Source: Bacteroidales bacterium
GTDB taxonomy: Bacteria > Bacteroidota > Bacteroidia > Bacteroidales > F082
Reading direction: 5' to 3'
NCBI GenBank assembly: GCA_017645275.1
Contig: JAGCPH010000021.1
Coordinates: 1-64,000 of the forward strand
DNA length: 64,000 nucleotides
How positions within the stretch are numbered: the first letter of the stretch is position 1; each line of letters begins with the position of its first letter. The position numbers and the translations under genes are program-made. This document shows, in pieces, positions 1 to 64,000 of this stretch. The notes under the pieces were generated by a model. The model made no database searches. It saw nothing but the letters and a program-made list of their open reading frames with translations, and had not been told where the DNA came from.

Positions 1-1
1 A

Positions 2-307
2 GAAGCAAGAAAACTCAACATCCCTACTTACGCCATCGTCGACACCAACTCAAATCCTAACCTCATCGACTTCCCTATCCCGGCAAACGACGACGCTTCG
101 AAGTCAATCGCCCTCATCGTGAACAAGATGGTTGAAGCTATTGAAGAAGGCCTCAACGAGCGCAAGAACACCATGAAGGACGCTGACATGGCAGAAGCTG
201 AAGGTGACGAGGAAATGAACGAAAACGCAGCAGTTGAAGAGGAAGAAAAAGACGAAGAGGCAAAACGCCCACGCCGTCCTCGCAAGACTGTCGCAAAGAA
301 AAACTAA
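2..307 (+). CDS. rpsB: 30S ribosomal protein S2, C-terminal part (5' end outside window)
   Basis: The reading frame is open from base 2 to the TAA at 305-307, so only the last 101 residues are present. The segment [20 protein letters not shown] and the following [11 protein letters not shown] are the conserved S2 C-terminal region, and tsf follows 24 bases later, which is the classic rpsB-tsf pair. S2 binds the head of the 30S subunit. Beyond the conserved part there is a tail of about 50 residues that is first acidic (runs of Glu/Asp) and then basic ([14 protein letters not shown]). Such tails are longer than in E. coli S2; its role is unknown. Internal ATGs such as that at 119 are not starts. 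Confidence 0.95.
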
Positions 308-331
308 TCATTAAAAAAGAAAGGCAAGACA

Positions 332-1327
332 ATGAATATTACTGCAGCTCAAGTCAATGAACTCAGACAAATGACAGGCGCAGGTATGATGGACTGCAAG
401 AAAGCCCTCGTTGAATGCAACGGCGACAAAGAAGCAGCTATCGACTACCTCCGCAAGAAAGGCCAGAAAATCGCTGAAAAACGCGCTGACCGTGAAGCCG
501 CTGAAGGCGCTGTCATCTCAGCAACAACAGCCGACCACACATACGGTGCTGTCATCATGCTTAACTGCGAGACAGACTTCGTGGGTTCGAACGCCGACTT
601 CGTCGGAGCAGCTAAGAGCTTCCTCCAGACAGCTGTCGACAACAAACTCAAGAACCTCGACGCTCTCAAGGCTTTCGCCATCAACGGCCGCACAGTCGCT
701 GACCTCGTCACCGACCTCACAGCCAAGACAGGCGAGAAAGTCGAGCTCAAACACCTCGAAGTGGTTGAAGCTCCTTACGTAGCCAACTACAACCACCAGG
801 GCAACCGCCTCGCAACACTCGTTGGTTTCAACAAGTCATTCAACGGTATTGAAGAGACAGCTCACGAAGTGGCAATGCACGCAGCAGCCATGTCACCTAT
901 CGCTATCGACGAGAACGACGTCCCACAGGAGACAAAAGACCGTGAGATGGCAGTCGCTATCGAGAAGACAAAACAGGAACAGGCAGCTAAGGCAGTTGAC
1001 GTCGCTTTGAAGAAAGCAGGTATCAACCCAGCTCACGTTGACAGTGAAGATCACATCAACTCGAACATGGCAAAAGGTTGGATCACAGAGGCTCAGGCAC
1101 AGCAGGCTCGCGAGATTCGTGAGAAGGTCACAGCCGACACTCTCGCTAACCTCAAAGAGCAGATGGTGATGAACATCGCTAACGGCCGTGTCAACAAGTT
1201 CTTCAAAGAGAACTGCCTCCTCGATCAGGCTTCATTGCTCGACGGTAGCATGACAGTGCGCCAGTTCATCCAGAAGGCTGACAAGGAAGCTACAGTTGTT
1301 GCATTCAAGCGAGTTCAGCTTGGCTAA
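332..1327 (+). CDS. tsf: Elongation factor Ts
   Basis: Guanine-nucleotide exchange factor that recycles EF-Tu from GDP to GTP in the cytoplasm. The N-terminal UBA-like segment ends in the signature LRQMTGAGMMDCKKAL (residues about 11-26), followed by KAAIDYLRKKG-type sequence and the core motif ETDFVGSNADFV (about residues 79-90), which contacts the EF-Tu G domain. At 331 residues it is longer than the E. coli protein (283) but normal for this phylum. It lies 24 bases after rpsB and is presumably co-transcribed with it. A 9-bp hairpin with a T run follows the stop and should terminate the unit. Confidence 0.97.
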   Translation: MNITAAQVNELRQMTGAGMMDCKKALVECNGDKEAAIDYLRKKGQKIAEKRADREAAEGAVISATTADHTYGAVIMLNCETDFVGSNADFVGAAKSFLQTAVDNKLKNLDALKAFAINGRTVADLVTDLTAKTGEKVELKHLEVVEAPYVANYNHQGNRLATLVGFNKSFNGIEETAHEVAMHAAAMSPIAIDENDVPQETKDREMAVAIEKTKQEQAAKAVDVALKKAGINPAHVDSEDHINSNMAKGWITEAQAQQAREIREKVTADTLANLKEQMVMNIANGRVNKFFKENCLLDQASLLDGSMTVRQFIQKADKEATVVAFKRVQLG

Positions 1328-1356
1328 AAGTCACTAGTCTTTAGTCACTAGTCCTT

Positions 1357-1404
1357 AGACTTTAGTTTTTAGTTTAATAGCTAAGAGCTAAAGTCTATTT
1401 TTTT
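1357..1404 (+). terminator. Hairpin terminator after tsf
   Basis: AGACTTTAG (1357-1365) and CTAAAGTCT (1388-1396) are perfect inverted repeats and are followed by a run of T. It lies in a stretch rich in TTAGTC/TAGTCTTTAG repeats (about 1330-1396) and overlaps the stop codon of the convergent four-helix-bundle gene. Confidence 0.6.
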
Positions 1405-1757
1405 GTTAATGAATTGGCCAATGAATTCAACATCTTACTAATTTCAGTAATTAGTTTTTTGGTTTGGGAAGTTTTGGTTACATCTACATAATTGAGTCTT
1501 TCACATACTTCAATTTGAGTTTCAAGTTCCCATAAAGAGCCCCTAGATATTGATAAAAATTGAACAAATTCTTTATCAGAATTACGGCCTAATCCTTCTG
1601 CTATATTAGATGGAATTGACACAACAGCTCTTCTCATTTGATCAGATAAAGCATATAATTCTTCTTTCGGCAATAGTTTTACAATAGAATAAACCTCCAC
1701 GACCAAATCCATCGCCTTATGCCATACTATAAGCTGTTTGTAATCACTAGATTTCAT
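1395..1757 (-). CDS. Four-helix-bundle protein of the S23/IVP family
   Basis: A 120-residue all-helical protein with the features of the family named after 23S rRNA intervening-sequence proteins (S23): an N-terminal YKQLIVWHKAMDLVVEVY helix, the motif RRAVVSIPSNIAEGLGR, and the FLSISRGSLWELETQ helix. Function in stand-alone form is unknown; relatives include Avd, the accessory protein of diversity-generating retroelements, but no reverse transcriptase or template repeat is visible here. The gene is clearly more AT-rich than its neighbours tsf and cysS and is flanked on both sides by TTAGTC-type repeats and hairpins, so it looks like a later insertion into a tsf/cysS convergent gap. No good promoter of its own is seen; it could be reached by read-through from cysS. 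Confidence 0.88.
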   Translation of the reverse strand: MKSSDYKQLIVWHKAMDLVVEVYSIVKLLPKEELYALSDQMRRAVVSIPSNIAEGLGRNSDKEFVQFLSISRGSLWELETQIEVCERLNYVDVTKTSQTKKLITEISKMLNSLANSLTKK

Positions 1758-1782
1758 AATTTTAATTTTTGAATTATTAAAA

Positions 1783-1837
1783 TTAGTTGTTAGTCTTCAG
1801 ATTCATCACTATCTGATGACTAAAGACTAACAACTAA
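1783..1837 (-). terminator. 15-bp inverted repeat between cysS and the four-helix-bundle gene
   Basis: TTAGTTGTTAGTCTT (1783-1797) and AAGACTAACAACTAA (1823-1837) are perfect inverted repeats, within a longer run of CTAAAGACTAA units that reaches the cysS stop codon. It can form a hairpin downstream of cysS, although no clean T run follows. It mirrors the hairpin on the other side of the four-helix-bundle gene. Confidence 0.5.
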
Positions 1838-1847
1838 AGACTAAAGA

Positions 1848-3335
1848 CTATTTCCGACCCCAAGTAGTGCCGTCTTTGCCATCCTTGAGAACGATGTCGA
1901 GAGCGGCGAGTTTGTCGCGGATGAGGTCGCTGGTGGCCCAGTCTTTCTTGGCACGGGCTTCCTTGCGGATGTCGATGATGGTATCCATCAAGCCATCAAC
2001 GATACCGTTATCGTCGGAACCGACTTCGTTATTCAACAAGCCAAGGATTTCGAAGACGAAGACGTCAAACAGCTTCTTCAATAGCGCCAACTCAGCTGGG
2101 TTTATCTTTGAATGACCGTCTTTCACCGAGTTGATGATGCGCACTGCCTCGAAGAGGTTTGCAATCACTATCGGGCTGTTGAAGTCGTCGTTCATGGCGT
2201 CGTAGCAGGCATCCATAATCTTCTGCACGCCAAGGTCTTCGGCTCCTTCAGTGGCTGTGAGGCCATCGATGAGACTTGCCGCCTCCATCAAGCGTTTGTA
2301 GCCTTTTTCAGCAGCCTGAAGTGCCTCGTTTGAGAAGTCGACGGTGCTGCGATACTGAGCCTGAAGGATAAAGAAACGAATCGTCATCGGGCTGTAAGGC
2401 TGAGCCAGCATCTCCTCCCCTTTCGCGTTGATGTGGCTGCCTTTGAAGAACTCGTCGAGGGTGATGAAGTTGCCCAACGACTTGCCCATCTTCTGTCCGG
2501 CGATGGTAATCATGTTGTTATGCATCCAATAGCGCACCGGTGCCTTGCCGTTTGCCGCCATCGACTGTGCTATCTCCGACTCATGGTGCGGGAACTGCAG
2601 GTCGAGGCCACCGCCGTGGATATCAAACTCTTCGCCGAGGTATTTGCAGCCCATAGCGGAGCATTCCATGTGCCATCCCGGGAAGCCGTCGCTCCATGGT
2701 GAAGGCCAGCGCATGATGTGTTTCGGCTCTGCCTTCTTCCATAAGGCGAAGTCGATAGGGTTATGCTTCTCACTCTGTCCAGCAAGCTCGCGGGTATTGT
2801 TGATCATCTCCTCGATGTTACGTCCCGAAAGGATGCCGTAGTGATGTTTCTCATTGTATTTCTTGATGTCGAAGTAAACCGAGCCGTTCTCGATATAAGC
2901 GAAGCCAGCGTCGAGAATCTTCTGAATCATCGCAATCTGCTCGATGATATGACCCGAGGCATGCGGCTCGATAGAAGGACGCAGCACGTTTAGCTTGTCC
3001 ATCGCCTGATGATACCTAACAGTATAATACTGAGCGACTTCCATCGGCTCAAGGTCTTCAAGGCGGGCTTTCTTTGCGATTTTGTCCTCGCCTTCGTCGG
3101 CGTCATGCTCGAGGTGACCCACGTCGGTGATGTTGCGCACGTAACGAACCTTATATCCGAGATGTTTCAGGTAACGGAACACGAGGTCGAAGGTGATTGC
3201 CGGGCGAGCGTGACCGAGGTGGGCGTCGCCATAGACGGTCGGGCCGCAGACGTACATTCCGACGTGACCTTCGTGAATCGGTTTGAAAGGCTGCTTCATG
3301 CGAGCCAAGCTGTTGTAGATATATAATGCGTCCAT
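1848..3335 (-). CDS. cysS: Cysteinyl-tRNA synthetase
   Basis: Class I aminoacyl-tRNA synthetase that charges tRNA-Cys in the cytoplasm. The Rossmann domain has the zinc-site Cys in [18 protein letters not shown] (about residues 27-44), which also carries the HIGH signature as [13 protein letters not shown] and the following [14 protein letters not shown] carry further zinc ligands and substrate contacts; KMGKSLGN is the KMSKS loop (about residue 288). The C-terminal DALR anticodon-binding region follows, ending in the typical [21 protein letters not shown]. The length, 495 residues, is usual for the family. A TAnnTTTGC promoter lies 15 bases upstream of the start. Confidence 0.97.
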
Positions 3336-3349
3336 GATATCAAAATTTT

Positions 3350-3359
3350 TGCAAAGGTA
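3350..3359 (-). promoter_or_regulatory. Promoter -7 box for cysS
   Basis: The minus strand reads TACCTTTGCA, a match to the Bacteroidota -7 consensus TAnnTTTGC, 15 bases before the cysS ATG. Confidence 0.65.
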
Positions 3360-3416
3360 CGAAAAATTTATTTAAATTAATTTTAAAATTATAGAATAAT
3401 TTTCCAAAGCTTTTTG

Positions 3417-3426
3417 TAATTTTGCA
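3417..3426 (+). promoter_or_regulatory. Promoter -7 box for kbl
   Basis: TAATTTTGCA matches TAnnTTTGC and lies 31 bases before the kbl ATG at 3457. Confidence 0.65.
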
Positions 3427-3456
3427 CCCAAAGAAAATTTCAAAAATTTACATACT

Positions 3457-4644
3457 ATGTATACAAACTTTCAAGAGTATCTGAAGAAGGAATTGGCTCA
3501 GATTGAAGCCGATGGCCTCTATAAGAATGAACGTATCATTGAAAGCCCTCAGGGCGCTGAAATCCTTGTGAAAGGCAAGAAATGCCTGAACTTCTGCGCG
3601 AACAACTACCTCGGACTTGGCAACAATCCGGAGCTTATCGCTGCAGCGAAGAAAGGCATGGACGAGCGCGGTTTCGGAATGGCATCAGTCCGTTTCATCT
3701 GCGGCTGCCAGGACCTCCACAAGAAACTCGAGCAGAAAATCGCTGAGTTCTTCGGCACTGAGGATACTATTTTATATGCCGCTTGCTTCGATGCAAACGG
3801 TGGTGTGTTCGAGCCATTGCTCAACGAGCAGGACGCTATCATCAGCGACGCTTTGAACCACGCTTCTATCATCGACGGCGTACGTCTCTGCAAGGCACAG
3901 CGCTTCCGCTATGCCAACGCCGACATGGCTGACCTCGAGAAACAGCTCCAGGATGCACAAAAATGCCGCTTCCGCCTCATCGTGACTGACGGTGTGTTCT
4001 CAATGGACGGCAACGTCTGCCCTCTCGACAAGATCTATGAGCTCGCACAGAAATACAACGCTATGGTGATGGTTGACGAGAGCCATTCAGCAGGCGTGGT
4101 CGGCAAGACTGGCCGCGGCGTGACAGAGCGTTACAACCTCCGTGGCAAGATCGAGATCCTCACCGGCACACTCGGAAAGGCATTCGGCGGCGCTATGGGC
4201 GGCTTCACAACAGGTCGTAAGGAAATCATCGACATGCTGCGCCAGCGCTCACGTCCGTACCTCTTCTCCAACTCAATGGCACCAGGTCTCGTAGCAGCAG
4301 GTATCCGTATGTTCGAGATGATGACAGAGACCAACGAGCTCCAGGACAAGCTTCACGCGAACACCGACTACTTCATCAAGCAGATGCTTGCAAAGGGCTT
4401 CGACTGCAAACCGTCAGAGTCAGCTATCTGCGCTGTGATGCTCTACGACGCTCCTCTTTCACAGAAGTTCGCCGCCAAGATGCAGGAAGAAGGCATCTTC
4501 GTGACAGGCTTCTACTACCCTGTCGTTCCTAAAGGCCAGGCCCGTATCCGCGTGCAGATCTCTGCAGCACACGAGAAAGAACACCTCGACAAATGTATCA
4601 ACGCTTTTGTTAAGATTGGCAAGGAATTAGGTGTAATTAAATAG
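3457..4644 (+). CDS. kbl: Glycine C-acetyltransferase (2-amino-3-ketobutyrate CoA ligase)
   Basis: PLP enzyme of the alpha-oxoamine synthase family that cleaves 2-amino-3-ketobutyrate with CoA to glycine and acetyl-CoA, the second step of threonine breakdown. Visible family signatures are NFCANNYLGLGNNPE near residue 50, DESHSAGVVGKTGRG (the PLP-ring Asp and His region, about residue 208) and the lysine loop GTLGKAFGGAMGG (Schiff-base Lys near residue 244). At 395 residues it is full length. The next gene on the strand is the threonine dehydrogenase, so the two form the complete threonine to glycine route; the close relative KBL versus BioF is decided by this neighbour. Confidence 0.95.
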   Translation: MYTNFQEYLKKELAQIEADGLYKNERIIESPQGAEILVKGKKCLNFCANNYLGLGNNPELIAAAKKGMDERGFGMASVRFICGCQDLHKKLEQKIAEFFGTEDTILYAACFDANGGVFEPLLNEQDAIISDALNHASIIDGVRLCKAQRFRYANADMADLEKQLQDAQKCRFRLIVTDGVFSMDGNVCPLDKIYELAQKYNAMVMVDESHSAGVVGKTGRGVTERYNLRGKIEILTGTLGKAFGGAMGGFTTGRKEIIDMLRQRSRPYLFSNSMAPGLVAAGIRMFEMMTETNELQDKLHANTDYFIKQMLAKGFDCKPSESAICAVMLYDAPLSQKFAAKMQEEGIFVTGFYYPVVPKGQARIRVQISAAHEKEHLDKCINAFVKIGKELGVIK

Positions 4645-4680
4645 TTAATTGATGGATGCCCTAAAGGGCAGAAATCTTAC

Positions 4681-4759
4681 AAAATCTTTTCAAAAATCAA
4701 ACAAAATATTCTTCGTAGAAAATTTTGAAAGATTTTAAATTGGATTTTGAAAGATTTTG
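4681..4759. repeat. Inverted/direct repeat cluster between kbl and tdh
   Basis: AAAATCTTTTCAAAA (4681-4695) is nearly complementary to TTTTGAAAGATTTT at 4723-4736 and again at 4745-4758, so the 146-base gap can form either of two alternative hairpins. A small GCCCTAAAGGGC palindrome lies just before it (about 4658-4669). No promoter box is evident, so the element may sit inside the kbl-tdh transcript and affect its stability or relative expression. Confidence 0.5.
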
Positions 4760-4790
4760 AGCCGAAGGCGACCTAAAAAAAGACCATACA

Positions 4791-5741
4791 ATGAAAAAGA
4801 TATTAATCGTTGGTTCCGGCGGTCAGATCGGAACAGAATTGGTGAAGAAGCTCCGTGCTACGTACGGCAACCAGAATGTTGTGGCATCGGATCTTCGCCC
4901 TTTGACAGGTGAGATCGTGGAAAACGGTCCATTTGAGAGAATCGACTCGACACAGATGATGCAGATCGTCGAAGTCGTGAAGAAATACAACATCGACACC
5001 ATCTACAACCTCGCGGCTATCCTTTCGGCTACAGCCGAGAAGAACCCGATGTTGGGATGGAACGTGGGTATCGGTTCGTTGGTGAACTGCCTCGAGGTGG
5101 CCCGCGTGTTCAACTGCGCAGTGTTCACCCCATCGTCAATCGGCGCTTTCGGCGCATCGACACCGCACGACAACACGCCACAGGACACCATCCAGCGTCC
5201 TAACACCATCTACGGCGTGACCAAGGTGACTGGCGAGTTGCTCAGCGACTACTACTTCACACGTTTCGGCGTCGACACACGTTCAGTGCGTTTCCCTGGC
5301 TTGATTTCGAACCTCACATTGCCAGGTGGCGGAACCACAGACTACGCTGTCGAGATTTACTACGCTGCAGTGAAGGGAGAGAAGTTCTACTGCCCGATCA
5401 GCAAAGGCACCTACATGGATATGATGTACATGCCTGACGCACTCGACGCAATGGTCGACATCATGGAGGCAGATCCTAAGAAGCTCGTGCACCGTAACTC
5501 ATTCAACGTCACAGCAATGAGCTTCGACCCGGAAATCATCTACAACGCCATCAAGAAGTACTATCCGAAGTTCGAGATGGAGTACAAGTTCGACCCAATC
5601 CGTCAGGCTATCGCCGACAGCTGGCCGAACAAGATGGATGACAGCTGCGCTCGCGCTGAGTGGGGCTGGTCTCCTAAGTACGACCTCGACAAGATGACAG
5701 TGGATATGATTGAGACGCTGAAGAAGAAGCTTCTGAAGTAG
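4791..5741 (+). CDS. tdh: L-threonine 3-dehydrogenase, short-chain-dehydrogenase (epimerase-like) type
   Basis: NAD-dependent oxidation of L-threonine to 2-amino-3-ketobutyrate, the substrate of the Kbl enzyme encoded upstream. The protein is an extended SDR, not the zinc alcohol-dehydrogenase form of E. coli: Rossmann motif GSGGQIGTELVKKL at residues 7-20, the NLAAILSATAEKNP segment, and the catalytic YGVTK (about residue 142). Length 316 is as in the Flavobacterium-type enzymes of this kind. Family membership alone would only say NAD-dependent epimerase; the pairing with kbl is what supports the substrate. A hairpin terminator follows. Confidence 0.9.
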   Translation: MKKILIVGSGGQIGTELVKKLRATYGNQNVVASDLRPLTGEIVENGPFERIDSTQMMQIVEVVKKYNIDTIYNLAAILSATAEKNPMLGWNVGIGSLVNCLEVARVFNCAVFTPSSIGAFGASTPHDNTPQDTIQRPNTIYGVTKVTGELLSDYYFTRFGVDTRSVRFPGLISNLTLPGGGTTDYAVEIYYAAVKGEKFYCPISKGTYMDMMYMPDALDAMVDIMEADPKKLVHRNSFNVTAMSFDPEIIYNAIKKYYPKFEMEYKFDPIRQAIADSWPNKMDDSCARAEWGWSPKYDLDKMTVDMIETLKKKLLK

Positions 5742-5758
5742 TTTAGAATAACAATCAC

Positions 5759-5792
5759 AAAAAGGAGAGGCTTTCGAGTTTCTCCTTTTTTT
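5759..5792 (+). terminator. Intrinsic terminator after tdh
   Basis: AAAGGAGA (5761-5768) pairs with TCTCCTTT (5781-5788) around a 12-base loop, followed directly by a run of T. Confidence 0.75.
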
Positions 5793-5815
5793 ATTGAATA
5801 TATCAAAAGAAATAG

Positions 5816-5824
5816 TATTTTTGC
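5816..5824 (+). promoter_or_regulatory. Promoter -7 box for the CaCA antiporter
   Basis: TATTTTTGC matches TAnnTTTGC, 17 bases before ATG 5841. It makes the upstream TTG at 5832 an unlikely start, because transcription should begin at about that point. Confidence 0.65.
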
Positions 5825-5840
5825 ACGAAATTTGTTTTTT

Positions 5841-6827
5841 ATGGCTTCATTACTACCATTATTCCTCATGATAATCGGCTTCGCGGCGTTGATTTTAGGT
5901 GCCAACTGGCTGGTGAACGGCGCCACTTCTATTGGGGTGAAGGCGAAACTGTCGCCGCTCATCATCGGATTGACAATTGTGGCGTTCGGCACTTCGTTGC
6001 CTGAGATGGTCGTCAATATCTTTTCCTGCATCAAAGGGAGTCCGGGACTGGCTATTGGCAATATCATCGGAAGCAATACCATGAACATTTTGCTCATTTT
6101 GGGCGTAAGCGCGATGATTTTCCCAATAGATGTGAACAAGATTTCAATAAAAAGAGACATTCCGGTGGGTTTTGTGGCGACGCTGGCAGTAACTTTAATG
6201 GCAAACGATTATTTCCAAGACACTTCGGGAACGATAAACTGGATTGAGGGTCTGGTGCTGCTGTTGATGGGGTTCGGGTATCTTATCTTAACTTTTAAAA
6301 AAGAATCACTAGGGACAACAGAGTCTATAGAAAGCTTAGAGAGCATAGAGCCAGATGAGAAGCAAGAGATGCCGTGGGGGAAGACCATTATTTATCTTGT
6401 TTTAGGCATCATCGGCCTGTATATCGGAGGCGAGCTCGTGTCGAACAACGCGCAACATTTGGCTTTGCACTGGGGCATGAGCGAGAGCACTGTGGGCCTC
6501 ACCGTCGTCGCGACAGCCACTTCCCTGCCCGAGCTCATCACCTCGATAGTGGCGGCATTAAAAAAGAACTCAGCCATAGCGATAGGCAATGTGCTGGGTT
6601 CCAATATCTTAAATATCTTCATGGTGCTTGGCATCAGCTCGCTGATAACGCCGTTGCCGTTCGATGCGAAGATGAATCAGCAGCTTCTCATCCTTTTCGC
6701 TGCCAACGCCATCATGCTAACAGTCGTATTCACCGGGAAAGGCCGCAAAATCTCGCGTTTCGAAGGTTTTATACTGACATTGGGCTACGTCGGCTTTATG
6801 CTATTCTCCCTTAATCCAAGTCTGTGA
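5841..6827 (+). CDS. Calcium/sodium antiporter of the CaCA family (YrbG-like)
   Basis: Inner-membrane cation/proton or cation/sodium exchanger. Two homologous halves, each of about five membrane helices, carry the alpha-repeat motifs: GLTIVAFGTSLPEMVVN followed by GNIIGSNTMNILLILG in the first half, and GLTVVATATSLPELITS followed by GNVLGSNILNIFMVLG in the second. The Glu of each SLPE is the family's ion-binding residue. A polar cytoplasmic loop (about residues 155-185) joins the halves. ATG 5841 is preferred over TTG 5832 because of promoter position, giving 328 residues. The last 27 bases overlap the end of the convergent DUF2147 gene. Ion specificity cannot be told from sequence. Confidence 0.9.
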   Translation: MASLLPLFLMIIGFAALILGANWLVNGATSIGVKAKLSPLIIGLTIVAFGTSLPEMVVNIFSCIKGSPGLAIGNIIGSNTMNILLILGVSAMIFPIDVNKISIKRDIPVGFVATLAVTLMANDYFQDTSGTINWIEGLVLLLMGFGYLILTFKKESLGTTESIESLESIEPDEKQEMPWGKTIIYLVLGIIGLYIGGELVSNNAQHLALHWGMSESTVGLTVVATATSLPELITSIVAALKKNSAIAIGNVLGSNILNIFMVLGISSLITPLPFDAKMNQQLLILFAANAIMLTVVFTGKGRKISRFEGFILTLGYVGFMLFSLNPSL

Positions 6828-7211
6828 CCTGCCGAGCCAGCCGTAACGGTCGAGTGAGCCTCTGACAATCAGAGTGTTGTCTTTGGCATTGTAAGAAATC
6901 TTACCGTAATAGATTTTGTCCTCGTGAGGCTCCCACAAAGTGCCGCCGACGAGCTTGTTGTTTTCCAACTTGAAGTCTTTTATCAACACCAGCCCGATAT
7001 ATTCGGGATTGAAGAGCTCTTTACCTTTTTCAAAAACGCGTGTGGTCTTACCATAATACAAGCCGTTGTCGCCTTTGTAAATCAAAATGACCGCCTCAAT
7101 CTCTCCAGTCTTGTCGTTTACAGTGCTCCACTCGCCCAAAATCTTATCTATTTGAGCATTGGAAATCAATGCGATGGCAAAAAACACTATTGTTAAAAAC
7201 AGCTTTTTCAT
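6801..7211 (-). CDS. DUF2147-family secreted protein
   Basis: A 136-residue protein with a signal peptide (MKKLFLTIVFFAIALISNAQ) and one DUF2147 domain, recognised from GEWSTVNDKTGEIEAVILIY near the start, the LVGGTLWEPHEDKIYYGKI stretch, and the closing GSLDRYGWLGRSQTWIK. The domain is a small lipocalin-like beta structure of unknown function and the protein should be periplasmic or outer-membrane associated. The start at 7211 is chosen over a more distal one because it begins a clean signal peptide and lies just after a -7 box. Its 3' end overlaps the antiporter gene tail to tail. Confidence 0.85.
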   Translation of the reverse strand: MKKLFLTIVFFAIALISNAQIDKILGEWSTVNDKTGEIEAVILIYKGDNGLYYGKTTRVFEKGKELFNPEYIGLVLIKDFKLENNKLVGGTLWEPHEDKIYYGKISYNAKDNTLIVRGSLDRYGWLGRSQTWIKGE

Positions 7212-7223
7212 CCTAAAAATTTT

Positions 7224-7233
7224 TGCAAAGATA
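7224..7233 (-). promoter_or_regulatory. Promoter -7 box for the DUF2147 gene
   Basis: The minus strand reads TATCTTTGCA, 13 bases before ATG 7211. The box overlaps the stop codon end of purN (stop at 7235-7237), so the gene has its own promoter just downstream of the purN operon. Confidence 0.65.
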
Positions 7234-7234
7234 G

Positions 7235-7804
7235 TCAATTTTTGTCAAACAGCAGTTGCTCGATCACGACAGGGAAGTTTTCCTGCTCCAAGACATGGAT
7301 TTTCGCTGCCACGTCGTCTGGGGTGTCGGATGGCGTAAGTGCCACTGTTTTTTGGAAGATGATATCGCCACTATCGTATTTTTCGTTCACGTAATGGATA
7401 GTGATGCCCGACTCTTTTTCGTGAGCCGCAACCACGGCCTCGTGCACGTGATGTCCGTAGAAGCCTTTTCCACCGTATTTCGGAAGCAAAGCCGGATGGA
7501 TATTGATTATTTTATTAGGGAAAGCCTCGATAAGCTGCTGTGGGATGAGCCACAGGAAGCCTGCCAAGACAATCAGATCGATGTCGAGCGACTTCATACG
7601 CTCCACGAATTTCGGATCGTTGAAACATGCCTTGTCGACCAAAAGCAGCGGAATACCAAGGTTTTTGGCACGCTGGTTGGCGTAAGCATCCTTGTTGTTG
7701 CTGACCACGCAGGCTATATCAACATTAGGATTAGAGGCAAAATATTCGGCGATGCGTTGCAGATTGGTGCCGCCGCCTGAGACAAAAATGGCGAGTCGTT
7801 TCAT
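7235..7804 (-). CDS. purN: Phosphoribosylglycinamide formyltransferase
   Basis: Transfers a formyl group from 10-formyltetrahydrofolate to GAR in purine synthesis (cytoplasm). Motifs: FVSGGGTNLQRI at the phosphoribosyl site, the folate/catalytic signature NIHPALLPKYGGKGFYG with the Asn-His pair, and the Asp-containing EKYDSGDIIFQ near the end. The 189-residue length is normal. The start codon overlaps the stop of the upstream secreted-protein gene as ATGA, so the two are translationally linked at the tail of the division cluster, an unexpected pairing. Confidence 0.95.
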   Translation of the reverse strand: MKRLAIFVSGGGTNLQRIAEYFASNPNVDIACVVSNNKDAYANQRAKNLGIPLLLVDKACFNDPKFVERMKSLDIDLIVLAGFLWLIPQQLIEAFPNKIINIHPALLPKYGGKGFYGHHVHEAVVAAHEKESGITIHYVNEKYDSGDIIFQKTVALTPSDTPDDVAAKIHVLEQENFPVVIEQLLFDKN

Positions 7805-9921
7805 TTTACAATTATTTTTTCATGAGGTCCGAAATCGAACCAGATTATATATTCTTCATTTGAATTTCTGCTGCTAAATGGTATAACCTCTTGATTCTCA
7901 ACCAATGTCATCGGTGATTTTGAAATCAAGGTAAAGCCGTGGATAGTATCATCATTATTGTTAATCAAGATGATATTACTTTCATTATCATATTGATAAT
8001 CAACATTATAAAGTTGTTCTTGATATTTTAAGAACTTCTCAATGGTAGTCGGCAGCATAAGACGTTGTTCGCGCAGCTTTGCAATGCGCTCAAATGCCTG
8101 GTTCATGTCGTTTTTTGCCACAATCTGACCGTTTTCCATGTCCCAGAAGCCACGTGCTGTCGTCACCCAAGGCGAGTAAACGTGGGCGATAAAGACAGAA
8201 CGGCTATCAACGACAGCTTCAAGTCTGTTTTGATTAAGGTAATAATTCCAACTCTCGCCAGGTTCGAGGGTATAGTCGGTGGCCCACATAAGAATGTCGT
8301 TGTCAAACGGCGCTCGCATGTAACGTGGATGTGGCATGGCGTCACCGAAGAAAGGATACGGCCGCTGCAGGTTGTGACCGAATTGCCACTCATTGAATGG
8401 CTTCATCTCTTCGTAGGCGGCATTCCAGAGGTAACGAACGCCGTTTTCACGCCACGCGTCGAGAGCGTAATATGGTGAATACGGGTTGAGGCCGTCGCAC
8501 ACCATATCCTCGCGATTGTTGATGAATGAGTTGTTATATCCGTGGTCAATCCAAGTGGGTGAGCCGAAGTTTTCTTTCATGAACGCGAGCGCCTCGTTAA
8601 GGTTGCTTTTATTTGTCGTGTATTGTTCAGGAGTGTGCAGGCAGATCTCGAAGCCTCTGTCTTTCAATTGTTTAAGGAAGTCAAAAAAGGCGGTGTCAGT
8701 TTTTATTGTGCAGTGATAGTCAGGAAAGTTACGATTCTGTCCAATATTCACTATACCATCCGGATTGTTGTAAAAAACGCTTTTTGTGACAGGAATCTCG
8801 TAGTAAACATAGCCGCCCACCGCACTATCGGCATTCGTAACCGACTCATTTCCAAAGCACACTGCCCTATGCGTGCGTATGTCGGTCCAGTCGGCATGCT
8901 CTGTAAAGATTATCGCCGACTCATAGCCGTCCCAAACTGGCATAAAACGCGGTAAATCAATGATTTTAGTGTAGCTCATGTCAAATGAGGCGGTCATTTT
9001 TTCACCAGCTTTTACCTTGCGTTTAGAGATGTTTTCATAATACTCGACTGTGTCGGTTCGCGCCGGGTAGTGAATCATCGGGTGGTCGAGCTCATAATCT
9101 ATGTTAAGTATCGCAACCGATGATTTAGCATCCAACTGAATGGACGACAACGACTTAGGATGATAAATATTGATCTGTTTCTCCCCTTTTCGGTACGAAA
9201 ATCCTTCTTGGTCGAGATAATACTCATTTTGACATGCCACAGTGTCGACGTGCAGATTTGAGCGATAAACCGTAAACTCGCCGTCGGTGAACGGCATAAG
9301 CACCGCAAACCTTGAAATTTCAAGGTCTTTCAAAAACTCAGCGGTTATTTCATATCGTACATTAGGGTCATCGACGGCATTGAAAATATCTATCTGAATG
9401 CGTGCAAAGTCATTCTCATTCAGCAACGTCACCGTCGAATAGTCAGTCTCAATTCTTTTCCAGTCAAAATATTGATTATCATTAAGATACAATGAAATTG
9501 GCTGTGTAATGTCAAGACTTTCAGGCACAAACGAAGGCAAACATGTCTCTTCAAAGCTATAGTTGATGCTGTCGAGTCTGATTATATCCTTATTCGGGTT
9601 AAAGACCGTACATTTCAGCGGCCCATATCGCAAAAGATAGCTCGGAATGTTCATTTCGAGTGAAAAATCGTGTTTCAACGGAAAGCCATCCCAATAAATG
9701 GTTTTCTTGCCATCTTTGACGGAAAGTGTCACTACAGCTTTCGTATCTCCTTGATAATCAGCTAATAAACCGAGTTTCAGATGCATTGGTTTGTCGCCGC
9801 ACTGTTGCTCGGTTATGTTAAAGACATTCATGTACATATCTTGTGACATTGCCGATAACACATTGATTATCAGCAATATCACAAGAGATAAAAATCGTCG
9901 TATATTAGTCAACGTTGTCAT
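7801..9921 (-). CDS. Secreted protein with polysaccharide-deacetylase-like region, function unknown
   Basis: A 706-residue exported protein. It starts with a basic segment and hydrophobic stretch (RRFLSLVILLIINVLSAMSQ) typical of a signal peptide. The middle (about residues 420-560) has FFDFLKQLKDRGFEICLHTP, then SPTWIDHGYNNSF, which recalls the His motifs of NodB-type carbohydrate esterases (xHxPE and DHG), but the canonical metal Asp-Asp pair is not obvious, so activity is uncertain. The rest shows no family I recognise. ATG 9921 is chosen because it gives the signal peptide; a longer reading would run deep into ftsZ. It overlaps ftsZ by 17 bases and purN by 4, so it is translated as part of the dcw transcript, which hints at a cell-envelope role. 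Confidence 0.7.
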   Translation of the reverse strand: MTTLTNIRRFLSLVILLIINVLSAMSQDMYMNVFNITEQQCGDKPMHLKLGLLADYQGDTKAVVTLSVKDGKKTIYWDGFPLKHDFSLEMNIPSYLLRYGPLKCTVFNPNKDIIRLDSINYSFEETCLPSFVPESLDITQPISLYLNDNQYFDWKRIETDYSTVTLLNENDFARIQIDIFNAVDDPNVRYEITAEFLKDLEISRFAVLMPFTDGEFTVYRSNLHVDTVACQNEYYLDQEGFSYRKGEKQINIYHPKSLSSIQLDAKSSVAILNIDYELDHPMIHYPARTDTVEYYENISKRKVKAGEKMTASFDMSYTKIIDLPRFMPVWDGYESAIIFTEHADWTDIRTHRAVCFGNESVTNADSAVGGYVYYEIPVTKSVFYNNPDGIVNIGQNRNFPDYHCTIKTDTAFFDFLKQLKDRGFEICLHTPEQYTTNKSNLNEALAFMKENFGSPTWIDHGYNNSFINNREDMVCDGLNPYSPYYALDAWRENGVRYLWNAAYEEMKPFNEWQFGHNLQRPYPFFGDAMPHPRYMRAPFDNDILMWATDYTLEPGESWNYYLNQNRLEAVVDSRSVFIAHVYSPWVTTARGFWDMENGQIVAKNDMNQAFERIAKLREQRLMLPTTIEKFLKYQEQLYNVDYQYDNESNIILINNNDDTIHGFTLISKSPMTLVENQEVIPFSSRNSNEEYIIWFDFGPHEKIIVK

Positions 9922-11566
9922 GCAGGAATGAATTGTTCTCGCGAAGGCCTGTCTCCTTGTCGATTGAATAGTCCGACAATTCGGTGTCATCGGTTTCAAA
10001 CTTCATATCCATTCTTGCGTAGGCAGGGATGTTTTCCATGCTCTCGATGGCAGCGAGGCTGCGTGGGTCGGTGTTGAACGACATGAAACGCTGGCGACGG
10101 AGCATCTCTTTCTGGTCGAGCTGCTTGGTTTGTGCAGGCTTGGTCTCGACTTGCATCATCGTAACCGACTGATTACCAGTCATATTGCGGAATCCTGGCA
10201 CGTCGACGTCGTCGTCATCGTTACGGAATGGGTTGTCGAAACGGCGTGGTGACGGTGCTATCGGCTCGTTGTTACGCGGTGCGTCAGGTGATATCCTGTG
10301 CACTGTGATGCCGCTGTCGCTGTCGTTATAATTCTTGTCGTTGGCCTTGTCATCAGCCATTTCTTCATCTTCGTAGAGTGTGTGACGCTTAATCTTCGGA
10401 GCTTCGTCTTGAGGTTTTTCTTCCTCGACCTCTTCTATCTTCATGATAGGTTCCTCTGTCTTTACGTAGGAACGGATCTCGTCGTCTTGTGGAGCCTCTT
10501 CCTCGTGTTTTTCCTCAGCTACGACAGCCTGTCTCTGCAGCTCTTTCTCCGGATCTTTTATTGTGTTTTCCTCGAAAGTGTGGATGATAGGCTTTTCTAT
10601 CGTAGTCTCGTCGTTGCCAAAGCCTGTTGCGATAAGTGTCACGCGGATACCATCCTCGAGCGACATGTCTTCGCCATTGCCCCAGATGACCTCTGAAACC
10701 TTTCCTGTAGCATCCTGGACGTATTCGTTGATTTCAGTGACCTCGTCAAGTTTCACCTCGTCGGTACCTGAAGTGATGTAAACGAGGATGTTCTTAGCGC
10801 CTGTGATGTCGGAATCGTCAAGCAATGGTGAGTGTACAGCCTCTTCGACGGCCTTGAGAGCTCTGTCCTCGCCTTTGGCGTAGCCCGAACCCATGATAGC
10901 CTTGCCGCTGCCTTTCATCACGTTTTTGACATCTTCGAAGTCGACGTTGACGTAGCCTGTCACAGTGATGATCTCGGCTATACCCTTGGCGGCGATCTTC
11001 AACACATCGTCGGCCATCTTGAAAGCCTCGGTGAGCTTCATGTTGCCATATTCCTGACGCAGTTTGTCGTTGCTTATCACGAGCAGTGCGTCGACGTATT
11101 TACGCAGTTCCTGGATACCTTCGATAGCCTGTTGCTGACGGCGTTTGCCTTCGAATGAGAACGGCAGTGTGACGATGCCGACGGTGAGTATTCCCATGTC
11201 TTTCGAGATACGTGCCACCACGGGAGCGGCTCCTGTGCCTGTGCCGCCGCCCATACCGGCTGTGATGAACAGCATTCGTGTGCCATCATCGAGAATCTCG
11301 TGGATTTTGTCCTCAGTCTCTTCTGCCGCAGCACGTCCTACTGCAGGGATGTTGCCTGCTCCAAGGGCGTGTTTTCCGATATGCAGTTTGTTTTCAACAG
11401 GACTTCTCTGCAAAGCCTGGTCGTCGGTGTTGCACAACACAAAGTCGACGCCTGTGATGCCTTCCGAGAACATGTGTGTCACAGCGTTGCTGCCGCCGCC
11501 GCCAACGCCCATCACCTTGATGATATTCTGTTTTTCCTCTGGTGGTTCAAATCTTACTATTTCCAT
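9905..11566 (-). CDS. ftsZ: Cell division protein FtsZ
   Basis: Tubulin-like GTPase that forms the division ring. Nucleotide-binding motifs GVGGGGSNAV (about residue 21), the tubulin signature GGGTGTGAAPV (about residue 106) and the T7 region NVDFEDVKNVMKGSG with the catalytic Asp are present. The GTPase core ends near residue 320; it is followed by an unusually long, charged, probably disordered linker (about residues 330-520) and a C-terminal peptide ending FLHDNVD. Long linkers are usual in this phylum (553 residues here versus 383 in E. coli). It lies 14 bases after ftsA, and its end overlaps the start of the secreted-protein gene. Confidence 0.97.
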   Translation of the reverse strand: MEIVRFEPPEEKQNIIKVMGVGGGGSNAVTHMFSEGITGVDFVLCNTDDQALQRSPVENKLHIGKHALGAGNIPAVGRAAAEETEDKIHEILDDGTRMLFITAGMGGGTGTGAAPVVARISKDMGILTVGIVTLPFSFEGKRRQQQAIEGIQELRKYVDALLVISNDKLRQEYGNMKLTEAFKMADDVLKIAAKGIAEIITVTGYVNVDFEDVKNVMKGSGKAIMGSGYAKGEDRALKAVEEAVHSPLLDDSDITGAKNILVYITSGTDEVKLDEVTEINEYVQDATGKVSEVIWGNGEDMSLEDGIRVTLIATGFGNDETTIEKPIIHTFEENTIKDPEKELQRQAVVAEEKHEEEAPQDDEIRSYVKTEEPIMKIEEVEEEKPQDEAPKIKRHTLYEDEEMADDKANDKNYNDSDSGITVHRISPDAPRNNEPIAPSPRRFDNPFRNDDDDVDVPGFRNMTGNQSVTMMQVETKPAQTKQLDQKEMLRRQRFMSFNTDPRSLAAIESMENIPAYARMDMKFETDDTELSDYSIDKETGLRENNSFLHDNVD

Positions 11567-11580
11567 CTTATATCAGTTTT

Positions 11581-12948
11581 TTAATTGTCATAATTCTCAT
11601 TATCAATATCATCTTCGCCAAAGAATTTCTGGCCGAATCTGCCTATAATACGTGTGAAGAAGCTTGGTTTCGGGTCGGTGTTGACTGTCTCTTCCGTTTC
11701 TGGAAGCTCGACTTCGACTTCAACGTCTTCTTCAACTTTGGTCACCACCTTGCCTTCGTTGTTAGGCTTTACTCTACCGTGACGTTTTGCCTCTTCGTAA
11801 CGTGCCAAGCCTTCAATCACGAGGCCGACACCTGTCGAATACATCGGGCTGGCAAGTTCTTCTGAATTCTCGTTGGCGAGATATTCGTTCGGATAGCCGA
11901 TACGCACGTCGAGTCCTGTCTTGAACGCCGCAAGCTGCTGTATGTGGTTCATCATGGCACCGCCACCTGTGAGGACCATGCCTGCGATGAGTTTATGCTC
12001 GCTGTTGACTTTCTGAATCTCCTGGTTCACGATGTCGAAAATCTCGCTCAGACGAGCTTGGATGATGTTCGCAAGGTTCTTAAACGATATCTCTTTCGGC
12101 TCGCGTCCGCGGATGCCTGGGATAGAAACGACCTCGTCGTCGCGATTCTCTGATGCCACTGCCGAACCGAATTTCACCTTGATCTCCTCGGCGTGTTTCT
12201 TGATGATTGAGCAGCCCTGACGGATGTCTTCGGTGATCACGTTGCCGCCAAACGGGATGACGGCGGTGTGGTAGATGATGTTATCGTAGAAGATGGCGAT
12301 ATCTGTGGTACCGCCGCCGATGTCGACGAGTGCTACGCCAGCCTCTTTCTCATCATCGCCGAGGACCGCTTGGGCCGAGGCGATAGGTTCGAGAATCATG
12401 TGTTCCATCTCCAAGCCTGCCTGCTTGATGCAGGTGATGATGTTGCGTGCTGCAGCGACCTGACCGATGATGACATGGAAATTAGCCTCGAGTTTGCTGC
12501 CAAGCATTCCCTTAGGATGACGGATGCCCACCTCGTCGTCGACTATGTATTCCTGCGGGATGACATCGATAATCTCCTCTCCCGGAGGCATGTTCAGCTT
12601 GAACGCATCCTGACGCAGTTTCTCGATTTCCTCGTCGGTGATCTCCACATCAGGGTTGTTACGCATAAGCACGCCACGGTGTTGTTTGCTCTTGATGTGA
12701 TGACCGGCGATACCCACGTTCACCGTCTTGATATCGACATTCGACTGTTCGGAGGCTTGCTCCACAGCACGTTTGATGGCGTTTACGGTCTCCTCGATAT
12801 TGAAGACCATGCCACGTTTCACACCCGTCGACTCGGTTTTGCCGTAACCGCGGATGATAATCTTACCATTCTCAACTTTTTCGCCAACGAAACAGGCGAT
12901 TTTTGTAGTGCCAATATCAAGGCCTACGATGTACACAGGATTACTCAT
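11581..12948 (-). CDS. ftsA: Cell division protein FtsA
   Basis: Actin-like ATPase that tethers FtsZ to the inner membrane. Phosphate-1 motif VGLDIGTTKIACFVG at the N-terminus, phosphate-2 VALVDIGGGTTDIAIF (about residue 206) and the adenosine motif GMVLTGGGAMMNH (about residue 327) are clear. The C-terminus carries an extension with acidic residues and the amphipathic end SFFTRIIGRFGQKFF, a likely membrane-targeting helix. Its ATG shares one base with the ftsQ stop (TAATG). Length 455 is usual for Bacteroidota. Confidence 0.96.
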   Translation of the reverse strand: MSNPVYIVGLDIGTTKIACFVGEKVENGKIIIRGYGKTESTGVKRGMVFNIEETVNAIKRAVEQASEQSNVDIKTVNVGIAGHHIKSKQHRGVLMRNNPDVEITDEEIEKLRQDAFKLNMPPGEEIIDVIPQEYIVDDEVGIRHPKGMLGSKLEANFHVIIGQVAAARNIITCIKQAGLEMEHMILEPIASAQAVLGDDEKEAGVALVDIGGGTTDIAIFYDNIIYHTAVIPFGGNVITEDIRQGCSIIKKHAEEIKVKFGSAVASENRDDEVVSIPGIRGREPKEISFKNLANIIQARLSEIFDIVNQEIQKVNSEHKLIAGMVLTGGGAMMNHIQQLAAFKTGLDVRIGYPNEYLANENSEELASPMYSTGVGLVIEGLARYEEAKRHGRVKPNNEGKVVTKVEEDVEVEVELPETEETVNTDPKPSFFTRIIGRFGQKFFGEDDIDNENYDN

Positions 12949-13739
12949 TATCTTTTATTTTTATTATTTTTCGTGCAAACCACTTGATTTTCAAAGTTAA
13001 AATTGATCTGTTTATAGTTTTTAAGCTCTTCAGAGCCTTGCATTTTCTCCAAAAAATACTTCATATTCATCAATTTGACATCGACATTTTTGTCGTTTCC
13101 CAATATAACTTTCAAATCGACGTTGTTCAAAACCAGCTCATAATTCTTGTTGTCATAATACACCTGCTTCACACAAACCTTTGAATATGAATTATTTAAC
13201 ACTTTTTTCATGACATTGAACATCTTCGGCAAATCACTTGAAGCGTAATATATGTCGGCGATGTTGGCTCGACGGTTTTTCAATGCCTTGAAATTCAAAT
13301 TTCCGCTACCAATCAACAGATGCGGAGTGTAAATTGCGCTTTCTGGGAAGATATTACCGTTTTCGTCAAGATATACCGACTGTCCGTCTCTATTGTAAAC
13401 ACGCATATAAGGCTGACACTCAACGATTTTTACTTTCAAAACCTCATCAAAAGTCATGACTGCATCGGTGTAAACAGCCCACGGAATAGTTGCGATGTAG
13501 TTTCTTACGCTGTCGACTGGAATCATAGTGGCGAGGTTGTTGTGAATGGTATCGCATATGCGCATAATCGACTGATAAACAGCGACTTTGTCGATAAAAC
13601 CTGTTTCGTTCGGGCGCACGACGGTAAGTTCCACATGATGCAGAGGACGCTCCACGTGCTCTTTGTGGGTGAAAAACCACAAGCACCCAATCGCTCCGAT
13701 TGTGATGACAAGCACTAATATTTGCAAAAACTTCCTCAT
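12948..13739 (-). CDS. ftsQ: Cell division protein FtsQ/DivIB
   Basis: Single-pass inner-membrane protein of the FtsQLB complex. A short cytoplasmic N-terminus is followed by one membrane segment (FLQILVLVITIGAIGCLWFF), a POTRA-like region starting near VELTVVRPNETGFIDK, and a beta domain ending about residue 245. Sequence conservation of this family is low, so the call rests mainly on topology, size (263 residues) and the position between murC and ftsA. Its ATG overlaps the murC... unit as ATGA at 13736-13739, that is, with the stop of murC upstream. Confidence 0.88.
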   Translation of the reverse strand: MRKFLQILVLVITIGAIGCLWFFTHKEHVERPLHHVELTVVRPNETGFIDKVAVYQSIMRICDTIHNNLATMIPVDSVRNYIATIPWAVYTDAVMTFDEVLKVKIVECQPYMRVYNRDGQSVYLDENGNIFPESAIYTPHLLIGSGNLNFKALKNRRANIADIYYASSDLPKMFNVMKKVLNNSYSKVCVKQVYYDNKNYELVLNNVDLKVILGNDKNVDVKLMNMKYFLEKMQGSEELKNYKQINFNFENQVVCTKNNKNKR

Positions 13740-15097
13740 TGTGCCAACATTTTTTCAATTTGCGGGACAAAACGGTCGATGTCGCCTGCCCCGACAGTCA
13801 TAATCAACTCAGGATCAATGCCTTTTATTGTTTCGAGAAGCTCTTCTTTACTACAGAGCATCTTGTTTTTCGATGTTATTTTATCCAGCAATGCCGCTGA
13901 TGTCACGCCCTCTATTGGGAGTTCGCGCGCTGGATAGATGTCGAGCAATATCACTCGGTCGGCCAACGAGAGACTCTCAGCGAAACCGTCCATAAAATCA
14001 CGTGTGCGAGTGAACAAATGTGGCTGAAACACCACCGTCAACTCCTTGTCACTAAACACCTTACGAGCTGCCGACAATGCCGCTTTGATCTCCTCAGGAT
14101 GATGCGCGTAGTCGTCGATATAGATGTGTTTTGCATCTTTAACACGGATGTCAAAACGACGCTGCACACCTTTGAATGTCGCCAAGCCCATGCGTATATC
14201 TTCTTCATTTACACCGAGATACGTGCAGACGATGATGGCGGCAAGGGCATTTTGGACGTTATGGTTGCCGTAAAGGGACATTTTTAACTCACGCAGATCT
14301 CGCAGAGAACGCAGATTATTATCTTCCCAACAACCATCCACTGCGATTTTAATGGTGAAACAAGTTTCACCTTGATTTACGCAGATTTTTTCAGCAACAA
14401 CATCAGCGTTTTCAAGGCCGTAAGTGACGTGTTTCTTGTCAGTTTTTATCGGCAGGTCGGCGTGATAAACCACCAGTCCGTTGTCGCTAGTCTTGTTCAC
14501 AAACTCGTTGAAGCTGTCCACAACGTGTTGATAATCACCGTATATATCGAGGTGGTCGGCATCGATTGATGTCACCACGCTGACGTAAGGCGAGAGCTGA
14601 AGGAACGAGTGGTCGAACTCGTCGGCCTCCATAACCACGCATTCGTCGTGGGCGTCGCCGATCACCACATTACTGTCGATATTGCGTGCTATTCCCCCGA
14701 TGAACGCTGAAAGTTTCTTACCAGCTGTCATCAGGATATGTGTCACAAGGGCTGTCGTGGTGGTTTTACCGTGCGTGCCCCCGATAGCGATGCTGTTGTG
14801 TTGTCTCGACAACATGCCAAGCACCTCCGCCCTCTTCACAATCTTCACGTTTTTGTCACGCAAATAATTGAGTTCCTTAGAGTTAGCAGGGATTGCAGGT
14901 GTCAGCACGCAGAATTCGATATTCTCTGGAATCATGGCGGGGTCGTCCACATAATGCACGCTGATGCCTTCACTCTCAAGGCGTTGCGTAAGTGGCGACT
15001 GGGTACGGTCATAGCCGGCCACCTCGTAGCCGTTAGCTTTGAAGTACCTTGCCAAGGCACTCATGCCGATACCACCGATTCCTAAGAAATACACCAT
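13736..15097 (-). CDS. murC: UDP-N-acetylmuramate--L-alanine ligase
   Basis: Cytoplasmic ATP-dependent ligase adding the first residue of the peptidoglycan stem peptide. The N-terminal Rossmann-like domain begins FLGIGGIGMSALARYFK, the ATP loop is GGTHGKTTTTALVTH (about residue 107), the MurC-type EADEFDHSFL motif follows near residue 157, and the C-terminal domain has DDYAHHPEEIKA (about residue 328). All key motifs are intact, in contrast to the murD-like gene upstream. Length 453 is normal. It overlaps murG by 16 bases. Confidence 0.97.
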   Translation of the reverse strand: MVYFLGIGGIGMSALARYFKANGYEVAGYDRTQSPLTQRLESEGISVHYVDDPAMIPENIEFCVLTPAIPANSKELNYLRDKNVKIVKRAEVLGMLSRQHNSIAIGGTHGKTTTTALVTHILMTAGKKLSAFIGGIARNIDSNVVIGDAHDECVVMEADEFDHSFLQLSPYVSVVTSIDADHLDIYGDYQHVVDSFNEFVNKTSDNGLVVYHADLPIKTDKKHVTYGLENADVVAEKICVNQGETCFTIKIAVDGCWEDNNLRSLRDLRELKMSLYGNHNVQNALAAIIVCTYLGVNEEDIRMGLATFKGVQRRFDIRVKDAKHIYIDDYAHHPEEIKAALSAARKVFSDKELTVVFQPHLFTRTRDFMDGFAESLSLADRVILLDIYPARELPIEGVTSAALLDKITSKNKMLCSKEELLETIKGIDPELIMTVGAGDIDRFVPQIEKMLAQ

Positions 15098-16209
15098 ACC
15101 TTATCTAATTCATTTACAATGTCTTCCGCCGCATTTGGTCTTGCAAACTTAGCGATATTTTCCTGCATCTTGCAGATTTTTTCTTTATCATTCAGCAACT
15201 CAAACACAGTCGGGATGAGTTTCTCGGATGTCTCGTCGTTTTTCACAATCATGGCAGCGTCTTTTTCGACCAGACTCATCGCATTCTTAGTCTGATGGTC
15301 CTCTGCTGCTGTCGGAAGTGGCACAAAAACCACGGCTTTCCCGACAAGCGAGAGCTCCGAAATCGACATGGCGCCTGCACGTGAGATGACGACATCGGCA
15401 CTTGCGTAAGCAAGATCCATACGGTCGATGAAGACCACAGGTTTCACCCTCTCGCCAAGACCGAGCTCGTCGACTTCTTTCTGTGCCTGCTCGACATAAA
15501 ACTTGCCAGTCTGCCAAATCATCTGATAATCCACATCTTTAAACATAGCAAGCTTTGCTGAGATGCCTTTGTTGATGCCTAGAGCGCCCTGGCTGCCGCC
15601 CACCAACAGGATTATCGGCTTCTGCGGATCCAGTCCGAAGAAATGTGCGCCTTCGTCATGTTTGCCTTCTGTTGAAACCACGTTGTTTCTCAATGGGTTA
15701 CCTGTCAAGACAATCTTATCTTTCGGGAACCATTTCTCCATGTTTTCGTATGCCACACAGATCCTCGCAGCCTTTGGAGCCACTATCTTGTTTGTGACAC
15801 CCGGAAACGAGTTCTGTTCCTGAATCACCACCGGGATATGAAGCTTTGTAGCCTTACGCATGATTGGTCCCGAAGCGAATCCGCCAACGCCAACCACCAT
15901 GTCGGGTTTAAACTTCTTCAATATCTTTTTAGCCTTGCATAGGCTGCTTATCAGCTTAAACGGGAAGCTCAGGTTGTCGAGCGAGAGCTCACGTTTGAAT
16001 CCGCTAATCCACAGTCCTTCAATAGGATAGCCAGCCTTAGGCACGCGTTCCATCTCCATCTTTCCCTTTGCGCCCACGAAGAGTATCTCGGCGTCGGGAT
16101 GACGGCGTTTGAAGGCATCGGCGATGGCTATGGCCGGGAATATGTGTCCGCCCGTGCCGCCTCCGCTAACTATCAGCCTCGGTGATTTCGACTTCTGAGT
16201 TGTTTCCAT
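15082..16209 (-). CDS. murG: Undecaprenyldiphospho-muramoylpentapeptide beta-N-acetylglucosaminyltransferase
   Basis: GT28 glycosyltransferase converting lipid I to lipid II on the cytoplasmic face of the membrane. N-terminal glycine loop VSGGGTGGHIFPAIAIA (about residue 14), second loop VGVGGFASGP, and the UDP-GlcNAc site ISRAGAMSISEL with the downstream FVPLPTAAEDHQTKNA (about residue 290) are all present. The ATG at 16209 lies 44 bases inside ftsW; no later start would preserve the first glycine loop, so this long overlap appears genuine and suggests coupled translation. Confidence 0.96.
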   Translation of the reverse strand: METTQKSKSPRLIVSGGGTGGHIFPAIAIADAFKRRHPDAEILFVGAKGKMEMERVPKAGYPIEGLWISGFKRELSLDNLSFPFKLISSLCKAKKILKKFKPDMVVGVGGFASGPIMRKATKLHIPVVIQEQNSFPGVTNKIVAPKAARICVAYENMEKWFPKDKIVLTGNPLRNNVVSTEGKHDEGAHFFGLDPQKPIILLVGGSQGALGINKGISAKLAMFKDVDYQMIWQTGKFYVEQAQKEVDELGLGERVKPVVFIDRMDLAYASADVVISRAGAMSISELSLVGKAVVFVPLPTAAEDHQTKNAMSLVEKDAAMIVKNDETSEKLIPTVFELLNDKEKICKMQENIAKFARPNAAEDIVNELDKVWCIS

Positions 16210-17404
16210 CGTTGAAATTTGTATTTTTAAAATTGATTTCTCTAGTCACACTGATAATTATTCCTATCGCTAATCCTGTGAACGCCAGCGAGGTTCCGCC
16301 ACGGCTCACCAGCGGCATCGGCTGTCCGGTAACAGGCAACAAGCCCACTGCCACTCCCATATTTACAAGCGCCTGCATCACGATGCTGAATGCCAGTCCA
16401 AATGCCAACATCGCACCAAACGACTGCGGAGCACGTATCATCAGCAACGTCGCGCGGTACAGCAAAATAAGGTACAGCAGCAGTACGAAAACACCGCCCA
16501 CCAAACCGTATTCCTCTATAATGATGGCGTAGATGAAGTCAGAATAAGGGTGCGGCAAGATGGTGCGTTGCGTGCTCTTACCTGGCATCTTTCCAAAGAT
16601 ACCGCCACCAGCAATGGCGATCTTCGACTGCGTGATCTGGAAGTTCTTATCCTCGTTCTTCTCAGGGTCCTCATCTTCCTTCCCGACGAAACGTTCAATA
16701 CGGTTCACCCACGTCATGCTTCGGTTCATCTTGCTCGGGTCGTTTTCCATCACCTTTAACAGGATAAGAACTGCCAAAGCACCAACAACGACTATCGTTC
16801 CGATGAATCCGAAGATATATTTCATCTTGATTTTTCCTAAAAACATCATCACTATGCAGGTAGCGAAAAGCATAGCCGCCGTTGAGAAGTTTTCACGGAA
16901 AATGAGTCCCACAACCGCCAAAATCGGCACCATCACAAGCCAAAAGAGGTCTTTCAGATTGCCAAGACGGTCGCGATATAGCGTCAAAACTCGGGCAAGC
17001 ATGCCTATCAACGCCACCTTGGCGAGGTCGGAGGTCTGGAAAGTGACAACTCCGAGACTGATGACACGGCTTGCGTTGTTAAGATTTTGTCCGAACAAAA
17101 GGGTATAAAGCAGAAGCGGTATCGAAGCCCAGAACAGCAACGGCATAATCTTGGCATAGCGGCGGTATTTGATGTTCGCCGCGATGAGCAAGGCCACCAG
17201 ACCGAGACCCAACATACCCAGATGCTTCATCAAGACCTTGGTGTTGTTGTCGTGATATGCCCTGTAAGCCAACGAATCCGACGAGGTGTAGACCACCAAC
17301 ATGGAGATCAAGGCGAGAAACACCACGATCATCCAGATGACCTTGTCGCCTCTGAACAGATCCTTGACTTTTGCCGAAACCACCTCTTTTGTTATCATAT
17401 TCAA
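16166..17404 (-). CDS. ftsW: Lipid II polymerase / cell division protein FtsW (SEDS family)
   Basis: Integral membrane glycosyltransferase of the SEDS family that polymerises lipid II at the septum with its partner FtsI. About ten hydrophobic segments are visible; the motif NNASRVISLGVVTFQTSDLAK (shown in part) with its K in the first half is the SEDS signature, and HPYSDFIYAIIIEEYGLVGG and the later GLLPVTGQPMPLVSRGGTS are the conserved loops of the second half. Choice of FtsW over RodA rests on its place between murD and murG. The start codon directly abuts the stop of the murD-like gene. Confidence 0.95.
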   Translation of the reverse strand: MNMITKEVVSAKVKDLFRGDKVIWMIVVFLALISMLVVYTSSDSLAYRAYHDNNTKVLMKHLGMLGLGLVALLIAANIKYRRYAKIMPLLFWASIPLLLYTLLFGQNLNNASRVISLGVVTFQTSDLAKVALIGMLARVLTLYRDRLGNLKDLFWLVMVPILAVVGLIFRENFSTAAMLFATCIVMMFLGKIKMKYIFGFIGTIVVVGALAVLILLKVMENDPSKMNRSMTWVNRIERFVGKEDEDPEKNEDKNFQITQSKIAIAGGGIFGKMPGKSTQRTILPHPYSDFIYAIIIEEYGLVGGVFVLLLYLILLYRATLLMIRAPQSFGAMLAFGLAFSIVMQALVNMGVAVGLLPVTGQPMPLVSRGGTSLAFTGLAIGIIISVTREINFKNTNFNDGNNSEVEITEADS

Positions 17405-17938
17405 TTATTTCACAGTTTTTACAAAGACACGTCCCATCTTCATGGCGTCGAGGCCTTCAATTTCTGCACCTGGTGAGAAGATGACGCTGTCGCCTGCCAC
17501 CGCCTTATTCATAGCCATGAGTATAGCTTCTTCTATGCTGTCGGCACGCATGATACCATCGCGCACGAGGCATCCCAAGGCGTTTTTAATCTGGTCGGTA
17601 TTTCTGCCGATGCAGATTATCGCTTTCACATGCTGACGCACCACCGAGATCATGTCCTCGTAGTCATCGTTGCCAGCAAAAGTAATCCACACTGCCTGTC
17701 CATTCAGGTTTTCAAGCGAGAACCAAGTAGCCGAGAGACTGTGAGCAGCGCAGTCGTTGACATAACTCACACCATTGCGCACCGTCACCAGCTCGTTGCG
17801 GTTTTTGATGCGCTCGCAGTCCACAAAACTGTTGCGTAAAGTCTCGCTGCGTGCATGGCAGATGCTCTCGTTGATGGTGAATGCCGTGGTGAAAATCTCT
17901 TTTCTTCTACCTTGTTTAGCCAACTGTTCTAATGTCAT
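17405..17938 (-). CDS. MurD-like protein reduced to the C-terminal Mur-ligase domain
   Basis: A 177-residue ORF exactly where murD lies in the dcw cluster (mraY-murD-ftsW). It aligns by eye only with the last part of MurD: LRNSFVDCERIK corresponds to the LxxFxxxEHRLE region, then GVSYVNDCAAHSLSATWFSL to GVxYINDSKATNxxSTWYAL, KAIICIGRN to KAxVxLGxN, and GDSVIFSPGAEIEG to GDxVLLSPxCASFD. The UDP-binding and ATPase domains (about 260 residues) are absent, and only 30 bases separate it from mraY, so no hidden fragment remains. The ligand motifs are changed: DSKATN is DCAAHS, GGxDKGND is AGNDDYED, SPxCASFD is SPGAEIEG. It cannot be a working D-glutamate ligase by itself. It is an intact frame tightly packed in the operon, so it is either a relic under decay or a retained domain with another role. 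Confidence 0.8.
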   Translation of the reverse strand: MTLEQLAKQGRRKEIFTTAFTINESICHARSETLRNSFVDCERIKNRNELVTVRNGVSYVNDCAAHSLSATWFSLENLNGQAVWITFAGNDDYEDMISVVRQHVKAIICIGRNTDQIKNALGCLVRDGIMRADSIEEAILMAMNKAVAGDSVIFSPGAEIEGLDAMKMGRVFVKTVK

Positions 17939-17968
17939 AATTACTTGTTTTATATGCTGTTAAAAAAC

Positions 17969-19249
17969 TTATCTTATCTTCAAAGTCAAAATTGCGATAG
18001 CCACCAAAATAATCGTCACAATCCAAAACCTGATGGTGATCTTCACCTCGTGATACAGGTTTTTTGGACCTTTATGAATCACCGTGGTGGTCGGATCAAG
18101 AGCGAGGACCTGGTCCATCGAGGTACGGAAATGGTCGTGGATAGGGGTGCGTTTCCACACTCTGCGATGCACTCCTTTTTTCTTTCCAGTCCTGAAATAG
18201 AACCTCTGGATGATGACTGAGCCGCTCTCTATTAGGAAGATGCCGCACATGATAGGCAGCAAAAGCTCTTTGTGGATGATGATTGCCGACACCGCGATGA
18301 TACCGCCGATGGTCAAGCTGCCTGTGTCGCCCATGAATACCTGTGCCGGGAATGAGTTGAACCACAGGAAGCCAATCAACGCACCGACAAAAGCAGCCAA
18401 AAACACAGCAACCTCCTCACTACCAGGGATATACATAATGTCCAGATAACCAGATAGCACCGCGTTACTAGAGAGATAGGCCAGAATACCTATGCCCAGA
18501 CCGATAATCGCGGAGTTACCCGCCGCCATGCCGTCCATGCCGTCGTTAAGGTTCGAGCCGTTCGAGACAGCTGCCACAACAAACACCGTCAAAGCGACGA
18601 AAAATATCCATCCGGCCCAGTATTTGTAAGGCTCGCCCATAAAATCGAACAAATTCGCATAGTTCAAGTTATGATTCTTTAAAAATGGTATCGTGGTTCT
18701 CGTCGACTTCACGTCAGGCGATTTGATGACGACCTCTTTATTGTCTTCAATCTTTACCTTAACATTCTCATTCATAACCACTTGCGGACTAAAACGCAGT
18801 GTCAGACCGACAATCAGGCCGAGCATCACCTGTCCAATGATCTTATACCAGCCGTTGAGACCGTCTTTTTTCTTCTTGAAAGTCTTAATATAATCGTCGG
18901 CGAAGCCTATTCCGCCAAGGATTATGGTGGTGATGAGCATCAAAATCATGTAGATGTTCGTGATCTTGCCGAAAAGCAGACATGGCACCAAAATGGAGGC
19001 GATGATGATGAGGCCGCCCATCGTCGGGACGCCTTTCTTACCAACGTTAAACGGGTCAATCTTGGCATCACGCTGTGTCTCAGAGATGTTGCGTCGTTTC
19101 ATCAAATCGATGAAAAAATTACCGAACCACACTGAAATCACCAGCGACACGATGATGGCGATGATGGCACGCACTGTGACGTACTCGAGCACACCAGCGC
19201 CCGGCAAATCGAATTTCAAACTCAGATATCTCCAGAAATAGTATAACAT
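17969..19249 (-). CDS. mraY: Phospho-N-acetylmuramoyl-pentapeptide transferase
   Basis: Integral membrane enzyme attaching phospho-MurNAc-pentapeptide to undecaprenyl phosphate (lipid I synthesis). Catalytic motifs are intact: FADDYIKTFKKKKDGLNGWYK (first Asp pair, about residue 115), NGSNLNDGMDGMAAG (about residue 225) and VFMGDTGSLTIGG (about residue 310), plus the HHR-type end region GVHRRVWKRTPIHDHF. At 426 residues it has the extra loop (about residues 160-200) usual for Bacteroidota enzymes. It lies 9 bases after murE. Confidence 0.97.
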   Translation of the reverse strand: MLYYFWRYLSLKFDLPGAGVLEYVTVRAIIAIIVSLVISVWFGNFFIDLMKRRNISETQRDAKIDPFNVGKKGVPTMGGLIIIASILVPCLLFGKITNIYMILMLITTIILGGIGFADDYIKTFKKKKDGLNGWYKIIGQVMLGLIVGLTLRFSPQVVMNENVKVKIEDNKEVVIKSPDVKSTRTTIPFLKNHNLNYANLFDFMGEPYKYWAGWIFFVALTVFVVAAVSNGSNLNDGMDGMAAGNSAIIGLGIGILAYLSSNAVLSGYLDIMYIPGSEEVAVFLAAFVGALIGFLWFNSFPAQVFMGDTGSLTIGGIIAVSAIIIHKELLLPIMCGIFLIESGSVIIQRFYFRTGKKKGVHRRVWKRTPIHDHFRTSMDQVLALDPTTTVIHKGPKNLYHEVKITIRFWIVTIILVAIAILTLKIR

Positions 19250-19258
19250 ATCTACCTC

Positions 19259-20674
19259 CTATTTTTCGTTAAAAGCATTTGCGAGTTCTTCCCTGTCGTC
19301 GAAATGGTGCTTCACACCTTTCACATCCTGATATGTCTCATGGCCCTTGCCAGCCACGAGTATGATGTCGCCTTTCTTTGCCAACGCCACCGCAGTGCGT
19401 ATAGCCTCACGACGGTCGGTGATGCACAACACTTTGTTGTAACACTCGCCAGGCACGCCAGCCTTCATCTGACTGATGATATCCTCCGGCTCCTCGAAAC
19501 GAGGGTTGTCGCTGGTGATGATGAGTCGGTCCGACAGCTTCACCGCTGCTGCAGCCATCTTCGGACGTTTGTCAGCGTCACGGTTGCCGCCTGCACCAGC
19601 CACGGTAATCAACGTCTCGTTGTGAGTGCGGATCTCATTAATGGTCGAGAGCACGTTCTCCAAGGCGTCTGGGGTATGTGCATAGTCGACAATGCCCACG
19701 ATGCCATCTTTCGATTTCACCATCTGGAAACGTCCCGACGCGCTGTGCAGCTTGCTCACCTCCTGCAAGACTTCGTCCTCAGGCATTCCAAGCAGTACGG
19801 CTGCACCGTAGATAGCCAACAGATTCGAGGCGTTGAAACGTCCTACAAGGTAAGTTGACACCGCTTTGCCGTTGACTTTCAGTTCCATGCCGTCGAAGTA
19901 GCTCTCCATCACGAGACCCTTGAAATCGGCGTCATGTTTTAATGAATATGTCTTCTTGACGGCCTTGGTGTTCTGCAACATCACCATGCCGTTCTTGTCG
20001 TCGAGGTTTGTCAAGGCAAATGCCGTTGCCGGAAGGTTGTCGAAAAATTTCTTCTTCGCATCACGGTAGTTTGCCAGTGTCTTATGATAATCGAGATGGT
20101 CTTGCGTCAGATTTGTAAAAATTCCTCCGTCGAAATGCAGTCCTGCGATGCGTTCCTGGTCGATAGAATGCGAGCTCACCTCCATGAAAGCGTATTCGCA
20201 GCCTGCCTCCACCATCTGGGCCAGCAACTCGTTGAGTTCCAGCTGGTCACCTGTGGTATGTGTCGATGGCACCACCTTCTTCCCGATGATGTTTTCTATC
20301 GTCGAGAGGAGTCCGCACACATAGCCGGCGTCAGTAAACAGGCGGTACAGCAGTGTCGCAATGGTCGTCTTGCCGTTGGTTCCCGTCACACCCACCAGAT
20401 GCAGCTTCTGTGAAGGGTTGCCGTAGTATTCCGAGGCGGCGAGGCCCAGTGCCTTGGCACTGTTTTCAACCATGAAATAACGTACACCGTTGGCCTGTTG
20501 CTCGGGCATCTGCTCGCAAACAATGGTCTTCGCGCCGTTCTCAATGGCCTTCGCAATGTAGTCATGACCGTCGACCTGTGTGCCGCGCACCGCGAAAAAC
20601 ACGCTGCCATCAGTGCATTTGCGTGAATCAAACTGCAAATCCTTTGCTGATTTTAATATTTCACCTATATTCAT
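19259..20674 (-). CDS. murE: UDP-MurNAc-L-Ala-D-Glu--meso-diaminopimelate ligase
   Basis: Cytoplasmic ligase adding the third stem residue. ATP loop VTGTNGKTTIATLLYRLF, carbamylated-Lys/Mg region EVSSHSIDQERI, and C-terminal SDNPRFEEPEDII: the DNPR motif marks meso-diaminopimelate-specific MurE, in line with dapD in this window. ATG 20674 is chosen because MNIGEILKSAKDLQFDSRK is the normal N-terminus; the longer reading adds residues encoded by the palindromic repeat region upstream. Even so, the first beta strands before DSRKC are about ten residues shorter than in typical MurE. Length 471. Confidence 0.95.
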   Translation of the reverse strand: MNIGEILKSAKDLQFDSRKCTDGSVFFAVRGTQVDGHDYIAKAIENGAKTIVCEQMPEQQANGVRYFMVENSAKALGLAASEYYGNPSQKLHLVGVTGTNGKTTIATLLYRLFTDAGYVCGLLSTIENIIGKKVVPSTHTTGDQLELNELLAQMVEAGCEYAFMEVSSHSIDQERIAGLHFDGGIFTNLTQDHLDYHKTLANYRDAKKKFFDNLPATAFALTNLDDKNGMVMLQNTKAVKKTYSLKHDADFKGLVMESYFDGMELKVNGKAVSTYLVGRFNASNLLAIYGAAVLLGMPEDEVLQEVSKLHSASGRFQMVKSKDGIVGIVDYAHTPDALENVLSTINEIRTHNETLITVAGAGGNRDADKRPKMAAAAVKLSDRLIITSDNPRFEEPEDIISQMKAGVPGECYNKVLCITDRREAIRTAVALAKKGDIILVAGKGHETYQDVKGVKHHFDDREELANAFNEK

Positions 20675-20694
20675 CTCAATAATATTTCTTATCC

Positions 20695-20724
20695 AGTACG
20701 GATAACGCATGCGTTATCCGTACT
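20695..20724. repeat. GCATGC-cored palindrome, copy 1 (ftsI-murE)
   Basis: A perfect 30-bp palindrome whose half is AGTACGGATAACGCA, centred on GCATGC. On the transcribed strand it begins within the ftsI stop codon (TAG at 20725-20723) and ends about 20 bases before the murE start. It belongs to the same family as the copies at 23238, 53000 and 53047. Confidence 0.85.
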
Positions 20725-22882
20725 ACACCTTTAACTTTAAAACAACAGTTTTCCCTTTCTCCAAATTCGTTCCGGCCTTCACACTTTGACTCTCCACCAA
20801 TCCTTTACCGCTAAATTGTGCCTTCCATCCCATGCTCTCAAGCAGATACACGGCGTCCATCACATTCATCCCTGTAAGGTCGGGCATCGTTTCATCTTCT
20901 ATTTCAACACTTTGGATGTTTACTCTTCCGTTGTTACCCTCACTCACCTTGACCCATTCCGAGGCCAAGTCGGCGTCAACCATGCCAATGTCGGCCATGT
21001 CACAGTATTCGCTCACGTCTTCGAAATATGCCATCGAGGCTTTGGTGTATTTGTCACAGTTGGCAGGCACGCTGTCGATGACATCCTCAACGCCCAATCT
21101 CGTGGCATACACCTTCTCCGCCACGTCTTTCAAAACCGGCGCCGACACCGAAGCACCATAGTATTTGCCGCCCATCGGGTTGATGATGATGACGGCACAC
21201 GAATATTTCGGCTTGTCAGCCGGGAAATACCCCACAAACGAGGCCGTGTAGTTCTTTTTGTTATATCCGCCGCCCGTCGAGATCTGTGCTGTACCAGTCT
21301 TGCCTGCTATCGGGAACGGACAGATGTTCAACGCCTTGGCGGTACCTTTCTCGACCACGCCACGGAGCAGCGACTGCAACGTCTTCACCGTCCTCTCGGA
21401 GCCGATATGCTCGTTGATGACTACTGGTTCGAACGTCTCAATCACCTCGTCGCCACGACGGATTTCCCTCACGAACTGAGGCTTCATCATCCTGCCGTTG
21501 TTAGCTATGGCGTTGTAATACGTCAGCAGCACCATCGGCGTCACCTTCAGTTCATAACCCATCGCCATACTCGGCAATGAGGTGAACGACCACTGCGGAC
21601 TGCTCGGACTCTTGATGTTGGCCCTACTCTCCTCGCCTTTCCATGCCAGATTCAGCGGCTCGTTAATCTTCGTCTTATAAATCAGATCGATAAATTTCTC
21701 AGGCTGATTCTCGAAATATTCAACCACGAGCTTCGAAAAAGCGATGTTCGACGACTCCCAGAATGCCTCTTCCACCGTCGGCTTGCCGCCTTTCACATGA
21801 TGAGAATCCCTCACATGATATGCATGTCCCTTACCGTTTTTGCTGTGCCAGACGTATGTCCAAGTGGTGGTAGGACCAAGGTCGAGCACCCTATGAATGT
21901 TGAAGTTAGGATCATTCTCCAGCAACGCCGTCATAGTGATGGCTTTGAATGTCGATCCAGGCTCCATGCTCTGTCCCAGCGCCACATTCCAGCGTTCCTC
22001 ATATTTCTTAGTTTTCGAGTTGTATTGCAGATTCGCCATCACCTCCACAAAACCCGTCTCCACGTCCATCATGATGACACATCCTTTCTCGGCCTCGTTC
22101 TCAATCAGACAACGCATCAAAGCCTCTTCCGCCACATCCTGCAACTCCACATCGATGGTTGTGTATACATCACAGCCACTCTGCGGATCCACATTTATCG
22201 ACGAAGGTATCTGTATCCTCTGACCGCCCGCCACACGACGCATCAGCTGATAACCCTCTTTGCCGTTAAGGATAGAGTCGTATTGGCCTTCAATGCCCAA
22301 AATACCTTTCTGATGCGGGTTGTCGGGATTAGTCTTCTCGGTACGACCCACAAAACGCTGTGCCAAAATGCCATACGGACGCTCCCTGATCATGCGTTTT
22401 TCGATATTCAAACCATTGGCATAACCACCCTTGCTGAACAATGGAAACGTTCTCAGACGCTCGTATTCATCAACCCTCAAATCCAAGGCAATCTCCACAT
22501 ACTTGCATTTTTCCCTGCGACCTCTTCTGAGCTGATTTTCAAAATACGACTTCGAATGGTTTTTAAACATCTTAACCAAACTGTCGGTCAAAGCATCAAT
22601 ATACTTGTCAAGTTCCTTTTCAGGCACTGAAGTGTAATCAAAATGTATGTTGTACAAAGGCACCGTCGTGGCCAGAAGCGTACCGTTTTTCGAATAAATA
22701 TTACCTCTGTCAGCAGAAACAGTATCAATTTTAATATCAACTTTACGCGCCTGCTCCAATAACTCCGCCCGCTGAACCGTCTGAATATGAATAATTCTGA
22801 CTACCACGGCGACTCCAAACAACAGGAACGCCAGGTACACGAGCAACACTCGCCACGACTCAGAAAAATTCATCTTATTCAT
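20723..22882 (-). CDS. ftsI: Septal peptidoglycan transpeptidase (FtsI/PBP3-type) with PASTA domain
   Basis: Class B penicillin-binding protein that cross-links septal peptidoglycan in the periplasm and pairs with FtsW. One N-terminal membrane anchor (VLLVYLAFLLFGVAVVVRII), a dimerisation region, and the transpeptidase domain with the active-site Ser in EPGSTFKAITM (about residue 311), SSN in WESSNIAFSK, and KTG in IAGKTGTAQIS. A single PASTA domain closes the protein (about residues 655-719, from DETMPDLTGMNVMDA). Length 719 is usual for the phylum. The stop codon overlaps a palindromic repeat. Confidence 0.95.
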   Translation of the reverse strand: MNKMNFSESWRVLLVYLAFLLFGVAVVVRIIHIQTVQRAELLEQARKVDIKIDTVSADRGNIYSKNGTLLATTVPLYNIHFDYTSVPEKELDKYIDALTDSLVKMFKNHSKSYFENQLRRGRREKCKYVEIALDLRVDEYERLRTFPLFSKGGYANGLNIEKRMIRERPYGILAQRFVGRTEKTNPDNPHQKGILGIEGQYDSILNGKEGYQLMRRVAGGQRIQIPSSINVDPQSGCDVYTTIDVELQDVAEEALMRCLIENEAEKGCVIMMDVETGFVEVMANLQYNSKTKKYEERWNVALGQSMEPGSTFKAITMTALLENDPNFNIHRVLDLGPTTTWTYVWHSKNGKGHAYHVRDSHHVKGGKPTVEEAFWESSNIAFSKLVVEYFENQPEKFIDLIYKTKINEPLNLAWKGEESRANIKSPSSPQWSFTSLPSMAMGYELKVTPMVLLTYYNAIANNGRMMKPQFVREIRRGDEVIETFEPVVINEHIGSERTVKTLQSLLRGVVEKGTAKALNICPFPIAGKTGTAQISTGGGYNKKNYTASFVGYFPADKPKYSCAVIIINPMGGKYYGASVSAPVLKDVAEKVYATRLGVEDVIDSVPANCDKYTKASMAYFEDVSEYCDMADIGMVDADLASEWVKVSEGNNGRVNIQSVEIEDETMPDLTGMNVMDAVYLLESMGWKAQFSGKGLVESQSVKAGTNLEKGKTVVLKLKV

Positions 22883-22885
22883 AAA

Positions 22886-23218
22886 CTATTTATCAGCTTT
22901 CTCTTTATAAATCACGATTCTTTTAACAGGCACCACCGATTCTTTTATCCCCTTGTGTTTCAATGCCTTATTCAACTCCGACTGCCTCGAAAGCCTCGTT
23001 ATCTCAGCCTGCAGCGAAACACTCTCAACCCTGCGGTTCTCAAGGAGCTTGCTCTTGTTTTTATAGTCGAGTCGCATATCCTCCGCCCAATAGGTGTTCG
23101 ATATGTAAAGCATCAGCAGAAAAGCCACATAGAGCACAAACGGCAGCTGTTTTCCCACCGAAAACTTGGAGAGCACGTCTCCGCCCAAATACTCATTGAA
23201 AAACGATTTCTTCTTCAT
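22886..23218 (-). CDS. FtsL-like cell division protein
   Basis: A 110-residue bitopic protein between rsmH and ftsI, the ftsL position. A basic cytoplasmic N-terminus (MKKKSFFNEYL) is followed by a single membrane helix (LPFVLYVAFLLMLYISNTYW) and a charged helix of coiled-coil type (YKNKSKLLENRRVESVSLQA). FtsL stabilises FtsB/FtsQ and activates FtsWI. The identification rests on topology and position, as FtsL sequences are barely conserved. ATG 23218 is the real start: an upstream ATG at 23248 exists only because it is part of the GCATGC palindrome. Confidence 0.8.
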   Translation of the reverse strand: MKKKSFFNEYLGGDVLSKFSVGKQLPFVLYVAFLLMLYISNTYWAEDMRLDYKNKSKLLENRRVESVSLQAEITRLSRQSELNKALKHKGIKESVVPVKRIVIYKEKADK

Positions 23219-23237
23219 ATTTCTTCTTATCCTGTAC

Positions 23238-23257
23238 GGACAAGGCATGCCTTGTCC
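23238..23257. repeat. GCATGC-cored palindrome, copy 2 (rsmH-ftsL)
   Basis: The perfect 20-bp palindrome GGACAAGGCATGCCTTGTCC, with GTAC/CTAC flanks extending it imperfectly. It starts immediately after the rsmH TAG stop (23260-23258), so the repeat flank supplies or abuts that stop codon, exactly as at ftsI. Confidence 0.85.
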
Positions 23258-24157
23258 CTACTTTAATTCTGCTATTCTCAATTTAGCACTTCTCGCACGG
23301 CTGTTTCTCGCAATCTCCTCGTCACTCGGCACTATCGGCTTGTGCGTGATTAATCTATAAGGAGTGTGGCGGTTCCCGAAGAAATCCTGCTCCACCTCGC
23401 CGTCAGCCTTGCCGCTGCGCATGAAATTCTTCACCAGACGGTCTTCCAGCGAATGATATGACATCACCACCAGTCTTCCACCAGGCTTCAAGATGTCGGC
23501 GCACTGCGACAAAAACACCTCAAGCACCTCCATCTCTTTGTTAACCTCAATCCTCAACGCCTGAAAAATCTGCGCCAGCACCTTGTTTTCCTGACCTTTC
23601 GGCAGATGCGAGGCAACAGCGTTTTTCAAATCGGTCGTCGTCTCAATCGGCTGCATATCTCTCGCCAATTCAATATCTCTGGCTATCGCCATCGCGTTTT
23701 TCAACTCGCCGTAACGAGAGAAAATGCTGGCCAAAGCCTCAACATCGTATGTGTTTACGATGTTCGCCGCATCCACCGGATCGTTCTGGTTCATGCGCAT
23801 GTCGAGGCGACCCTCAAAACGTGTCGAAAACCCCTTCTCCGGCGTGTCGAACTGATACGACGACACTCCCAAATCCGCCAAGATGCCGTCCACTTTAGCG
23901 TTTGCGTAAAGCTGTACGAAATTCTTCATGTATCTGAAATTCTGCGGGATGAACGTGAATCTGTCATCCACAAACGCATTCTTGGCAGCGTCAGCATCCT
24001 GGTCGAAAGCATAGAGGTGACCACCCTTAAGCTTCTCAAGGATAGCTCTCGAATGACCGCCACCACCAAACGTCACGTCAACATAGATGCCGTCCGGATT
24101 GATGTTCAGGCCATCGACACACTCGCTCAACAACACAGGATTATGATACATTTTCAA
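23258..24157 (-). CDS. rsmH: 16S rRNA (cytosine(1402)-N(4))-methyltransferase
   Basis: SAM-dependent methylase acting on the 30S P-site nucleotide C1402; formerly mraW. SAM motif I is YVDVTFGGGGHSRAIL (about residue 25), then AFDQDADA, ILADLGVSSYQFD (about residue 95), LDMRMNQ, and the C-terminal GGRLVVMSYHSLEDRLVKNFM. The 299-residue length is typical. It lies 8 bases after mraZ in the standard dcw order. Confidence 0.97.
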   Translation of the reverse strand: MKMYHNPVLLSECVDGLNINPDGIYVDVTFGGGGHSRAILEKLKGGHLYAFDQDADAAKNAFVDDRFTFIPQNFRYMKNFVQLYANAKVDGILADLGVSSYQFDTPEKGFSTRFEGRLDMRMNQNDPVDAANIVNTYDVEALASIFSRYGELKNAMAIARDIELARDMQPIETTTDLKNAVASHLPKGQENKVLAQIFQALRIEVNKEMEVLEVFLSQCADILKPGGRLVVMSYHSLEDRLVKNFMRSGKADGEVEQDFFGNRHTPYRLITHKPIVPSDEEIARNSRARSAKLRIAELK

Positions 24158-24165
24158 AAAACTTT

Positions 24166-24627
24166 CTACTCAAAATCAATATTTCCAAGTCGGTCCTCCA
24201 AAAGCTGCGAGAACTCGGCGTCGGTCATCTGGGCGTTGCTCTCGTCCATCTTCTCCTTTGCCCAAATCTGCATTCTGTCTGGTAATGAAGTTATCACAAC
24301 TTCCTTCACCATCGCGCATTTTTCGACCAAATCCTTCGGTATCTGCAGACGTCCGCTGCCGTCCATCTTCACCACCCTGGCACCTCCGTTGATGCGGCGC
24401 ATCATCATCAGGTTTTCCTTCTTGAATGGGTTCAGCTTACCGAGTTTGTCCTGCAATTTACGCCAATCGTCCATCCCGTACACGTCAAGACATGTCTCAA
24501 ACAGACCCGGACGCAGCACGAAACCGGCCTCAAGCTCCTCTCCCAGCTGTTCCTTGAAACCACTGGGCAAGAGCAATCTTCCCTTAGCGTCTAATTTGCA
24601 ATAATATTCACCAATCGGATAATTCAT
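24166..24627 (-). CDS. mraZ: Transcriptional regulator MraZ
   Basis: First gene of the dcw cluster and its autoregulator. Two swapped-hairpin SpoVT/AbrB-like domains are visible: GEYYCKLDAKGRLLLPSGFK (residues 6-25) and ARVVKMDGSGRLQIPKDLVE (about residues 83-102), each with the DxxGRLxxP core that contacts DNA. The family represses dcw transcription by binding direct TGGG repeats at its own promoter; such repeats are present here at 24669-24683. Length 153 is normal. Confidence 0.95.
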   Translation of the reverse strand: MNYPIGEYYCKLDAKGRLLLPSGFKEQLGEELEAGFVLRPGLFETCLDVYGMDDWRKLQDKLGKLNPFKKENLMMMRRINGGARVVKMDGSGRLQIPKDLVEKCAMVKEVVITSLPDRMQIWAKEKMDESNAQMTDAEFSQLLEDRLGNIDFE

Positions 24628-24649
24628 TTGTATACAAATTTTTCAGGTT

Positions 24650-24684
24650 GTAAAATTATACATTTTTTCCCACTTATTCCCACT
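24650..24684 (-). promoter_or_regulatory. dcw promoter with two MraZ operator repeats
   Basis: Read on the minus strand, GTGGGAATAAGTGGGA places two GTGGG units exactly 10 bp apart (24683-24679 and 24673-24669), matching the known MraZ recognition pattern TGGG repeated at 10-bp spacing (usually three copies). A TAATTTTAC box (24658-24650), an imperfect TAnnTTTGC, lies 10 bases further on, 22 bases before the mraZ ATG. Confidence 0.65.
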
Positions 24685-24708
24685 TTTTAACAAAAATTTT
24701 CAAAAAAT

Positions 24709-24748
24709 TTATCAACAGAGTTATCAACATCCAAAAAAGTTATTAACA
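24709..24748. promoter_or_regulatory. Cluster of DnaA-box-like sequences between mraZ and engB
   Basis: TTATCAACA occurs at 24709-24717 and 24721-24729, and TTATTAACA at 24740-24748, all in the same orientation. TTATCAACA differs from the consensus DnaA box TTATCCACA at one position. The cluster lies directly upstream of the MraZ sites. It may let DnaA influence division-cluster transcription, but AT-rich DNA yields such matches by chance and no origin features accompany them. Confidence 0.35.
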
Positions 24749-24755
24749 ACCGCCC

Positions 24756-24783
24756 TGTCATTCCGAGCGAAGTCGAGGAATCT
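24756..24783. repeat. Dispersed intergenic repeat (GTCATTCCGAGCGAAG type), copy A
   Basis: GTCATTCCGAGCGAAGTCGA followed by GGAATCT is a partly palindromic repeat of a kind frequently scattered between genes in Bacteroidota genomes. A related, longer copy lies at 62962-62999. Confidence 0.6.
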
Positions 24784-24820
24784 CATTCAAATTATTATAT
24801 TTATGTTTGATTTTTTTTTA

Positions 24821-24829
24821 TAACTTTGC
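24821..24829 (+). promoter_or_regulatory. Promoter -7 box for engB
   Basis: TAACTTTGC matches TAnnTTTGC, 18 bases before ATG 24848. Confidence 0.65.
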
Positions 24830-24847
24830 ATCGAAAAAAGTAGCATC

Positions 24848-25450
24848 ATGATCATCAAATCTGCGTCATTTCTGCAAAGCAACACCGACACTGCCAAGCT
24901 TCCGAAACCCACGAAGCCTGAATACGCCTTCATCGGACGCTCCAACGTGGGCAAATCGTCGCTCATCAACATGCTGACGGGCAACGGCAAACTCGCGAAA
25001 GTGTCAGCCACACCAGGCAAAACCATCACCATCAACCACTTCATCATCAACGACGAATGGTATCTCGTGGACCTGCCTGGCTACGGCTTCGCCAAACGCT
25101 CGCAGAAAGAACGTGAGAAATGGAAAGGGATGCTCGACGCGTATATCCTTGGCCGTCAAAACCTTGTGGCGACATTCGTCCTGGTTGACAGCCGCATCGA
25201 GCCACAGAAAATCGATCTTGATTTCATTTCAAATCTTGGCGAAAATCAGGTTCCTTTCGTCATCGTTTTCACAAAAGCCGACAAACTGAGCGGCAAGCAG
25301 CTCTCAGAAAACGTCGCTAACTACAAGAAAAAACTTTTGGAAGAATGGGAAGAACTCCCAACAATAATTGTCACCTCCTCCGAAAAAGGCACCGGAAAAG
25401 AGGAAATTCTGGATTTAATCGAAAAATATAATAAAGACTTTAATCTTTAA
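24848..25450 (+). CDS. engB: Ribosome biogenesis GTPase YihA/YsxC/EngB
   Basis: Small GTPase needed for late 50S subunit assembly. G1 loop [15 protein letters not shown] (about residue 31), switch region with the TPGKT motif, G3 [12 protein letters not shown]4 FTKADKLS and G5 TSSEKGTG are all present in order. Length 200 is typical. It is divergently transcribed from mraZ with its own promoter, separated from the dcw promoter by the DnaA-like boxes and a dispersed repeat. Confidence 0.96.
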
Positions 25451-25499
25451 ACTCCAAACTTTATAACTACTCTAAACTCTACACTCTCAACTCTCAACT
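25451..25499. repeat. Degenerate short repeats (CTAAACT/CTCAACT units), left of def
   Basis: A run of 7-base-like units (actccaaact, actctaaactc, ctcaactctcaact) fills the gap between the convergent engB and def genes. It shares AACTACTCTAAACT with the array on the other side of def (26076-26140). Confidence 0.55.
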
Positions 25500-26069
25500 T
25501 TACCGGCGGTGTTTCTTATTCGGGAAAATCATCTTGTAATCCACATCGACATTACCCTCGGAAATATTGCGTAACTTATTCTTCAGCAACATCTTACGCA
25601 TCGGACTGATTCTGTCGACGTAGCATTTTCCCTCAAGGTGGTCATACTCATGTTGGATCACACGCGCCACGATACCGTCAAACTCCTCTTCGTGTTCAAC
25701 AAAATTCTCGTCCAAATAATTAATCAGGACCTTGCTCGGACGCTCCACATCCTCGCCCATGTCAGGCAGACTGAGACAGCCTTCCCTGAAAGTCCACGGC
25801 TCGCCAGAAAGCTCAATGATTTCTGGGTTTACGAACACTTTCTTCACGCCCGCGCCCTCAGGATATTTGTCCTTGAACGGGTCGCTGTCCATCACGAAAA
25901 GACGTATCGACTTATTGATCTGCGGAGCCGCCAACCCAACGCCCTCGGTGTAATACATCGTCTCGAACATGTCGGCGATAAGTTGTTGAATCTCAGGACT
26001 GTTCTCTTCAATATCTTCGGCCACGTGCTTCAACACCGGATGACCATATGCCACAACAGGTAATACCAT
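25500..26069 (-). CDS. def: Peptide deformylase
   Basis: Fe/Zn metalloenzyme removing the N-formyl group from nascent proteins. Three signature motifs are intact: EGVGLAAPQIN (about residue 42), REGCLSLPDM (metal Cys, about residue 96) and the metal-binding VIQHEYDHLEGKCYVD (HExxH, about residue 138). Length 189 is usual for Bacteroidota. On the minus strand it follows ruvX, from which it is separated by a repeat array; both flanks of the gene carry the same kind of array. Confidence 0.96.
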   Translation of the reverse strand: MVLPVVAYGHPVLKHVAEDIEENSPEIQQLIADMFETMYYTEGVGLAAPQINKSIRLFVMDSDPFKDKYPEGAGVKKVFVNPEIIELSGEPWTFREGCLSLPDMGEDVERPSKVLINYLDENFVEHEEEFDGIVARVIQHEYDHLEGKCYVDRISPMRKMLLKNKLRNISEGNVDVDYKMIFPNKKHRR

Positions 26070-26075
26070 TTTATC

Positions 26076-26140
26076 TATTAACTTTTAACTTTCAACTTCA
26101 AAACTACTCTAAACTTTAAACTCTAAACTCTAAACTTTAA
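26076..26140. repeat. Degenerate short repeats (CTAAACT units), right of def
   Basis: Tandem-like units (aaactactct, aaactttaaa, ctctaaactc, taaacttt) between def and ruvX. The array runs into ruvX, supplying its last codons (VKV) and its TAG stop. Confidence 0.55.
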
Positions 26141-26546
26141 CAGACGCCATATACGACTGCAAAATTATCGTCGCACTAATCGTATCGACGAGCTCCTTAT
26201 TCTGACGCTGTTTCTTGCCCAGACCCGCGTCAATCATGGTCTGATGCGCCATCACAGAGGTGAAACGCTCGTCAAAACGCTTCACAACCATGTCGGGCAT
26301 GGCTTTTTTAAGCTGTTTCAAGAAAGGCTCGATGTACTGTGCCAACTCCGAAGGGTTGTTGTGCATGTCCTTCGGCTCACCCACCACAATCTCGTCAACC
26401 TGTTCTTTTTTCACATAATCTTGAATAAAGGCAAGCAAATCGCAGGCCCTCACGGTCGTCAGCCCGTTGGCAATAATGCGCAAAGGGTCGGTCACGGCGA
26501 TGCCGCAACGTTTTCTGCCATAGTCGATTGCCATTATTCTGCCCAT
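26130..26546 (-). CDS. ruvX: Putative pre-16S rRNA nuclease / Holliday-junction-resolvase-like protein (YqgF)
   Basis: RNase H-fold protein involved in maturing the 5' end of 16S rRNA in E. coli (YqgF). N-terminal RIMAIDYGRKRCGIAVTDP holds the first catalytic Asp, DEIVVGEPKDMHNN the second region, and KRFDERFTSVMAH plus KELVDTISATIILQSYM the last acidic residues. ATG 26546 is chosen because the -7 box at 26564-26572 would place an upstream ATG (26567) before the transcript start. Length 138. Confidence 0.92.
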   Translation of the reverse strand: MGRIMAIDYGRKRCGIAVTDPLRIIANGLTTVRACDLLAFIQDYVKKEQVDEIVVGEPKDMHNNPSELAQYIEPFLKQLKKAMPDMVVKRFDERFTSVMAHQTMIDAGLGKKQRQNKELVDTISATIILQSYMASVKV

Positions 26547-26563
26547 TCTTGAAAAAATTTTTT

Positions 26564-26572
26564 GCAAAAATA
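26564..26572 (-). promoter_or_regulatory. Promoter -7 box for ruvX
   Basis: The minus strand reads TATTTTTGC, 17 bases before ATG 26546; it decides the start of ruvX. Confidence 0.6.
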
Positions 26573-26604
26573 AAGAATTTTTTTGCTGGTATTAAAAAAT
26601 TTTG

Positions 26605-26613
26605 TACTTTTGC
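26605..26613 (+). promoter_or_regulatory. Promoter -7 box for tRNA-His
   Basis: TACTTTTGC matches TAnnTTTGC, 17 bases before the tRNA 5' end. Confidence 0.65.
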
Positions 26614-26629
26614 ACCCGCAAATCCAGAT

Positions 26630-26704
26630 GGTAGATGTAGCTCAGCTGGTTAGAGTACCGGATTGTGGTTCCGTGGGTCGTGGGTTCGAATCCCACCTTC
26701 TACC
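26630..26704 (+). tRNA. tRNA-His (anticodon GTG)
   Basis: Cloverleaf: acceptor GTAGATG/CTTCTAC with one U-U mismatch, D arm from GCTCAGCTGGTTAGAGT, anticodon loop TTGTGGT with anticodon GTG, T arm GTGGGTTCGAATCCCAC. The extra 5' G at 26630 can pair with the discriminator C at 26704, the identity feature of histidine tRNAs. CCA is not encoded. An intrinsic terminator begins 11 bases downstream. Confidence 0.95.
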
Positions 26705-26705
26705 C

Positions 26706-27515
26706 TCAAACTTGAACATCTCTTAACGCTTCGTTGAGAGATGTTTTTTTATCCGTCGACTCGTTTCTCTTCTTGATAATCAGTGCACAAGCCACCTGGT
26801 AGTCGCCTGCTGGGAAGTGTTTCGTGAACGTCCCTGGCACCACCACCGAGCGTGCCGGCACCACGCCTTTGTACTCTATCGGCTCGCTTCCAGTCACGTC
26901 AATGATCTTCGTCGACTGAGTGATGACGGTGTTCGCGCCGAGCACTGCCTCTTCTTCAATCCTCACACCTTCCACCACGATACACCTCGACCCGATGAAG
27001 CAGTTGTCTTCGATGATTACGGGTGCCGCCTGCACTGGCTCGAGCACTCCGCCGATGCCCACGCCTCCGCTGAGATGCACGTTTTTGCCTATCTGAGCGC
27101 ACGAACCGACCGTCGCCCAGGTGTCGACCATAGTTCCGCTGTCGACGTATGCACCTATATTAATATAGGATGGCATCAGCACTGCGCCTTTGTTGATGAA
27201 CGCGCCGTAACGCACCGTAGCCGGTGGCACCACACGCACACCAGCCTGCTCGAAGCCGCCTTTCAACGGAATCTTGTCGTAATATTCGAAGATGCCGCTC
27301 TTCGACACCTCCATGTCGTTTATCGGGAAAAACATGATGACGGCTTTTTTCAGCCATTCGTTCACAACCCATTGACCCTCAATCTTTTCCGCAATCCTAA
27401 TCTCGCCTTTATCCAAGAGTCTTACAACTTCACGAATCGCCTCTCGTGTCTCGTTTTTCGCCAACAGCGAGCGGTCGTCCCATGCTTTTTCTATGATGTT
27501 CTTTATTGAGTTCAT
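26706..27515 (-). CDS. dapD: 2,3,4,5-tetrahydropyridine-2,6-dicarboxylate N-succinyltransferase
   Basis: Trimeric acyltransferase of the succinylase branch of diaminopimelate/lysine synthesis. The C-terminal half is a left-handed beta helix made of hexapeptide repeats (from about VRYGAFINKGAVLMPSYIN through GSCAQIGKNVHLSGGVGIGG to EEAVLGANTVITQST). VLEPVQAAPVIIEDNCFIGS is characteristic of DapD. Length 269 is normal. It supplies meso-DAP for the DNPR-type MurE of this window. Its stop lies one base from the end of the convergent tRNA-His gene, and the terminator of that tRNA is embedded in its last codons. A HigA-like gene lies 12 bases upstream on the same strand. Confidence 0.95.
   Translation of the reverse strand: MNSIKNIIEKAWDDRSLLAKNETREAIREVVRLLDKGEIRIAEKIEGQWVVNEWLKKAVIMFFPINDMEVSKSGIFEYYDKIPLKGGFEQAGVRVVPPATVRYGAFINKGAVLMPSYINIGAYVDSGTMVDTWATVGSCAQIGKNVHLSGGVGIGGVLEPVQAAPVIIEDNCFIGSRCIVVEGVRIEEEAVLGANTVITQSTKIIDVTGSEPIEYKGVVPARSVVVPGTFTKHFPAGDYQVACALIIKKRNESTDKKTSLNEALRDVQV
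26715..26750 (+). terminator. Intrinsic terminator of tRNA-His inside the 3' end of dapD
   Basis: AACATCTCTTAACG (26715-26728) pairs with CGTTGAGAGATGTT (26732-26745) around CTT, with one G-U type pair, followed by T at 26744-26750. On the other strand the same bases code for the last DapD residues (about TSLNEALRDV). Confidence 0.8.
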
Positions 27516-27527
27516 AATGAATAATTT

Positions 27528-27845
27528 TTACAGTACCGCCGCAATCTTGCGGATAGAGTTAAGTTTGGTTAAAAATGTTTTGTTTCGGCGAGCCGTTATC
27601 ATATCATAACGGGTCTGCATTGCCAACAACGGCTCCGCATCGATATCCAAAGCAGCGCTGATAAGCATTGCCATTTCGGTGTTCAACGCCCGTTTCCCGT
27701 TCAGAACCTCATTCAACTGGGTCGGTGACACGCCAATCTGTGTCGCCAAAGCCCTTTGTGAGATGCCGCGATATTCTATTTCATCCTTGATAATTTCTCC
27801 AGGATGAGTCGGGATGAACGGTTCATTTTCAGACAAAACCCTCAT
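27528..27845 (-). CDS. HigA-type XRE-family helix-turn-helix protein without adjacent toxin
   Basis: A 105-residue DNA-binding protein. PTHPGEIIKDEIEYRGISQ followed by RALATQIGVSPTQLNEVLNG is the characteristic HigA/VapI antitoxin signature with an XRE helix-turn-helix at about residues 25-60. No HigB-like gene lies on either side: upstream is a terminator and the VWA gene, downstream is dapD only 12 bases away. ATG 27845 follows a -7 box at 27866-27874; longer readings would begin upstream of the promoter. It is either an orphan antitoxin or a regulator that acts on its own operon with dapD. Confidence 0.85.
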   Translation of the reverse strand: MRVLSENEPFIPTHPGEIIKDEIEYRGISQRALATQIGVSPTQLNEVLNGKRALNTEMAMLISAALDIDAEPLLAMQTRYDMITARRNKTFLTKLNSIRKIAAVL

Positions 27846-27865
27846 ATTAAAACAAAATTTATGCT

Positions 27866-27874
27866 GCAAAGATA
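27866..27874 (-). promoter_or_regulatory. Promoter -7 box for the HigA-like gene and dapD
   Basis: The minus strand reads TATCTTTGC, 20 bases before ATG 27845. As no other promoter precedes dapD, it probably drives both genes. Confidence 0.6.
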
Positions 27875-27948
27875 TAAAAATTTTTGATATGTTCACAAAA
27901 AAGTGAATTAATTTTATATAATCTCGGAATCCAACTTCAGATTTGCAT

Positions 27949-27983
27949 AAAAAAAACGCCCTCCAACTGAAGCCAGAGGGCGT
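27949..27983 (-). terminator. Intrinsic terminator of the VWA gene
   Basis: On the minus strand ACGCCCTC (27983-27976) pairs with GAGGGCGT (27964-27957), followed by a run of eight T. Confidence 0.85.
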
Positions 27984-28006
27984 GAATTTATTAAAAAATG
28001 AAAAAA

Positions 28007-29752
28007 TCAAAATACGAATGAGAACATCACATAGAATGGACGGCCAACCTTCGCTGTGTAATCCGGATATTTGCTTACATTGTTCATTCTCATGCTTGTG
28101 CCAAGTGTAAGCTTCATGAATTTGTAAGCGACACCGCCTTTCAAATCCCAGTAAAAATAGAGTGATTTATAAATATCGGATTCTGTAAACGTCTCTCCAT
28201 AGCCATAATAAGAATCATAATATTCATATTTGACACTATGGTCAATACAGAAATCCAATGCGGGACCGGTAGCAGCAAAAACAGCGAATGTGCTCGGTGT
28301 TTCATAACGATATTGGAATTTTATCGGAGATAAGTACATATTAAAGCTTTTTGCTGTGGTTTTTAGATTTTCACCATAATAGTATTCACTGTCAGAACCA
28401 CGATAATATGCGAGACCCAAGTCACAGAATTCTATTCCGAGGCCGTATTTGAATGAATGATCCCACGATACGCCAAGATACAAACCTTTGGTGGTAGCGT
28501 CTTTCTTTCCCGCAAGCGAATATTTTTCTGTAAAACCATATCCTGATTCTTTTACATTCATAGTGGTCAGTCCGATATTAATGTTAAAACGGGTTTTGCT
28601 TTTTGTTTTGACAATAGGTTTCGGCTCAGGTTTTGGTTTGGGAGCTTGAGCATAACCAAGAGTCCAACGCACTCTTCCTTTATGGCTCGGTGGAACAAAA
28701 CAAATAAGATTATTCCATCTGTCAATAAGATTATTGGCAATATCTTCAAACATATACTGAAGTTCATTAAAATTCTTGGCAAGTTTAAAATGACTGTTAT
28801 CGGTTGATAATCCACGTAATACCTCTTCAAATTTACTGGCATTACTGCCAACGTCATTACCTTCAACAGCAATAACAAAACTTTCAATTGGCTTGCCTTT
28901 TAGTTTTTTAGTTATACATTTTTCTTTGACATATTTGTAATATGGATTCAAAATACCGTCTGCAGGCACGCCAATCTTTGGGTCTCTCGAATTATTATCA
29001 TATCCATCAGTAAATGTCACTATATAAGATCCATCATATTCAACATTATCTGGAAGATAAATTCCATTAACATAAGACTCCATCATATCAGTAGCTGTAT
29101 GCATTGCATAATACATGGCAGTTTGTTTGTCAATAGTTAATCTCCTAATAAAAGATTTCATTTCAGTATATGAATTTGATGTTAATTCAGTTATTGGATA
29201 CACCGTGTTTTTAGTATAAGTCATTGTGTTGAATCCAACAATACCAAGTCTTACATTACCATTACTTGATTTATTATAAATAGTTGTAATAAACTGCTCT
29301 GCATAAACTTTTAGTTTATCAAAATCATTTCCAAGCGAAGTACTGCAGTCAAGAACAAGCATAATTGTCATAACCTTGTTAGTACTTGAACCTAGTTGTC
29401 CATCCTTGGTTTCACTATCAATTTGCCACTTATTGTTATCATAATCCCATTTCCAGAACTTTAAGCCTCCGGCAAATTTGGTCGGATAATCCGTATCAGC
29501 ATGTTCAAATTCAAAAACAGCAAATTCATCGATTTCAGTTCCAATTTTCACATCTTCTTTTGTAAAAGTAATACCCTGTGATGTTATATTTTGCAACTTG
29601 TAAACAAATTTTCCGTTGACAGCTTCAACGCTATAATCACCTTCTATGTAATGTGTAGCATTTTCAGCCTGTTCACTAGTGTTTTGCGCTTTAGCACCGA
29701 ATGTCATAAATGAACAAGCAATGGTAAAAAGTAAAAAATTCTTGATACTCAT
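28007..29752 (-). CDS. Secreted von Willebrand factor A protein with C-terminal outer-membrane barrel-like region
   Basis: A 581-residue exported protein (signal peptide MSIKNFLLFTIACSFMTFGA...KA). A VWA domain starts near residue 128: IMLVLDCSTSLG is a complete MIDAS DxSxS motif, TMTYTKNTVYPITEL and the later SYIVTFTDGYDNNSRD (second MIDAS Asp) follow. After a Pro/Lys linker (PKPKPEPKPIVK, about residue 378) comes a C-terminal part of alternating aromatic strands (FNINIGLTTMNV ... KVGRPFYVMFSFVF) that ends in Phe, like outer-membrane beta barrels. Role unknown; by layout it could expose a metal-dependent adhesion domain at the surface. No convincing promoter lies just upstream, so it may be read from the promoter at 30103 through the structured RNA region. 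Confidence 0.75.
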   Translation of the reverse strand: MSIKNFLLFTIACSFMTFGAKAQNTSEQAENATHYIEGDYSVEAVNGKFVYKLQNITSQGITFTKEDVKIGTEIDEFAVFEFEHADTDYPTKFAGGLKFWKWDYDNNKWQIDSETKDGQLGSSTNKVMTIMLVLDCSTSLGNDFDKLKVYAEQFITTIYNKSSNGNVRLGIVGFNTMTYTKNTVYPITELTSNSYTEMKSFIRRLTIDKQTAMYYAMHTATDMMESYVNGIYLPDNVEYDGSYIVTFTDGYDNNSRDPKIGVPADGILNPYYKYVKEKCITKKLKGKPIESFVIAVEGNDVGSNASKFEEVLRGLSTDNSHFKLAKNFNELQYMFEDIANNLIDRWNNLICFVPPSHKGRVRWTLGYAQAPKPKPEPKPIVKTKSKTRFNINIGLTTMNVKESGYGFTEKYSLAGKKDATTKGLYLGVSWDHSFKYGLGIEFCDLGLAYYRGSDSEYYYGENLKTTAKSFNMYLSPIKFQYRYETPSTFAVFAATGPALDFCIDHSVKYEYYDSYYGYGETFTESDIYKSLYFYWDLKGGVAYKFMKLTLGTSMRMNNVSKYPDYTAKVGRPFYVMFSFVF

Positions 29753-29837
29753 AAAAACATTTTTTTAATCTGCCTCCACTTGAATAGGCTATCGGCAACT
29801 CCTTTCGAGCACATTAATACAGAACTGCACACAAAAC

Positions 29838-30018
29838 AAAAGCGTGGTGCTCTTTCGCTTCATCTGAATTTCTGAGGAATCTGGACTACCTATCAAGTCA
29901 AATTTATCGAACAAAGCCCACGCTAAAACAGCGCGAGCGTCATAGGCTTTATTCTTGACTTGATATTCTTGAAAGTGTCCAGTTTTCAGAAATTCAAGAT
30001 TTAGCTTCTAACGCTTTT
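29838..30018 (-). ncRNA. Candidate structured RNA, rod-like, about 180 nt
   Basis: The region folds on itself as one interrupted rod. Paired blocks in plus coordinates: 29838-29845 with 30011-30018; 29862-29875 with 29986-30000 (14 pairs, one bulge); 29881-29886 with 29977-29982; TATCAAGTCAA 29891-29901 with TTGACTTGATA 29955-29965 (11 perfect pairs); AAAGCC 29913-29918 with GGCTTT 29945-29950; and an end hairpin CGCTAAAACAGCG 29921-29933. An outer GCACAC 29827-29832/GTGTGC 30036-30041 pair is also possible. The minus strand is preferred because a TAATTTTGC promoter lies at 30103-30111 and the stem is followed by TTTTGTTTTGTG. Length and shape recall 6S RNA, but a leader of the downstream VWA gene is an alternative. 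Confidence 0.55.
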
Positions 30019-30102
30019 CCCAATATGTCTTTATAGTGTGCGCAACGAATTGCGGTTTATATCATAGGCAAAAATTTTTGTTATTATTCCGTGAATTAGT
30101 TC

Positions 30103-30111
30103 TGCAAAATT
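30103..30111 (-). promoter_or_regulatory. Promoter -7 box for the structured RNA
   Basis: The minus strand reads TAATTTTGC, a full match to TAnnTTTGC, upstream of the RNA candidate and with no ORF start nearby. Confidence 0.55.
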
Positions 30112-30174
30112 AAACATTTTTTAATACAAAAACAATTTTTTTAATTTTTTCACTACACATATTTATAAAATTTG

Positions 30175-30183
30175 TATTTTTGC
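30175..30183 (+). promoter_or_regulatory. Promoter -7 box for the DUF4143 ATPase
   Basis: TATTTTTGC, 44 bases before ATG 30228. Confidence 0.6.
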
Positions 30184-30227
30184 AAACCGATACTTTGTAA
30201 TATTCGGATAAAATAAAGTACAACTTT

Positions 30228-31373
30228 ATGATAACACGATATTTTAAACTTGAAGATGCCAAGGAAGACAGCGTGTTTTTCTTCGGGGCACGCCAAACGG
30301 GAAAAACAACTCTGCTGAAACAACTGTTTCCTAGGGCCAGATATTACGACTTGCTCAAAAGCGATGAGTTTGAACGGCTTAGCCGCCGACCATATCTTTT
30401 GCGCGAAGAGTTGCAAGACTATCCCAAAGGCGAGCTTGTTATCATAGACGAGATCCAAAAACTGCCAATATTACTCGATGAAGTACATTGGCTGATGACA
30501 AATAAGGAACTCCGTTTCATCCTCACAGGTTCAAGCGCCAGAAAACTGAGACGTAGCGGTGCAAACTTGTTAGGAGGCAGGGCTTTGCTGAACAATTTCT
30601 ATCCGTTGGTAAGTGCAGAACTCGAAGACTTCGACCTGGATCACGCTGTTAACAATGGTATGATACCAAGACATTATCTCATTGCAGACGCAAGCAAACG
30701 CCTAAGCGGTTATGTCGGAACTTATCTGCAAACGGAGATTATTGAGGAGGCTTTAGTAAGAAACCTGCCATCATTCAACCGTTTTCTTGAAGCCGCAGCC
30801 CTCACAAGCGGCGAGATGCTTGTTTACACCAACGTCGCATCCGATTGCGGTGTCAGCGCCGTTACAATAAAGGCTTATTTTGAGATCTTAGTTGACACTT
30901 TATTCGGTTATCTGATACCGGCTTACACCAAAGTAGTCAAACGGAAACTTGTACAAGCACCTAAATTCTATATGTTTGATGTCGGAGTGACAAACTATTT
31001 GCTGCATCGCTCATCCTTGCGTCAGGGTTCCCCAGAATACGGACACGCCTTCGAACATCTTATAATTCAGGAAATAATCGCCTATCTAGGTTATCATGGA
31101 CGCCAAAAAGATTTGAGCTATTGGCGCACAGGATATGGATATGAAGTTGATGCTGTTTTAGGCGACGCCCAAGTCGGAATTGAAATAAAATCAAGCGCCG
31201 AAGTAAAAGACAACCAATTGAAAGGTCTTCGATCGTTTGGTGAAGACTATCCACAAGCCCGTTTGATTGTAGTGTCTTTAGACAAATATCGTCGTCGTAA
31301 AGACAACATCGAAATAATACCAGTTCGCGAATTTCTTTCAGATTTATGGGCGAATAAAATATATGAAGTTTAA
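30228..31373 (+). CDS. AAA+ ATPase with C-terminal DUF4143 domain
   Basis: A 381-residue member of the abundant family of AAA ATPases joined to DUF4143. Walker A is FFGARQTGKTTLLKQLF (residues 17-33), Walker B LVIIDEIQKLP (about residue 73) and the arginine/sensor region LRFILTGSSARKLRR (about residue 98). A winged-helix-like linker follows (ASDCGVSAVTIKAYFEIL), then DUF4143 ending in a nuclease-like core: WRTGYGYEVDAVLGD and GIEIKSSAEV resemble the D...ExK pattern of restriction-endonuclease folds. Biological role of the family is not established. Its own promoter is present; it appears to be a single-gene unit. Confidence 0.9.
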   Translation: MITRYFKLEDAKEDSVFFFGARQTGKTTLLKQLFPRARYYDLLKSDEFERLSRRPYLLREELQDYPKGELVIIDEIQKLPILLDEVHWLMTNKELRFILTGSSARKLRRSGANLLGGRALLNNFYPLVSAELEDFDLDHAVNNGMIPRHYLIADASKRLSGYVGTYLQTEIIEEALVRNLPSFNRFLEAAALTSGEMLVYTNVASDCGVSAVTIKAYFEILVDTLFGYLIPAYTKVVKRKLVQAPKFYMFDVGVTNYLLHRSSLRQGSPEYGHAFEHLIIQEIIAYLGYHGRQKDLSYWRTGYGYEVDAVLGDAQVGIEIKSSAEVKDNQLKGLRSFGEDYPQARLIVVSLDKYRRRKDNIEIIPVREFLSDLWANKIYEV

Positions 31374-31380
31374 AAATTCT

Positions 31381-31389
31381 TAACTTTGC
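31381..31389 (+). promoter_or_regulatory. Promoter -7 box for the ABC permease
   Basis: TAACTTTGC, 13 bases before ATG 31403, implying a very short 5' leader. Confidence 0.6.
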
Positions 31390-31402
31390 AAAAAATTAAA
31401 TA

Positions 31403-32494
31403 ATGAAAAACTCCGACTTCCTCTCCCCATCGCAGCTGGCATGGCGACGTTTCAAAAAGAACATCGCCGGGATGATTTCGTTGGTTTTCATTATCTTATG
31501 CGCAGTGATGGCACTGCTTGCATATTTCATCATCCCCGATAACACGCCAGACGCAAACACCCAGATTCTGGAGATTTCGACCCAGAAACCGGGCTTCGAA
31601 GTGGATATCCTGCTCGTCAACAAACCGACACGGGTCGAGAAAGTCGGATTCTGGCATAAACTCGCCAACGGTCAGCCTTCGCCATACCGCCAAATTCCTG
31701 TCGATTCCGTGATATTTGGCGAAAAAACAACAATTGCCTACATCTTCAACCCCGAACACGAAGGCGCGGTGCAAGAGGAGGTCATCGACAACAGTTTGTT
31801 GCCTGAAAATCCTGTGGTTCACCGCAAATATCACCTTGGCACTGACCAATTTGGACGTGACTTCCTGAGCCGCCTCGTCCTTGGCACCCGCATCAGCTTC
31901 AGCGTCGGCTTCATAGCAGTGCTTCTCTCGGTGGTCATCGGCCTCTTCATAGGAGGCCTCGGCGGCTTCTTCCGCGGACGTGTCGACGATGTCACCATGT
32001 GGCTTATCAACGTGGTATGGTCGCTGCCTACGTTGTTGATAGTCATAGCGATAACCTTCGCTCTCGGCAAGGGCGTGGTGCAGGTGTTCATCGCCGTCGG
32101 TCTCACCATGTGGGTCGAGGTGGCACGCGTCACTAGAGGCCAAATCCTATCCATCCGCGAAACGACTTTCGTCGAGGCAGGCCGTGCTTTAGGCTTCAAA
32201 AACGCCCGAATCATCATCCGTCATATCATCCCTAACATCCTCAACCCTATTATCGTCATCTCGGCAGCTAACTTCGCCACGGCGATTCTTCTCGAAGCAG
32301 GCTTGAGTTTCCTTGGAATCGGCGTGCAGCCTCCAATGCCGTCGTGGGGCTCGATGATCAAGGAAAACTACGCCTACATCATCCTCGACGACGCCTTCCT
32401 CGCTATCCTCCCCGGCATCGCCATCATGCTGCTGGTGCTCGCTTTCATGCTCATGGGCAACGCCCTACGCGAGGCTCTCAACGTCAAGAAATAA
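31403..32494 (+). CDS. ABC transporter permease, OppC/DppC type
   Basis: Inner-membrane subunit of a peptide/nickel-type importer. N-terminal helix (GMISLVFIILCAVMALLAYFI), then the canonical GTDQFGRDFLSRLVLGTRIS entry to the core, several membrane helices, and the EAA coupling loop FVEAGRALGFKNARIIIRHI, ending with GLSFLGIGVQPPMPSWGSMI. Unlike usual OppC proteins there is a roughly 90-residue hydrophilic insert (about residues 45-140) after the first helix, which should be periplasmic. The gene stands alone: no OppB, ATPase or binding protein is adjacent. Its TAA stop directly abuts the stop of the convergent DUF5723 gene. Substrate unknown. Confidence 0.88.
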   Translation: MKNSDFLSPSQLAWRRFKKNIAGMISLVFIILCAVMALLAYFIIPDNTPDANTQILEISTQKPGFEVDILLVNKPTRVEKVGFWHKLANGQPSPYRQIPVDSVIFGEKTTIAYIFNPEHEGAVQEEVIDNSLLPENPVVHRKYHLGTDQFGRDFLSRLVLGTRISFSVGFIAVLLSVVIGLFIGGLGGFFRGRVDDVTMWLINVVWSLPTLLIVIAITFALGKGVVQVFIAVGLTMWVEVARVTRGQILSIRETTFVEAGRALGFKNARIIIRHIIPNILNPIIVISAANFATAILLEAGLSFLGIGVQPPMPSWGSMIKENYAYIILDDAFLAILPGIAIMLLVLAFMLMGNALREALNVKK

Positions 32495-33991
32495 CTATCT
32501 GAAGTTAGCGTTCCAACAGGAGTCTTTAATAACCTTCTTCCAACATTTTCCCTTGTAAAGGTTAAATTTAACAGCCGCATATACATCAAGGCCATACGAC
32601 TCGCCGACGCCGATGAAATTAAATATGTCGTGCGTTCCAACCGACAAAAACGCCAGCCTCACCTCCGCCCCAAGAATGATTTTTTCATAATTATACAGAC
32701 TGACATGCGCCGACACATCAAAAAATGACGACTCATAACGCGGCGACACGGTGAGCATTGCCGGACGTGAAGCCGTATAATTCCAAAACCGCAATGGCTG
32801 CACCCATGTCGAGTTTACATAAAAACCACGCCATATATTATAATCGAACTGCACGCTCAATGCCGTCGGCAACCCCATCACAAAACCATCTCCGCCTCTG
32901 GCTTCCGCCGGATTCTCATAAAAGATTGAGTTTAAAGTGTCCATCATCGAGTCGAAATTCACGACACCTTCAAGACTCGATATGTCAAAGACCTTGTCTT
33001 CTTCAGAAAAATAACGATATGTTCTGGTATTTTTGTTAAAACGAATCGCACCCACATCAAGCAACGACACGCCAAGCCTCCAATTGTACTGTATCTTAGG
33101 AAAAGTGCACGGACGCTTGACCTCACCATGCTCCTTTTCGTCTTTTTTGTTGGTATATGTCACACCAATATCAAATCCAAGTCCCAACCCGTTTATCAGC
33201 CTGTTCTTGTCAAACAACTGACCATCAGCGAATTGAGCCTCATAATCGATAGGTCCAGCCATGGCTGCCGTCATGTTAAGCTTATGAATCACACTCACAT
33301 TCTTGTCAACGATATCCTTGTCAACGTCATCAAGATTCAACGCCACTCCGACATAGCCAAGCAGCCCTTTGGCCGTCATGCCGACATCAAATTTGTCAGA
33401 ATAACGGTCATAAACCGTCATCGAATACGACAACCCGACTTCCGACCAAGCCATAAGCCCTATTATAGCGTTTTCCGACTTGTAATTCTTGCCCAAATAG
33501 TCGCCTTCCTCAATCGAAACAATTGCAGCCTCCGGAATCTCCCACGGGATGCGCTTTCCACTCGTATAGACCCTGTTGTTTACAAAGATGCCATAAGCTC
33601 TTTTCCCTTTCGGGCACAGCATCATCGAAATCACGTTAAAATCAAGATTCTCATAGACATATTTCGGATTTTTGTTCATCACAAAACCAATATCATATCT
33701 ATTATCATTCATATAATAATCAGATAAGCCATTGCCCTTCAACAGGTTATTATAATCTTTGGCATTAATATAGGCAAAGTCATTATATGCCGAAACGCCA
33801 AGGTTAAGTCCGAAATCGGCATAGACATACGAGGTGGTCATCAGTGACGGGTTGACTGCCAGACCACGCGAACCGGAATAATTAGTCGCTGTCCCCAAAA
33901 CCTGAGCAGAAACGTTGTAACTCAAGGCGCTAAGCATCATCAGGACAAATACTCCGCAACCCCTTATTGTATTTGCAAGCCCTTTCAGCAT
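32495..33991 (-). CDS. DUF5723-like outer-membrane protein
   Basis: A 498-residue exported protein with a signal segment (GCGVFVLMMLSALSYNVSAQ) followed by SGSRGLAVNPSLMTTSYVYADFG, typical of the DUF5723 family of Bacteroidota. The remainder is rich in alternating hydrophobic/aromatic strands (for example FDVSAHVSLYNYEKIILGAEVRLAF, given here only as a region near residue 445), as in outer-membrane beta barrels. Function unknown. ATG 33991 is chosen because the -7 box at 34000-34008 rules out the TTG at 34003. It ends base to base with the convergent permease gene. Confidence 0.72.
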   Translation of the reverse strand: MLKGLANTIRGCGVFVLMMLSALSYNVSAQVLGTATNYSGSRGLAVNPSLMTTSYVYADFGLNLGVSAYNDFAYINAKDYNNLLKGNGLSDYYMNDNRYDIGFVMNKNPKYVYENLDFNVISMMLCPKGKRAYGIFVNNRVYTSGKRIPWEIPEAAIVSIEEGDYLGKNYKSENAIIGLMAWSEVGLSYSMTVYDRYSDKFDVGMTAKGLLGYVGVALNLDDVDKDIVDKNVSVIHKLNMTAAMAGPIDYEAQFADGQLFDKNRLINGLGLGFDIGVTYTNKKDEKEHGEVKRPCTFPKIQYNWRLGVSLLDVGAIRFNKNTRTYRYFSEEDKVFDISSLEGVVNFDSMMDTLNSIFYENPAEARGGDGFVMGLPTALSVQFDYNIWRGFYVNSTWVQPLRFWNYTASRPAMLTVSPRYESSFFDVSAHVSLYNYEKIILGAEVRLAFLSVGTHDIFNFIGVGESYGLDVYAAVKFNLYKGKCWKKVIKDSCWNANFR

Positions 33992-33999
33992 AAAACTTT

Positions 34000-34008
34000 G
34001 CAAAATTA
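34000..34008 (-). promoter_or_regulatory. Promoter -7 box for the DUF5723 gene
   Basis: The minus strand reads TAATTTTGC only 8 bases before ATG 33991, suggesting a nearly leaderless transcript. Confidence 0.5.
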
Positions 34009-34099
34009 TTAAAAATCAGAATATTAATGTCATTTTGACGCAATTTTTTATCAATTAAAAAAAGTTCAATTTATTCGTTTGATTATCAAAATTTTTTTG

Positions 34100-34108
34100 T
34101 ATTTTTGC
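34100..34108 (+). promoter_or_regulatory. Promoter -7 box for tRNA-Leu and tig
   Basis: TATTTTTGC, 19 bases before the tRNA 5' end. No further promoter is seen before tig, which starts 26 bases after the tRNA. Confidence 0.65.
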
Positions 34109-34126
34109 ACCCTCAAAAAATTCCAT

Positions 34127-34208
34127 GCGGATGTGGCGTAATTGGTAGCCGCGCCAGACTTAGGATCTGGTTCCGTAAGGAGTATGGGTTCGAGTCCCTT
34201 CATCCGCA
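34127..34208 (+). tRNA. tRNA-Leu (anticodon TAG)
   Basis: Acceptor GCGGATG/CATCCGC is perfect; anticodon arm CCAGACTTAGGATCTGG carries TAG; a long variable arm (TTCCGTAAGGA) marks a class II tRNA; T arm ends GGGTTCGAGTCCC. CCA is not encoded. It shares a transcript with tig by position. Confidence 0.95.
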
Positions 34209-34234
34209 CAGATAAGTTAAATAAATTATTGATA

Positions 34235-35419
34235 ATGAAGACAATACAGACAGCAAAGGGCGACCTTCTCGCCACAATCCAGATCGACATCGACAAAGCC
34301 GATTACGCAGAAGATGTTAAAAAAGAATTGAAAAACTATCAGCACAAAGCAGTGCTTCCTGGCTTCCGTCAGGGTAAAGTACCGTTCGGAATGGTGGAAA
34401 AGATGTACGGCGCATCAGTGTCATTCGACCAGCTCAACAAGAAGGTCTCCGAGGCTCTCAACAACCATATCGTCGAAAACAAACTCGACATCATGGGCTA
34501 CCCGCTCAACGACGCCGAGAAACAGCAGCCTATCGACCCGATGACCGACGAGACAAAGAGTTTCTTCTTTGAAGTCGGCCTGAAGCCGGAAGTGAAAGTT
34601 GACCTTGCAAAGATTGCAATCAACGACTATAACATCAAGGCTTCCGATAAGGAAATCGACGCTACAATCGCACGTATCCAGGAAGGCAACAAGAAAGACG
34701 ACAAACCGGCAGAGCTCAACGAAGAACTCTTCAAACTCATCTTCCCTAACAAGGACATCAAGGACGAAAAGACATTCCGCAAGGAAGTGGCAGCCGAGAT
34801 GGAACGCCAGTATGTGGTCGAGGCAGAGCGCATGTTCTTCAACAACGCCGTCGACAAACTCGTCGAAGAGGTGAAGTTCGACATGCCTGACAGCTTCCTG
34901 AAACGCTGGATCGTCGCCAACAGCGAAGGCAAAATCAACGCTGAAGATGCCGAGAAGAACTACGACAGCCAATATTCGAAATCATTCCGTTGGCAGCTCA
35001 TCGAGGAAAGCATAGTGAAAGCCAACCCTGAGCTCGTCCTCAAAGAAGAAGAACTCCGTGAGTTCGTCACTAAGATGTACTTCGGCCAGCTCGACATCGC
35101 AGGTATGGACGACGACATGAAGAAACGTCTAGATGGCATCGTCGACTCAGTGTTGAAAGACGAAAACCAGCGTCAGAACATCCAGAACCAGGTGGCAGAC
35201 AACAAACTCACCGCTTTCTTGAAGAAAGCCATGAAGGTGAAAGTTGTTGATACAGACTACGAAGGATTCGTCGACGCAGTGCTTCCAAAAGAGGCTAAAA
35301 AAACTACCAAGAAAGCCGCAGCAAAGAAAGAGGAAGTGAAGAAAGAAGAGACTGAGACTGAGAAAAAGCCAGCTGCAAAGAAGACAACAAAAAAATCAAC
35401 GAAAACCGATAAAGAATAA
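34235..35419 (+). CDS. tig: Trigger factor-like chaperone lacking the PPIase domain
   Basis: Ribosome-associated folding chaperone. The N-terminal ribosome-binding domain is clear, with the signature LPGFRQGKVPFGMVEKMYG (about residues 35-53). In ordinary trigger factor an FKBP-type PPIase domain of about 90-100 residues separates this from the C-terminal arms; here EIDATIARIQEGN (about residue 145) runs straight into PAELNEELFKLIFPN, the start of the C-terminal domain. The C-terminus adds a Lys/Glu-rich tail of about 45 residues (KKTTKKAAAKKEEVKKEE). Length 394. ATG 34235 is the start; the frame extends back into the tRNA but that part is not coding. Neighbours clpP and clpX are the usual tig-clpPX grouping. 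Confidence 0.88.
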   Translation: MKTIQTAKGDLLATIQIDIDKADYAEDVKKELKNYQHKAVLPGFRQGKVPFGMVEKMYGASVSFDQLNKKVSEALNNHIVENKLDIMGYPLNDAEKQQPIDPMTDETKSFFFEVGLKPEVKVDLAKIAINDYNIKASDKEIDATIARIQEGNKKDDKPAELNEELFKLIFPNKDIKDEKTFRKEVAAEMERQYVVEAERMFFNNAVDKLVEEVKFDMPDSFLKRWIVANSEGKINAEDAEKNYDSQYSKSFRWQLIEESIVKANPELVLKEEELREFVTKMYFGQLDIAGMDDDMKKRLDGIVDSVLKDENQRQNIQNQVADNKLTAFLKKAMKVKVVDTDYEGFVDAVLPKEAKKTTKKAAAKKEEVKKEETETEKKPAAKKTTKKSTKTDKE

Positions 35420-35425
35420 ATTATT

Positions 35426-35453
35426 GTAGAGACGTACGGCCGTGCGGCTCTAC
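35426..35453. repeat. GAGACGCAC-type palindrome, copy 1 (tig-clpP)
   Basis: GTAGAGACGTACGGCC (35426-35441) pairs with the following GTGCGGCTCTAC with two mismatched positions. It fills most of the 48-base gap between tig and clpP and belongs to the family found at 53861, 57494 and 62469. Confidence 0.7.
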
Positions 35454-35467
35454 GTTATATATTGATT

Positions 35468-36142
35468 ATGAACAACAATTCAGAATTCTATAAATACGCC
35501 ACCAAGCACCGCGGCATCAATGGTTTAGGCCTTGAGAAATACGCCAACACCATCACGAGCTACATCTCCCCGACCATCATCGAGGAACGTCAGCTCAACG
35601 TGGCGCAGATGGACGTATTCTCACGTCTGATGATGGACCGTATCATCTTCTTGGGCGACCAGATTGATGATTACGTTGCCAACATCATCCAGGCCCAGCT
35701 GCTCTTCCTTGAGTCAGCCGACCCGAAACGTGACATCCAGATTTATCTGAACTCTCCTGGCGGCTCAGTGTACGCAGGTCTTGGCATCTACGACACCATG
35801 CAGTTCATCCAGCCTGACGTGGCGACAATCTGCACAGGCATGGCAGCCTCAATGGCAGCAGTGTTGCTCTGCGCCGGCGCCGACGGCAAACGCTCAGCCC
35901 TCAAGCACTCACGTATTATGATACATCAGCCAATGGGCGGGATGCAAGGACAGGCATCAGATATCGAGATCACAGCACGTGAGATCCAGAAGATAAAGAA
36001 AGAACTCTACGAAATCATCGCCCAGCATACCAAACAGCCTTACGACAAGGTGTGGGCTGACAGCGACCGCGACTACTGGATGACAGCAGAAGAGGCGAAA
36101 GCGTATGGTATGGTCGATGAAGTGCTTATTAAGAATAAGTAA
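35468..36142 (+). CDS. clpP: ATP-dependent Clp protease proteolytic subunit
   Basis: Serine protease forming the tetradecameric chamber served by ClpX. The catalytic Ser lies in [17 protein letters not shown] (about residue 122), His in [16 protein letters not shown] (about residue 147) and the Asp in [12 protein letters not shown] (about residue 197). [20 protein letters not shown] forms the oxyanion strand. ATG 35468 gives 224 residues, usual for the phylum; the TTG six bases earlier is less likely. The stop overlaps the clpX ATG (TAATG). Confidence 0.97.
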
Positions 36143-37365
36143 TGTCTAAAAAACAAGAAAACCACTGTTCCTTCTGCGGCCGCCCGGAGAGCCAAGTGCA
36201 GCTCCTTCTGGCGGGTGTCGACGGCTACATCTGCAACGACTGCGTGGATCGCGCCCATCAGATGCTCACCGAAGAGTTTGCTCACCGCTCCAAAGCCATT
36301 GTCCCCGACTTCAAGCTACTCAAGCCGTTGGAAATCAAGAATTTCCTCGACCAGTACGTCATCGGACAGGATGCCGCAAAACGTGTGCTTTCAGTAGCAG
36401 TTTACAACCATTACAAACGTCTCAACCAGAAAGAGACCGCCGACGAGGTCGAGATCGAGAAATCGAACATAGTGCTCGTAGGCGAGACAGGAACAGGTAA
36501 GACCTTGTTAGCCAAGACGATAGCGCGCATGTTACATGTGCCGTTCGCCATCGCCGACGCCACAGTGCTCACCGAAGCAGGCTACGTGGGCGAAGATGTC
36601 GAAAACATCCTCGTGAAACTGCTCCAAGCCGCCGACTACGACGTGGCAGCAGCCGAGAAAGGCATCGTCTTCATAGATGAAATAGACAAAATAGCTCGCA
36701 AAGGCGACAATCCGAGTATAACCCGCGACGTGTCGGGCGAGGGCGTGCAGCAAGCTATGCTTAAGCTGCTCGAAGGCACCGTCGTCAACGTGCCACCACA
36801 AGGCGGAAGAAAACACCCGGAACAGAAGATGATACAGGTCAACACCAAGGACATCCTCTTCATCGCCGGTGGTGCCTTCGACGGCATCGACAAGATAATC
36901 GCCAACCGCGTGGGCACCAACGCCATAGGCTACGGCTCCGACCTCAAGAAACAGATCGACCGCGACAACATGCTTCAGTATATCTCGCCAAGCGACCTGA
37001 AGAAATTCGGTCTCATCCCAGAAATCATCGGCCGTTTCCCGATCTTGACATACCTCAACCCACTCGACCGCGACACCCTCAAACGTATCCTCACCGAGCC
37101 GAAAAACGCCATCACCAAACAGTTTACAAAGCTGTTCGGCATGGATGATATCACATTGATTATCAAAGACGAAGTGTTGGATTTTATCGTCGACAAGAGC
37201 ATCGAATTCAAACTCGGCGCCCGCGGACTGCGCTCCATCCTTGAAGCCATCCTCAACGACGCCATGTTTGAGATGCCGTCATCAGGCAACAAAGAACTCG
37301 TAGTCGACCTCAACTACGCCAAAGAAAAATTCGAGAAATCGAAAATTAACGAACTAAACGTATAA
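36142..37365 (+). CDS. clpX: ATP-dependent Clp protease ATP-binding subunit ClpX
   Basis: AAA+ unfoldase of ClpXP. The N-terminal zinc-binding domain has CSFCGR and CNDCVDRAH (four Cys, residues about 9-35). Walker A is [16 protein letters not shown] (about residue 113), Walker [15 protein letters not shown] (about residue 174); the RKH-type pore motif GGRKHPEQ, the IGF-type loop region [14 protein letters not shown], and the sensor-2 [10 protein letters not shown] are present. Length 407 is standard. A double hairpin follows. Confidence 0.97.
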
Positions 37366-37372
37366 GACGGAA

Positions 37373-37440
37373 AAACCGTGCAAAAAATAGCAGGCCTTGC
37401 GTTAAGCTGATAATAAGCCTGCGGCTTTTTGCATGGTTTT
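37373..37440. terminator. Nested hairpin terminator between clpX and the sugar transferase
   Basis: AAACCGTGCAAAAA (from about 37376) pairs with TTTTTGCATGGTTT (to 37440) with a G-T mismatch region, enclosing a second stem GCAGGC (37390-37395)/GCCTGC (37417-37422). A/T tracts lie on both sides, so it could end transcription from both convergent genes. Confidence 0.7.
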
Positions 37441-37454
37441 GGAGTCTTAAAACT

Positions 37455-38882
37455 TTACTTTCCTCTTCCTTGAATCACAATAAGCGCCGTGTAAATCAAG
37501 ATCTTCATATCCACGGCGAGATTCATGTTTTCGATGTACAGGATATCATATTTCAGTCGCTCCACCATCTCATCGACGGTCGAGGCATAACCGAACTTCA
37601 CCTCACCCCAACTCGTGATGCCAGGTTTTATCTTCAGCAGCATACGGTAATGCGGCGCCTGCTGCACAATCTGGTCGATATAGTATTGACGCTCAGGACG
37701 ATAGCCCACAATCGACATCTTTCCGCCAAGGACTGTGAAGAACTGCGGAATCTCATCCAAGCGCACTTTTCTCATAAATTTGCCCCACTTCGTGATACGT
37801 GGGTCGTCGTCTTTCGAGAGTTGCGGCCCCATATCCTCCGCATTGACGTACATACTCCTGAATTTCAGCATGTTAAACGGTTCGCCATGCTGTCCGATAC
37901 GCTCCTGTTTGTAGAAAATAGGGCCTGGCGACGAGCGTTTCACCATGATGGCAGTGAAAATGTAAACCGGTGATAATAAAACGATTACAAATATCGAAAC
38001 GACGATATCGAACACACGTTTCGTCACCTGTTGCCACACAGGCATAGGTTCCGGCGTAATCTGAATCAACGAGGCATGCCAGATACCCTCCTGCTTGACG
38101 GCGCCAAACACAAACTCATGCATCAACGGTATGATTTTCACCGTCACATCAGTGTTTTCGAGCATCACCAGCAATCTGTCGATGGTCTCGGTCTCCGAAC
38201 GCTCGATGGCAATGATAGCCTCCGCGATGTCGTAGTCTTTGATAATCTGCGCCATGTCTTTGTAATTGCCGAGATGCGGGATATATTTCTCTACCTTATA
38301 AACATCTTTATCAAAAACATTGACAAATCCAACGATGATATTTCCTGATGAGAACCTCTGTCCTGTAATCTCCTTATAAATCTTGCAGGCATTGCCGTTG
38401 CTGCCGATAATCAACGTGTTATAGCCTATCTCGCCGCGATGGATTTTGTTGGCCGTAGCCGAAGTGATGACCAGACGTCCGATATATGTCAGCGTAAACT
38501 GCAGCAGGAACAATATTGAGAATAAGGTATAATAAATCTTGTAATTTGTGATGTTATCGTCAAGAATGATAGCGAAAAACAGAACTATCGCGCCAATCAA
38601 AGTAGCAAGAAAAGTCTGCCCCAGCTCACGGACACGCGATTTGAAATACACTTTCTGATAAGAACCAGCGAGCATATAAAGCAGCAACCATGCTATTGGG
38701 ATCACGATAATGCCAATCCAGAAATTCTTATCGTCAAGAATCACATTGAAATTAGCATGAAAACCATCAGGCTCCATCGTCTTCCTGAAACAGAAGAAGA
38801 TCGACCAGGTCACAACAGATGCGATCCAGTCCCACAACACATATTTGAATGTCTGCCTCCGCTTATTAATTTTCTTGCTCAA
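37455..38882 (-). CDS. Undecaprenyl-phosphate sugar phosphotransferase (polyprenyl glycosylphosphotransferase)
   Basis: Membrane enzyme that starts assembly of an exopolysaccharide, O-antigen or glycan by moving a sugar phosphate onto undecaprenyl phosphate. Four to five N-terminal membrane segments (residues about 12-130), a Rossmann-like CoA-binding-type region (YNTLIIGSNGNACKIYKEI), then a membrane re-entrant segment (VFDIVVSIFVIVLLSPVYIF) and the catalytic domain with the sugar-transferase motifs GPIFYKQERIGQHG, FNMLKFRSMYVNAE and RKVRLDEIPQFFTVLGG, and GVRPE-like VGYRPERQYY. Length 475 fits the long WbaP/ExoY form. The sugar is unknown. It lies 12 bases after the lipoprotein gene. Confidence 0.92.
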   Translation of the reverse strand: MSKKINKRRQTFKYVLWDWIASVVTWSIFFCFRKTMEPDGFHANFNVILDDKNFWIGIIVIPIAWLLLYMLAGSYQKVYFKSRVRELGQTFLATLIGAIVLFFAIILDDNITNYKIYYTLFSILFLLQFTLTYIGRLVITSATANKIHRGEIGYNTLIIGSNGNACKIYKEITGQRFSSGNIIVGFVNVFDKDVYKVEKYIPHLGNYKDMAQIIKDYDIAEAIIAIERSETETIDRLLVMLENTDVTVKIIPLMHEFVFGAVKQEGIWHASLIQITPEPMPVWQQVTKRVFDIVVSIFVIVLLSPVYIFTAIMVKRSSPGPIFYKQERIGQHGEPFNMLKFRSMYVNAEDMGPQLSKDDDPRITKWGKFMRKVRLDEIPQFFTVLGGKMSIVGYRPERQYYIDQIVQQAPHYRMLLKIKPGITSWGEVKFGYASTVDEMVERLKYDILYIENMNLAVDMKILIYTALIVIQGRGK

Positions 38883-38894
38883 GATAAATCAGTT

Positions 38895-39824
38895 TTAATT
38901 GTCGAGATAAATCAGTTTCAGATTGTCAAAATAATACCTTGTGGTATCAGCATCGCCTTGATACCCTCTTAAATAGAATTTCACATAATCAGCGTTATAA
39001 TGCTCTGTCACCGTCGGACTGAAGTTGAGATATGTCTTCTTCCAGCCATTTGAAGCTTTCAGATAATACAACTCTTTGTCTATCAATCCATTCTGCATGC
39101 TATGAATATACATTCCGACCAAAAACTGATTGGTGCAGTTGTAATCAAGCTCGAGAATAACATAGTTTCCTACCGTAGGCAGCCCCACCAGCTCGCCACT
39201 CACCAGACAGAAACGCTTGATGCTGTCGCTCAACTCGACGAGTCCCGACCTGTGATGGTTAACAGGGTCAACCGGATCAAGCCATGCACTGTGATCGTTA
39301 TTATAATCAACCTGGTGCAGCTCCGCCCATGTCGAATCAGGTCTGTAAAGCTTAATATTGTTTACTTCTTCGAAATCCTCCTTCATCTTGAATCGCATCA
39401 ATGTACTGTCGATGCTGTAATAAATCGTTGCCGGACGAATAGTGTCGATCTCGCCAGGCTCAAGGTTTCTAGTGATGATGTAAGGCTGATAAAAAGGATA
39501 TTGTATCCTCGTCGATGATATGCTGTTCAGCTTGACTCCCGGATAAAGATTCAGCTGATGCTGGCCTTTTTTGAGCACCGGCACCATGGCATACATGCCG
39601 TCGTTGTGCGACTGTATCTCGTAACAGCCAAGCAAGTCGCCGTCAACATACACCCATGCGTCGGTGATGGCTTGTGTGGCAGCGCCGTAAATCACATAAT
39701 TAGTGGTAAAAGTCCACGGCTCAATGCGCAGATATGCCGGAATCTCCTGACTTCCTTTGAATTTTTTACAGGAAAACAGGACCAAAACAATCAAAAAAAC
39801 CGTCAAATAGCGAAAAATTTTCAT
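38895..39824 (-). CDS. Lipoprotein of unknown function
   Basis: A 309-residue protein whose N-terminus is a lipoprotein signal peptide (YLTVFLIVLVLFSCKK, lipobox Cys about residue 19). The mature part is predicted to be mostly beta strands; an early segment (TDAWVYVDGDLLGCYEI) resembles a small carbohydrate- or cell-surface-type beta domain, and the end (YNADYVKFYLRGYQGDADTT) resembles a jelly-roll edge. No family is recognised. It lies directly upstream of the sugar transferase on the same strand, so an envelope role is plausible but unproven. Confidence 0.75.
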   Translation of the reverse strand: MKIFRYLTVFLIVLVLFSCKKFKGSQEIPAYLRIEPWTFTTNYVIYGAATQAITDAWVYVDGDLLGCYEIQSHNDGMYAMVPVLKKGQHQLNLYPGVKLNSISSTRIQYPFYQPYIITRNLEPGEIDTIRPATIYYSIDSTLMRFKMKEDFEEVNNIKLYRPDSTWAELHQVDYNNDHSAWLDPVDPVNHHRSGLVELSDSIKRFCLVSGELVGLPTVGNYVILELDYNCTNQFLVGMYIHSMQNGLIDKELYYLKASNGWKKTYLNFSPTVTEHYNADYVKFYLRGYQGDADTTRYYFDNLKLIYLDN

Positions 39825-39872
39825 AGGCTGCTATTTTTTTAACCAAAACGTCGATTAATACAATTTATTGTA

Positions 39873-40868
39873 TTATTTCAAATGTTTTTTCATCTGACCT
39901 TCATGTTTTTTTATCTCGTCGAGAATCATGTAGGCAGTCTTAAGCACTTTCACGCCATCCTCAATGGTTACTGGCGGTTCGGTGTTGTTGACGATGGCAT
40001 CGTGGAATCGCTCGAGCTCGGTCTTTATAGCGTTTATCTGATTGATTTCCAATTCTTCTACAGATATTTTCTTGCTTGAGCCGTCTGGCAAGTCGATGGT
40101 CATATCGAACGGTCCAGGCACGCCTTGCACGTCCTCCACTCTCACCACCTCGGCTTTCTTCTCCATGAAATCCATGGTGATATATGCACCGTTTTGGAAA
40201 ATACGGAATTTACGCATATTTTTCAACGAGATACGGCTTGTGGTAAGGTTGGCGATAGCACCGTTTTCAAACTCGATTCTCGCATTGATGATATCAGGGG
40301 TCGGACTTACTATTGACACGCCGTTGGCATTGATTGATTTTATTGGCGATTTCACTATAGTGATGAGGATGTCAATGTCGTGTACCGTGAGGTCAAGCAC
40401 CACAGGCACGTCGCAGCCACGCGGATTGTACAGCGCCAAACGATGTACCTCGATAAAAACAGGGTCCTGGATATGCGGCTCGGCAGCGATAAATGCCGGG
40501 TTGAAACGCTCCACATGTCCTACCTGCACCTTCACCTGAGCCTTCTTGGCCATGTCGATGAGCTTGTTGGCCTCCTCCACAGTCGCCACGATTGGCTTCT
40601 CGATAAACACATTCTTACCCTTGGCAATGGCCTTCGACGCACACTCAAAATGCGCTATAGTAGGTGTGACAATATCCACAACATCAACAGAATCAATAAG
40701 TTCGTCTATTGATTTATAGTTTTTCACACCAGCCTCTTCAGCCACTCTCTTTGCAGTATTTTCATCCTGATCGTAGAAACCGACCAGCTCGTATTTTTCT
40801 ATTTGCTTGATGCAGTTGATGTGGATTTTTCCGAGATGTCCTGCACCTAAAACTCCGATTTTTAACAT
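39873..40868 (-). CDS. Gfo/Idh/MocA-family oxidoreductase
   Basis: NAD(P)-dependent sugar or sugar-nucleotide dehydrogenase. Rossmann motif IGVLGAGHLGKIHINCI at the N-terminus, the family motif GKNVFIEKPIVATVEEA with the catalytic-type Lys (EKP, about residue 93), and VQVGHVERFNPAF. The C-terminal domain has DLTVHDIDILI with the conserved His. It resembles the UDP-N-acetylglucosamine 3-dehydrogenase-like group, but substrate cannot be assigned. ATG 40868 (331 residues) begins at the Rossmann fold and fits a -7 box at 40883-40891. An upstream extension would read through that promoter. Confidence 0.88.
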   Translation of the reverse strand: MLKIGVLGAGHLGKIHINCIKQIEKYELVGFYDQDENTAKRVAEEAGVKNYKSIDELIDSVDVVDIVTPTIAHFECASKAIAKGKNVFIEKPIVATVEEANKLIDMAKKAQVKVQVGHVERFNPAFIAAEPHIQDPVFIEVHRLALYNPRGCDVPVVLDLTVHDIDILITIVKSPIKSINANGVSIVSPTPDIINARIEFENGAIANLTTSRISLKNMRKFRIFQNGAYITMDFMEKKAEVVRVEDVQGVPGPFDMTIDLPDGSSKKISVEELEINQINAIKTELERFHDAIVNNTEPPVTIEDGVKVLKTAYMILDEIKKHEGQMKKHLK

Positions 40869-40882
40869 AAAAATAAATTTTT

Positions 40883-40891
40883 GCAAAGATA
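40883..40891 (-). promoter_or_regulatory. Promoter -7 box for the Gfo/Idh gene
   Basis: The minus strand reads TATCTTTGC, 14 bases before ATG 40868. Confidence 0.65.
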
Positions 40892-40912
40892 TGAAAAAAT
40901 TAATTATGTATG

Positions 40913-40989
40913 ACATTTTTAATGTCATTCGCAGAATTGTGACTTACCACAGGGTACTGAGAACAATTCGAGAATGACATTAAAAATGT
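40913..40989. repeat. Hairpin element with covarying stem, copy 1
   Basis: A 77-bp element bounded by a perfect 18-bp inverted repeat, ACATTTTTAATGTCATTC (40913-40930) and its complement (40972-40989). Inside, GAATTGT (40934-40940) pairs with ACAATTC (40963-40969), closing a 22-nt loop (40941-40962) that contains a mini-hairpin TACC-ACAG-GGTA. The second copy is at 47074-47150 in opposite orientation. Here it lies between the divergent promoters of the Gfo/Idh gene and pcm. Confidence 0.85.
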
Positions 40990-41012
40990 TTTAAATCATC
41001 TATTTTTTTTAC

Positions 41013-41021
41013 TATTTTTGC
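41013..41021 (+). promoter_or_regulatory. Promoter -7 box for pcm
   Basis: TATTTTTGC, 16 bases before ATG 41038. Confidence 0.65.
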
Positions 41022-41037
41022 ATAATAAAACAAAAGA

Positions 41038-41676
41038 ATGCAGGAAGACACTTTTCGTCATAAAGGCATGCGCCAGAACTTGGTGCAAGAGCTTAAAAAT
41101 AAAGGCATTACAGATTCCAACGTGCTTGATGCTATAGGCGCGGTGCCCCGTCATGTCTTCCTCGACTCGTCGTTTGTGGAGTTCGCCTACCAGGACCAGG
41201 CCTTCCCCATCGGCTCGGGACAGACGATCTCGCAGCCGCTCACCGTGGCGATGCAGAGCCAGCTTCTCAACGTCAGCCGAGGCATGAAAGTGCTGGAGAT
41301 AGGCACCGGCTCGGGCTACCAGTCGTGCATCCTCGGTCACATGGGCGCTAAGGTGTTTACCATCGAACGCCAACGCAACCTGTATTTCAAGACGAAACAA
41401 CTGCTCGCGGAGTTTCCTTACCGTATCAACACGTTTTTAGGAGATGGCTACAAAGGATTGCCTACCTACGGTCCGTTCGACAGAATAATAATAACTGCAG
41501 GAGCACCCGAGATACCGCAAGACCTTGTAAATCAACTAAAAACAGGCGGCATCATGGTGATACCGCTCAACGAGCAGATGCTGCGAATCACCAAACAACC
41601 CGATGGCACGCTGAAACGTGAGGAGTTCGGCGACTGCAAATTTGTCCCGATGCTGAAAAACATCGGAAATGACTAA
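41038..41676 (+). CDS. pcm: Protein-L-isoaspartate O-methyltransferase
   Basis: SAM-dependent repair enzyme methylating isoaspartyl residues in damaged proteins. Signatures in order: AIGAVPRHVFLD, AYQDQAFPIGSGQTISQP (about residue 59), SAM motif I MKVLEIGTGSGYQSCIL (about residue 83), FTIERQRNLY, and DRIIITAGAPEIPQDL (about residue 147). Length 212 is standard. It is convergent with trmB, 8 bases apart. Confidence 0.95.
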   Translation: MQEDTFRHKGMRQNLVQELKNKGITDSNVLDAIGAVPRHVFLDSSFVEFAYQDQAFPIGSGQTISQPLTVAMQSQLLNVSRGMKVLEIGTGSGYQSCILGHMGAKVFTIERQRNLYFKTKQLLAEFPYRINTFLGDGYKGLPTYGPFDRIIITAGAPEIPQDLVNQLKTGGIMVIPLNEQMLRITKQPDGTLKREEFGDCKFVPMLKNIGND

Positions 41677-41684
41677 AAGAAACG

Positions 41685-42347
41685 TTACTTTACTTTGAAT
41701 TTCAAGTATTTGATGGTCAATCCCTGCTTCAGCCACATCGACTCGTAATAGGTGCGGATCGTCTTCACTTCCAAATCGTCGTCGTTGGCGTAAAGGTCAT
41801 TATAGTTGTAAACTATAGGATAACCGGCCTCTTTCACAACATCCAAAGTGAATTCATAAAGCAAGTCGCTGTCAGTTTTGAGGTTGATATAGCTGTCGTT
41901 TTTCAAGAAAGTCTTGTATCGCTCAAGATAAATGGGTGCTGTCAGACGCTTGCGAGCTTTCAGAATCTGCGGATCCGGGAAGGTGATCCATATCTCGTCG
42001 ACCTCGTTCTCGCCGAAGAAATGCTCTATCAGCTCGATGCGTGTACGCACGAATGCCACGTTTTTCAGACCTTCCGCTATGCCCTGCTTCAGTCCGACCC
42101 ACATCCTCGCGCCCTTGATGTCAACACCTATATAGTTGACGTCAGGATGAGCCTTCGCCAAACCGATTGTGTACTCTCCTTTTCCGCAGCCCAGCTCAAG
42201 CACTATTGGGTTGTCGTTGCCGAAAAACTCATGCCAATGACCTTTCAGAGGAAAACCTTCACTCTTGATACGCTCGAATGAATACTCAAAAAGGTTGTCA
42301 AAAGTCTTGCATTCGGCAAAACGCTCGAGTTTGTTTTTCTTTCCCAC
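41685..42347 (-). CDS. trmB: tRNA (guanine-N7-)-methyltransferase
   Basis: Forms m7G46 in tRNA variable loops. SAM site PIVLELGCGKGEYTIGLA (about residue 48), VNYIGVDIKGARMW, and the TrmB signature DEIWITFPDPQILKARKRLT (about residue 118) are visible; the conserved C-terminal TDSDLLYEF follows. Length 220. The five-gene minus-strand group trmB, HU/SPOR, kdsB, kinase, lptG is closely spaced and may be one operon. Confidence 0.95.
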   Translation of the reverse strand: MGKKNKLERFAECKTFDNLFEYSFERIKSEGFPLKGHWHEFFGNDNPIVLELGCGKGEYTIGLAKAHPDVNYIGVDIKGARMWVGLKQGIAEGLKNVAFVRTRIELIEHFFGENEVDEIWITFPDPQILKARKRLTAPIYLERYKTFLKNDSYINLKTDSDLLYEFTLDVVKEAGYPIVYNYNDLYANDDDLEVKTIRTYYESMWLKQGLTIKYLKFKVK

Positions 42348-42352
42348 GACAA

Positions 42353-43405
42353 TTATTGTTTACGTAAGAGCCAAGCGGCTTGGTTATATTCTTTCTGTAT
42401 GATTTCCAATCGTTTTATGGCGATGTCATAACCCATCACCGTTTCGTATGCGATACGAATATTGCCTTTTCCGTTCTTAGGAAGAGCTATAGCATCGTTG
42501 AAGCCTTGTTTTTGAAACTTCTCCACGCACCTTTGGGCATCGACATCGCTTGTCAACGAGCTGCCAATGATGTAATAAATCCTGTTGTCTACAGGCTTAA
42601 CCGTTTCATAACCAATAGGTTCGATATATTTCACATCGCAATTACAATCCACTGTCGATGCTTTTATCGATTCCAGCACATCGACTTTTGCAAACTCGCG
42701 ACTTGCCATTGTCTCACCTAAATGCTTAGCAATAAACTCGTTAGGTGACGAATAGAAAAACGGGTTCCATGAGGCGAAGTTAGAATCTCTCTTGTCGGCG
42801 CCCCATCCGAGGAGCACAAGCGCCATGGCTATCATCATGGAATAAGCAGCTGCGCGGAACCACTTGTAGTTGCGGCTGTTCACGTGGTGCGGCTTGGTTC
42901 CGCTCTCCTCCTCGTGCACGGTAATCAAGGTGTTTTTCGCCTTCTGCTCGCTCGCCATCTGATGCGCGATCTTCTGATATGTCTCTTTTCTGTATACAGG
43001 CTGTGCCTTGATTGTGGTCAAGCCAAACGAATCTCCCAAGAGATTCATGTCGTCATCGAAACGGATGATATAATTTCTGTCAGAGACCTTTGTCAGCACA
43101 CCCATCCCGTCGAGACGCAGAGCGCCGCTGACCTCAAGCACCGCCAGGCTGTGCATAGCGAATTCATGGACCATCTCCGCCACCTTGGTAGTCATGATAC
43201 CCATACGTTTCGCCATGTATTCTATCAACAAGCCGTCATCAGTGACAAGCTGTCCGTTGAACGCCACTTCTTTCGAAGGCGGTGTCAGCCTATGGGTAAC
43301 GTAATCGAGTGAGGCAGGCGTCTCCTTGGTGATAAACGCCCCCAACCCCGGCACAATCACGCACTCGTGGTCTAACAATAACTCCGATAAATATTTGGTT
43401 ATCAT
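42353..43405 (-). CDS. HU-CCDC81-like and SPOR-domain protein
   Basis: A 350-residue probable inner-membrane protein. The N-terminus (YLSELLLDHECVIVPGLGAF, then LTPPSKEVAFNGQLVTDDGLL) is the bacterial HU-CCDC81 domain seen in Bacteroidota, duplicated by about residue 115. A single membrane helix (AAAYSMMIAMALVLLGWGA, about residue 190) places the C-terminal part in the periplasm, where RIYYIIGSSLTSDVDAQRCV through GYDIAIKRLEII (about residues 268-340) looks like a SPOR peptidoglycan-binding domain. By composition it may link the nucleoid or cytoplasm to septal glycan. Its stop overlaps the kdsB... gene order as ATGA at 43402-43405, with kdsB upstream. Confidence 0.82.
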   Translation of the reverse strand: MITKYLSELLLDHECVIVPGLGAFITKETPASLDYVTHRLTPPSKEVAFNGQLVTDDGLLIEYMAKRMGIMTTKVAEMVHEFAMHSLAVLEVSGALRLDGMGVLTKVSDRNYIIRFDDDMNLLGDSFGLTTIKAQPVYRKETYQKIAHQMASEQKAKNTLITVHEEESGTKPHHVNSRNYKWFRAAAYSMMIAMALVLLGWGADKRDSNFASWNPFFYSSPNEFIAKHLGETMASREFAKVDVLESIKASTVDCNCDVKYIEPIGYETVKPVDNRIYYIIGSSLTSDVDAQRCVEKFQKQGFNDAIALPKNGKGNIRIAYETVMGYDIAIKRLEIIQKEYNQAAWLLRKQ

Positions 43406-44127
43406 TCAGTAAATATTTTTTCTATTTTGATAATATCTTCCGGCACATCCACCGAATAGCTTTCAAATTCCGTGACTCCCATTCGCACCGTGTAGCCGTT
43501 TTCAAGCCAACGCAGTTGCTCCAGCGACTCCGCCAGCTCCAGTCCCGACTGCGGAAGCGCCGAAACCTCCCTCAAGACATCAGTCTTATATGCATAAATG
43601 CCGATGTGCTTATAAAACTCACGCTCTACCTGATTTCTCAGATATGGGATGGCGAACCTGCTGAAATACAACGCTTTACCATTTTTATCAAACACCACCT
43701 TCACTGCATTGGGACTCTTCAGCTCATCTTCATCATGAATCGGCTTACACAACGATGCCAAAGGCGTGTCCTTGTCTGAAATCAGCCCCGCTATCTGATT
43801 GATTTGCAGTGGGTTGATATACGGCTCATCGCCTTGTATATTTATCACTGCATCGAAGCCAGCGCCTATCTTGTCGACCACCTCGCGACATCTGTCGGTG
43901 CCGCTCTTATGGTTTGTCGACGTCATCACAGCCTTGCCACCGAACCCGACCACAGCGTTGAAGATGCGCTCATCATCAGTAGCCACAACCACTTCCGAGA
44001 GTTTGTCGGCTTTCTTCGCCTGCTCATACACCCTCTGAATCATCATCTTTCCGTTGATGAGTGCTAACGGCTTGCCCTCGAAACGTGTCGAGCCATATCG
44101 TGCCGGTATAATACCTAATATCTTCAT
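43402..44127 (-). CDS. kdsB: 3-deoxy-manno-octulosonate cytidylyltransferase
   Basis: Activates Kdo as CMP-Kdo for lipopolysaccharide inner-core synthesis. IIPARYGSTRFEGKPLALING at the N-terminus is the nucleotide-binding signature (RYGSTRxxGKPL), with VVVATDDERI, NIQGDEPYI (metal-binding Asp, about residue 98) and the later HIGIYAYKTDVL. Length 241 is typical. It implies a Kdo-containing lipopolysaccharide in this organism. Confidence 0.96.
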   Translation of the reverse strand: MKILGIIPARYGSTRFEGKPLALINGKMMIQRVYEQAKKADKLSEVVVATDDERIFNAVVGFGGKAVMTSTNHKSGTDRCREVVDKIGAGFDAVINIQGDEPYINPLQINQIAGLISDKDTPLASLCKPIHDEDELKSPNAVKVVFDKNGKALYFSRFAIPYLRNQVEREFYKHIGIYAYKTDVLREVSALPQSGLELAESLEQLRWLENGYTVRMGVTEFESYSVDVPEDIIKIEKIFTE

Positions 44128-44129
44128 AA

Positions 44130-44741
44130 TCAGAACAATCCGTTTAATGATGCGTTGATGTCGTCAATCACGAGACTCAAATCCTCTGGTTTCTCCAAAT
44201 CGATATTGTCGCTCTCGATAATCAGCAGTTTTCCCTTGTTATAGTTGGCAATCCAATTCTCATAGCGTTTGTTCAGGGCTTTCAGGTAATCCAGACGTAT
44301 CGACTGCTCGTAGTCACGGTTGCGTTTCTGAATCTGACGCACTAATGTCGGGACGCTGGCACGCAGATATATCAACAAATCCGGAGCCTGGAGGAATGAG
44401 CTCATAAGTTCGAAAAGTGCCTGATAATTCTCGTAGTCGCGAGTTTCCATCAGACCCATATCATAAAGGTTTGCCGCGAAGATATATGCATCTTCGTATA
44501 TCGTGCGGTCCTGGATGATGTTGTCGCCACTCTTTCGAATTTCCATCACCTGACGGAAACGGCTGTTCAAGAAATATATCTGCAGATTAAACGACCAGCG
44601 CTTCATATCTTCATAAAAACTCTCCAGATATGGATTGTTGTCGACCTCCTCAAAATGAGGCTTCCATCCGAAATGCTTTGATAACAAACGAGTTAACGTC
44701 GTCTTACCAGAGCCAATATTTCCTGCTATAGCAATATGCAT
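44130..44741 (-). CDS. Deoxynucleoside kinase
   Basis: Salvage kinase of the dCK/dGK family phosphorylating deoxynucleosides. P-loop IAGNIGSGKTTLTRLL at the N-terminus, the substrate-site EEVDNNPYLESFYEDM (about residue 36), the catalytic DRTIYEDAYIFA (about residue 78) in place of the family DRS, and YLRASVPTLVRQIQKRNRDYEQS lid (about residue 127) are visible. Which deoxynucleoside is preferred cannot be told. It lies 2 bases before kdsB. Confidence 0.92.
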   Translation of the reverse strand: MHIAIAGNIGSGKTTLTRLLSKHFGWKPHFEEVDNNPYLESFYEDMKRWSFNLQIYFLNSRFRQVMEIRKSGDNIIQDRTIYEDAYIFAANLYDMGLMETRDYENYQALFELMSSFLQAPDLLIYLRASVPTLVRQIQKRNRDYEQSIRLDYLKALNKRYENWIANYNKGKLLIIESDNIDLEKPEDLSLVIDDINASLNGLF

Positions 44742-44805
44742 AATACACCAAATTTTTCGCTAAAATACGAAAAATTTTTGATTAAATGACAATTGTTGAA
44801 AAAAA

Positions 44806-45879
44806 TTATTTCGGCGCTTTTACGACAAAATAGATTCCTATTGTCGCAAAAATGATATTCGGGAGCCACCCTGCCATAAACGGCGAGATAACGCTGGAGA
44901 TAGCAAAAACTCTGAAAAACTCCAGGAAAAGTATGTACGCAAACGCTATCGTGATGCCTATTCCAAGATTCAGTCCCATACCTCCTCTTGTCTTACGGCT
45001 CGACAACGCCGCACCGATAATCGTAAGAATGATAATAGCCGCCGGCGACGCCAACCGTTTGTGTTTCTCGATCTCATATGGCAAGATATTATCTGCACCT
45101 TTGGCATGCTGTTCGGCGATATACCTGTTCAACTCGATAAGATTCATCTCCTCAAAGTCCTCCTTGACGAAATAAAAATACGCAGGCTTCATGTTAAGCG
45201 TGGTATCCAGAACCTTGCCTTTAACAAGATACTCCTCGGGTTTGAAATAATGTTCCACATAATTGAAAATCGCCCATCTGTCATGCAAAGTGTCGTAAAC
45301 GATCTTATCGGAACTCAATTTATATTCAAGTTCATGATTATCAAACTTCTCCAACGTAAATTTATAACCCGTCATGCGCTTCATATCGTAGCTCGACATA
45401 TAGGCATACGTCCCTTTTTCAATCTGCACATGGATATTCGAACCCGAGCTCTTCATAAGGTTTTCCATATACTGGTTTTTGAACGTCCTTCGCACCGTAT
45501 CCATCCTGGGAATCAAGAAGTTACCGAGATAAAACGAGCCTCCGGCGAGCAACAGTGCCCCCATCATATACGGCCACAACAGCCTTCTGAAACTGATGCC
45601 GCTGCTGAGTATAGCGATGATTTCAGTATGCCCCGCCATCTTCGAAGTGAAGAAAATCACCGAAATGAACGTAAACAGGTATATGAACAAATTAATAAAA
45701 TAAGGTATAAACGGGATGTAAAAATGAAACACCACCTCATAAAGCGAGGCGTGGTTTTTGATGAAGCTGTCGACGTTTTCCGACACGTCGAACACTATCA
45801 CCACGACAATGAGCAGACTGATGGCAAAGAAGAATGTGCCAATGAATTTTTTAAAAATATACCAGTCTAACTTTTTCAT
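44806..45879 (-). CDS. LptF/LptG-family permease (YjgP/YjgQ)
   Basis: Inner-membrane component of the lipopolysaccharide export ABC system. MKKLDWYIFKKFIGTFFFAI is the typical N-terminus, followed by three membrane helices including GHTEIIAILSSGISFRRLL (the coupling region to LptB), a periplasmic jelly-roll-like domain (about residues 115-265) and three further helices (from RLASPAAIIILTIIGAALS to the end). Whether it is LptF or LptG is not decidable; LptG-like is favoured by the short N-terminus. ATG 45879 is preferred to a TTG six bases earlier. Length 357. Next to kdsB in the LPS context. Confidence 0.9.
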   Translation of the reverse strand: MKKLDWYIFKKFIGTFFFAISLLIVVVIVFDVSENVDSFIKNHASLYEVVFHFYIPFIPYFINLFIYLFTFISVIFFTSKMAGHTEIIAILSSGISFRRLLWPYMMGALLLAGGSFYLGNFLIPRMDTVRRTFKNQYMENLMKSSGSNIHVQIEKGTYAYMSSYDMKRMTGYKFTLEKFDNHELEYKLSSDKIVYDTLHDRWAIFNYVEHYFKPEEYLVKGKVLDTTLNMKPAYFYFVKEDFEEMNLIELNRYIAEQHAKGADNILPYEIEKHKRLASPAAIIILTIIGAALSSRKTRGGMGLNLGIGITIAFAYILFLEFFRVFAISSVISPFMAGWLPNIIFATIGIYFVVKAPK

Positions 45880-45897
45880 TGTCAATATTTTACAAAT

Positions 45898-47031
45898 TTA
45901 CGAAATACGATTCGTCACTTTCGGAAGCATCATGTCGCGCCACTCAGTGAAGTCTCCCTCGATGATGTGTTTGCGTGCCTCTTTCACGAGCCAGAGATAG
46001 AATCCGAGGTTATGCACCGTGGCAATCATCGGGCCGAGGATCTCTTTCGAGATTATCAGATGGCGCAGGTATGCCTTCGAATACTGTTTATCAACAAAAA
46101 CCGTGCCATTCTCGTCAAGAGGCGAAAAATCATATTTCCAACGCTCGTTTTTGATGTTTATTATGCCTTCCGAAGTGAAAAGCATGCCGTTGCGGCCGTT
46201 TCTGGTAGGCATCACGCAGTCGAACATGTCGACGCCGCGTGAGATAGCCTCCAAGATATTGGCCGGAGTGCCCACTCCCATCAGATAACGAGGCTTGTCT
46301 TTCGGCAAGATGGCGTTCACAATCTCAATCATCTCGTACATCACCTCGGTGGGCTCGCCAACAGCCAGTCCGCCGATGGCATGGCCGTCACAGTTTTTGG
46401 AAGCGATAAACTCCGCCGATTCCTCACGCAGATCACGGTAAGTGCAGCCTTGCACAATAGGGAACAGCGACTGATAATAACCGTACTGCGGCTCAGTCTC
46501 GTTGAAACGTTTCACACAGCGGTCAAGCCAGCGGTGCGTGCGGCCCATCGCCTCCTTGGCATATTTATAGTCGGAAGTACCTGGTGCACATTCATCGAAA
46601 GCCATCATGATGTCGGCACCAATGGTGCGTTCGATGTCCATCACTCGTTCAGGGGTGAAAAGATGCTTCGAGCCGTCAATATGTGAGCGGAACTCCACGC
46701 CTTCCTCCTTCATCTTTCGGATATCCGTCAACGAGAAGACTTGGAAGCCGCCGCTATCGGTGAGTATCGGATGATGCCAGCCGTTAAACTGATGCAGGCC
46801 ACCGCATTCGTGCAGCACATCCAAGCCCGGACGCAGATAGAGATGATACGTATTCCCCAGTATTATTTGGGCTTTTATCTCGTCTTCCAAATCACGGATA
46901 TGCGTGGCTTTGACGCTTCCCACAGTACCCACAGGCATGAAAATCGGGGTCTCAATGTCACCATGGTCAGTGGTCAGGATACCTGCACGCGCATTGCTTT
47001 TCGCATCGTTTTTTATTAAACTGTACTTCAT
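45898..47031 (-). CDS. tgt: Queuine tRNA-ribosyltransferase
   Basis: Exchanges guanine 34 for preQ1 in tRNAs with GUN anticodons. Signatures: GTVGSVKATHIRDL, NTYHLYLRPG, the nucleophile region HPILTDSGGFQVFSL (about residue 87), GADIMMAFDECAPG (substrate Asp, about residue 140), GGLAVGEPTEVMYEM, and MGVGTPANILEAISRGVDMFDCVMPTRNGRNG (given here as positions about 258-290; catalytic Asp in FDCVMPTRNGR). The final zinc site is visible in part. Length 377 is normal. Promoter TATTTTTGC lies at 47045-47053, just inside the repeat element. Confidence 0.95.
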   Translation of the reverse strand: MKYSLIKNDAKSNARAGILTTDHGDIETPIFMPVGTVGSVKATHIRDLEDEIKAQIILGNTYHLYLRPGLDVLHECGGLHQFNGWHHPILTDSGGFQVFSLTDIRKMKEEGVEFRSHIDGSKHLFTPERVMDIERTIGADIMMAFDECAPGTSDYKYAKEAMGRTHRWLDRCVKRFNETEPQYGYYQSLFPIVQGCTYRDLREESAEFIASKNCDGHAIGGLAVGEPTEVMYEMIEIVNAILPKDKPRYLMGVGTPANILEAISRGVDMFDCVMPTRNGRNGMLFTSEGIINIKNERWKYDFSPLDENGTVFVDKQYSKAYLRHLIISKEILGPMIATVHNLGFYLWLVKEARKHIIEGDFTEWRDMMLPKVTNRIS

Positions 47032-47044
47032 TCCAAAAATTTGT

Positions 47045-47053
47045 GCAAAAATA
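47045..47053 (-). promoter_or_regulatory. Promoter -7 box for tgt
   Basis: The minus strand reads TATTTTTGC, 13 bases before ATG 47031 and 20 bases from the hairpin element. Confidence 0.65.
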
Positions 47054-47073
47054 CAAATAATTTTGATTAATCT

Positions 47074-47150
47074 ATATTTTTAATACCATTCTCGAAATAC
47101 TCTCAGTACCCTGTGGTAAGTCGTATTTCTGCGAATGACATTAAAAATAT
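47074..47150. repeat. Hairpin element with covarying stem, copy 2
   Basis: Same length (77 bp) and the identical 22-nt loop as copy 1, in reverse orientation. Outer arms 47074-47091 and 47133-47150 pair with two mismatches. The middle stem is GAAATAC (47094-47100)/GTATTTC (47123-47129), differing from copy 1 at three pairs that all remain complementary. It lies between the divergent promoters of tgt and the GT2 gene. Confidence 0.85.
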
Positions 47151-47195
47151 CAAAAAAAACTAATGGCCAATATCCAATAGCTAATGGCTTTTTAT

Positions 47196-47204
47196 TACCT
47201 TTGC
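47196..47204 (+). promoter_or_regulatory. Promoter -7 box for the GT2 gene
   Basis: TACCTTTGC, 21 bases before ATG 47226. Upstream lies a short run of TAATGGCCAATAT/CTAATGGC low-complexity units (47161-47188). Confidence 0.65.
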
Positions 47205-47225
47205 AAATTGTAAATATTGAATGCC

Positions 47226-48395
47226 ATGAATATTGAGTTTAATTATAACTCCTTGAGTTTCATTATATTATGCATTTTCGGCCTAATGTGGCTGATTCAG
47301 ATGTGCTACTTCTGGGGCCTTTTTAGCCGTTTGGCGTTTTTCAATAAGAAAAAATACGACAACGACAAGCCGAAATACGAGCCGGTTTCAGTAATCGTAT
47401 GTGCCAAGGACGCTTACGAGTATCTCATCGAGCTCGTGCCGAGGATTTTGTCGCAGGATTACCCTGATTTTGAACTCGTTATCGTCAACGACTGCTCTAC
47501 TGATGAGACCACCGACTATCTGAAGGCGCTCGTCGACCAACGTCCAGACATCAACGTGGTGTCGCTCACCCAGAGCCTCAACTTCTTCCATGGTAAGAAA
47601 TTTCCTCTCAGCATGGGCATAAAATCGGCGAAACACGACCTTCTGCTTTTGACCGACGCCGACTGTCTGCCCGAGAACGACCAGTGGATCAAAGGTATGG
47701 TTGGCGCATACAAAAACGGCACCGAAGTGGTGCTCGGATACAGTCCATATTTCACACGTAAAGGCCTGCTAAACAAGCTGATACGCTTCGACACGCTGTA
47801 CACCGCCATCCAATATCTCTCGATGGCACTGGCGAAGATGCCGTACATGGGTGTGGGTCGAAATCTGTCATACCGCCGCGAGCTTTTCTACAAAAACAAA
47901 GGCTTTACCTCACATTACACAATCCCATCAGGCGACGACGACATCTTCGTGAGCCAGGTGGCAAACAAACACAACACACGCATCTTCATCGACCCGGAAT
48001 GCCGTGTGGAGTCAGAGCCGAAACACACTTTTAGCAGCTGGATCAGACAGAAACGCCGTCACTACTCAACCGCCAACATGTACAAACGCTCCACAAACAT
48101 CATCTTAGGCATGCTTCTGTCGAGCCGACTGTTTTACTACGCATCAGCCGTAACACTGTTCTGCCTTCCCGAAGCGTTTGTATGCAACACAGGATGTCCG
48201 CTTTATTATGTGGCAATAGGCGGATTCATGCTTCTGCATGGCATCAGCATGGACTGGATTTACATAAAATCAGCTAAACAATTGGGAGAGAAGAACTTAG
48301 GATTATTCTTCACACCTGTTTACGATGTCTTTTTCACGCTTTTCACCACTATATTGGGCATCAGAAACACTTTCTTTAAGCCCAAAGGTTGGTGA
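47226..48395 (+). CDS. Family 2 glycosyltransferase, membrane-bound
   Basis: Probable processive or single-step GT2 enzyme at the inner membrane. One N-terminal membrane helix (FIILCIFGLMWLIQMCYFWG), then the GT-A domain: VSVIVCAKDAYEYLIELVP, DFELVIVNDCSTDETTD (nucleotide Asp) and LLLTDADCLPENDQW (the DxD-type metal site, about residue 148). GDDDIFVSQV and RQKRRHYSTANMYKRS supply the acceptor-site ED-like and RRH motifs. Three C-terminal helices follow (from about residue 290). ATG 47226 (389 residues) is used because upstream TTG 47219-type starts lack support. Substrate unknown. Confidence 0.88.
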   Translation: MNIEFNYNSLSFIILCIFGLMWLIQMCYFWGLFSRLAFFNKKKYDNDKPKYEPVSVIVCAKDAYEYLIELVPRILSQDYPDFELVIVNDCSTDETTDYLKALVDQRPDINVVSLTQSLNFFHGKKFPLSMGIKSAKHDLLLLTDADCLPENDQWIKGMVGAYKNGTEVVLGYSPYFTRKGLLNKLIRFDTLYTAIQYLSMALAKMPYMGVGRNLSYRRELFYKNKGFTSHYTIPSGDDDIFVSQVANKHNTRIFIDPECRVESEPKHTFSSWIRQKRRHYSTANMYKRSTNIILGMLLSSRLFYYASAVTLFCLPEAFVCNTGCPLYYVAIGGFMLLHGISMDWIYIKSAKQLGEKNLGLFFTPVYDVFFTLFTTILGIRNTFFKPKGW

Positions 48396-48406
48396 TTTTC
48401 AATTGG

Positions 48407-50911
48407 TTATTTTACCACTTTGCGTGTAACGCCGTTCACTTTCACGAAATAGATGCCTCTACCCCATTCCGAAGTGTTCAGAATCATCTCGTTTTGTGCT
48501 TCTGTTGATATGATCTTCTGCCCTAAGGAATTGAAAACCTCTATCTTGATATTTCCTTCCTTTACAATAATCAATTGATTATCAATAGGATTAGGATATA
48601 CTTCAAATTCACTCTCCGAAACTTCATCAGCCAAGTCATAATACTGGTTTTCGATGGCTCCGATGTCGATTCTACCATCAACTATACGAGGATTTCCGAG
48701 GTAATCGGGATCGACGATGCCTTGGACCGAATTGTCGCCGGCATTGACGCAGACAGATGTCCTGTCGATTGCAAAATCACCGTCATCAGGGTTTGTAAAA
48801 CGCGGATAATTACCCGAATCAGTGCCATCGTTCTGTGCTGCGAGATTTATATTGTTTGTCCCGCTATAGCCACCTTGTACTGCGCAATAGCTGTAATCCG
48901 ACAATCCCATAATTTGATTTGAGGTGCCGTTTTTGTTATTTCCCCAGAAAATGCTATTGTAAATCTTGCTGTTATGTGTCTCGTTATACATCGCGCCGCC
49001 GTTTTCCGTCACGTTGTTGTTCACCAGATCGCAGTTTATCATGGTGATCTTACCTTTATTATATATAGCGCCGCCGAGTTTAGCATTGTTGTTGTCGAAA
49101 ATAGTGTTCACCAACTTGCTGTCTTTGTTGGCATAGATATAATAAGCGCCGCCTTTGGTATTGGCTGTATTGTTGGTGAAACGGCAGTTTTCTATAGTAG
49201 CTCCAATCATATCGCAGAGTGCGCCGCCCATTGAGCTGTTGTTGCCTTCAAACAAACAATTAACGAGCCGCACCGATGAGTTGTTGTAATATGCCGAGAT
49301 GATGTAAACACCACCACCGAAGCCATTAGAATTGTTATTCAATATCTTACAGTTCGAAAGACGCGTATTTCCTCCAATACATGCGCCAGCACCGGAGCCA
49401 GCAAAACCGTTCTGGATGGTGAATCCGTCCCAAACAGCCGTCTCCGTGTTGGAGATGTTGTCAACTTGATAAAGCACGCAGCGTTGGTTTTGTCCGTCAA
49501 GGATGGTCGGATTGGCATCAAAATCACGGTCGTCAAGGTTGAAATCAGGAGTTTCGTTGCCGGCAAAACCGCCATAAACATTGTTGCGTTTGTAAATTAT
49601 GAATGCTCCTTTGTCATTGTTCATGTCACCGTAATATGTGCCCGACTTCACCCAAATCTTTTTCGAAACATCAGTTGACAAAGCCGATGCATATTCGAGA
49701 TAATTTGTAGCGTTAGCCCACGAAGAACCATCGCCAGTGCCGTCGGAAGCCACATAGATGATGCCATTACTATCGGAATTAATCTCTAATGGCTTGATAT
49801 TCATCACGATAGCTTCGTTGTTATGGTATCCCGCCACATCATTGATGCTGTAATAATCGTTGCCCGAGCCACTCCATCCAAGGTTAAAACTGAAATAATC
49901 ATAGGCATCGTAGCCGTCGCAAACGATAGCATGACCGCCGCCAGAGTCGCTGGTACCTGAAAAATACACAGGTTGTGATTTGTCGAGTTCGCTCTTTAAG
50001 AGCGCAATCCATTCATCTTCAGAATATTGCGTACGTTCTTTATAAACAGCGGCGCAATATCCGAAATATTTACGCATAGCAGTCTCTACATCTTTAGAAT
50101 AGGCTCCGCTGGAATTGGGGCCGAAGTTCATGTCGACACTCACACCACATTGATACATTAACATAGCCACGGCTTTAGCCTCATCATTGGCCTGCCAGCC
50201 TAGCTCAACAGGCATGATATCCCAGTCGTAGTTCGTCTCGCCGAAATTCGCCGACAGCACTCCATATGTGCTGTGGGTGTACGAATGTGATCCGTGACCG
50301 TGTACAGGATGATCCCAATATTTCATGATCTGTGCCATGGCACATGCCACACAGCCTGCATAACAGTGGTTACCATTCCAATAATTGTTGCATTCCGGAG
50401 CATAATAATTATATGGATAATCCTGATTCCACAATGTCTGGATGAGAGGCTCAACGGTATTTGTGTTTCGTACAGATGGCAACTCATTGTTCTCCAACAA
50501 CTTCCATTCGTTTTCCACATCATTATTCATCAAAATGCCTCGTTCTTCACAATAATCGACGTTTTTACTATAATTATTGATGAAATACCAAGCGGTTTCA
50601 GGGATTTCGCCATCATAACTGTTTCGCAATGAATAAGCAAGAACAGGTTTCATATATTTAGAGGCTGACACAATCACAAAGCCTCCGCCTTCTACATTAT
50701 AGATATAAAGATTGGCCTGTCCGTCAGCGCCGTTTTCCGTATGGAAAAGATTCAGTCGGACATCTGATTTTCCCATCTTATTTGAGATAAAATTAGAACC
50801 AATCTGTCTTGCAAACGATTCATTTACAAACGTTTGAGCAAACGCTGCATTCGACAAAAACAGAATTGCGGCAAGCGCGATAATTACCTTATGAAAATAT
50901 TTTTTATTCAT
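48407..50911 (-). CDS. Secreted C10-family cysteine peptidase with right-handed beta-helix region and T9SS sorting domain
   Basis: An 834-residue surface or secreted protease. Signal peptide to about residue 26; a propeptide-like region (TFVNESFARQIGSNFIS, then FVIVSASKYMKPVLAYS); the C10 catalytic domain with the Cys in CYAGCVACAMAQIMKYW (about residue 188) and His in GGGHAIVCDGYDAYDYF (about residue 327). A pectate-lyase-like beta-helix region follows from IIYVASDGTGDGSSWANAT (about residue 395), with many NNNS/GGGVY coils. The end, FEVYPNPIDNQLIIVKEG to GIYFVKVNGVTRKVVK, is a type A T9SS sorting domain. Relatives are SpeB and Porphyromonas PrtT-like/interpain peptidases. Substrate unknown. 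Confidence 0.9.
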   Translation of the reverse strand: MNKKYFHKVIIALAAILFLSNAAFAQTFVNESFARQIGSNFISNKMGKSDVRLNLFHTENGADGQANLYIYNVEGGGFVIVSASKYMKPVLAYSLRNSYDGEIPETAWYFINNYSKNVDYCEERGILMNNDVENEWKLLENNELPSVRNTNTVEPLIQTLWNQDYPYNYYAPECNNYWNGNHCYAGCVACAMAQIMKYWDHPVHGHGSHSYTHSTYGVLSANFGETNYDWDIMPVELGWQANDEAKAVAMLMYQCGVSVDMNFGPNSSGAYSKDVETAMRKYFGYCAAVYKERTQYSEDEWIALLKSELDKSQPVYFSGTSDSGGGHAIVCDGYDAYDYFSFNLGWSGSGNDYYSINDVAGYHNNEAIVMNIKPLEINSDSNGIIYVASDGTGDGSSWANATNYLEYASALSTDVSKKIWVKSGTYYGDMNNDKGAFIIYKRNNVYGGFAGNETPDFNLDDRDFDANPTILDGQNQRCVLYQVDNISNTETAVWDGFTIQNGFAGSGAGACIGGNTRLSNCKILNNNSNGFGGGVYIISAYYNNSSVRLVNCLFEGNNSSMGGALCDMIGATIENCRFTNNTANTKGGAYYIYANKDSKLVNTIFDNNNAKLGGAIYNKGKITMINCDLVNNNVTENGGAMYNETHNSKIYNSIFWGNNKNGTSNQIMGLSDYSYCAVQGGYSGTNNINLAAQNDGTDSGNYPRFTNPDDGDFAIDRTSVCVNAGDNSVQGIVDPDYLGNPRIVDGRIDIGAIENQYYDLADEVSESEFEVYPNPIDNQLIIVKEGNIKIEVFNSLGQKIISTEAQNEMILNTSEWGRGIYFVKVNGVTRKVVK

Positions 50912-50930
50912 TTTTTGTTAATTTGATGCT

Positions 50931-50939
50931 GCAAAGATA
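50931..50939 (-). promoter_or_regulatory. Promoter -7 box for the C10 peptidase
   Basis: The minus strand reads TATCTTTGC, 19 bases before ATG 50911. Confidence 0.65.
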
Positions 50940-50948
50940 TAAATTTAT

Positions 50949-50957
50949 TATATTTGC
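50949..50957 (+). promoter_or_regulatory. Promoter -7 box for hutU
   Basis: TATATTTGC, 43 bases before ATG 51001; it is only 9 bases from the divergent peptidase promoter, so the two may interfere. Confidence 0.55.
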
Positions 50958-51000
50958 AGATTAAAAAAAATTGAAATTAATATAAAAAAATATAGTTGAA

Positions 51001-52995
51001 ATGAATGATTTTCAAAAAGAAATACTTGCTGGCATCCCTGAACAACTGCCAGAAGTAAAGGAATATGACAAAAACATCAACCATGCGCCGAAACGCAAGG
51101 ATATCTTGACGAAAGAACAGAAAAGACTGGCGTTGAAGAACGCTCTCCGTTATTTCCCGGAAAGACTTCATGCACAGCTCGCTCCTGAGTTTTACGAAGA
51201 GTTGGAGAAATACGGCCGCATTTACATGTACCGTTATCGTCCTTCGTATAAGATGTATGCTCGACCGATTGACGAATATCCTGCAAAATGCCGTCAGGCT
51301 GCAGCCATCATGTTGATGATTCAGAACAACTTAGACCCTGCGGTGGCACAGCATCCGCACGAGCTCATCATCTACGGCGGCAATGGCGCCATCTTCCAAA
51401 ACTGGGCACAGTACCGTCTCGTGATGCAGTATCTCGCCAATATGACCGACGAACAGACTCTGGTGATGTATTCAGGTCACCCGATGGGACTGTTCCCGTC
51501 ACACAAAGAGGCTCCACGCGTCATCGTCACCAACGGTATGATGATTCCAAACTATTCAAAACCAGACGATTGGGAGCGTTTCAATGCACTCGGCGTGACA
51601 CAATACGGCCAGATGACAGCAGGTTCTTACATGTACATCGGACCACAAGGCATCGTCCACGGCACCACCATCACAGTGTTGAACGCATCGCGTAAACAAG
51701 GCGGCACACCGGCTGGCAAGCTGTTCATTACAGCGGGTCTCGGCGGTATGTCAGGTGCACAGCCAAAAGCTGGAAACATCGCAGGCGTGGTGTCAATCAC
51801 AGCGGAGATCAACCCGGCAGCGGCACAGAAACGCTACAACCAGGGCTGGGTCGATGAGATTCACGAGAATCTCGACGAGTTATTCGAAAAAGTCAACGAA
51901 GCACGTGCAAAGAAGATTGCACGCTCATTTGCATATCAAGGCAATGTGGTCGACCTCTGGGAATACGCAGCAAACAAAGGCATCCAGGTGGATCTCGGCT
52001 CCGACCAGACATCGTTGCACAACCCATTCGCTGGCGGTTATTACCCAGTAGGTTATTCACTCGAAGAGTCAAAGAAGATGATGGCCGAGGAACCTGCCAA
52101 GTTCAAAGAGGCAGTCTACGCTTCGTTGCGTCGTCATGTGGCAGCTGTTAACAAATTGACAGCCAAAGGCATGTACTTCTTCGACTACGGCAACGCGTTC
52201 CTCCTCGAGAGCAGCCGCGCTGGCGCCGATATCTTGAAAGAAGACGGCAAGTTCCGTTATCCATCATATGTCCAAGATATCATGGGACCAATGTATTTCG
52301 ACTACGGCTTCGGTCCGTTCCGTTGGGTCTGCACATCAGGAAAACCTGAGGATCTGCAGGTCACCGACGACATCGCATGCAAGGTGTTGGAAGACATCGC
52401 CAAGTCATCGCCGAAGGAGATCCAGCAGCAGATGCACGACAACATCCAGTGGATTAAGGGAGCACAGGCCAACCACCTCGTCGTAGGCTCACAGGCACGT
52501 ATCCTCTATGCTGACTGCGAAGGCCGCACCAAGATCGCTGCCGAGTTTAACAAAGCCATCGCTGACGGCCGCTTGAGCGCACCTGTCGTGTTAGGCCGTG
52601 ACCACCACGACGTGTCAGGCACCGACTCACCATTCCGTGAGACATCGAACATCTACGACGGCTCGAGCTTCACCGCTGACATGGCAGTACAGAACGTCAT
52701 CGGCGACGGTTTCCGCGGCGCCACATGGGTATCTATCCACAACGGCGGCGGCGTAGGCTGGGGCGAAGTCATCAACGGAGGCTTCGGCATGGTGCTTGAT
52801 GGCACTCCAGAGGCTGACAGACGCTTACATTGCATGTTACATTGGGACGTCAACAACGGTATTGCCAGAAGAAGCTGGGCTCGTAATGAACCTGCTATGT
52901 TTGCAATCAAACGCGCCATGGAGGTCGAGCCGAGATTGAAGGTCACAATGCCTAACATCGCTGATGACAAGATGATTGCTGAGATAATCAAATAA
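51001..52995 (+). CDS. hutU: Urocanate hydratase
   Basis: NAD-dependent hydration of urocanate to imidazolonepropionate in histidine degradation. Urocanase signatures: ELIIYGGNGAIFQNWAQYRL, TLVMYSGHPMGLFPSH, ITAGLGGMSGAQPKAG (NAD-binding, about residue 245), DQTSLHNPFAGGYYPVGYS, and PVVLGRDHHDVSGTDSPFRET (about residue 530). At 664 residues it is longer than the roughly 555 of Pseudomonas but typical for Bacteroidota enzymes. No other hut gene is in the window. Its 3' untranslated region has three hairpins. Confidence 0.96.
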   Translation: MNDFQKEILAGIPEQLPEVKEYDKNINHAPKRKDILTKEQKRLALKNALRYFPERLHAQLAPEFYEELEKYGRIYMYRYRPSYKMYARPIDEYPAKCRQAAAIMLMIQNNLDPAVAQHPHELIIYGGNGAIFQNWAQYRLVMQYLANMTDEQTLVMYSGHPMGLFPSHKEAPRVIVTNGMMIPNYSKPDDWERFNALGVTQYGQMTAGSYMYIGPQGIVHGTTITVLNASRKQGGTPAGKLFITAGLGGMSGAQPKAGNIAGVVSITAEINPAAAQKRYNQGWVDEIHENLDELFEKVNEARAKKIARSFAYQGNVVDLWEYAANKGIQVDLGSDQTSLHNPFAGGYYPVGYSLEESKKMMAEEPAKFKEAVYASLRRHVAAVNKLTAKGMYFFDYGNAFLLESSRAGADILKEDGKFRYPSYVQDIMGPMYFDYGFGPFRWVCTSGKPEDLQVTDDIACKVLEDIAKSSPKEIQQQMHDNIQWIKGAQANHLVVGSQARILYADCEGRTKIAAEFNKAIADGRLSAPVVLGRDHHDVSGTDSPFRETSNIYDGSSFTADMAVQNVIGDGFRGATWVSIHNGGGVGWGEVINGGFGMVLDGTPEADRRLHCMLHWDVNNGIARRSWARNEPAMFAIKRAMEVEPRLKVTMPNIADDKMIAEIIK

Positions 52996-52999
52996 GAAA

Positions 53000-53066
53000 G
53001 GACAAGGCATGCCTTGTCCCAACGGGATGAAGTTGAAATCCCGTAAGGATAAAGCATGCTTTATCC
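53000..53066. repeat. Two GCATGC-cored palindromes (copies 3 and 4) after hutU
   Basis: GGACAAGGCATGCCTTGTCC (53000-53019) is identical to the copy at 23238; GGATAAAGCATGCTTTATCC (53047-53066) is a third variant. Between them lies another stem, ACGGGAT...ATCCCGT. They start 4 bases after the hutU stop and precede the T9SS cargo gene by 40 bases. Confidence 0.85.
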
Positions 53067-53106
53067 ATCAAACAGAAAACATTAACAATTTAAAAATAAA
53101 TCGCGT

Positions 53107-53847
53107 ATGAAAAAATTATTACTTACATTAACAATGATTTTGTCGGTAATGGCATTATCGGCACAGATTTTCACAGTAACTGAGAAAGAAAGCGGCAACG
53201 TCGTCGAAAACGGTGCATCTTACTACATCTACAACGTCAATGGTGACGAGGTGTGGGAGCTCGCAGAGGAGTTTATAGTGACCGCCAACGAGGACGTACG
53301 TCTTATCGGCGAGAAAGTTGAAATGCAGGTCGTTGAGAACTCATCAAATTTCATCTGCTTCGGCCAATGTCTCTTGCCAGAGGTTTACGTATCAGATCCA
53401 TTTCCAATGGCAGCTGGCGAGACAGCCGATTTCAGCGCACACTATTCTTATACCAACCTTATGGAAGAAGTTGCGGGTCACGAGCAAATCATGAAATACT
53501 ACATCTACCCAGCCAACGATCCTGACAACAAATTCATCATCAACATCACCTTCAAGTTCTCGTTGAATGGTGTTGAGGATGTGAACTATGTGTCTGCATT
53601 CAGCAACGCTTATCCAACACCAGCAAGCAATGTGGTCAACTTCGATTATAGCTTCAATACTGGCGTCAGCAGCGCTATGGTTGCTGTATACAACATTATG
53701 GGTCATGAAGTGCTTCGCAGCGACATCAGCGGCACAAACGGCAAGCTGAGCATCAACGTGAGCGACCTCGCCGACGGCGTTTATTTCTACAGCCTCGTGG
53801 TGAACGGAAAGACTGAGAAGAGCAGCAAATTAGTCGTTAGTCGTTAG
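53107..53847 (+). CDS. Small secreted protein with T9SS sorting domain
   Basis: A 246-residue protein with signal peptide (KKLLLTLTMILSVMALSAQ) and a C-terminal type A T9SS domain beginning NAYPTPASNVVNFDYSF (about residue 172) and ending GVYFYSLVVNGKTEKSSKLV. The intervening part is an unknown beta-rich domain (IFTVTEKESGNVVENGASYYI ... KYYIYPANDP), as in small Bacteroidota surface cargo. The very last residues and stop (VVSR-stop) are coded by a GTTAGTC repeat. No promoter is evident between hutU and this gene, so it may be read from hutU. Confidence 0.82.
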   Translation: MKKLLLTLTMILSVMALSAQIFTVTEKESGNVVENGASYYIYNVNGDEVWELAEEFIVTANEDVRLIGEKVEMQVVENSSNFICFGQCLLPEVYVSDPFPMAAGETADFSAHYSYTNLMEEVAGHEQIMKYYIYPANDPDNKFIINITFKFSLNGVEDVNYVSAFSNAYPTPASNVVNFDYSFNTGVSSAMVAVYNIMGHEVLRSDISGTNGKLSINVSDLADGVYFYSLVVNGKTEKSSKLVVSR

Positions 53848-53860
53848 TCGTTAGCCATTA

Positions 53861-53893
53861 GTAGAGACGCACGATTGTGCGTCTCTATTTTTT
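53861..53893 (+). terminator. GAGACGCAC-type palindrome acting as terminator, copy 2
   Basis: AGAGACGCAC (53863-53872), loop GATT, GTGCGTCTCT (53877-53886), followed by ATTTTTTT. Same palindrome family as at 35426, 57494 and 62469; here it is a complete intrinsic terminator. Confidence 0.8.
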
Positions 53894-53925
53894 TATTTTT
53901 TTTACACTATATTAAAAATTATTAT

Positions 53926-53934
53926 TATCTTTGC
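53926..53934 (+). promoter_or_regulatory. Promoter -7 box for the DUF3990/antitoxin pair
   Basis: TATCTTTGC, 25 bases before ATG 53960. Confidence 0.65.
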
Positions 53935-53959
53935 AAAGTCTCGTTATAACGATAATTTT

Positions 53960-54637
53960 ATGAAAAATGTTTTGTTATATCATGGTTCGACAAAAGTAAT
54001 TGAGAGGCCGATATTAGGGTTAGGAAACCCTAAAAACGATTACGGTCTGGGCTTTTATTGCACTGAAAATCAAGAACTTGCAAAAGAATGGGCAAGCACC
54101 GAAGCGAGCGATGGTTTTGCTAACATTTACGAGTTGGATTTCAACGGTTTAAGGGTTCTTCATCTGAATAAAGAACCATATCATATCTTAAATTGGTTGG
54201 CTATTTTGTTGAAAAACAGGACTTTTTTGTTGTCGCAAGGTCTTCCAACCGATGCGAGAGACTATATTTTTGAGAATTTTTTGCCACAATATGAGGATTT
54301 TGATGTGATAATCGGTTATCGAGCCGATGACTCGTATTTTTCGTTTGCGAATGCGTTTTTAAACAACACGATTTCTTTGGAGCAGCTACGCAAAACGATG
54401 TTTTTGGGGAAGCTTGGCGAGCAGGTTGTGATAAAAAGCCAAAAAGCTTTCAATGCATTGAAATATCTGGGAAGCACGCCTGTTGCAAGCAGCCAATACT
54501 ACCCCAAACGACAGGCTCGCGACAATCAGGCAAGAGACGATTTCCAGAAGATGAGATCTCAAGTTTCTTCGGTTGATTCTATTTATATGATTGATATTTT
54601 AAGACAAAAATGGACTAACGATGATGCGCGCTTATAA
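53960..54637 (+). CDS. DUF3990 protein, probable ADP-ribosyltransferase-fold toxin
   Basis: A 225-residue cytoplasmic protein. LLYHGSTKVIERPIL at the N-terminus matches the YHGS/T motif of PARP/Tpt1-type ADP-ribosyltransferases, YGLGFYCTENQELAKEWA (about residue 28) the motif with the second catalytic aromatic, and LGEQVVIKSQKAFNALKYL (about residue 153) the strand with the catalytic Glu. This is an H-Y-E type triad, so catalysis is plausible. The next gene overlaps it by 17 bases and has a DNA-binding domain, which together suggests a toxin-antitoxin pair. Target molecule unknown. No signal peptide. Confidence 0.78.
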   Translation: MKNVLLYHGSTKVIERPILGLGNPKNDYGLGFYCTENQELAKEWASTEASDGFANIYELDFNGLRVLHLNKEPYHILNWLAILLKNRTFLLSQGLPTDARDYIFENFLPQYEDFDVIIGYRADDSYFSFANAFLNNTISLEQLRKTMFLGKLGEQVVIKSQKAFNALKYLGSTPVASSQYYPKRQARDNQARDDFQKMRSQVSSVDSIYMIDILRQKWTNDDARL

Positions 54638-55265
54638 TCATTATTATCTTGAGGATGTCATGAACAACCTCGCCGCAATGTTCGATTGTGCCGCAAACGT
54701 TGTGCATTACGACATTTCCGTGTTTTATGAGATGTTTCTTGCGAGCGGTGTGGCAGCGCAGATTGAAATGGGCAATCCCCGTTATTTGTCGGGGCTCTCA
54801 GGCATTGAGTTGATGCATATTGTATTTAAAAAATGCTCCGATAAAGATGTTCAAGACATTGATTATCATCCATTTGAGCGCACTCCAGAATATTGGGCCG
54901 GGTGGGCGTTGGCATATTACCAATGGTTTACTGCAAAATCGTTTACGTACATCCAGCGTAACGGGTTGGATATCAAGACCTTAATCAGTCTTTATCCAAC
55001 TTTGCACGAGGCTGACTTGTCAAAAGTTGTTGAAACTGCCGATACCATTATTGAGCGGCACATCGCTGAAAGTCGCAGCATTTTAAAGACATTGCGAAAG
55101 CAGTTACACCTCACGCAGAGCAAGCTCGCCGAGCTTTCGGGTGTCTCGCTCCGCATGATTCAGGCCTACGAGCAGGGTGACCAGGACATCCGTAAAGCCG
55201 AGGCGCAGACGGTCTTTGCGCTGTCGAAGGCTTTGGGGTGCAAGGCGGAGGTGATTTTAGAATAA
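54621..55265 (+). CDS. XRE-family protein, probable antitoxin of the DUF3990 gene
   Basis: A 214-residue protein. The N-terminal 130 residues (YYLEDVMNNLAAMFDCAANV ... ERTPEYWAGWALAYYQW) form a helical domain that I do not recognise beyond its frequent association with DUF3990 genes; the C-terminal part (about residues 155-214) is a helix-turn-helix: LRKQLHLTQSKLAELSGVS followed by LRMIQAYEQGDQDI. The start lies 17 bases inside the upstream gene, indicating coupled translation. By analogy with type II systems it should neutralise the partner and autoregulate the promoter at 53926. Confidence 0.78.
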   Translation: MMRAYNHYYLEDVMNNLAAMFDCAANVVHYDISVFYEMFLASGVAAQIEMGNPRYLSGLSGIELMHIVFKKCSDKDVQDIDYHPFERTPEYWAGWALAYYQWFTAKSFTYIQRNGLDIKTLISLYPTLHEADLSKVVETADTIIERHIAESRSILKTLRKQLHLTQSKLAELSGVSLRMIQAYEQGDQDIRKAEAQTVFALSKALGCKAEVILE

Positions 55266-55266
55266 A

Positions 55267-55293
55267 AAAACAGCCGGAGCTTTTGCCTCGGCC
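55267..55293 (-). terminator. Terminator-like hairpin between the antitoxin and the PEGA gene
   Basis: On the minus strand GCCGAGGCAAAAGCTCCGGC folds with one bulge and is followed by TGTTTTTTT, placed after the PEGA gene stop. Confidence 0.55.
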
Positions 55294-55306
55294 TCTTCAC
55301 AAGGAA

Positions 55307-57421
55307 TTAATTCTCGGCAGAGCAGACAAGGCGTACACTTCGACCGCTCGCGCGGCAGTCCCAATCAGCGCCGAGGTTGCTCTCGCCGAAGTACATGCCG
55401 TACGCGCCGTCACTATCTCCGTACGAAGCCGACCAGTAGAAGCCGTTGGAACCGACGCCGTAGACATATGTCCCGCTACGCCAGCCCGCAGCAGCGGGCA
55501 GGAAGACTGCACCGTTGGCTTCGAGTCGGTTAGTCCAGTCGCTCTGCGAGATGCGGTTGCTGCTGTAACTCGCTCTATCATTATTCGTGCTGCTCAAGCT
55601 GTAGTTCGAGCTGTTCCAGTTGTCAGGAAGCAGTATCACTCCATTTACTCCGTTCACCGTGGCTTTTGCGTACCTTATGCCAGAGCTGGTGCTTCTTATG
55701 TTGAAGACATAAACCCACTCGCCTCTTGTCAGAGTCCGCCAGCTCTTTCCGCCACCGTTCGATATGGTGTTATTGACACCCCAATCGTAGTTAGTGCCGG
55801 CTATATCCCAATTTCCGTTGCCGTAGTCAGTGCTCGTGGTGCTGGTCATCCATGGGTTCTTCCCGTTGTAGCCGCTCGTGCCCCAGCCGAACAGGTCTAT
55901 CCAGCCGCTATAGCTTGAGGAAATGTTTTTGTTGGCATCGCCTATTATATCCCATTGGTGCTCAGCAAATCGCCATGTGCGTGTCGACGCCTGATATTGA
56001 AGATTGCCTTGGGAGAATTGAACTTTTTTGTTGGAGGAAACTGAGAAAACCCCGTTACCGGCACCTGTTGCAAACGTCAGTTTCACCGAGCTCTCGCCTC
56101 CTGTTTGCGCCACTGTTATGGTTTTTGAGGTCTCCTTGCCGGTCGGCAGTTTCTCATTGATACTCAGCTTGTTTTTGTCATCAAGAGTGAAGTTTTTAAT
56201 GACAGGGGTGCAGCCGGTCTTCTCAAGACGAAGCTCATGGGTGCCGATCAGCACATTGCCCAGGACTCGCGGCGTGGTGCCATAATTTTTCCCATCGATA
56301 ATGATATTGGCACCAATGGGGTTGCTAACCACCTCGAGGGTACCGTAAATCGGTTCCGGGTCGGGTATCACGATGTTTTCAGTGGTGCCGAGCGTCAGCT
56401 GCACGTTTTTAATCGCAGTCTTATGCGATGCTTTTCTTGCCTCGAGGCTATGCGGACCATCGCTCAGACGGCCATTCCATGTGCCTGTGCCCTTCTTTTC
56501 ATTATCGACATAAATATCCGAGTTTGAATCGGTTGTGATATTTACACTTACAAAGTTGGCAGCCATTGTCATAGGTGCCTGCGTGGTATTGCCATCTGTT
56601 ACGGTGAAGGTTTTCTCAGCTGTCGAAAACATCTCCTTCATCACACGGACTCTATGCTCTCCGCTTGCCAATCTGTCAGATTTGAATGGCGTTTGGCCCA
56701 CTTTCTTGCTATCGATAAACACGACAGCGCCGTTTTCTGGGCTGCTTGTAATGTTTAAATATCCGAAAGCCGGGCGCAACCTCTTCTCAACGGTAATGTT
56801 CTCGCCTTCTTTAACAGGTATCGTCGCTTCGCCGCTTTCGCTATGATACAGCTCGCATTCGATGCGCCAATTATGCTTCTCGCCTGCCCTAAACGACTTA
56901 TAAACGCCCTGTTCACCAGATTCGCCTACATACACATCGTCAACATAAATTGTGGCATTAGGCTGGTCGGCGGTGATTATCAGGAAGTTATAGATATCTT
57001 TGACGGGTGCAACAGGAGCATACGCCTTGTAAACGAGAGCCATCTCATAGCCTTTCTTGGGTTGCAAGTCACATGGCAAGGTATATTCATAAACGCCAAA
57101 ATCGGGATGCGAAATCTTAAGATAATCGGCATATTTCGCTGTAAGATACACCCAGACCTCGCCAGTGTGATATTCAAGCACGATAAAAGTGCCGCCATTG
57201 CCCTCAAAACGCAGCTCTCGGCGTTGTTTGTCGGTGATGTTTTCCGTTCTAACTTTAATGACAGCATACGGCAGGTCGTTGTCATCAGTCTGGTAGTTGG
57301 GGTCGTCATTGATATTCACGAATCCGTGCACTTCCTTGAAAGAGCCAGGTTTCACCTCGAGCTGTGCCAAAGCGTTGAGCGACAATACGATAGCGAATAT
57401 AAATAGAAAAATCCTCTTCAT
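55307..57421 (-). CDS. Secreted PEGA-repeat protein with C-terminal FISUMP-like domain
   Basis: A 704-residue exported protein (signal peptide KRIFLFIFAIVLSLNALAQ). An N-terminal domain (about 20-130) precedes four PEGA-type beta repeats recognisable from IITADQPNATIYVDDVYVGE, LNITSSPENGAVVFIDSKKVG, VNITTDSNSDIYVDNEKK and LEVVSNPIGANIIIDGKNYG (about residues 145-430). The last 240 residues, from KVQFSQGNLQYQASTRTWRF to YGMYFGESN and the closing RSVRLVC, look like the Fibrobacter-succinogenes-major-paralogue-like domain common in gut Bacteroidales surface proteins. Role unknown; PEGA repeats often occur in surface and chaperone-like proteins. It forms a single-gene unit. Confidence 0.78.
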   Translation of the reverse strand: MKRIFLFIFAIVLSLNALAQLEVKPGSFKEVHGFVNINDDPNYQTDDNDLPYAVIKVRTENITDKQRRELRFEGNGGTFIVLEYHTGEVWVYLTAKYADYLKISHPDFGVYEYTLPCDLQPKKGYEMALVYKAYAPVAPVKDIYNFLIITADQPNATIYVDDVYVGESGEQGVYKSFRAGEKHNWRIECELYHSESGEATIPVKEGENITVEKRLRPAFGYLNITSSPENGAVVFIDSKKVGQTPFKSDRLASGEHRVRVMKEMFSTAEKTFTVTDGNTTQAPMTMAANFVSVNITTDSNSDIYVDNEKKGTGTWNGRLSDGPHSLEARKASHKTAIKNVQLTLGTTENIVIPDPEPIYGTLEVVSNPIGANIIIDGKNYGTTPRVLGNVLIGTHELRLEKTGCTPVIKNFTLDDKNKLSINEKLPTGKETSKTITVAQTGGESSVKLTFATGAGNGVFSVSSNKKVQFSQGNLQYQASTRTWRFAEHQWDIIGDANKNISSSYSGWIDLFGWGTSGYNGKNPWMTSTTSTDYGNGNWDIAGTNYDWGVNNTISNGGGKSWRTLTRGEWVYVFNIRSTSSGIRYAKATVNGVNGVILLPDNWNSSNYSLSSTNNDRASYSSNRISQSDWTNRLEANGAVFLPAAAGWRSGTYVYGVGSNGFYWSASYGDSDGAYGMYFGESNLGADWDCRASGRSVRLVCSAEN

Positions 57422-57487
57422 TTCAGTGATATTTAAACCGCAAAAATAAACAATTTAATTCAAAGAAACAATTTTTTCCCGTCTAAT

Positions 57488-57518
57488 AAAAAAAGAGACG
57501 CCACGATGTGGCGTCTCT
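57488..57518 (-). terminator. GAGACGCAC-type palindrome acting as rny terminator, copy 3
   Basis: On the minus strand AGAGACGCCAC (57518-57508), loop ATC, GTGGCGTCTCT (57504-57494), then TTTTTTTATT. It lies 31 bases after the rny stop and belongs to the palindrome family, with an extra C in the stem. Confidence 0.8.
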
Positions 57519-57549
57519 GCTGTTGTTTCTGCTGTTTCTGCGTGCGTCT

Positions 57550-59112
57550 TTATTTTGCAAACTGCACGGCTCGCGTCTCTCGGATAACCGTTATCTTGAT
57601 CTGTCCCGGATATGTCATCTCTGTCTGGATTTGACGTGAGAGATCGTATGCGATGCTGTCGGCCTCCTGGTCGCTGACCTTGTCAGCTCCCACGATGACG
57701 CGGAGCTCACGACCAGCCTGTATAGCGTAGGTCTTTACCACGCCTGGATACGACATCGCCATCTTCTCGAGCTTGTTCAGCCGCTGGATGTAAGCCTCGA
57801 CGACTTCACGGCGGGCGCCTGGGCGTGCGCCTGAGATGGCGTCGCACACCTGAACGATAGGTGCGATGAGTGATTCCATCTCTATCTCGTCGTGGTGGGC
57901 GCCGATGGCGTTGCAGACATCCGGTTTCTCTTTGAATTTCTCAGCTGTCTTCATACCGAGTATTGCGTGTGGAAGCTCTTCCTCGTTGTCGGCTACTTTA
58001 CCGATATCGTGCAACAGACCTGCGCGTTTAGCCACTTTCGGGTTCAGACCGAGCTCAGCAGCCATGGTGGCGCAGAGTTTAGCTGTCTCGATAGAGTGCT
58101 GCAACAAGTTCTGTCCGTATGATGAACGGTATTTCATTCTACCAATCATTTTAATGAGCTCTGGTGCCAGGTTGTGGATACCGAGGTCGATGACGGTGCG
58201 TTTACCTGTCTCGATGATTTCTTGTTCGACCTGTTTTTCAACTTTCTTCACCACTTCTTCGATACGTGCCGGGTGGATACGTCCGTCGGTGACGAGTTTC
58301 TGGAGTGAGAGGCGTGCTATCTCACGGCGTATCGGGTCGAAGCCTGAAAGCAAGATTGCGTCAGGGCTGTCGTCGATAATGATTTCTACGCCTGTCAGCG
58401 ACTCGAGTGCGCGGATGTTACGGCCTTCACGACCGATGATACGGCCCTTAATCTCGTCATTCTCAATGTTAAACACCGAAACAGTGTTCTCGATGGCGTG
58501 CTCTGATGCTGTTCTCTGGATGGTCTCAAGGACGATCTTCTTAGCATCCTGGTTTGCCGACATCTTAGCTTCCTCAACAATCTCTTTTGCGAGGACCATA
58601 GCCTCGGCGCGTGCTTCGTCTTTCACGGCTTCTTTCAGCTGTTCCTTGGCTTCGTTCACTGTAAGACCGGAAATCGACTCCAGCATCTTTTTCTGCTCCT
58701 CATGAATCTTGTCGAGTTCTGCTTGTTTCTTTGTCAGGTTTTCCTGTTGTGTTGTGAGTTTCTGCTGCTGATTGTTCAGCTCGTTTGCCTTACGGTTCAG
58801 TTCCTCGTTGCGTTGGTTGACTTGCTGTTGCTGTTGCTGCACGCGTGTCTCCACCTTCTGCAGCTCGCGTTTCTTCTCGTTGGTCTCTTTCTCATAGTCC
58901 GACTTCATCTGCAGGAACTTCTCTTTTGCCTGCAAAATCTTGTCTTTCTTGATAACCTCGCCTTTTTCTTTTGCTTCTTCCAGCAGTTGGTTGCTCTTCT
59001 TAGTCAATGCGTTACGCATAATTGTGGTAGCCAGCAACACTCCGATGCCTATCCCCACGACGCCAGCTACTGCGTAGAAAATAATGTTTAGTGATTCAAA
59101 TAGTAAAACCAT
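57550..59112 (-). CDS. rny: Ribonuclease Y
   Basis: Membrane-anchored endoribonuclease of mRNA turnover. One N-terminal membrane helix ([19 protein letters not shown]), a long Gln/Lys/Glu-rich coiled coil (about residues 35-205), a KH RNA-binding domain ([27 protein letters not shown], from about residue 210), and the HD phosphodiesterase domain with [18 protein letters not shown] (about residue 365). Length 520 is standard. Its KH GxxG is GREG. It ends in a palindrome terminator, and lies downstream of the RNA candidate and zapA on one strand. Confidence 0.97.
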
Positions 59113-59148
59113 TTTTTAAATAATTTTACTCTTCCGCGAAAAGAAAAA

Positions 59149-59327
59149 ATCTGTCTACCCAAAGGGATCGTAAACCCTTGTAAATCACGCTTATGGCTGC
59201 CACGATACGCAAACGTCCACTGGCGTTAAAGCTCCTCTTACGAGGATGAGGCCTGTTTTTGTACCCATGAGTCAACCTGTTATTTGTTGTTATTGTTAAG
59301 GTTACATCATGCGTCGGGCAGACAGAT
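59149..59327 (-). ncRNA. Candidate structured RNA between zapA and rny (6S RNA position)
   Basis: The 219-base gap holds a segment of about 180 nt closed by a 12-bp stem: on the minus strand ATCTGTCTGCCC (59327-59316) pairs with GGGTAGACAGAT (59160-59149), with one G-U/mismatch position, followed by TTTTTTCTTTT. Inside are further hairpins: CCTCGTAAGAGG (around 59238), AACGCCAGTGGACGTT (around 59218), AAGGGTTTACGATCCCTT (around 59170) and an AACCT/AGGTT pair. 6S RNA is encoded next to zapA in many bacteria, has this length and a closing stem, so it is the leading assignment; the multi-hairpin interior is less typical. Confidence 0.55.
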
Positions 59328-59331
59328 AAAT

Positions 59332-59625
59332 CTATAGGTTCTCAGTCAACAAAGCATCAATTGCGTCAAGTTGTCTGTCGAGATATTGGTCCTTGAATGC
59401 GGCGTCGTTCTCATATTTCACCACGTTTGTCGCGAACTGGATGCAAACCATAGAGACCAGCGACAGATAGTCTTTGTCTGTGTAGATCCTCTTATACTCG
59501 TTGACCCGTTCGTTAATCATGTCGGCGGCTCTCCGCACCTTTTCCTCATCAGCCTTGTCAATAGTCAGACGGTAATTGCGGTCGGCAACTACAATGTTAA
59601 TTCTTATTTCATCACTCTCGCTCAT
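59332..59625 (-). CDS. zapA: Cell division protein ZapA
   Basis: Small FtsZ-ring cross-linking protein. The 97 residues comprise the globular start IRINIVVADRNYRLTIDKADEEKVRRAADMINERVNEYKRIY, of which INIVVADRNYRL and the DEEKVRRAADMINERV helix are family hallmarks, and a C-terminal helix (FATNVVKYENDAAFKDQYLD) for coiled-coil dimerisation. It follows the coiled-coil gene by 12 bases. The structured RNA candidate lies 4 bases after its stop. Confidence 0.9.
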   Translation of the reverse strand: MSESDEIRINIVVADRNYRLTIDKADEEKVRRAADMINERVNEYKRIYTDKDYLSLVSMVCIQFATNVVKYENDAAFKDQYLDRQLDAIDALLTENL

Positions 59626-59637
59626 ATCCGTCTATAT

Positions 59638-59931
59638 TTACTGTTCAGCGTTCAATATCGTCATACACTGGTCAATCTCCTTCACCAATGCTTTTATTAA
59701 CTGCCTACTTTCTTCTATTTCCTTCTCGTTTCCGAGTGCGTTAACAATAGTTGTTTTATTTAACTTATTTTTCAATTCTCCGTTCTCAGTTTGAAGAATC
59801 TCAACGTTTCTTTGGAGCTCCTCATTCTGGCGAACAAGCTCGCTGTTCCTCTCAACAAGCTGATTCTTAAGTGATATGAGTTTCCTCATCTTCACTTCGA
59901 TTTCCGAAAGCCTTATACTTAAATCAGCCAT
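59638..59931 (-). CDS. Small coiled-coil protein upstream of zapA
   Basis: A 97-residue protein that is almost entirely a coiled coil: heptads run from MADLSIRLSEIEVKMRKL through QLVERNSELVRQNEELQRNV to ENGELKNKLN, then a short second helix (ESRQLIKALVKEIDQCMTIL). Its place before zapA in the same unit and its shape resemble ZapB-like division proteins, but the sequence similarity to ZapB cannot be shown here. Function is an inference. Confidence 0.8.
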   Translation of the reverse strand: MADLSIRLSEIEVKMRKLISLKNQLVERNSELVRQNEELQRNVEILQTENGELKNKLNKTTIVNALGNEKEIEESRQLIKALVKEIDQCMTILNAEQ

Positions 59932-59962
59932 TTCCTTTAACAGTTTACTTTAGAATTTGGGT

Positions 59963-59971
59963 ACAAAAATA
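59963..59971 (-). promoter_or_regulatory. Promoter -7 box for the coiled-coil/zapA unit
   Basis: The minus strand reads TATTTTTGT, a match to TAnnTTTG, 31 bases before ATG 59931. Confidence 0.5.
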
Positions 59972-60001
59972 AGCATATTTTTTGAATCACGCAACTTTTT
60001 T

Positions 60002-61258
60002 TTATATTTTTTTAAATAACGCACTAAAAACACGGCAGTTCAAGCACTTACGGTTCTTGCAATAGCAATTGTAAAGATGCAAAACCGCCTGCGATTGCTG
60101 AGCATTGCACACATTTACACCCATTTCTTCGAATTTTCTGATGACAAGATTGTCTTCCGGCTTCATTTTTTCAAGCAATTCCAAACTTTTTTCTTTCAGT
60201 GTCTCATTGTCATGATATATGCCGTAAGCAAACAACACTGGCACTATAGCGTTGATAATCAACACGTCAATTGCTGTTGGACCGAAAGTCTTTGTCATCT
60301 TTTTCGATGGCTTCCCGAAAATAAAGTGCGTGTCCCAATAATCATTGGTCTTAACATCAAAAATACTGCGCATTGTTTTCAAGTCATTGATTACCATTAT
60401 TTTAGAAAACAATTCATCGCAAGAGCATATCAGCGAGGCGGTCTGCGCCAGCCTTATTGTAGGGAAATTTGGCGGTCTCATACGCAGGAACTTCCAATAA
60501 GCCATCGGCATGACCGAAAGGTTGAACTTCGATTTCAAAATCTTGAATTCTCTTTGAAGGAGAATAGGATACGACTCATCAAACGTGCCTTCAAGAAAGC
60601 CTGCGCAACCGAAAATCATAGCCTCAACCTGTAACATGTTGTCAATGTGTTTGCGCAGGATTTTCAAGGGCAAAATCTTCGCTAGCCGCTCAAATGCGTC
60701 GTTGTTGACTTTCATTCCAAGATAGCGCATAACACGTTGATACGCAGTCTCTTCCCAGTCGTAGTTATTCTCAACAAGACGTGCCACTACATCTTTTACC
60801 TCGGTTTCAAGACGCTCCACAACGAGACGCTCCAGCCACGAAAGCCAGGTAAACTGCTGAACGCCAGAAATCAGTTTCTCGCATGGAATCCATAGTCTCG
60901 ATCGCATAAAGTCTTCGTAATGTGTCAAAATGCTTACGTCAAACTTGTCTACAACCTCAACCGTGGGAATGTTAAGTCGTTCACTATCATTATGATACAC
61001 CACATGCAAAATGACATTTCTATACGCTTCGTCATCCTGATGTCCGTGCTTGAACCAATCTGATGTGTTGACATGCATCTCGACGTGCCCCACCCATAAG
61101 GTGTTGCCAATTTTTATTCTAGCATGAAGATAATCTGGACCCGAGTCGTAGTTACGCATTCCGACAGAGACAACGGTCAGCTCTTCGCCGTCAACAGTGT
61201 GCATGTCGGGCGCCAGCAGCCTGTTCTCCCAAAGATAATATAAAAATTCCTCTTTCAT
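60002..61258 (-). CDS. DUF2851-family protein
   Basis: A 418-residue cytoplasmic protein of a family found in Bacteroidota. Recognised by MKEEFLYYLWENRLL, DSGPDYLHARIKIGNTLWVGHVEMHVNTSDW (positions about 40-70), the WIPCEKLI stretch, and the end LYNCYCKNRKCLNCRV with four Cys that could bind metal. Residues EMHVNTSDW with acidic and His residues resemble a nuclease-like core, but function is unproven. ATG 61258 (418 residues) is chosen because the -7 box at 61276-61284 puts longer starts before the transcript. Confidence 0.85.
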   Translation of the reverse strand: MKEEFLYYLWENRLLAPDMHTVDGEELTVVSVGMRNYDSGPDYLHARIKIGNTLWVGHVEMHVNTSDWFKHGHQDDEAYRNVILHVVYHNDSERLNIPTVEVVDKFDVSILTHYEDFMRSRLWIPCEKLISGVQQFTWLSWLERLVVERLETEVKDVVARLVENNYDWEETAYQRVMRYLGMKVNNDAFERLAKILPLKILRKHIDNMLQVEAMIFGCAGFLEGTFDESYPILLQREFKILKSKFNLSVMPMAYWKFLRMRPPNFPTIRLAQTASLICSCDELFSKIMVINDLKTMRSIFDVKTNDYWDTHFIFGKPSKKMTKTFGPTAIDVLIINAIVPVLFAYGIYHDNETLKEKSLELLEKMKPEDNLVIRKFEEMGVNVCNAQQSQAVLHLYNCYCKNRKCLNCRVFSALFKKI

Positions 61259-61275
61259 AATGGTGTTCTTTGCTT

Positions 61276-61284
61276 GCAAAATTA
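61276..61284 (-). promoter_or_regulatory. Promoter -7 box for the DUF2851 gene
   Basis: The minus strand reads TAATTTTGC, 17 bases before ATG 61258. Confidence 0.65.
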
Positions 61285-61386
61285 ACACCATTAAAAATTA
61301 TGACAATAAAAATCAGAGGAAAAGTTTCAGATTTTAGTAATTTTTAACTAAAAGTTCAAAATTTTGCACCAAATCTAAACAAAATG

Positions 61387-62940
61387 CTATTTCAGTCCGC
61401 GGCAGATGTACACGAACACGTATTTCGCAGGCGTTCCACAACGGTCGACAACGATAGTGTCGCAAGGGATTATCTCCTCAAATTCGTCTTCCAAATAACG
61501 TTCAGGAGCGTAATAGTCGGAACTCTCGTTCAAGAACCAGTAATCTGCGCCTTTCTGAAGTCCGCCACGATACTCGTTGATCCAATAATATTTATGGATT
61601 TTGTCGATGTCTCGCAACCCGAACATATTGATTTCCAAAGGATAAGCCACATAATAATCGAAGTTTGCCATGGGAAACCACTGTAACCCGACCATGCCAT
61701 CGGACTCTTTCATAGTCCCATCATCGATTTTTTCCTGACGAATTTGTTGGAAATCGTCTTTTATCGAACGCCAGCCATAGATTGTGGTTGTAAAATCGCC
61801 TTCGCCATAATATCTTACCGAGTTGGCGCGCTCGCCGAATCGCAGCGGGATGAATCCTGTTTTTATCTCCAAAACGCCAAAAATCAAGATGAAAACGAGC
61901 AACGATATAGTGGCTATTATCGGTTTGGGCAATTTTATTTCCAAAGACGCATCTGATTGTTTATCAGCGAGATACGATGCCGGAAACAACAATAACAGCG
62001 AGAACGCGGGCGACGACCAATGAGGGAGTATCGGTCGCGTAAGTGAGAAGAACCAGAACACGCCAACGAACGGCAGCGCAAATGTCAGCAAGAGGCGCCC
62101 GCTGGTTTTATCAAGATATTTTCTACCTTTGAAAAATGCCACTAACGCAATGATTATCAATACATAATTAATAGGATTGTTATACCCCAACTCACCAGCG
62201 ATCTCTGCCAGGAAGTCTAGTGGCTGGAGCTTGCCGAAGAAGCTGACACGGTCGCCATGGAAGGTGAAGCTGATGAAATCGTTTTGCATGTTCCAAATTA
62301 AAACAGGCAGCATGCAAACAACAGAAATCAGCGCTGATAGATATAAATATTTGTTTTTCAACTGTTTACGGTCATACAAAAGGATATACAGACCGACGCC
62401 CGACCAGATGAAGATGGCGGAATATTTTGATAATAACGCCAAACCAGCAAAGAGGCCACCCCATAGGAGAGACGCACGGCCGTGCGTCTCAATATCACCC
62501 CGCATTGCATTGACAAAACACCAAATTGATAGCAACGTAAACATCATCAGAGGCGTATCAGGCATGATGAAAACGCCAGTGATTACGAAGCAATACAGCG
62601 AGGCGGTGTAAAGCAGAGCTGCATAGAAGCCCGCAAGTTTGTTTTTCACCAGACAGCCAAGCCTATATATAATATAGGTATCGATAGTCATGAAGATTAT
62701 CGACGACAATCGCAAGGCGAACTCGCTGCTAAACAACAAGTTAAGGCTGAAAATCTGCATCACCCACCCCACCATGCCTGGATGGTCGAAATGACTCCAG
62801 TCGGGATACATGGCGTAGGTCCAATAATAAACCTCATCGTTGCCGAATTCGATAAAAGCGGCAAGGAATCCGCGCACTAACGCACTGATTATAAGCAGCC
62901 AAGTGATATATTTGTCGATTTTATTCTCTTGAATCTTCAT
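61387..62940 (-). CDS. Glycosyltransferase family 39-type membrane protein
   Basis: A 517-residue inner-membrane enzyme of the ArnT/PMT-like superfamily that uses polyprenyl-phosphate sugars. About ten membrane helices; GNDEVYYWTYAMYPDWSHFDHPGMVGW (positions about 32-60) is the characteristic first periplasmic loop with the catalytic Asp-Glu. LGYNNPINY and WSSPAFSLLL follow later. The C-terminal 120 residues are soluble and periplasmic. At residues about 150-157 the codons of ETHGRAS come from a perfect 22-bp palindromic repeat (62469-62490). It overlaps the gene upstream by 20 bases. Confidence 0.88.
   Translation of the reverse strand: MKIQENKIDKYITWLLIISALVRGFLAAFIEFGNDEVYYWTYAMYPDWSHFDHPGMVGWVMQIFSLNLLFSSEFALRLSSIIFMTIDTYIIYRLGCLVKNKLAGFYAALLYTASLYCFVITGVFIMPDTPLMMFTLLSIWCFVNAMRGDIETHGRASLLWGGLFAGLALLSKYSAIFIWSGVGLYILLYDRKQLKNKYLYLSALISVVCMLPVLIWNMQNDFISFTFHGDRVSFFGKLQPLDFLAEIAGELGYNNPINYVLIIIALVAFFKGRKYLDKTSGRLLLTFALPFVGVFWFFSLTRPILPHWSSPAFSLLLLFPASYLADKQSDASLEIKLPKPIIATISLLVFILIFGVLEIKTGFIPLRFGERANSVRYYGEGDFTTTIYGWRSIKDDFQQIRQEKIDDGTMKESDGMVGLQWFPMANFDYYVAYPLEINMFGLRDIDKIHKYYWINEYRGGLQKGADYWFLNESSDYYAPERYLEDEFEEIIPCDTIVVDRCGTPAKYVFVYICRGLK
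62469..62490. repeat. GAGACGCAC-type palindrome inside a coding sequence, copy 4
   Basis: A perfect 22-bp palindrome with half GAGACGCACGG, within the GT39 gene. It keeps the frame and encodes ETHGRAS in a loop between membrane helices (after NAMRGDI, before LLWGGL). Confidence 0.85.
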
Positions 62941-64000
62941 TTTTCGTGTTATTATTATTTAGGATTTCTCCATTTCGCTTCGCTTCAGTCGAAATGACAT
63001 TTATGACAAACATCCTGATAAGAAACACTATCACAATGATGTAAACCGCCCACATCAGATAGGTGCGGCCTTTCATCACCTTAGCTTTGTTCAAATCGAA
63101 GAAATACTGGTATTGGTGACGCACTAACGGATTGAGGTACAACGTGTTACCATTTTTAAACTCAATCTCCGTCCTGATATAAGTGTCATCGTTTTTAATC
63201 ACATAACAAGCCTCCGAAGCGTCGCTAACTGTCTGTTTTACAATAGCATTCTGACCGATGAAACGAATCTCTTTAGCCTCAGCAGAGACAGACACCTTCA
63301 AAGTATCGTTATTAAACGTAACTTCTTGTAGCTCAGGCACATCAATCAGATTGCCACGGTATGCCACAGCGTAAGCATTGCCGGTTTCAAGCGACTTGTA
63401 AACCGATTCCGCATCATTTTCACCGATTGTGGCGGTCAAATATTTTATCGTATCAAAGTCGTTTCCAGTTGTCGCGATGATATTCACACGATGTCCGTTT
63501 GAGAGGGCTATATCCCAGTAATACAATGAGTTATCATTTGGCGAAAGAGCCTCCATCACACGATAATGGTCCAGATGCGTCAACTCACCTTTTTTGAAGC
63601 CTTTCGAAGGATGCGAAGGTGCCACCAAACGACATTGTTTATTTAGCTTATCGATGTTAAACTGTTTATAATGAATGCTTTGCAGGAAAGGATAGTCTAT
63701 TTTGCGTTTCTTTTCATAACCAAAGCAGAGATAACGAGTTCCAGTAATGGCATAGCCGTATTCATAGACTTTAATTCCTTGATTTTCAATTGATTCTGAA
63801 CGAAAATCAAAATAATTTATACGATTTATATCAGAATAAGGATTATAAACAAACTCGCCATTGAACGGCTCGATTTCCGCGAAGGAATACGATGGCACCG
63901 CGAGGTATAACACCAAGAAAAACAATAAGATAGCGCAGATTATTCCCGTCAAGGCTAGGTAAAACCTGTTGTTTCTTATCTTTTTCCAAAACTTCTTTTC
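62921..64000 (-). CDS. Membrane protein of unknown function, N-terminus outside window
   Basis: The frame is open to the right edge, so the start lies beyond base 64000; the visible N-terminal part reads KKFWKKIRNNRFYLALTG then IICAILLFFLVLYLAV, a basic segment and a membrane helix. A periplasmic domain of about 260 residues follows, then a second membrane helix (YLMWAVYIIVIVFLIRMFVI). No family recognised. The C-terminal tail VISTEAKRNGEIL is encoded by a dispersed intergenic-type repeat (62962-62999), so the protein's end was extended by the repeat. It overlaps the GT39 gene by 20 bases and is likely in one operon with it. Confidence 0.7.
   Translation of the reverse strand, partial: EKKFWKKIRNNRFYLALTGIICAILLFFLVLYLAVPSYSFAEIEPFNGEFVYNPYSDINRINYFDFRSESIENQGIKVYEYGYAITGTRYLCFGYEKKRKIDYPFLQSIHYKQFNIDKLNKQCRLVAPSHPSKGFKKGELTHLDHYRVMEALSPNDNSLYYWDIALSNGHRVNIIATTGNDFDTIKYLTATIGENDAESVYKSLETGNAYAVAYRGNLIDVPELQEVTFNNDTLKVSVSAEAKEIRFIGQNAIVKQTVSDASEACYVIKNDDTYIRTEIEFKNGNTLYLNPLVRHQYQYFFDLNKAKVMKGRTYLMWAVYIIVIVFLIRMFVINVISTEAKRNGEILNNNNTKNEDSRE
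62962..62999. repeat. Dispersed repeat (GTCATTTCGACTGAAGCG type), copy B, within a gene end
   Basis: On the minus strand GTCATTTCGACTGAAGCGAA followed by GCGAAATGGAGAAATCC. It is the longer form of the copy at 24756-24783 and contains an inner ATTTCG/CGAAAT stem. Here it forms the last 13 or so codons of a membrane-protein gene. Confidence 0.6.

Follow-up and report, generated by a model that had tools for sequence, protein, structure and literature searches.

The window, the whole 64,000-nt stretch of DNA analysed here, carries on its reverse strand a dcw cluster in which the place of murD, between mraY and ftsW, is held by an ORF encoding only 177 aa (positions 17405..17938, from an ATG at 17938-17936 to a TAA at 17407-17405). 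When we compared its product with family models, it passed the gathering score of Pfam Mur_ligase_C (PF02875; 34.7 bits against 28.4, E 3.8e-8) but remained far below the equivalog cut-off of the NCBIfam murD model (TIGR01087; 63.6 bits against 211.95), matching model positions 291-419 of 441 only. We refer to this stand-alone C-terminal MurD domain as MurD-C. It resembles canonical MurD in being a homologous domain at the same dcw position, and differs from it in falling below the murD cut-off, in lacking the lysine that reads D-glutamate, and in architecture: of the three MurD domains (N-terminal, central ATP-binding and C-terminal), it holds only PF02875 and a tail of the central one. Indeed, its start codon (17936..17938) aligns with a conserved internal methionine of full-length MurD, and its first residues (MTLEQLAKQG, cf. 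MTLEELALQGRHN) also pair with the end of the central domain, as placed by what we take to be the boundary between the central and C-terminal domains, so the kept part is slightly longer than the C-domain. Since only 30 nt (17939..17968) separate the mraY stop from MurD-C, the missing approximately 260 codons cannot sit upstream of it. A profile built from members of the genus matches solved MurD chains (best E 2.9e-24), and from this homology MurD-C is predicted to have the fold of a Mur ligase C-domain.

Three ligand motifs of MurD are changed in the window protein. Where NDSKATN is expected we read NDCAAHS (residues 61-67; 17738..17758), with the aspartate kept as D62; AGNDDY (residues 88-93; 17660..17677) takes the place of GGxDKG, and SPGAEIEG (residues 155-162; 17453..17476) that of SPACASFD, of which only S-P is retained. 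According to the available part of one article, K348 of E. coli MurD is the lysine that reads D-glutamate (PMC8788868); no equivalent of it was found in the window MurD-C in the slot alignment.

The neighbouring genes lie on the same strand, and the four compared with family models are intact. MraY (17969..19249; TIGR00445, 247.0 bits, above cut-off) and FtsW (16166..17404; PF01098, 245.5 bits), whose start is only a few bases away from the stop of MurD-C, are full-length family matches, as are the three-domain Mur ligases MurE (19259..20710; NF001126, 611.8 bits) and MurC (13736..15097; TIGR01082, 409 bits); murG (15082..16209) was named by its position and by its use as murG query. An earlier, sequence-only reading of this DNA had described a C-terminal MurD domain of this length between mraY and ftsW, with these motif readings, without room for the missing residues and among otherwise intact dcw genes, and the coordinates, models and window sequence agree with it. 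Elsewhere in the window, a small protein (27528-28010, reverse strand) that adjoins a dapD-like gene looks by eye like a HigA-type antitoxin or a helix-turn-helix regulator.

MurD2, MurL and MurI in the window genome and the order

The window is part of contig C17 of a 2.0-Mb genome in 54 contigs that is 82% complete. When we searched this genome for a complete MurD, we found a full-length MurD-type gene (436 aa, 311 bits) on contig C52, where it overlaps the gene of a MurL homologue. The latter matches NF041275 with 254.7 bits (E 1.2e-75), below the equivalog cut-off of 700 of this model, which is named for Xanthomonadales. In the available part of the work on Xanthomonas oryzae, MurD2 adds L-glutamate, with a specificity set by E197 and R358, and MurL inverts it (PMC8788868). 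The C52 protein has both specificity residues, a glutamate in LNVFEEHLD (at the position of E. coli D182) and an arginine in GGFDREIDY (at that of K348), and is by prediction an L-glutamate ligase, MurD2. MurI was not found in this genome at its 82% completeness. Given the MurD2 residues, the adjoining MurL and the lack of a MurI match, the D-glutamate of the wall most likely comes from MurD2 and MurL, if both have the activities that their sequences suggest. The sequence-only reading was thus right that a ligase must be encoded elsewhere; it had expected a D-glutamate ligase, and what lies there is by sequence an L-glutamate ligase beside MurL.

We inspected 25 MurL loci (L040-L064), one of them from the window genome. 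MurD2 is adjacent to MurL or in the same frame at 24 of them, with the arginine at all 24 and the glutamate pattern at 22 (a script found no match in L044 and L063); for the 25th (G024), the genome has a MurD2-like match on a different contig. MurL was also seen in open frames of 885-996 aa, at L043, L051 and L061 (genomes G023, G018 and G020) and in G102:C12, G206:C6 and G130:C329. MurL and MurD2 map to one frame in the first three, which are genus members, and in G102 and G206 the frames of MurL and of the MurD2-like match are equally long; G130 is included by length only. These long frames suggest a fused epimerase-ligase. The arrangement is therefore like that of X. oryzae in its MurD2 with Glu and Arg, its overlapping MurL and the lack of a MurI match, and unlike it in being widespread in the order Bacteroidales and sometimes fused into one MurL-MurD2 frame; the available part of PMC8788868 lists MurL in proteobacteria and actinobacteria only. 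The literature that we searched, with partial coverage, held no description of a Bacteroidales MurD2-MurL or of a stand-alone MurD-C.

Across 247 genomes of the order, including the window's own, MurL (matches with E up to 1e-10) was present in 84 and absent from 163. MurI (TIGR00067) was above cut-off in none of the 82 MurL-positive genomes tested as opposed to 69 of the 76 MurL-negative ones, the seven exceptions being G022, G038, G075, G098, G141, G210 and G265; weak matches of 25-46 bits occurred in nine tested genomes. MurL and MurI are mutually exclusive in the genomes tested.

The murD slot in relatives, across the order and in other orders

Scanning named genomes with the profile of the genus, we recovered 72 loci whose titles read Bacteroidales, Bacteroidia or, in one case, Candidatus Limimorpha equi; ruminant hosts are named in many of these titles. 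Together with the window, the slot ORF is intact at 73/73 loci, with 176-189 codons (starts chosen by script). mraY was recovered in 69/73 loci (68 of the 72 besides the window), 3-125 nt before the slot ORF, and ftsW in all 73, its start lying from 23 nt inside to 28 nt after the end of MurD-C. Among 23 genus relatives, 20 have a slot match, and the three without one are genomes that are 62-72% complete. G022, a member of the same genus (L172; 97% complete), has the short slot gene with no match to full-length MurD and no convincing match to MurL (18.4 bits); a single MurL-MurD2 locus is possibly missing from its assembly.

We estimated dN/dS by the Nei-Gojobori method, with usable dS in 69/171 pairs of the window group and 549/1431 pairs of the rest of the genus. 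The slot gene has a median of 0.119 in the former and 0.235 in the latter, and its eight closest pairs span 0.018-0.093 and 0.037-0.188, respectively. These medians are above those of the neighbours (window group and rest of genus: mraY 0.076 and 0.077, ftsW 0.084 and 0.182, murG 0.057 and 0.118, murE 0.040 and 0.105), that is 0.119 against 0.040-0.084 and 0.235 against 0.077-0.182, and far below 1. MurD-C is under purifying selection. With every frame intact and dN/dS this low we reject a pseudogene or a decaying gene; of the two fates that had been offered for the domain, decay or a retained job, the first is not borne out and the second fits the intact ORFs and the selection acting on them.

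We then scored the slot across the order, taking its state from the open frame of MurD-C matches and, for six genomes drawn from the class sample, the order sample or the doubtful cases, from DNA; the slot profile detects only forms that keep the C-domain and would miss an N-terminal remnant alone. Of the 84 MurL-positive genomes, 32 have a short slot gene and 44 a full-length dcw murD; in three a contig edge cuts off the slot (G118, G130, G183), three have no slot match (G043, G152, G259) and two have a MurD2-like match only (G100, on a contig that stops near murE, and G204, in which mraY does not come after murE and the dcw order seems changed). In the last two (L267 in G100 and L268 in G204, family f78), the MurD2-like gene lies off the MurL contig. 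The contig of G259 starts inside murG, and mraY is off the contig in G028. A C-domain match outside the MurD2 gene is present in 78 of the 84. The 163 MurL-negative genomes include one clear short slot (G038), six doubtful cases that are cut, split or frame-disrupted (G075, G178, G211, G234, G262, G265) and two without a match (G040, G194). Truncation thus accompanies MurL in 32 of 33 clear short-slot cases. In G038 (98% complete; G038:C4:295300-304300, L170), the slot frame is 212 aa long, with no match to MurI, MurL or full-length MurD. In G234 (L171, 3328-4784), about 700 nt lie between mraY and a 250-aa C-terminal frame, and the slot resembles a full murD with a disrupted frame more than a clean truncation. 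That the short gene might be limited to one genus is rejected by its recurrence across the order.

The 44 MurL-positive genomes that keep a full-length dcw MurD (for example L174, L179 and L180) have MurI over cut-off in none of those tested. We considered whether these MurDs had lost their catalytic motifs, an idea not borne out by the 34 of these genomes that were fetched, in which nearly all are intact: the P-loop, GxHN and DSKATN in 34/34, GGxDKG in 33/34 and SPACASFD in 31/34. Since the motifs remain intact even though MurI is gone, the whole enzyme, and not a C-terminal isoform alone, is apparently selected in those genomes. The whole MurD thus seems to be still useful there, judging by its motifs, and this counts against a pure isoform story.

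To place the truncations we used 80 fetched dcw regions, which had been chosen for clear short cases and for both MurL states and are not a random sample, in a quick LG+G4 tree of MurE, MraY, FtsW and MurG that has 81 rows and drew composition warnings (G234 not counted). Parsimony gives 15 changes of slot state on this tree, 16 if truncation is irreversible and 15 with unresolved forks merged, which implies, as far as such a tree can, that the dcw murD was truncated on about 15 occasions in the order. Short and full forms are sister rows at the starred forks G072/G182, G057/G171, G096/G200, G163/G049, G117/G219 and G028+G147/G245. Several truncated copies group in C-domain trees with full-length MurD from their own family, and a single old paralogue as the source of all stand-alone copies is not supported. 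With so few columns and such long branches, the C-domain tree does not allow the diverged copies, among them that of the window, to be placed.

Outside the order, the class sample comprises 139 genomes including the window's own, 135 of them from other orders, and the window genome is the only one with MurL. At least two MurD-C matches occur in 38 of the 138 other class genomes, all in other orders. The arrangement murD, MurD-C, ftsW is found on one contig in 36 of these 38 (in one of the 36, G340, a contig edge cuts into murD), with a separate MurD-C frame of 135-241 aa; of the two exceptions, in G272 the contig breaks off behind MurD-C, and in G310 murD is on one contig and MurD-C followed by ftsW on another. 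The tandem copies cluster together and not with the full MurD of their host, in a C-domain tree that is weakly resolved (G344 not included). As these genomes gave no MurL match, the idea of a stand-alone MurD-C occurring only with MurL was dropped. MurD-C is no oddity of a single genome: it recurs across Bacteroidales and, in further orders of the class, accompanies full murD as a gene in its own right.

A candidate nested start in full-length murD

The internal methionine with which the MurD-C start aligns (column 363 of the slot alignment) is Met in 50/53 full-length and 29/34 short forms, five short forms lacking it, and most tandem copies, judged by eye, have a later start. In a larger set it is present in 76/79 full-length murD genes (84 were given, and five without the anchor motif were left out). 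We scored the excess of A given the encoded amino acids in windows of six codons (137-141 windows). The strongest window starts at the internal Met in MurL-positive (32 genes, z 8.9) and MurL-negative Bacteroidales (11 genes, z 3.8) and begins three codons past it in other orders (33 genes, z 5.9), all z values being inflated by shared ancestry and codon choice varying along murD (window s.d. 2.8, peak 10.2). In two groups G depletion peaks at the internal Met or six codons upstream of it, and in MurL-negative Bacteroidales it peaks elsewhere. No A-excess peak was seen at the homologous site of MurE in the same genomes (rank 22/156, 70 genes) or of MurD2 (rank 45/132, 19 genes). With one gene per family, the excess is positive in 46/51 genes and in the top tenth of its own gene in 28/51, with a mean of 1.89 at the internal Met against -0.26 at 361 other Met codons; the MurE control and this per-family draw offset shared ancestry and codon variation only in part. 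The RNA is weakly structured at the internal Met (rank 4 of 80 positions, as opposed to 48 of 80 for the MurE site).

Among solved MurDs, that of Streptococcus agalactiae has Met at the position and others have a different hydrophobic residue, so the methionine may be structural and proves little alone. Taken with its codon context, it seems that full-length murD of this class carries an internal translation start here, giving a candidate C-terminal isoform, and an internal promoter for ftsW could give a similar signal. Bacterial N-terminal proteoforms reportedly arise from internal start codons, according to one study. The likeness lies in one gene yielding a full and a C-terminal product; the murD isoform differs in being predicted from sequence, and the C-terminal product here is a gene of its own on several branches.

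A proposed non-catalytic role for MurD-C

We propose, with a probability of about one half, that MurD-C is a stand-alone, non-catalytic adaptor kept by selection after catalysis moved to MurD2-MurL. With MurD2 adding L-Glu and MurL turning it into D-Glu, the old murD would have been freed from catalysis, and its C-domain would stay under selection as an adaptor at the MraY/MurG/FtsW site, where it would hold the docking place of MurD in the cytoplasmic Mur complex. In the available part of a study on Thermotoga, MurG binds MurD, MurE and MurF and is proposed as a scaffold (PMC6420597). Such a scaffold would offer a docking place for a non-catalytic MurD domain, and that part of the article differs from our case in describing no stand-alone Mur domain. 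With less confidence, we suggest that the adaptor function is older than the truncation, since an internal start seems to be present in full-length murD where most short forms begin; truncation would then merely have separated an isoform that already existed. More tentatively, and as something we would not yet bet on, the murD of Bacteroidia may be two genes in one, a ligase and a nested start giving a MurD-C that would be essential, without catalysis, next to FtsW. On takeover by MurD2-MurL the ligase half would have been deleted repeatedly in Bacteroidales and MurD-C retained, and in other orders the domain would have become a separate gene behind murD.

The residues that are kept and lost bear on what is selected. 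We counted them in 85 full-length, 34 truncated and 37 tandem forms. The D-Glu lysine is present in 84/85 full-length, 7/34 truncated and 6/37 tandem forms (13 of the 71 stand-alone ones); as it is mostly lost in both stand-alone kinds, D-Glu ligation is not what is selected. The Asp of NDSKATN is present in 85/85, 34/34 and 31/37, the Arg of HR in 85/85, 27/34 (the other seven having Lys) and 23/37, and the Glu two places beyond it in 85/85, 30/34 and 37/37, respectively. The alteration of the ligand motifs is lineage-specific, and few stand-alone copies keep the key lysine; the description of these motifs as altered holds for the window protein and not in general, some stand-alone copies of other families keeping DSKATN and SPACASFD. 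Polar residues in common with the other copies are few in the most diverged ones, and a function shared by all is therefore not certain.

The rival that survives best, itself unlikely, is a ligand sensor, in which MurD-C would keep its nucleotide-side residues and report levels of ATP, ADP or UDP-precursor to MraY or FtsW. The truncated forms invite it, all 34 having the Asp of DSKATN and an Arg or Lys at HR, which we take to be nucleotide contacts, with the D-Glu lysine in only seven. However, the tandem copies keep that Asp and Arg less strictly, and the phosphate-binding loop presumably lies in a domain missing from MurD-C. Next, and also improbable, the 3′ part of murD could be kept as a cis-element, for an ftsW promoter or translational coupling, with the protein unimportant; the abutment or overlap with ftsW at the 73 loci and the A-rich, weakly structured stretch inside murD speak for it. 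Selection on DNA only would not, however, leave a synonymous rate far above the amino-acid-changing rate, nor hydrophobic, Asp and Trp positions conserved at about 30% identity.

Slow decay is less likely again: murD would be eroding after the MurD2-MurL takeover, with the C-domain as a leftover, as the loss of ligand motifs to a varying degree among lineages and a dN/dS exceeding that of the neighbours might suggest. Against it stand the ORF that is intact at all 73 loci, a dN/dS far below 1, the C-domain match outside MurD2 in 78 of 84 MurL-positive genomes, and the separate MurD-C beside full murD in genomes without MurL. We consider it more doubtful still that MurD-C works as a subunit of one of the two replacement enzymes, MurD2 or MurL, and for instance completes or steers MurD2; truncation does go with MurL in all but one of the clear cases, but MurD2 has a C-domain of its own, and separate copies are found in a class sample where only the window genome has MurL. 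An assembly or sequencing deletion in this genome, the alternative named in the sequence-only reading, is dismissed by the same short ORF at 72 other loci, with ftsW beside all and mraY beside 68 of them.

If the adaptor reading is true, a Mur ligase would gain a second, non-enzymatic function, and a natural docking half of MurD would make the role of the cytoplasmic Mur enzymes in the division complex testable. With this survey, the MurD2-MurL route reaches about one in three of the genomes sampled from the order and excludes MurI there, which is relevant to drugs that target peptidoglycan and to metabolic models built from genomes.
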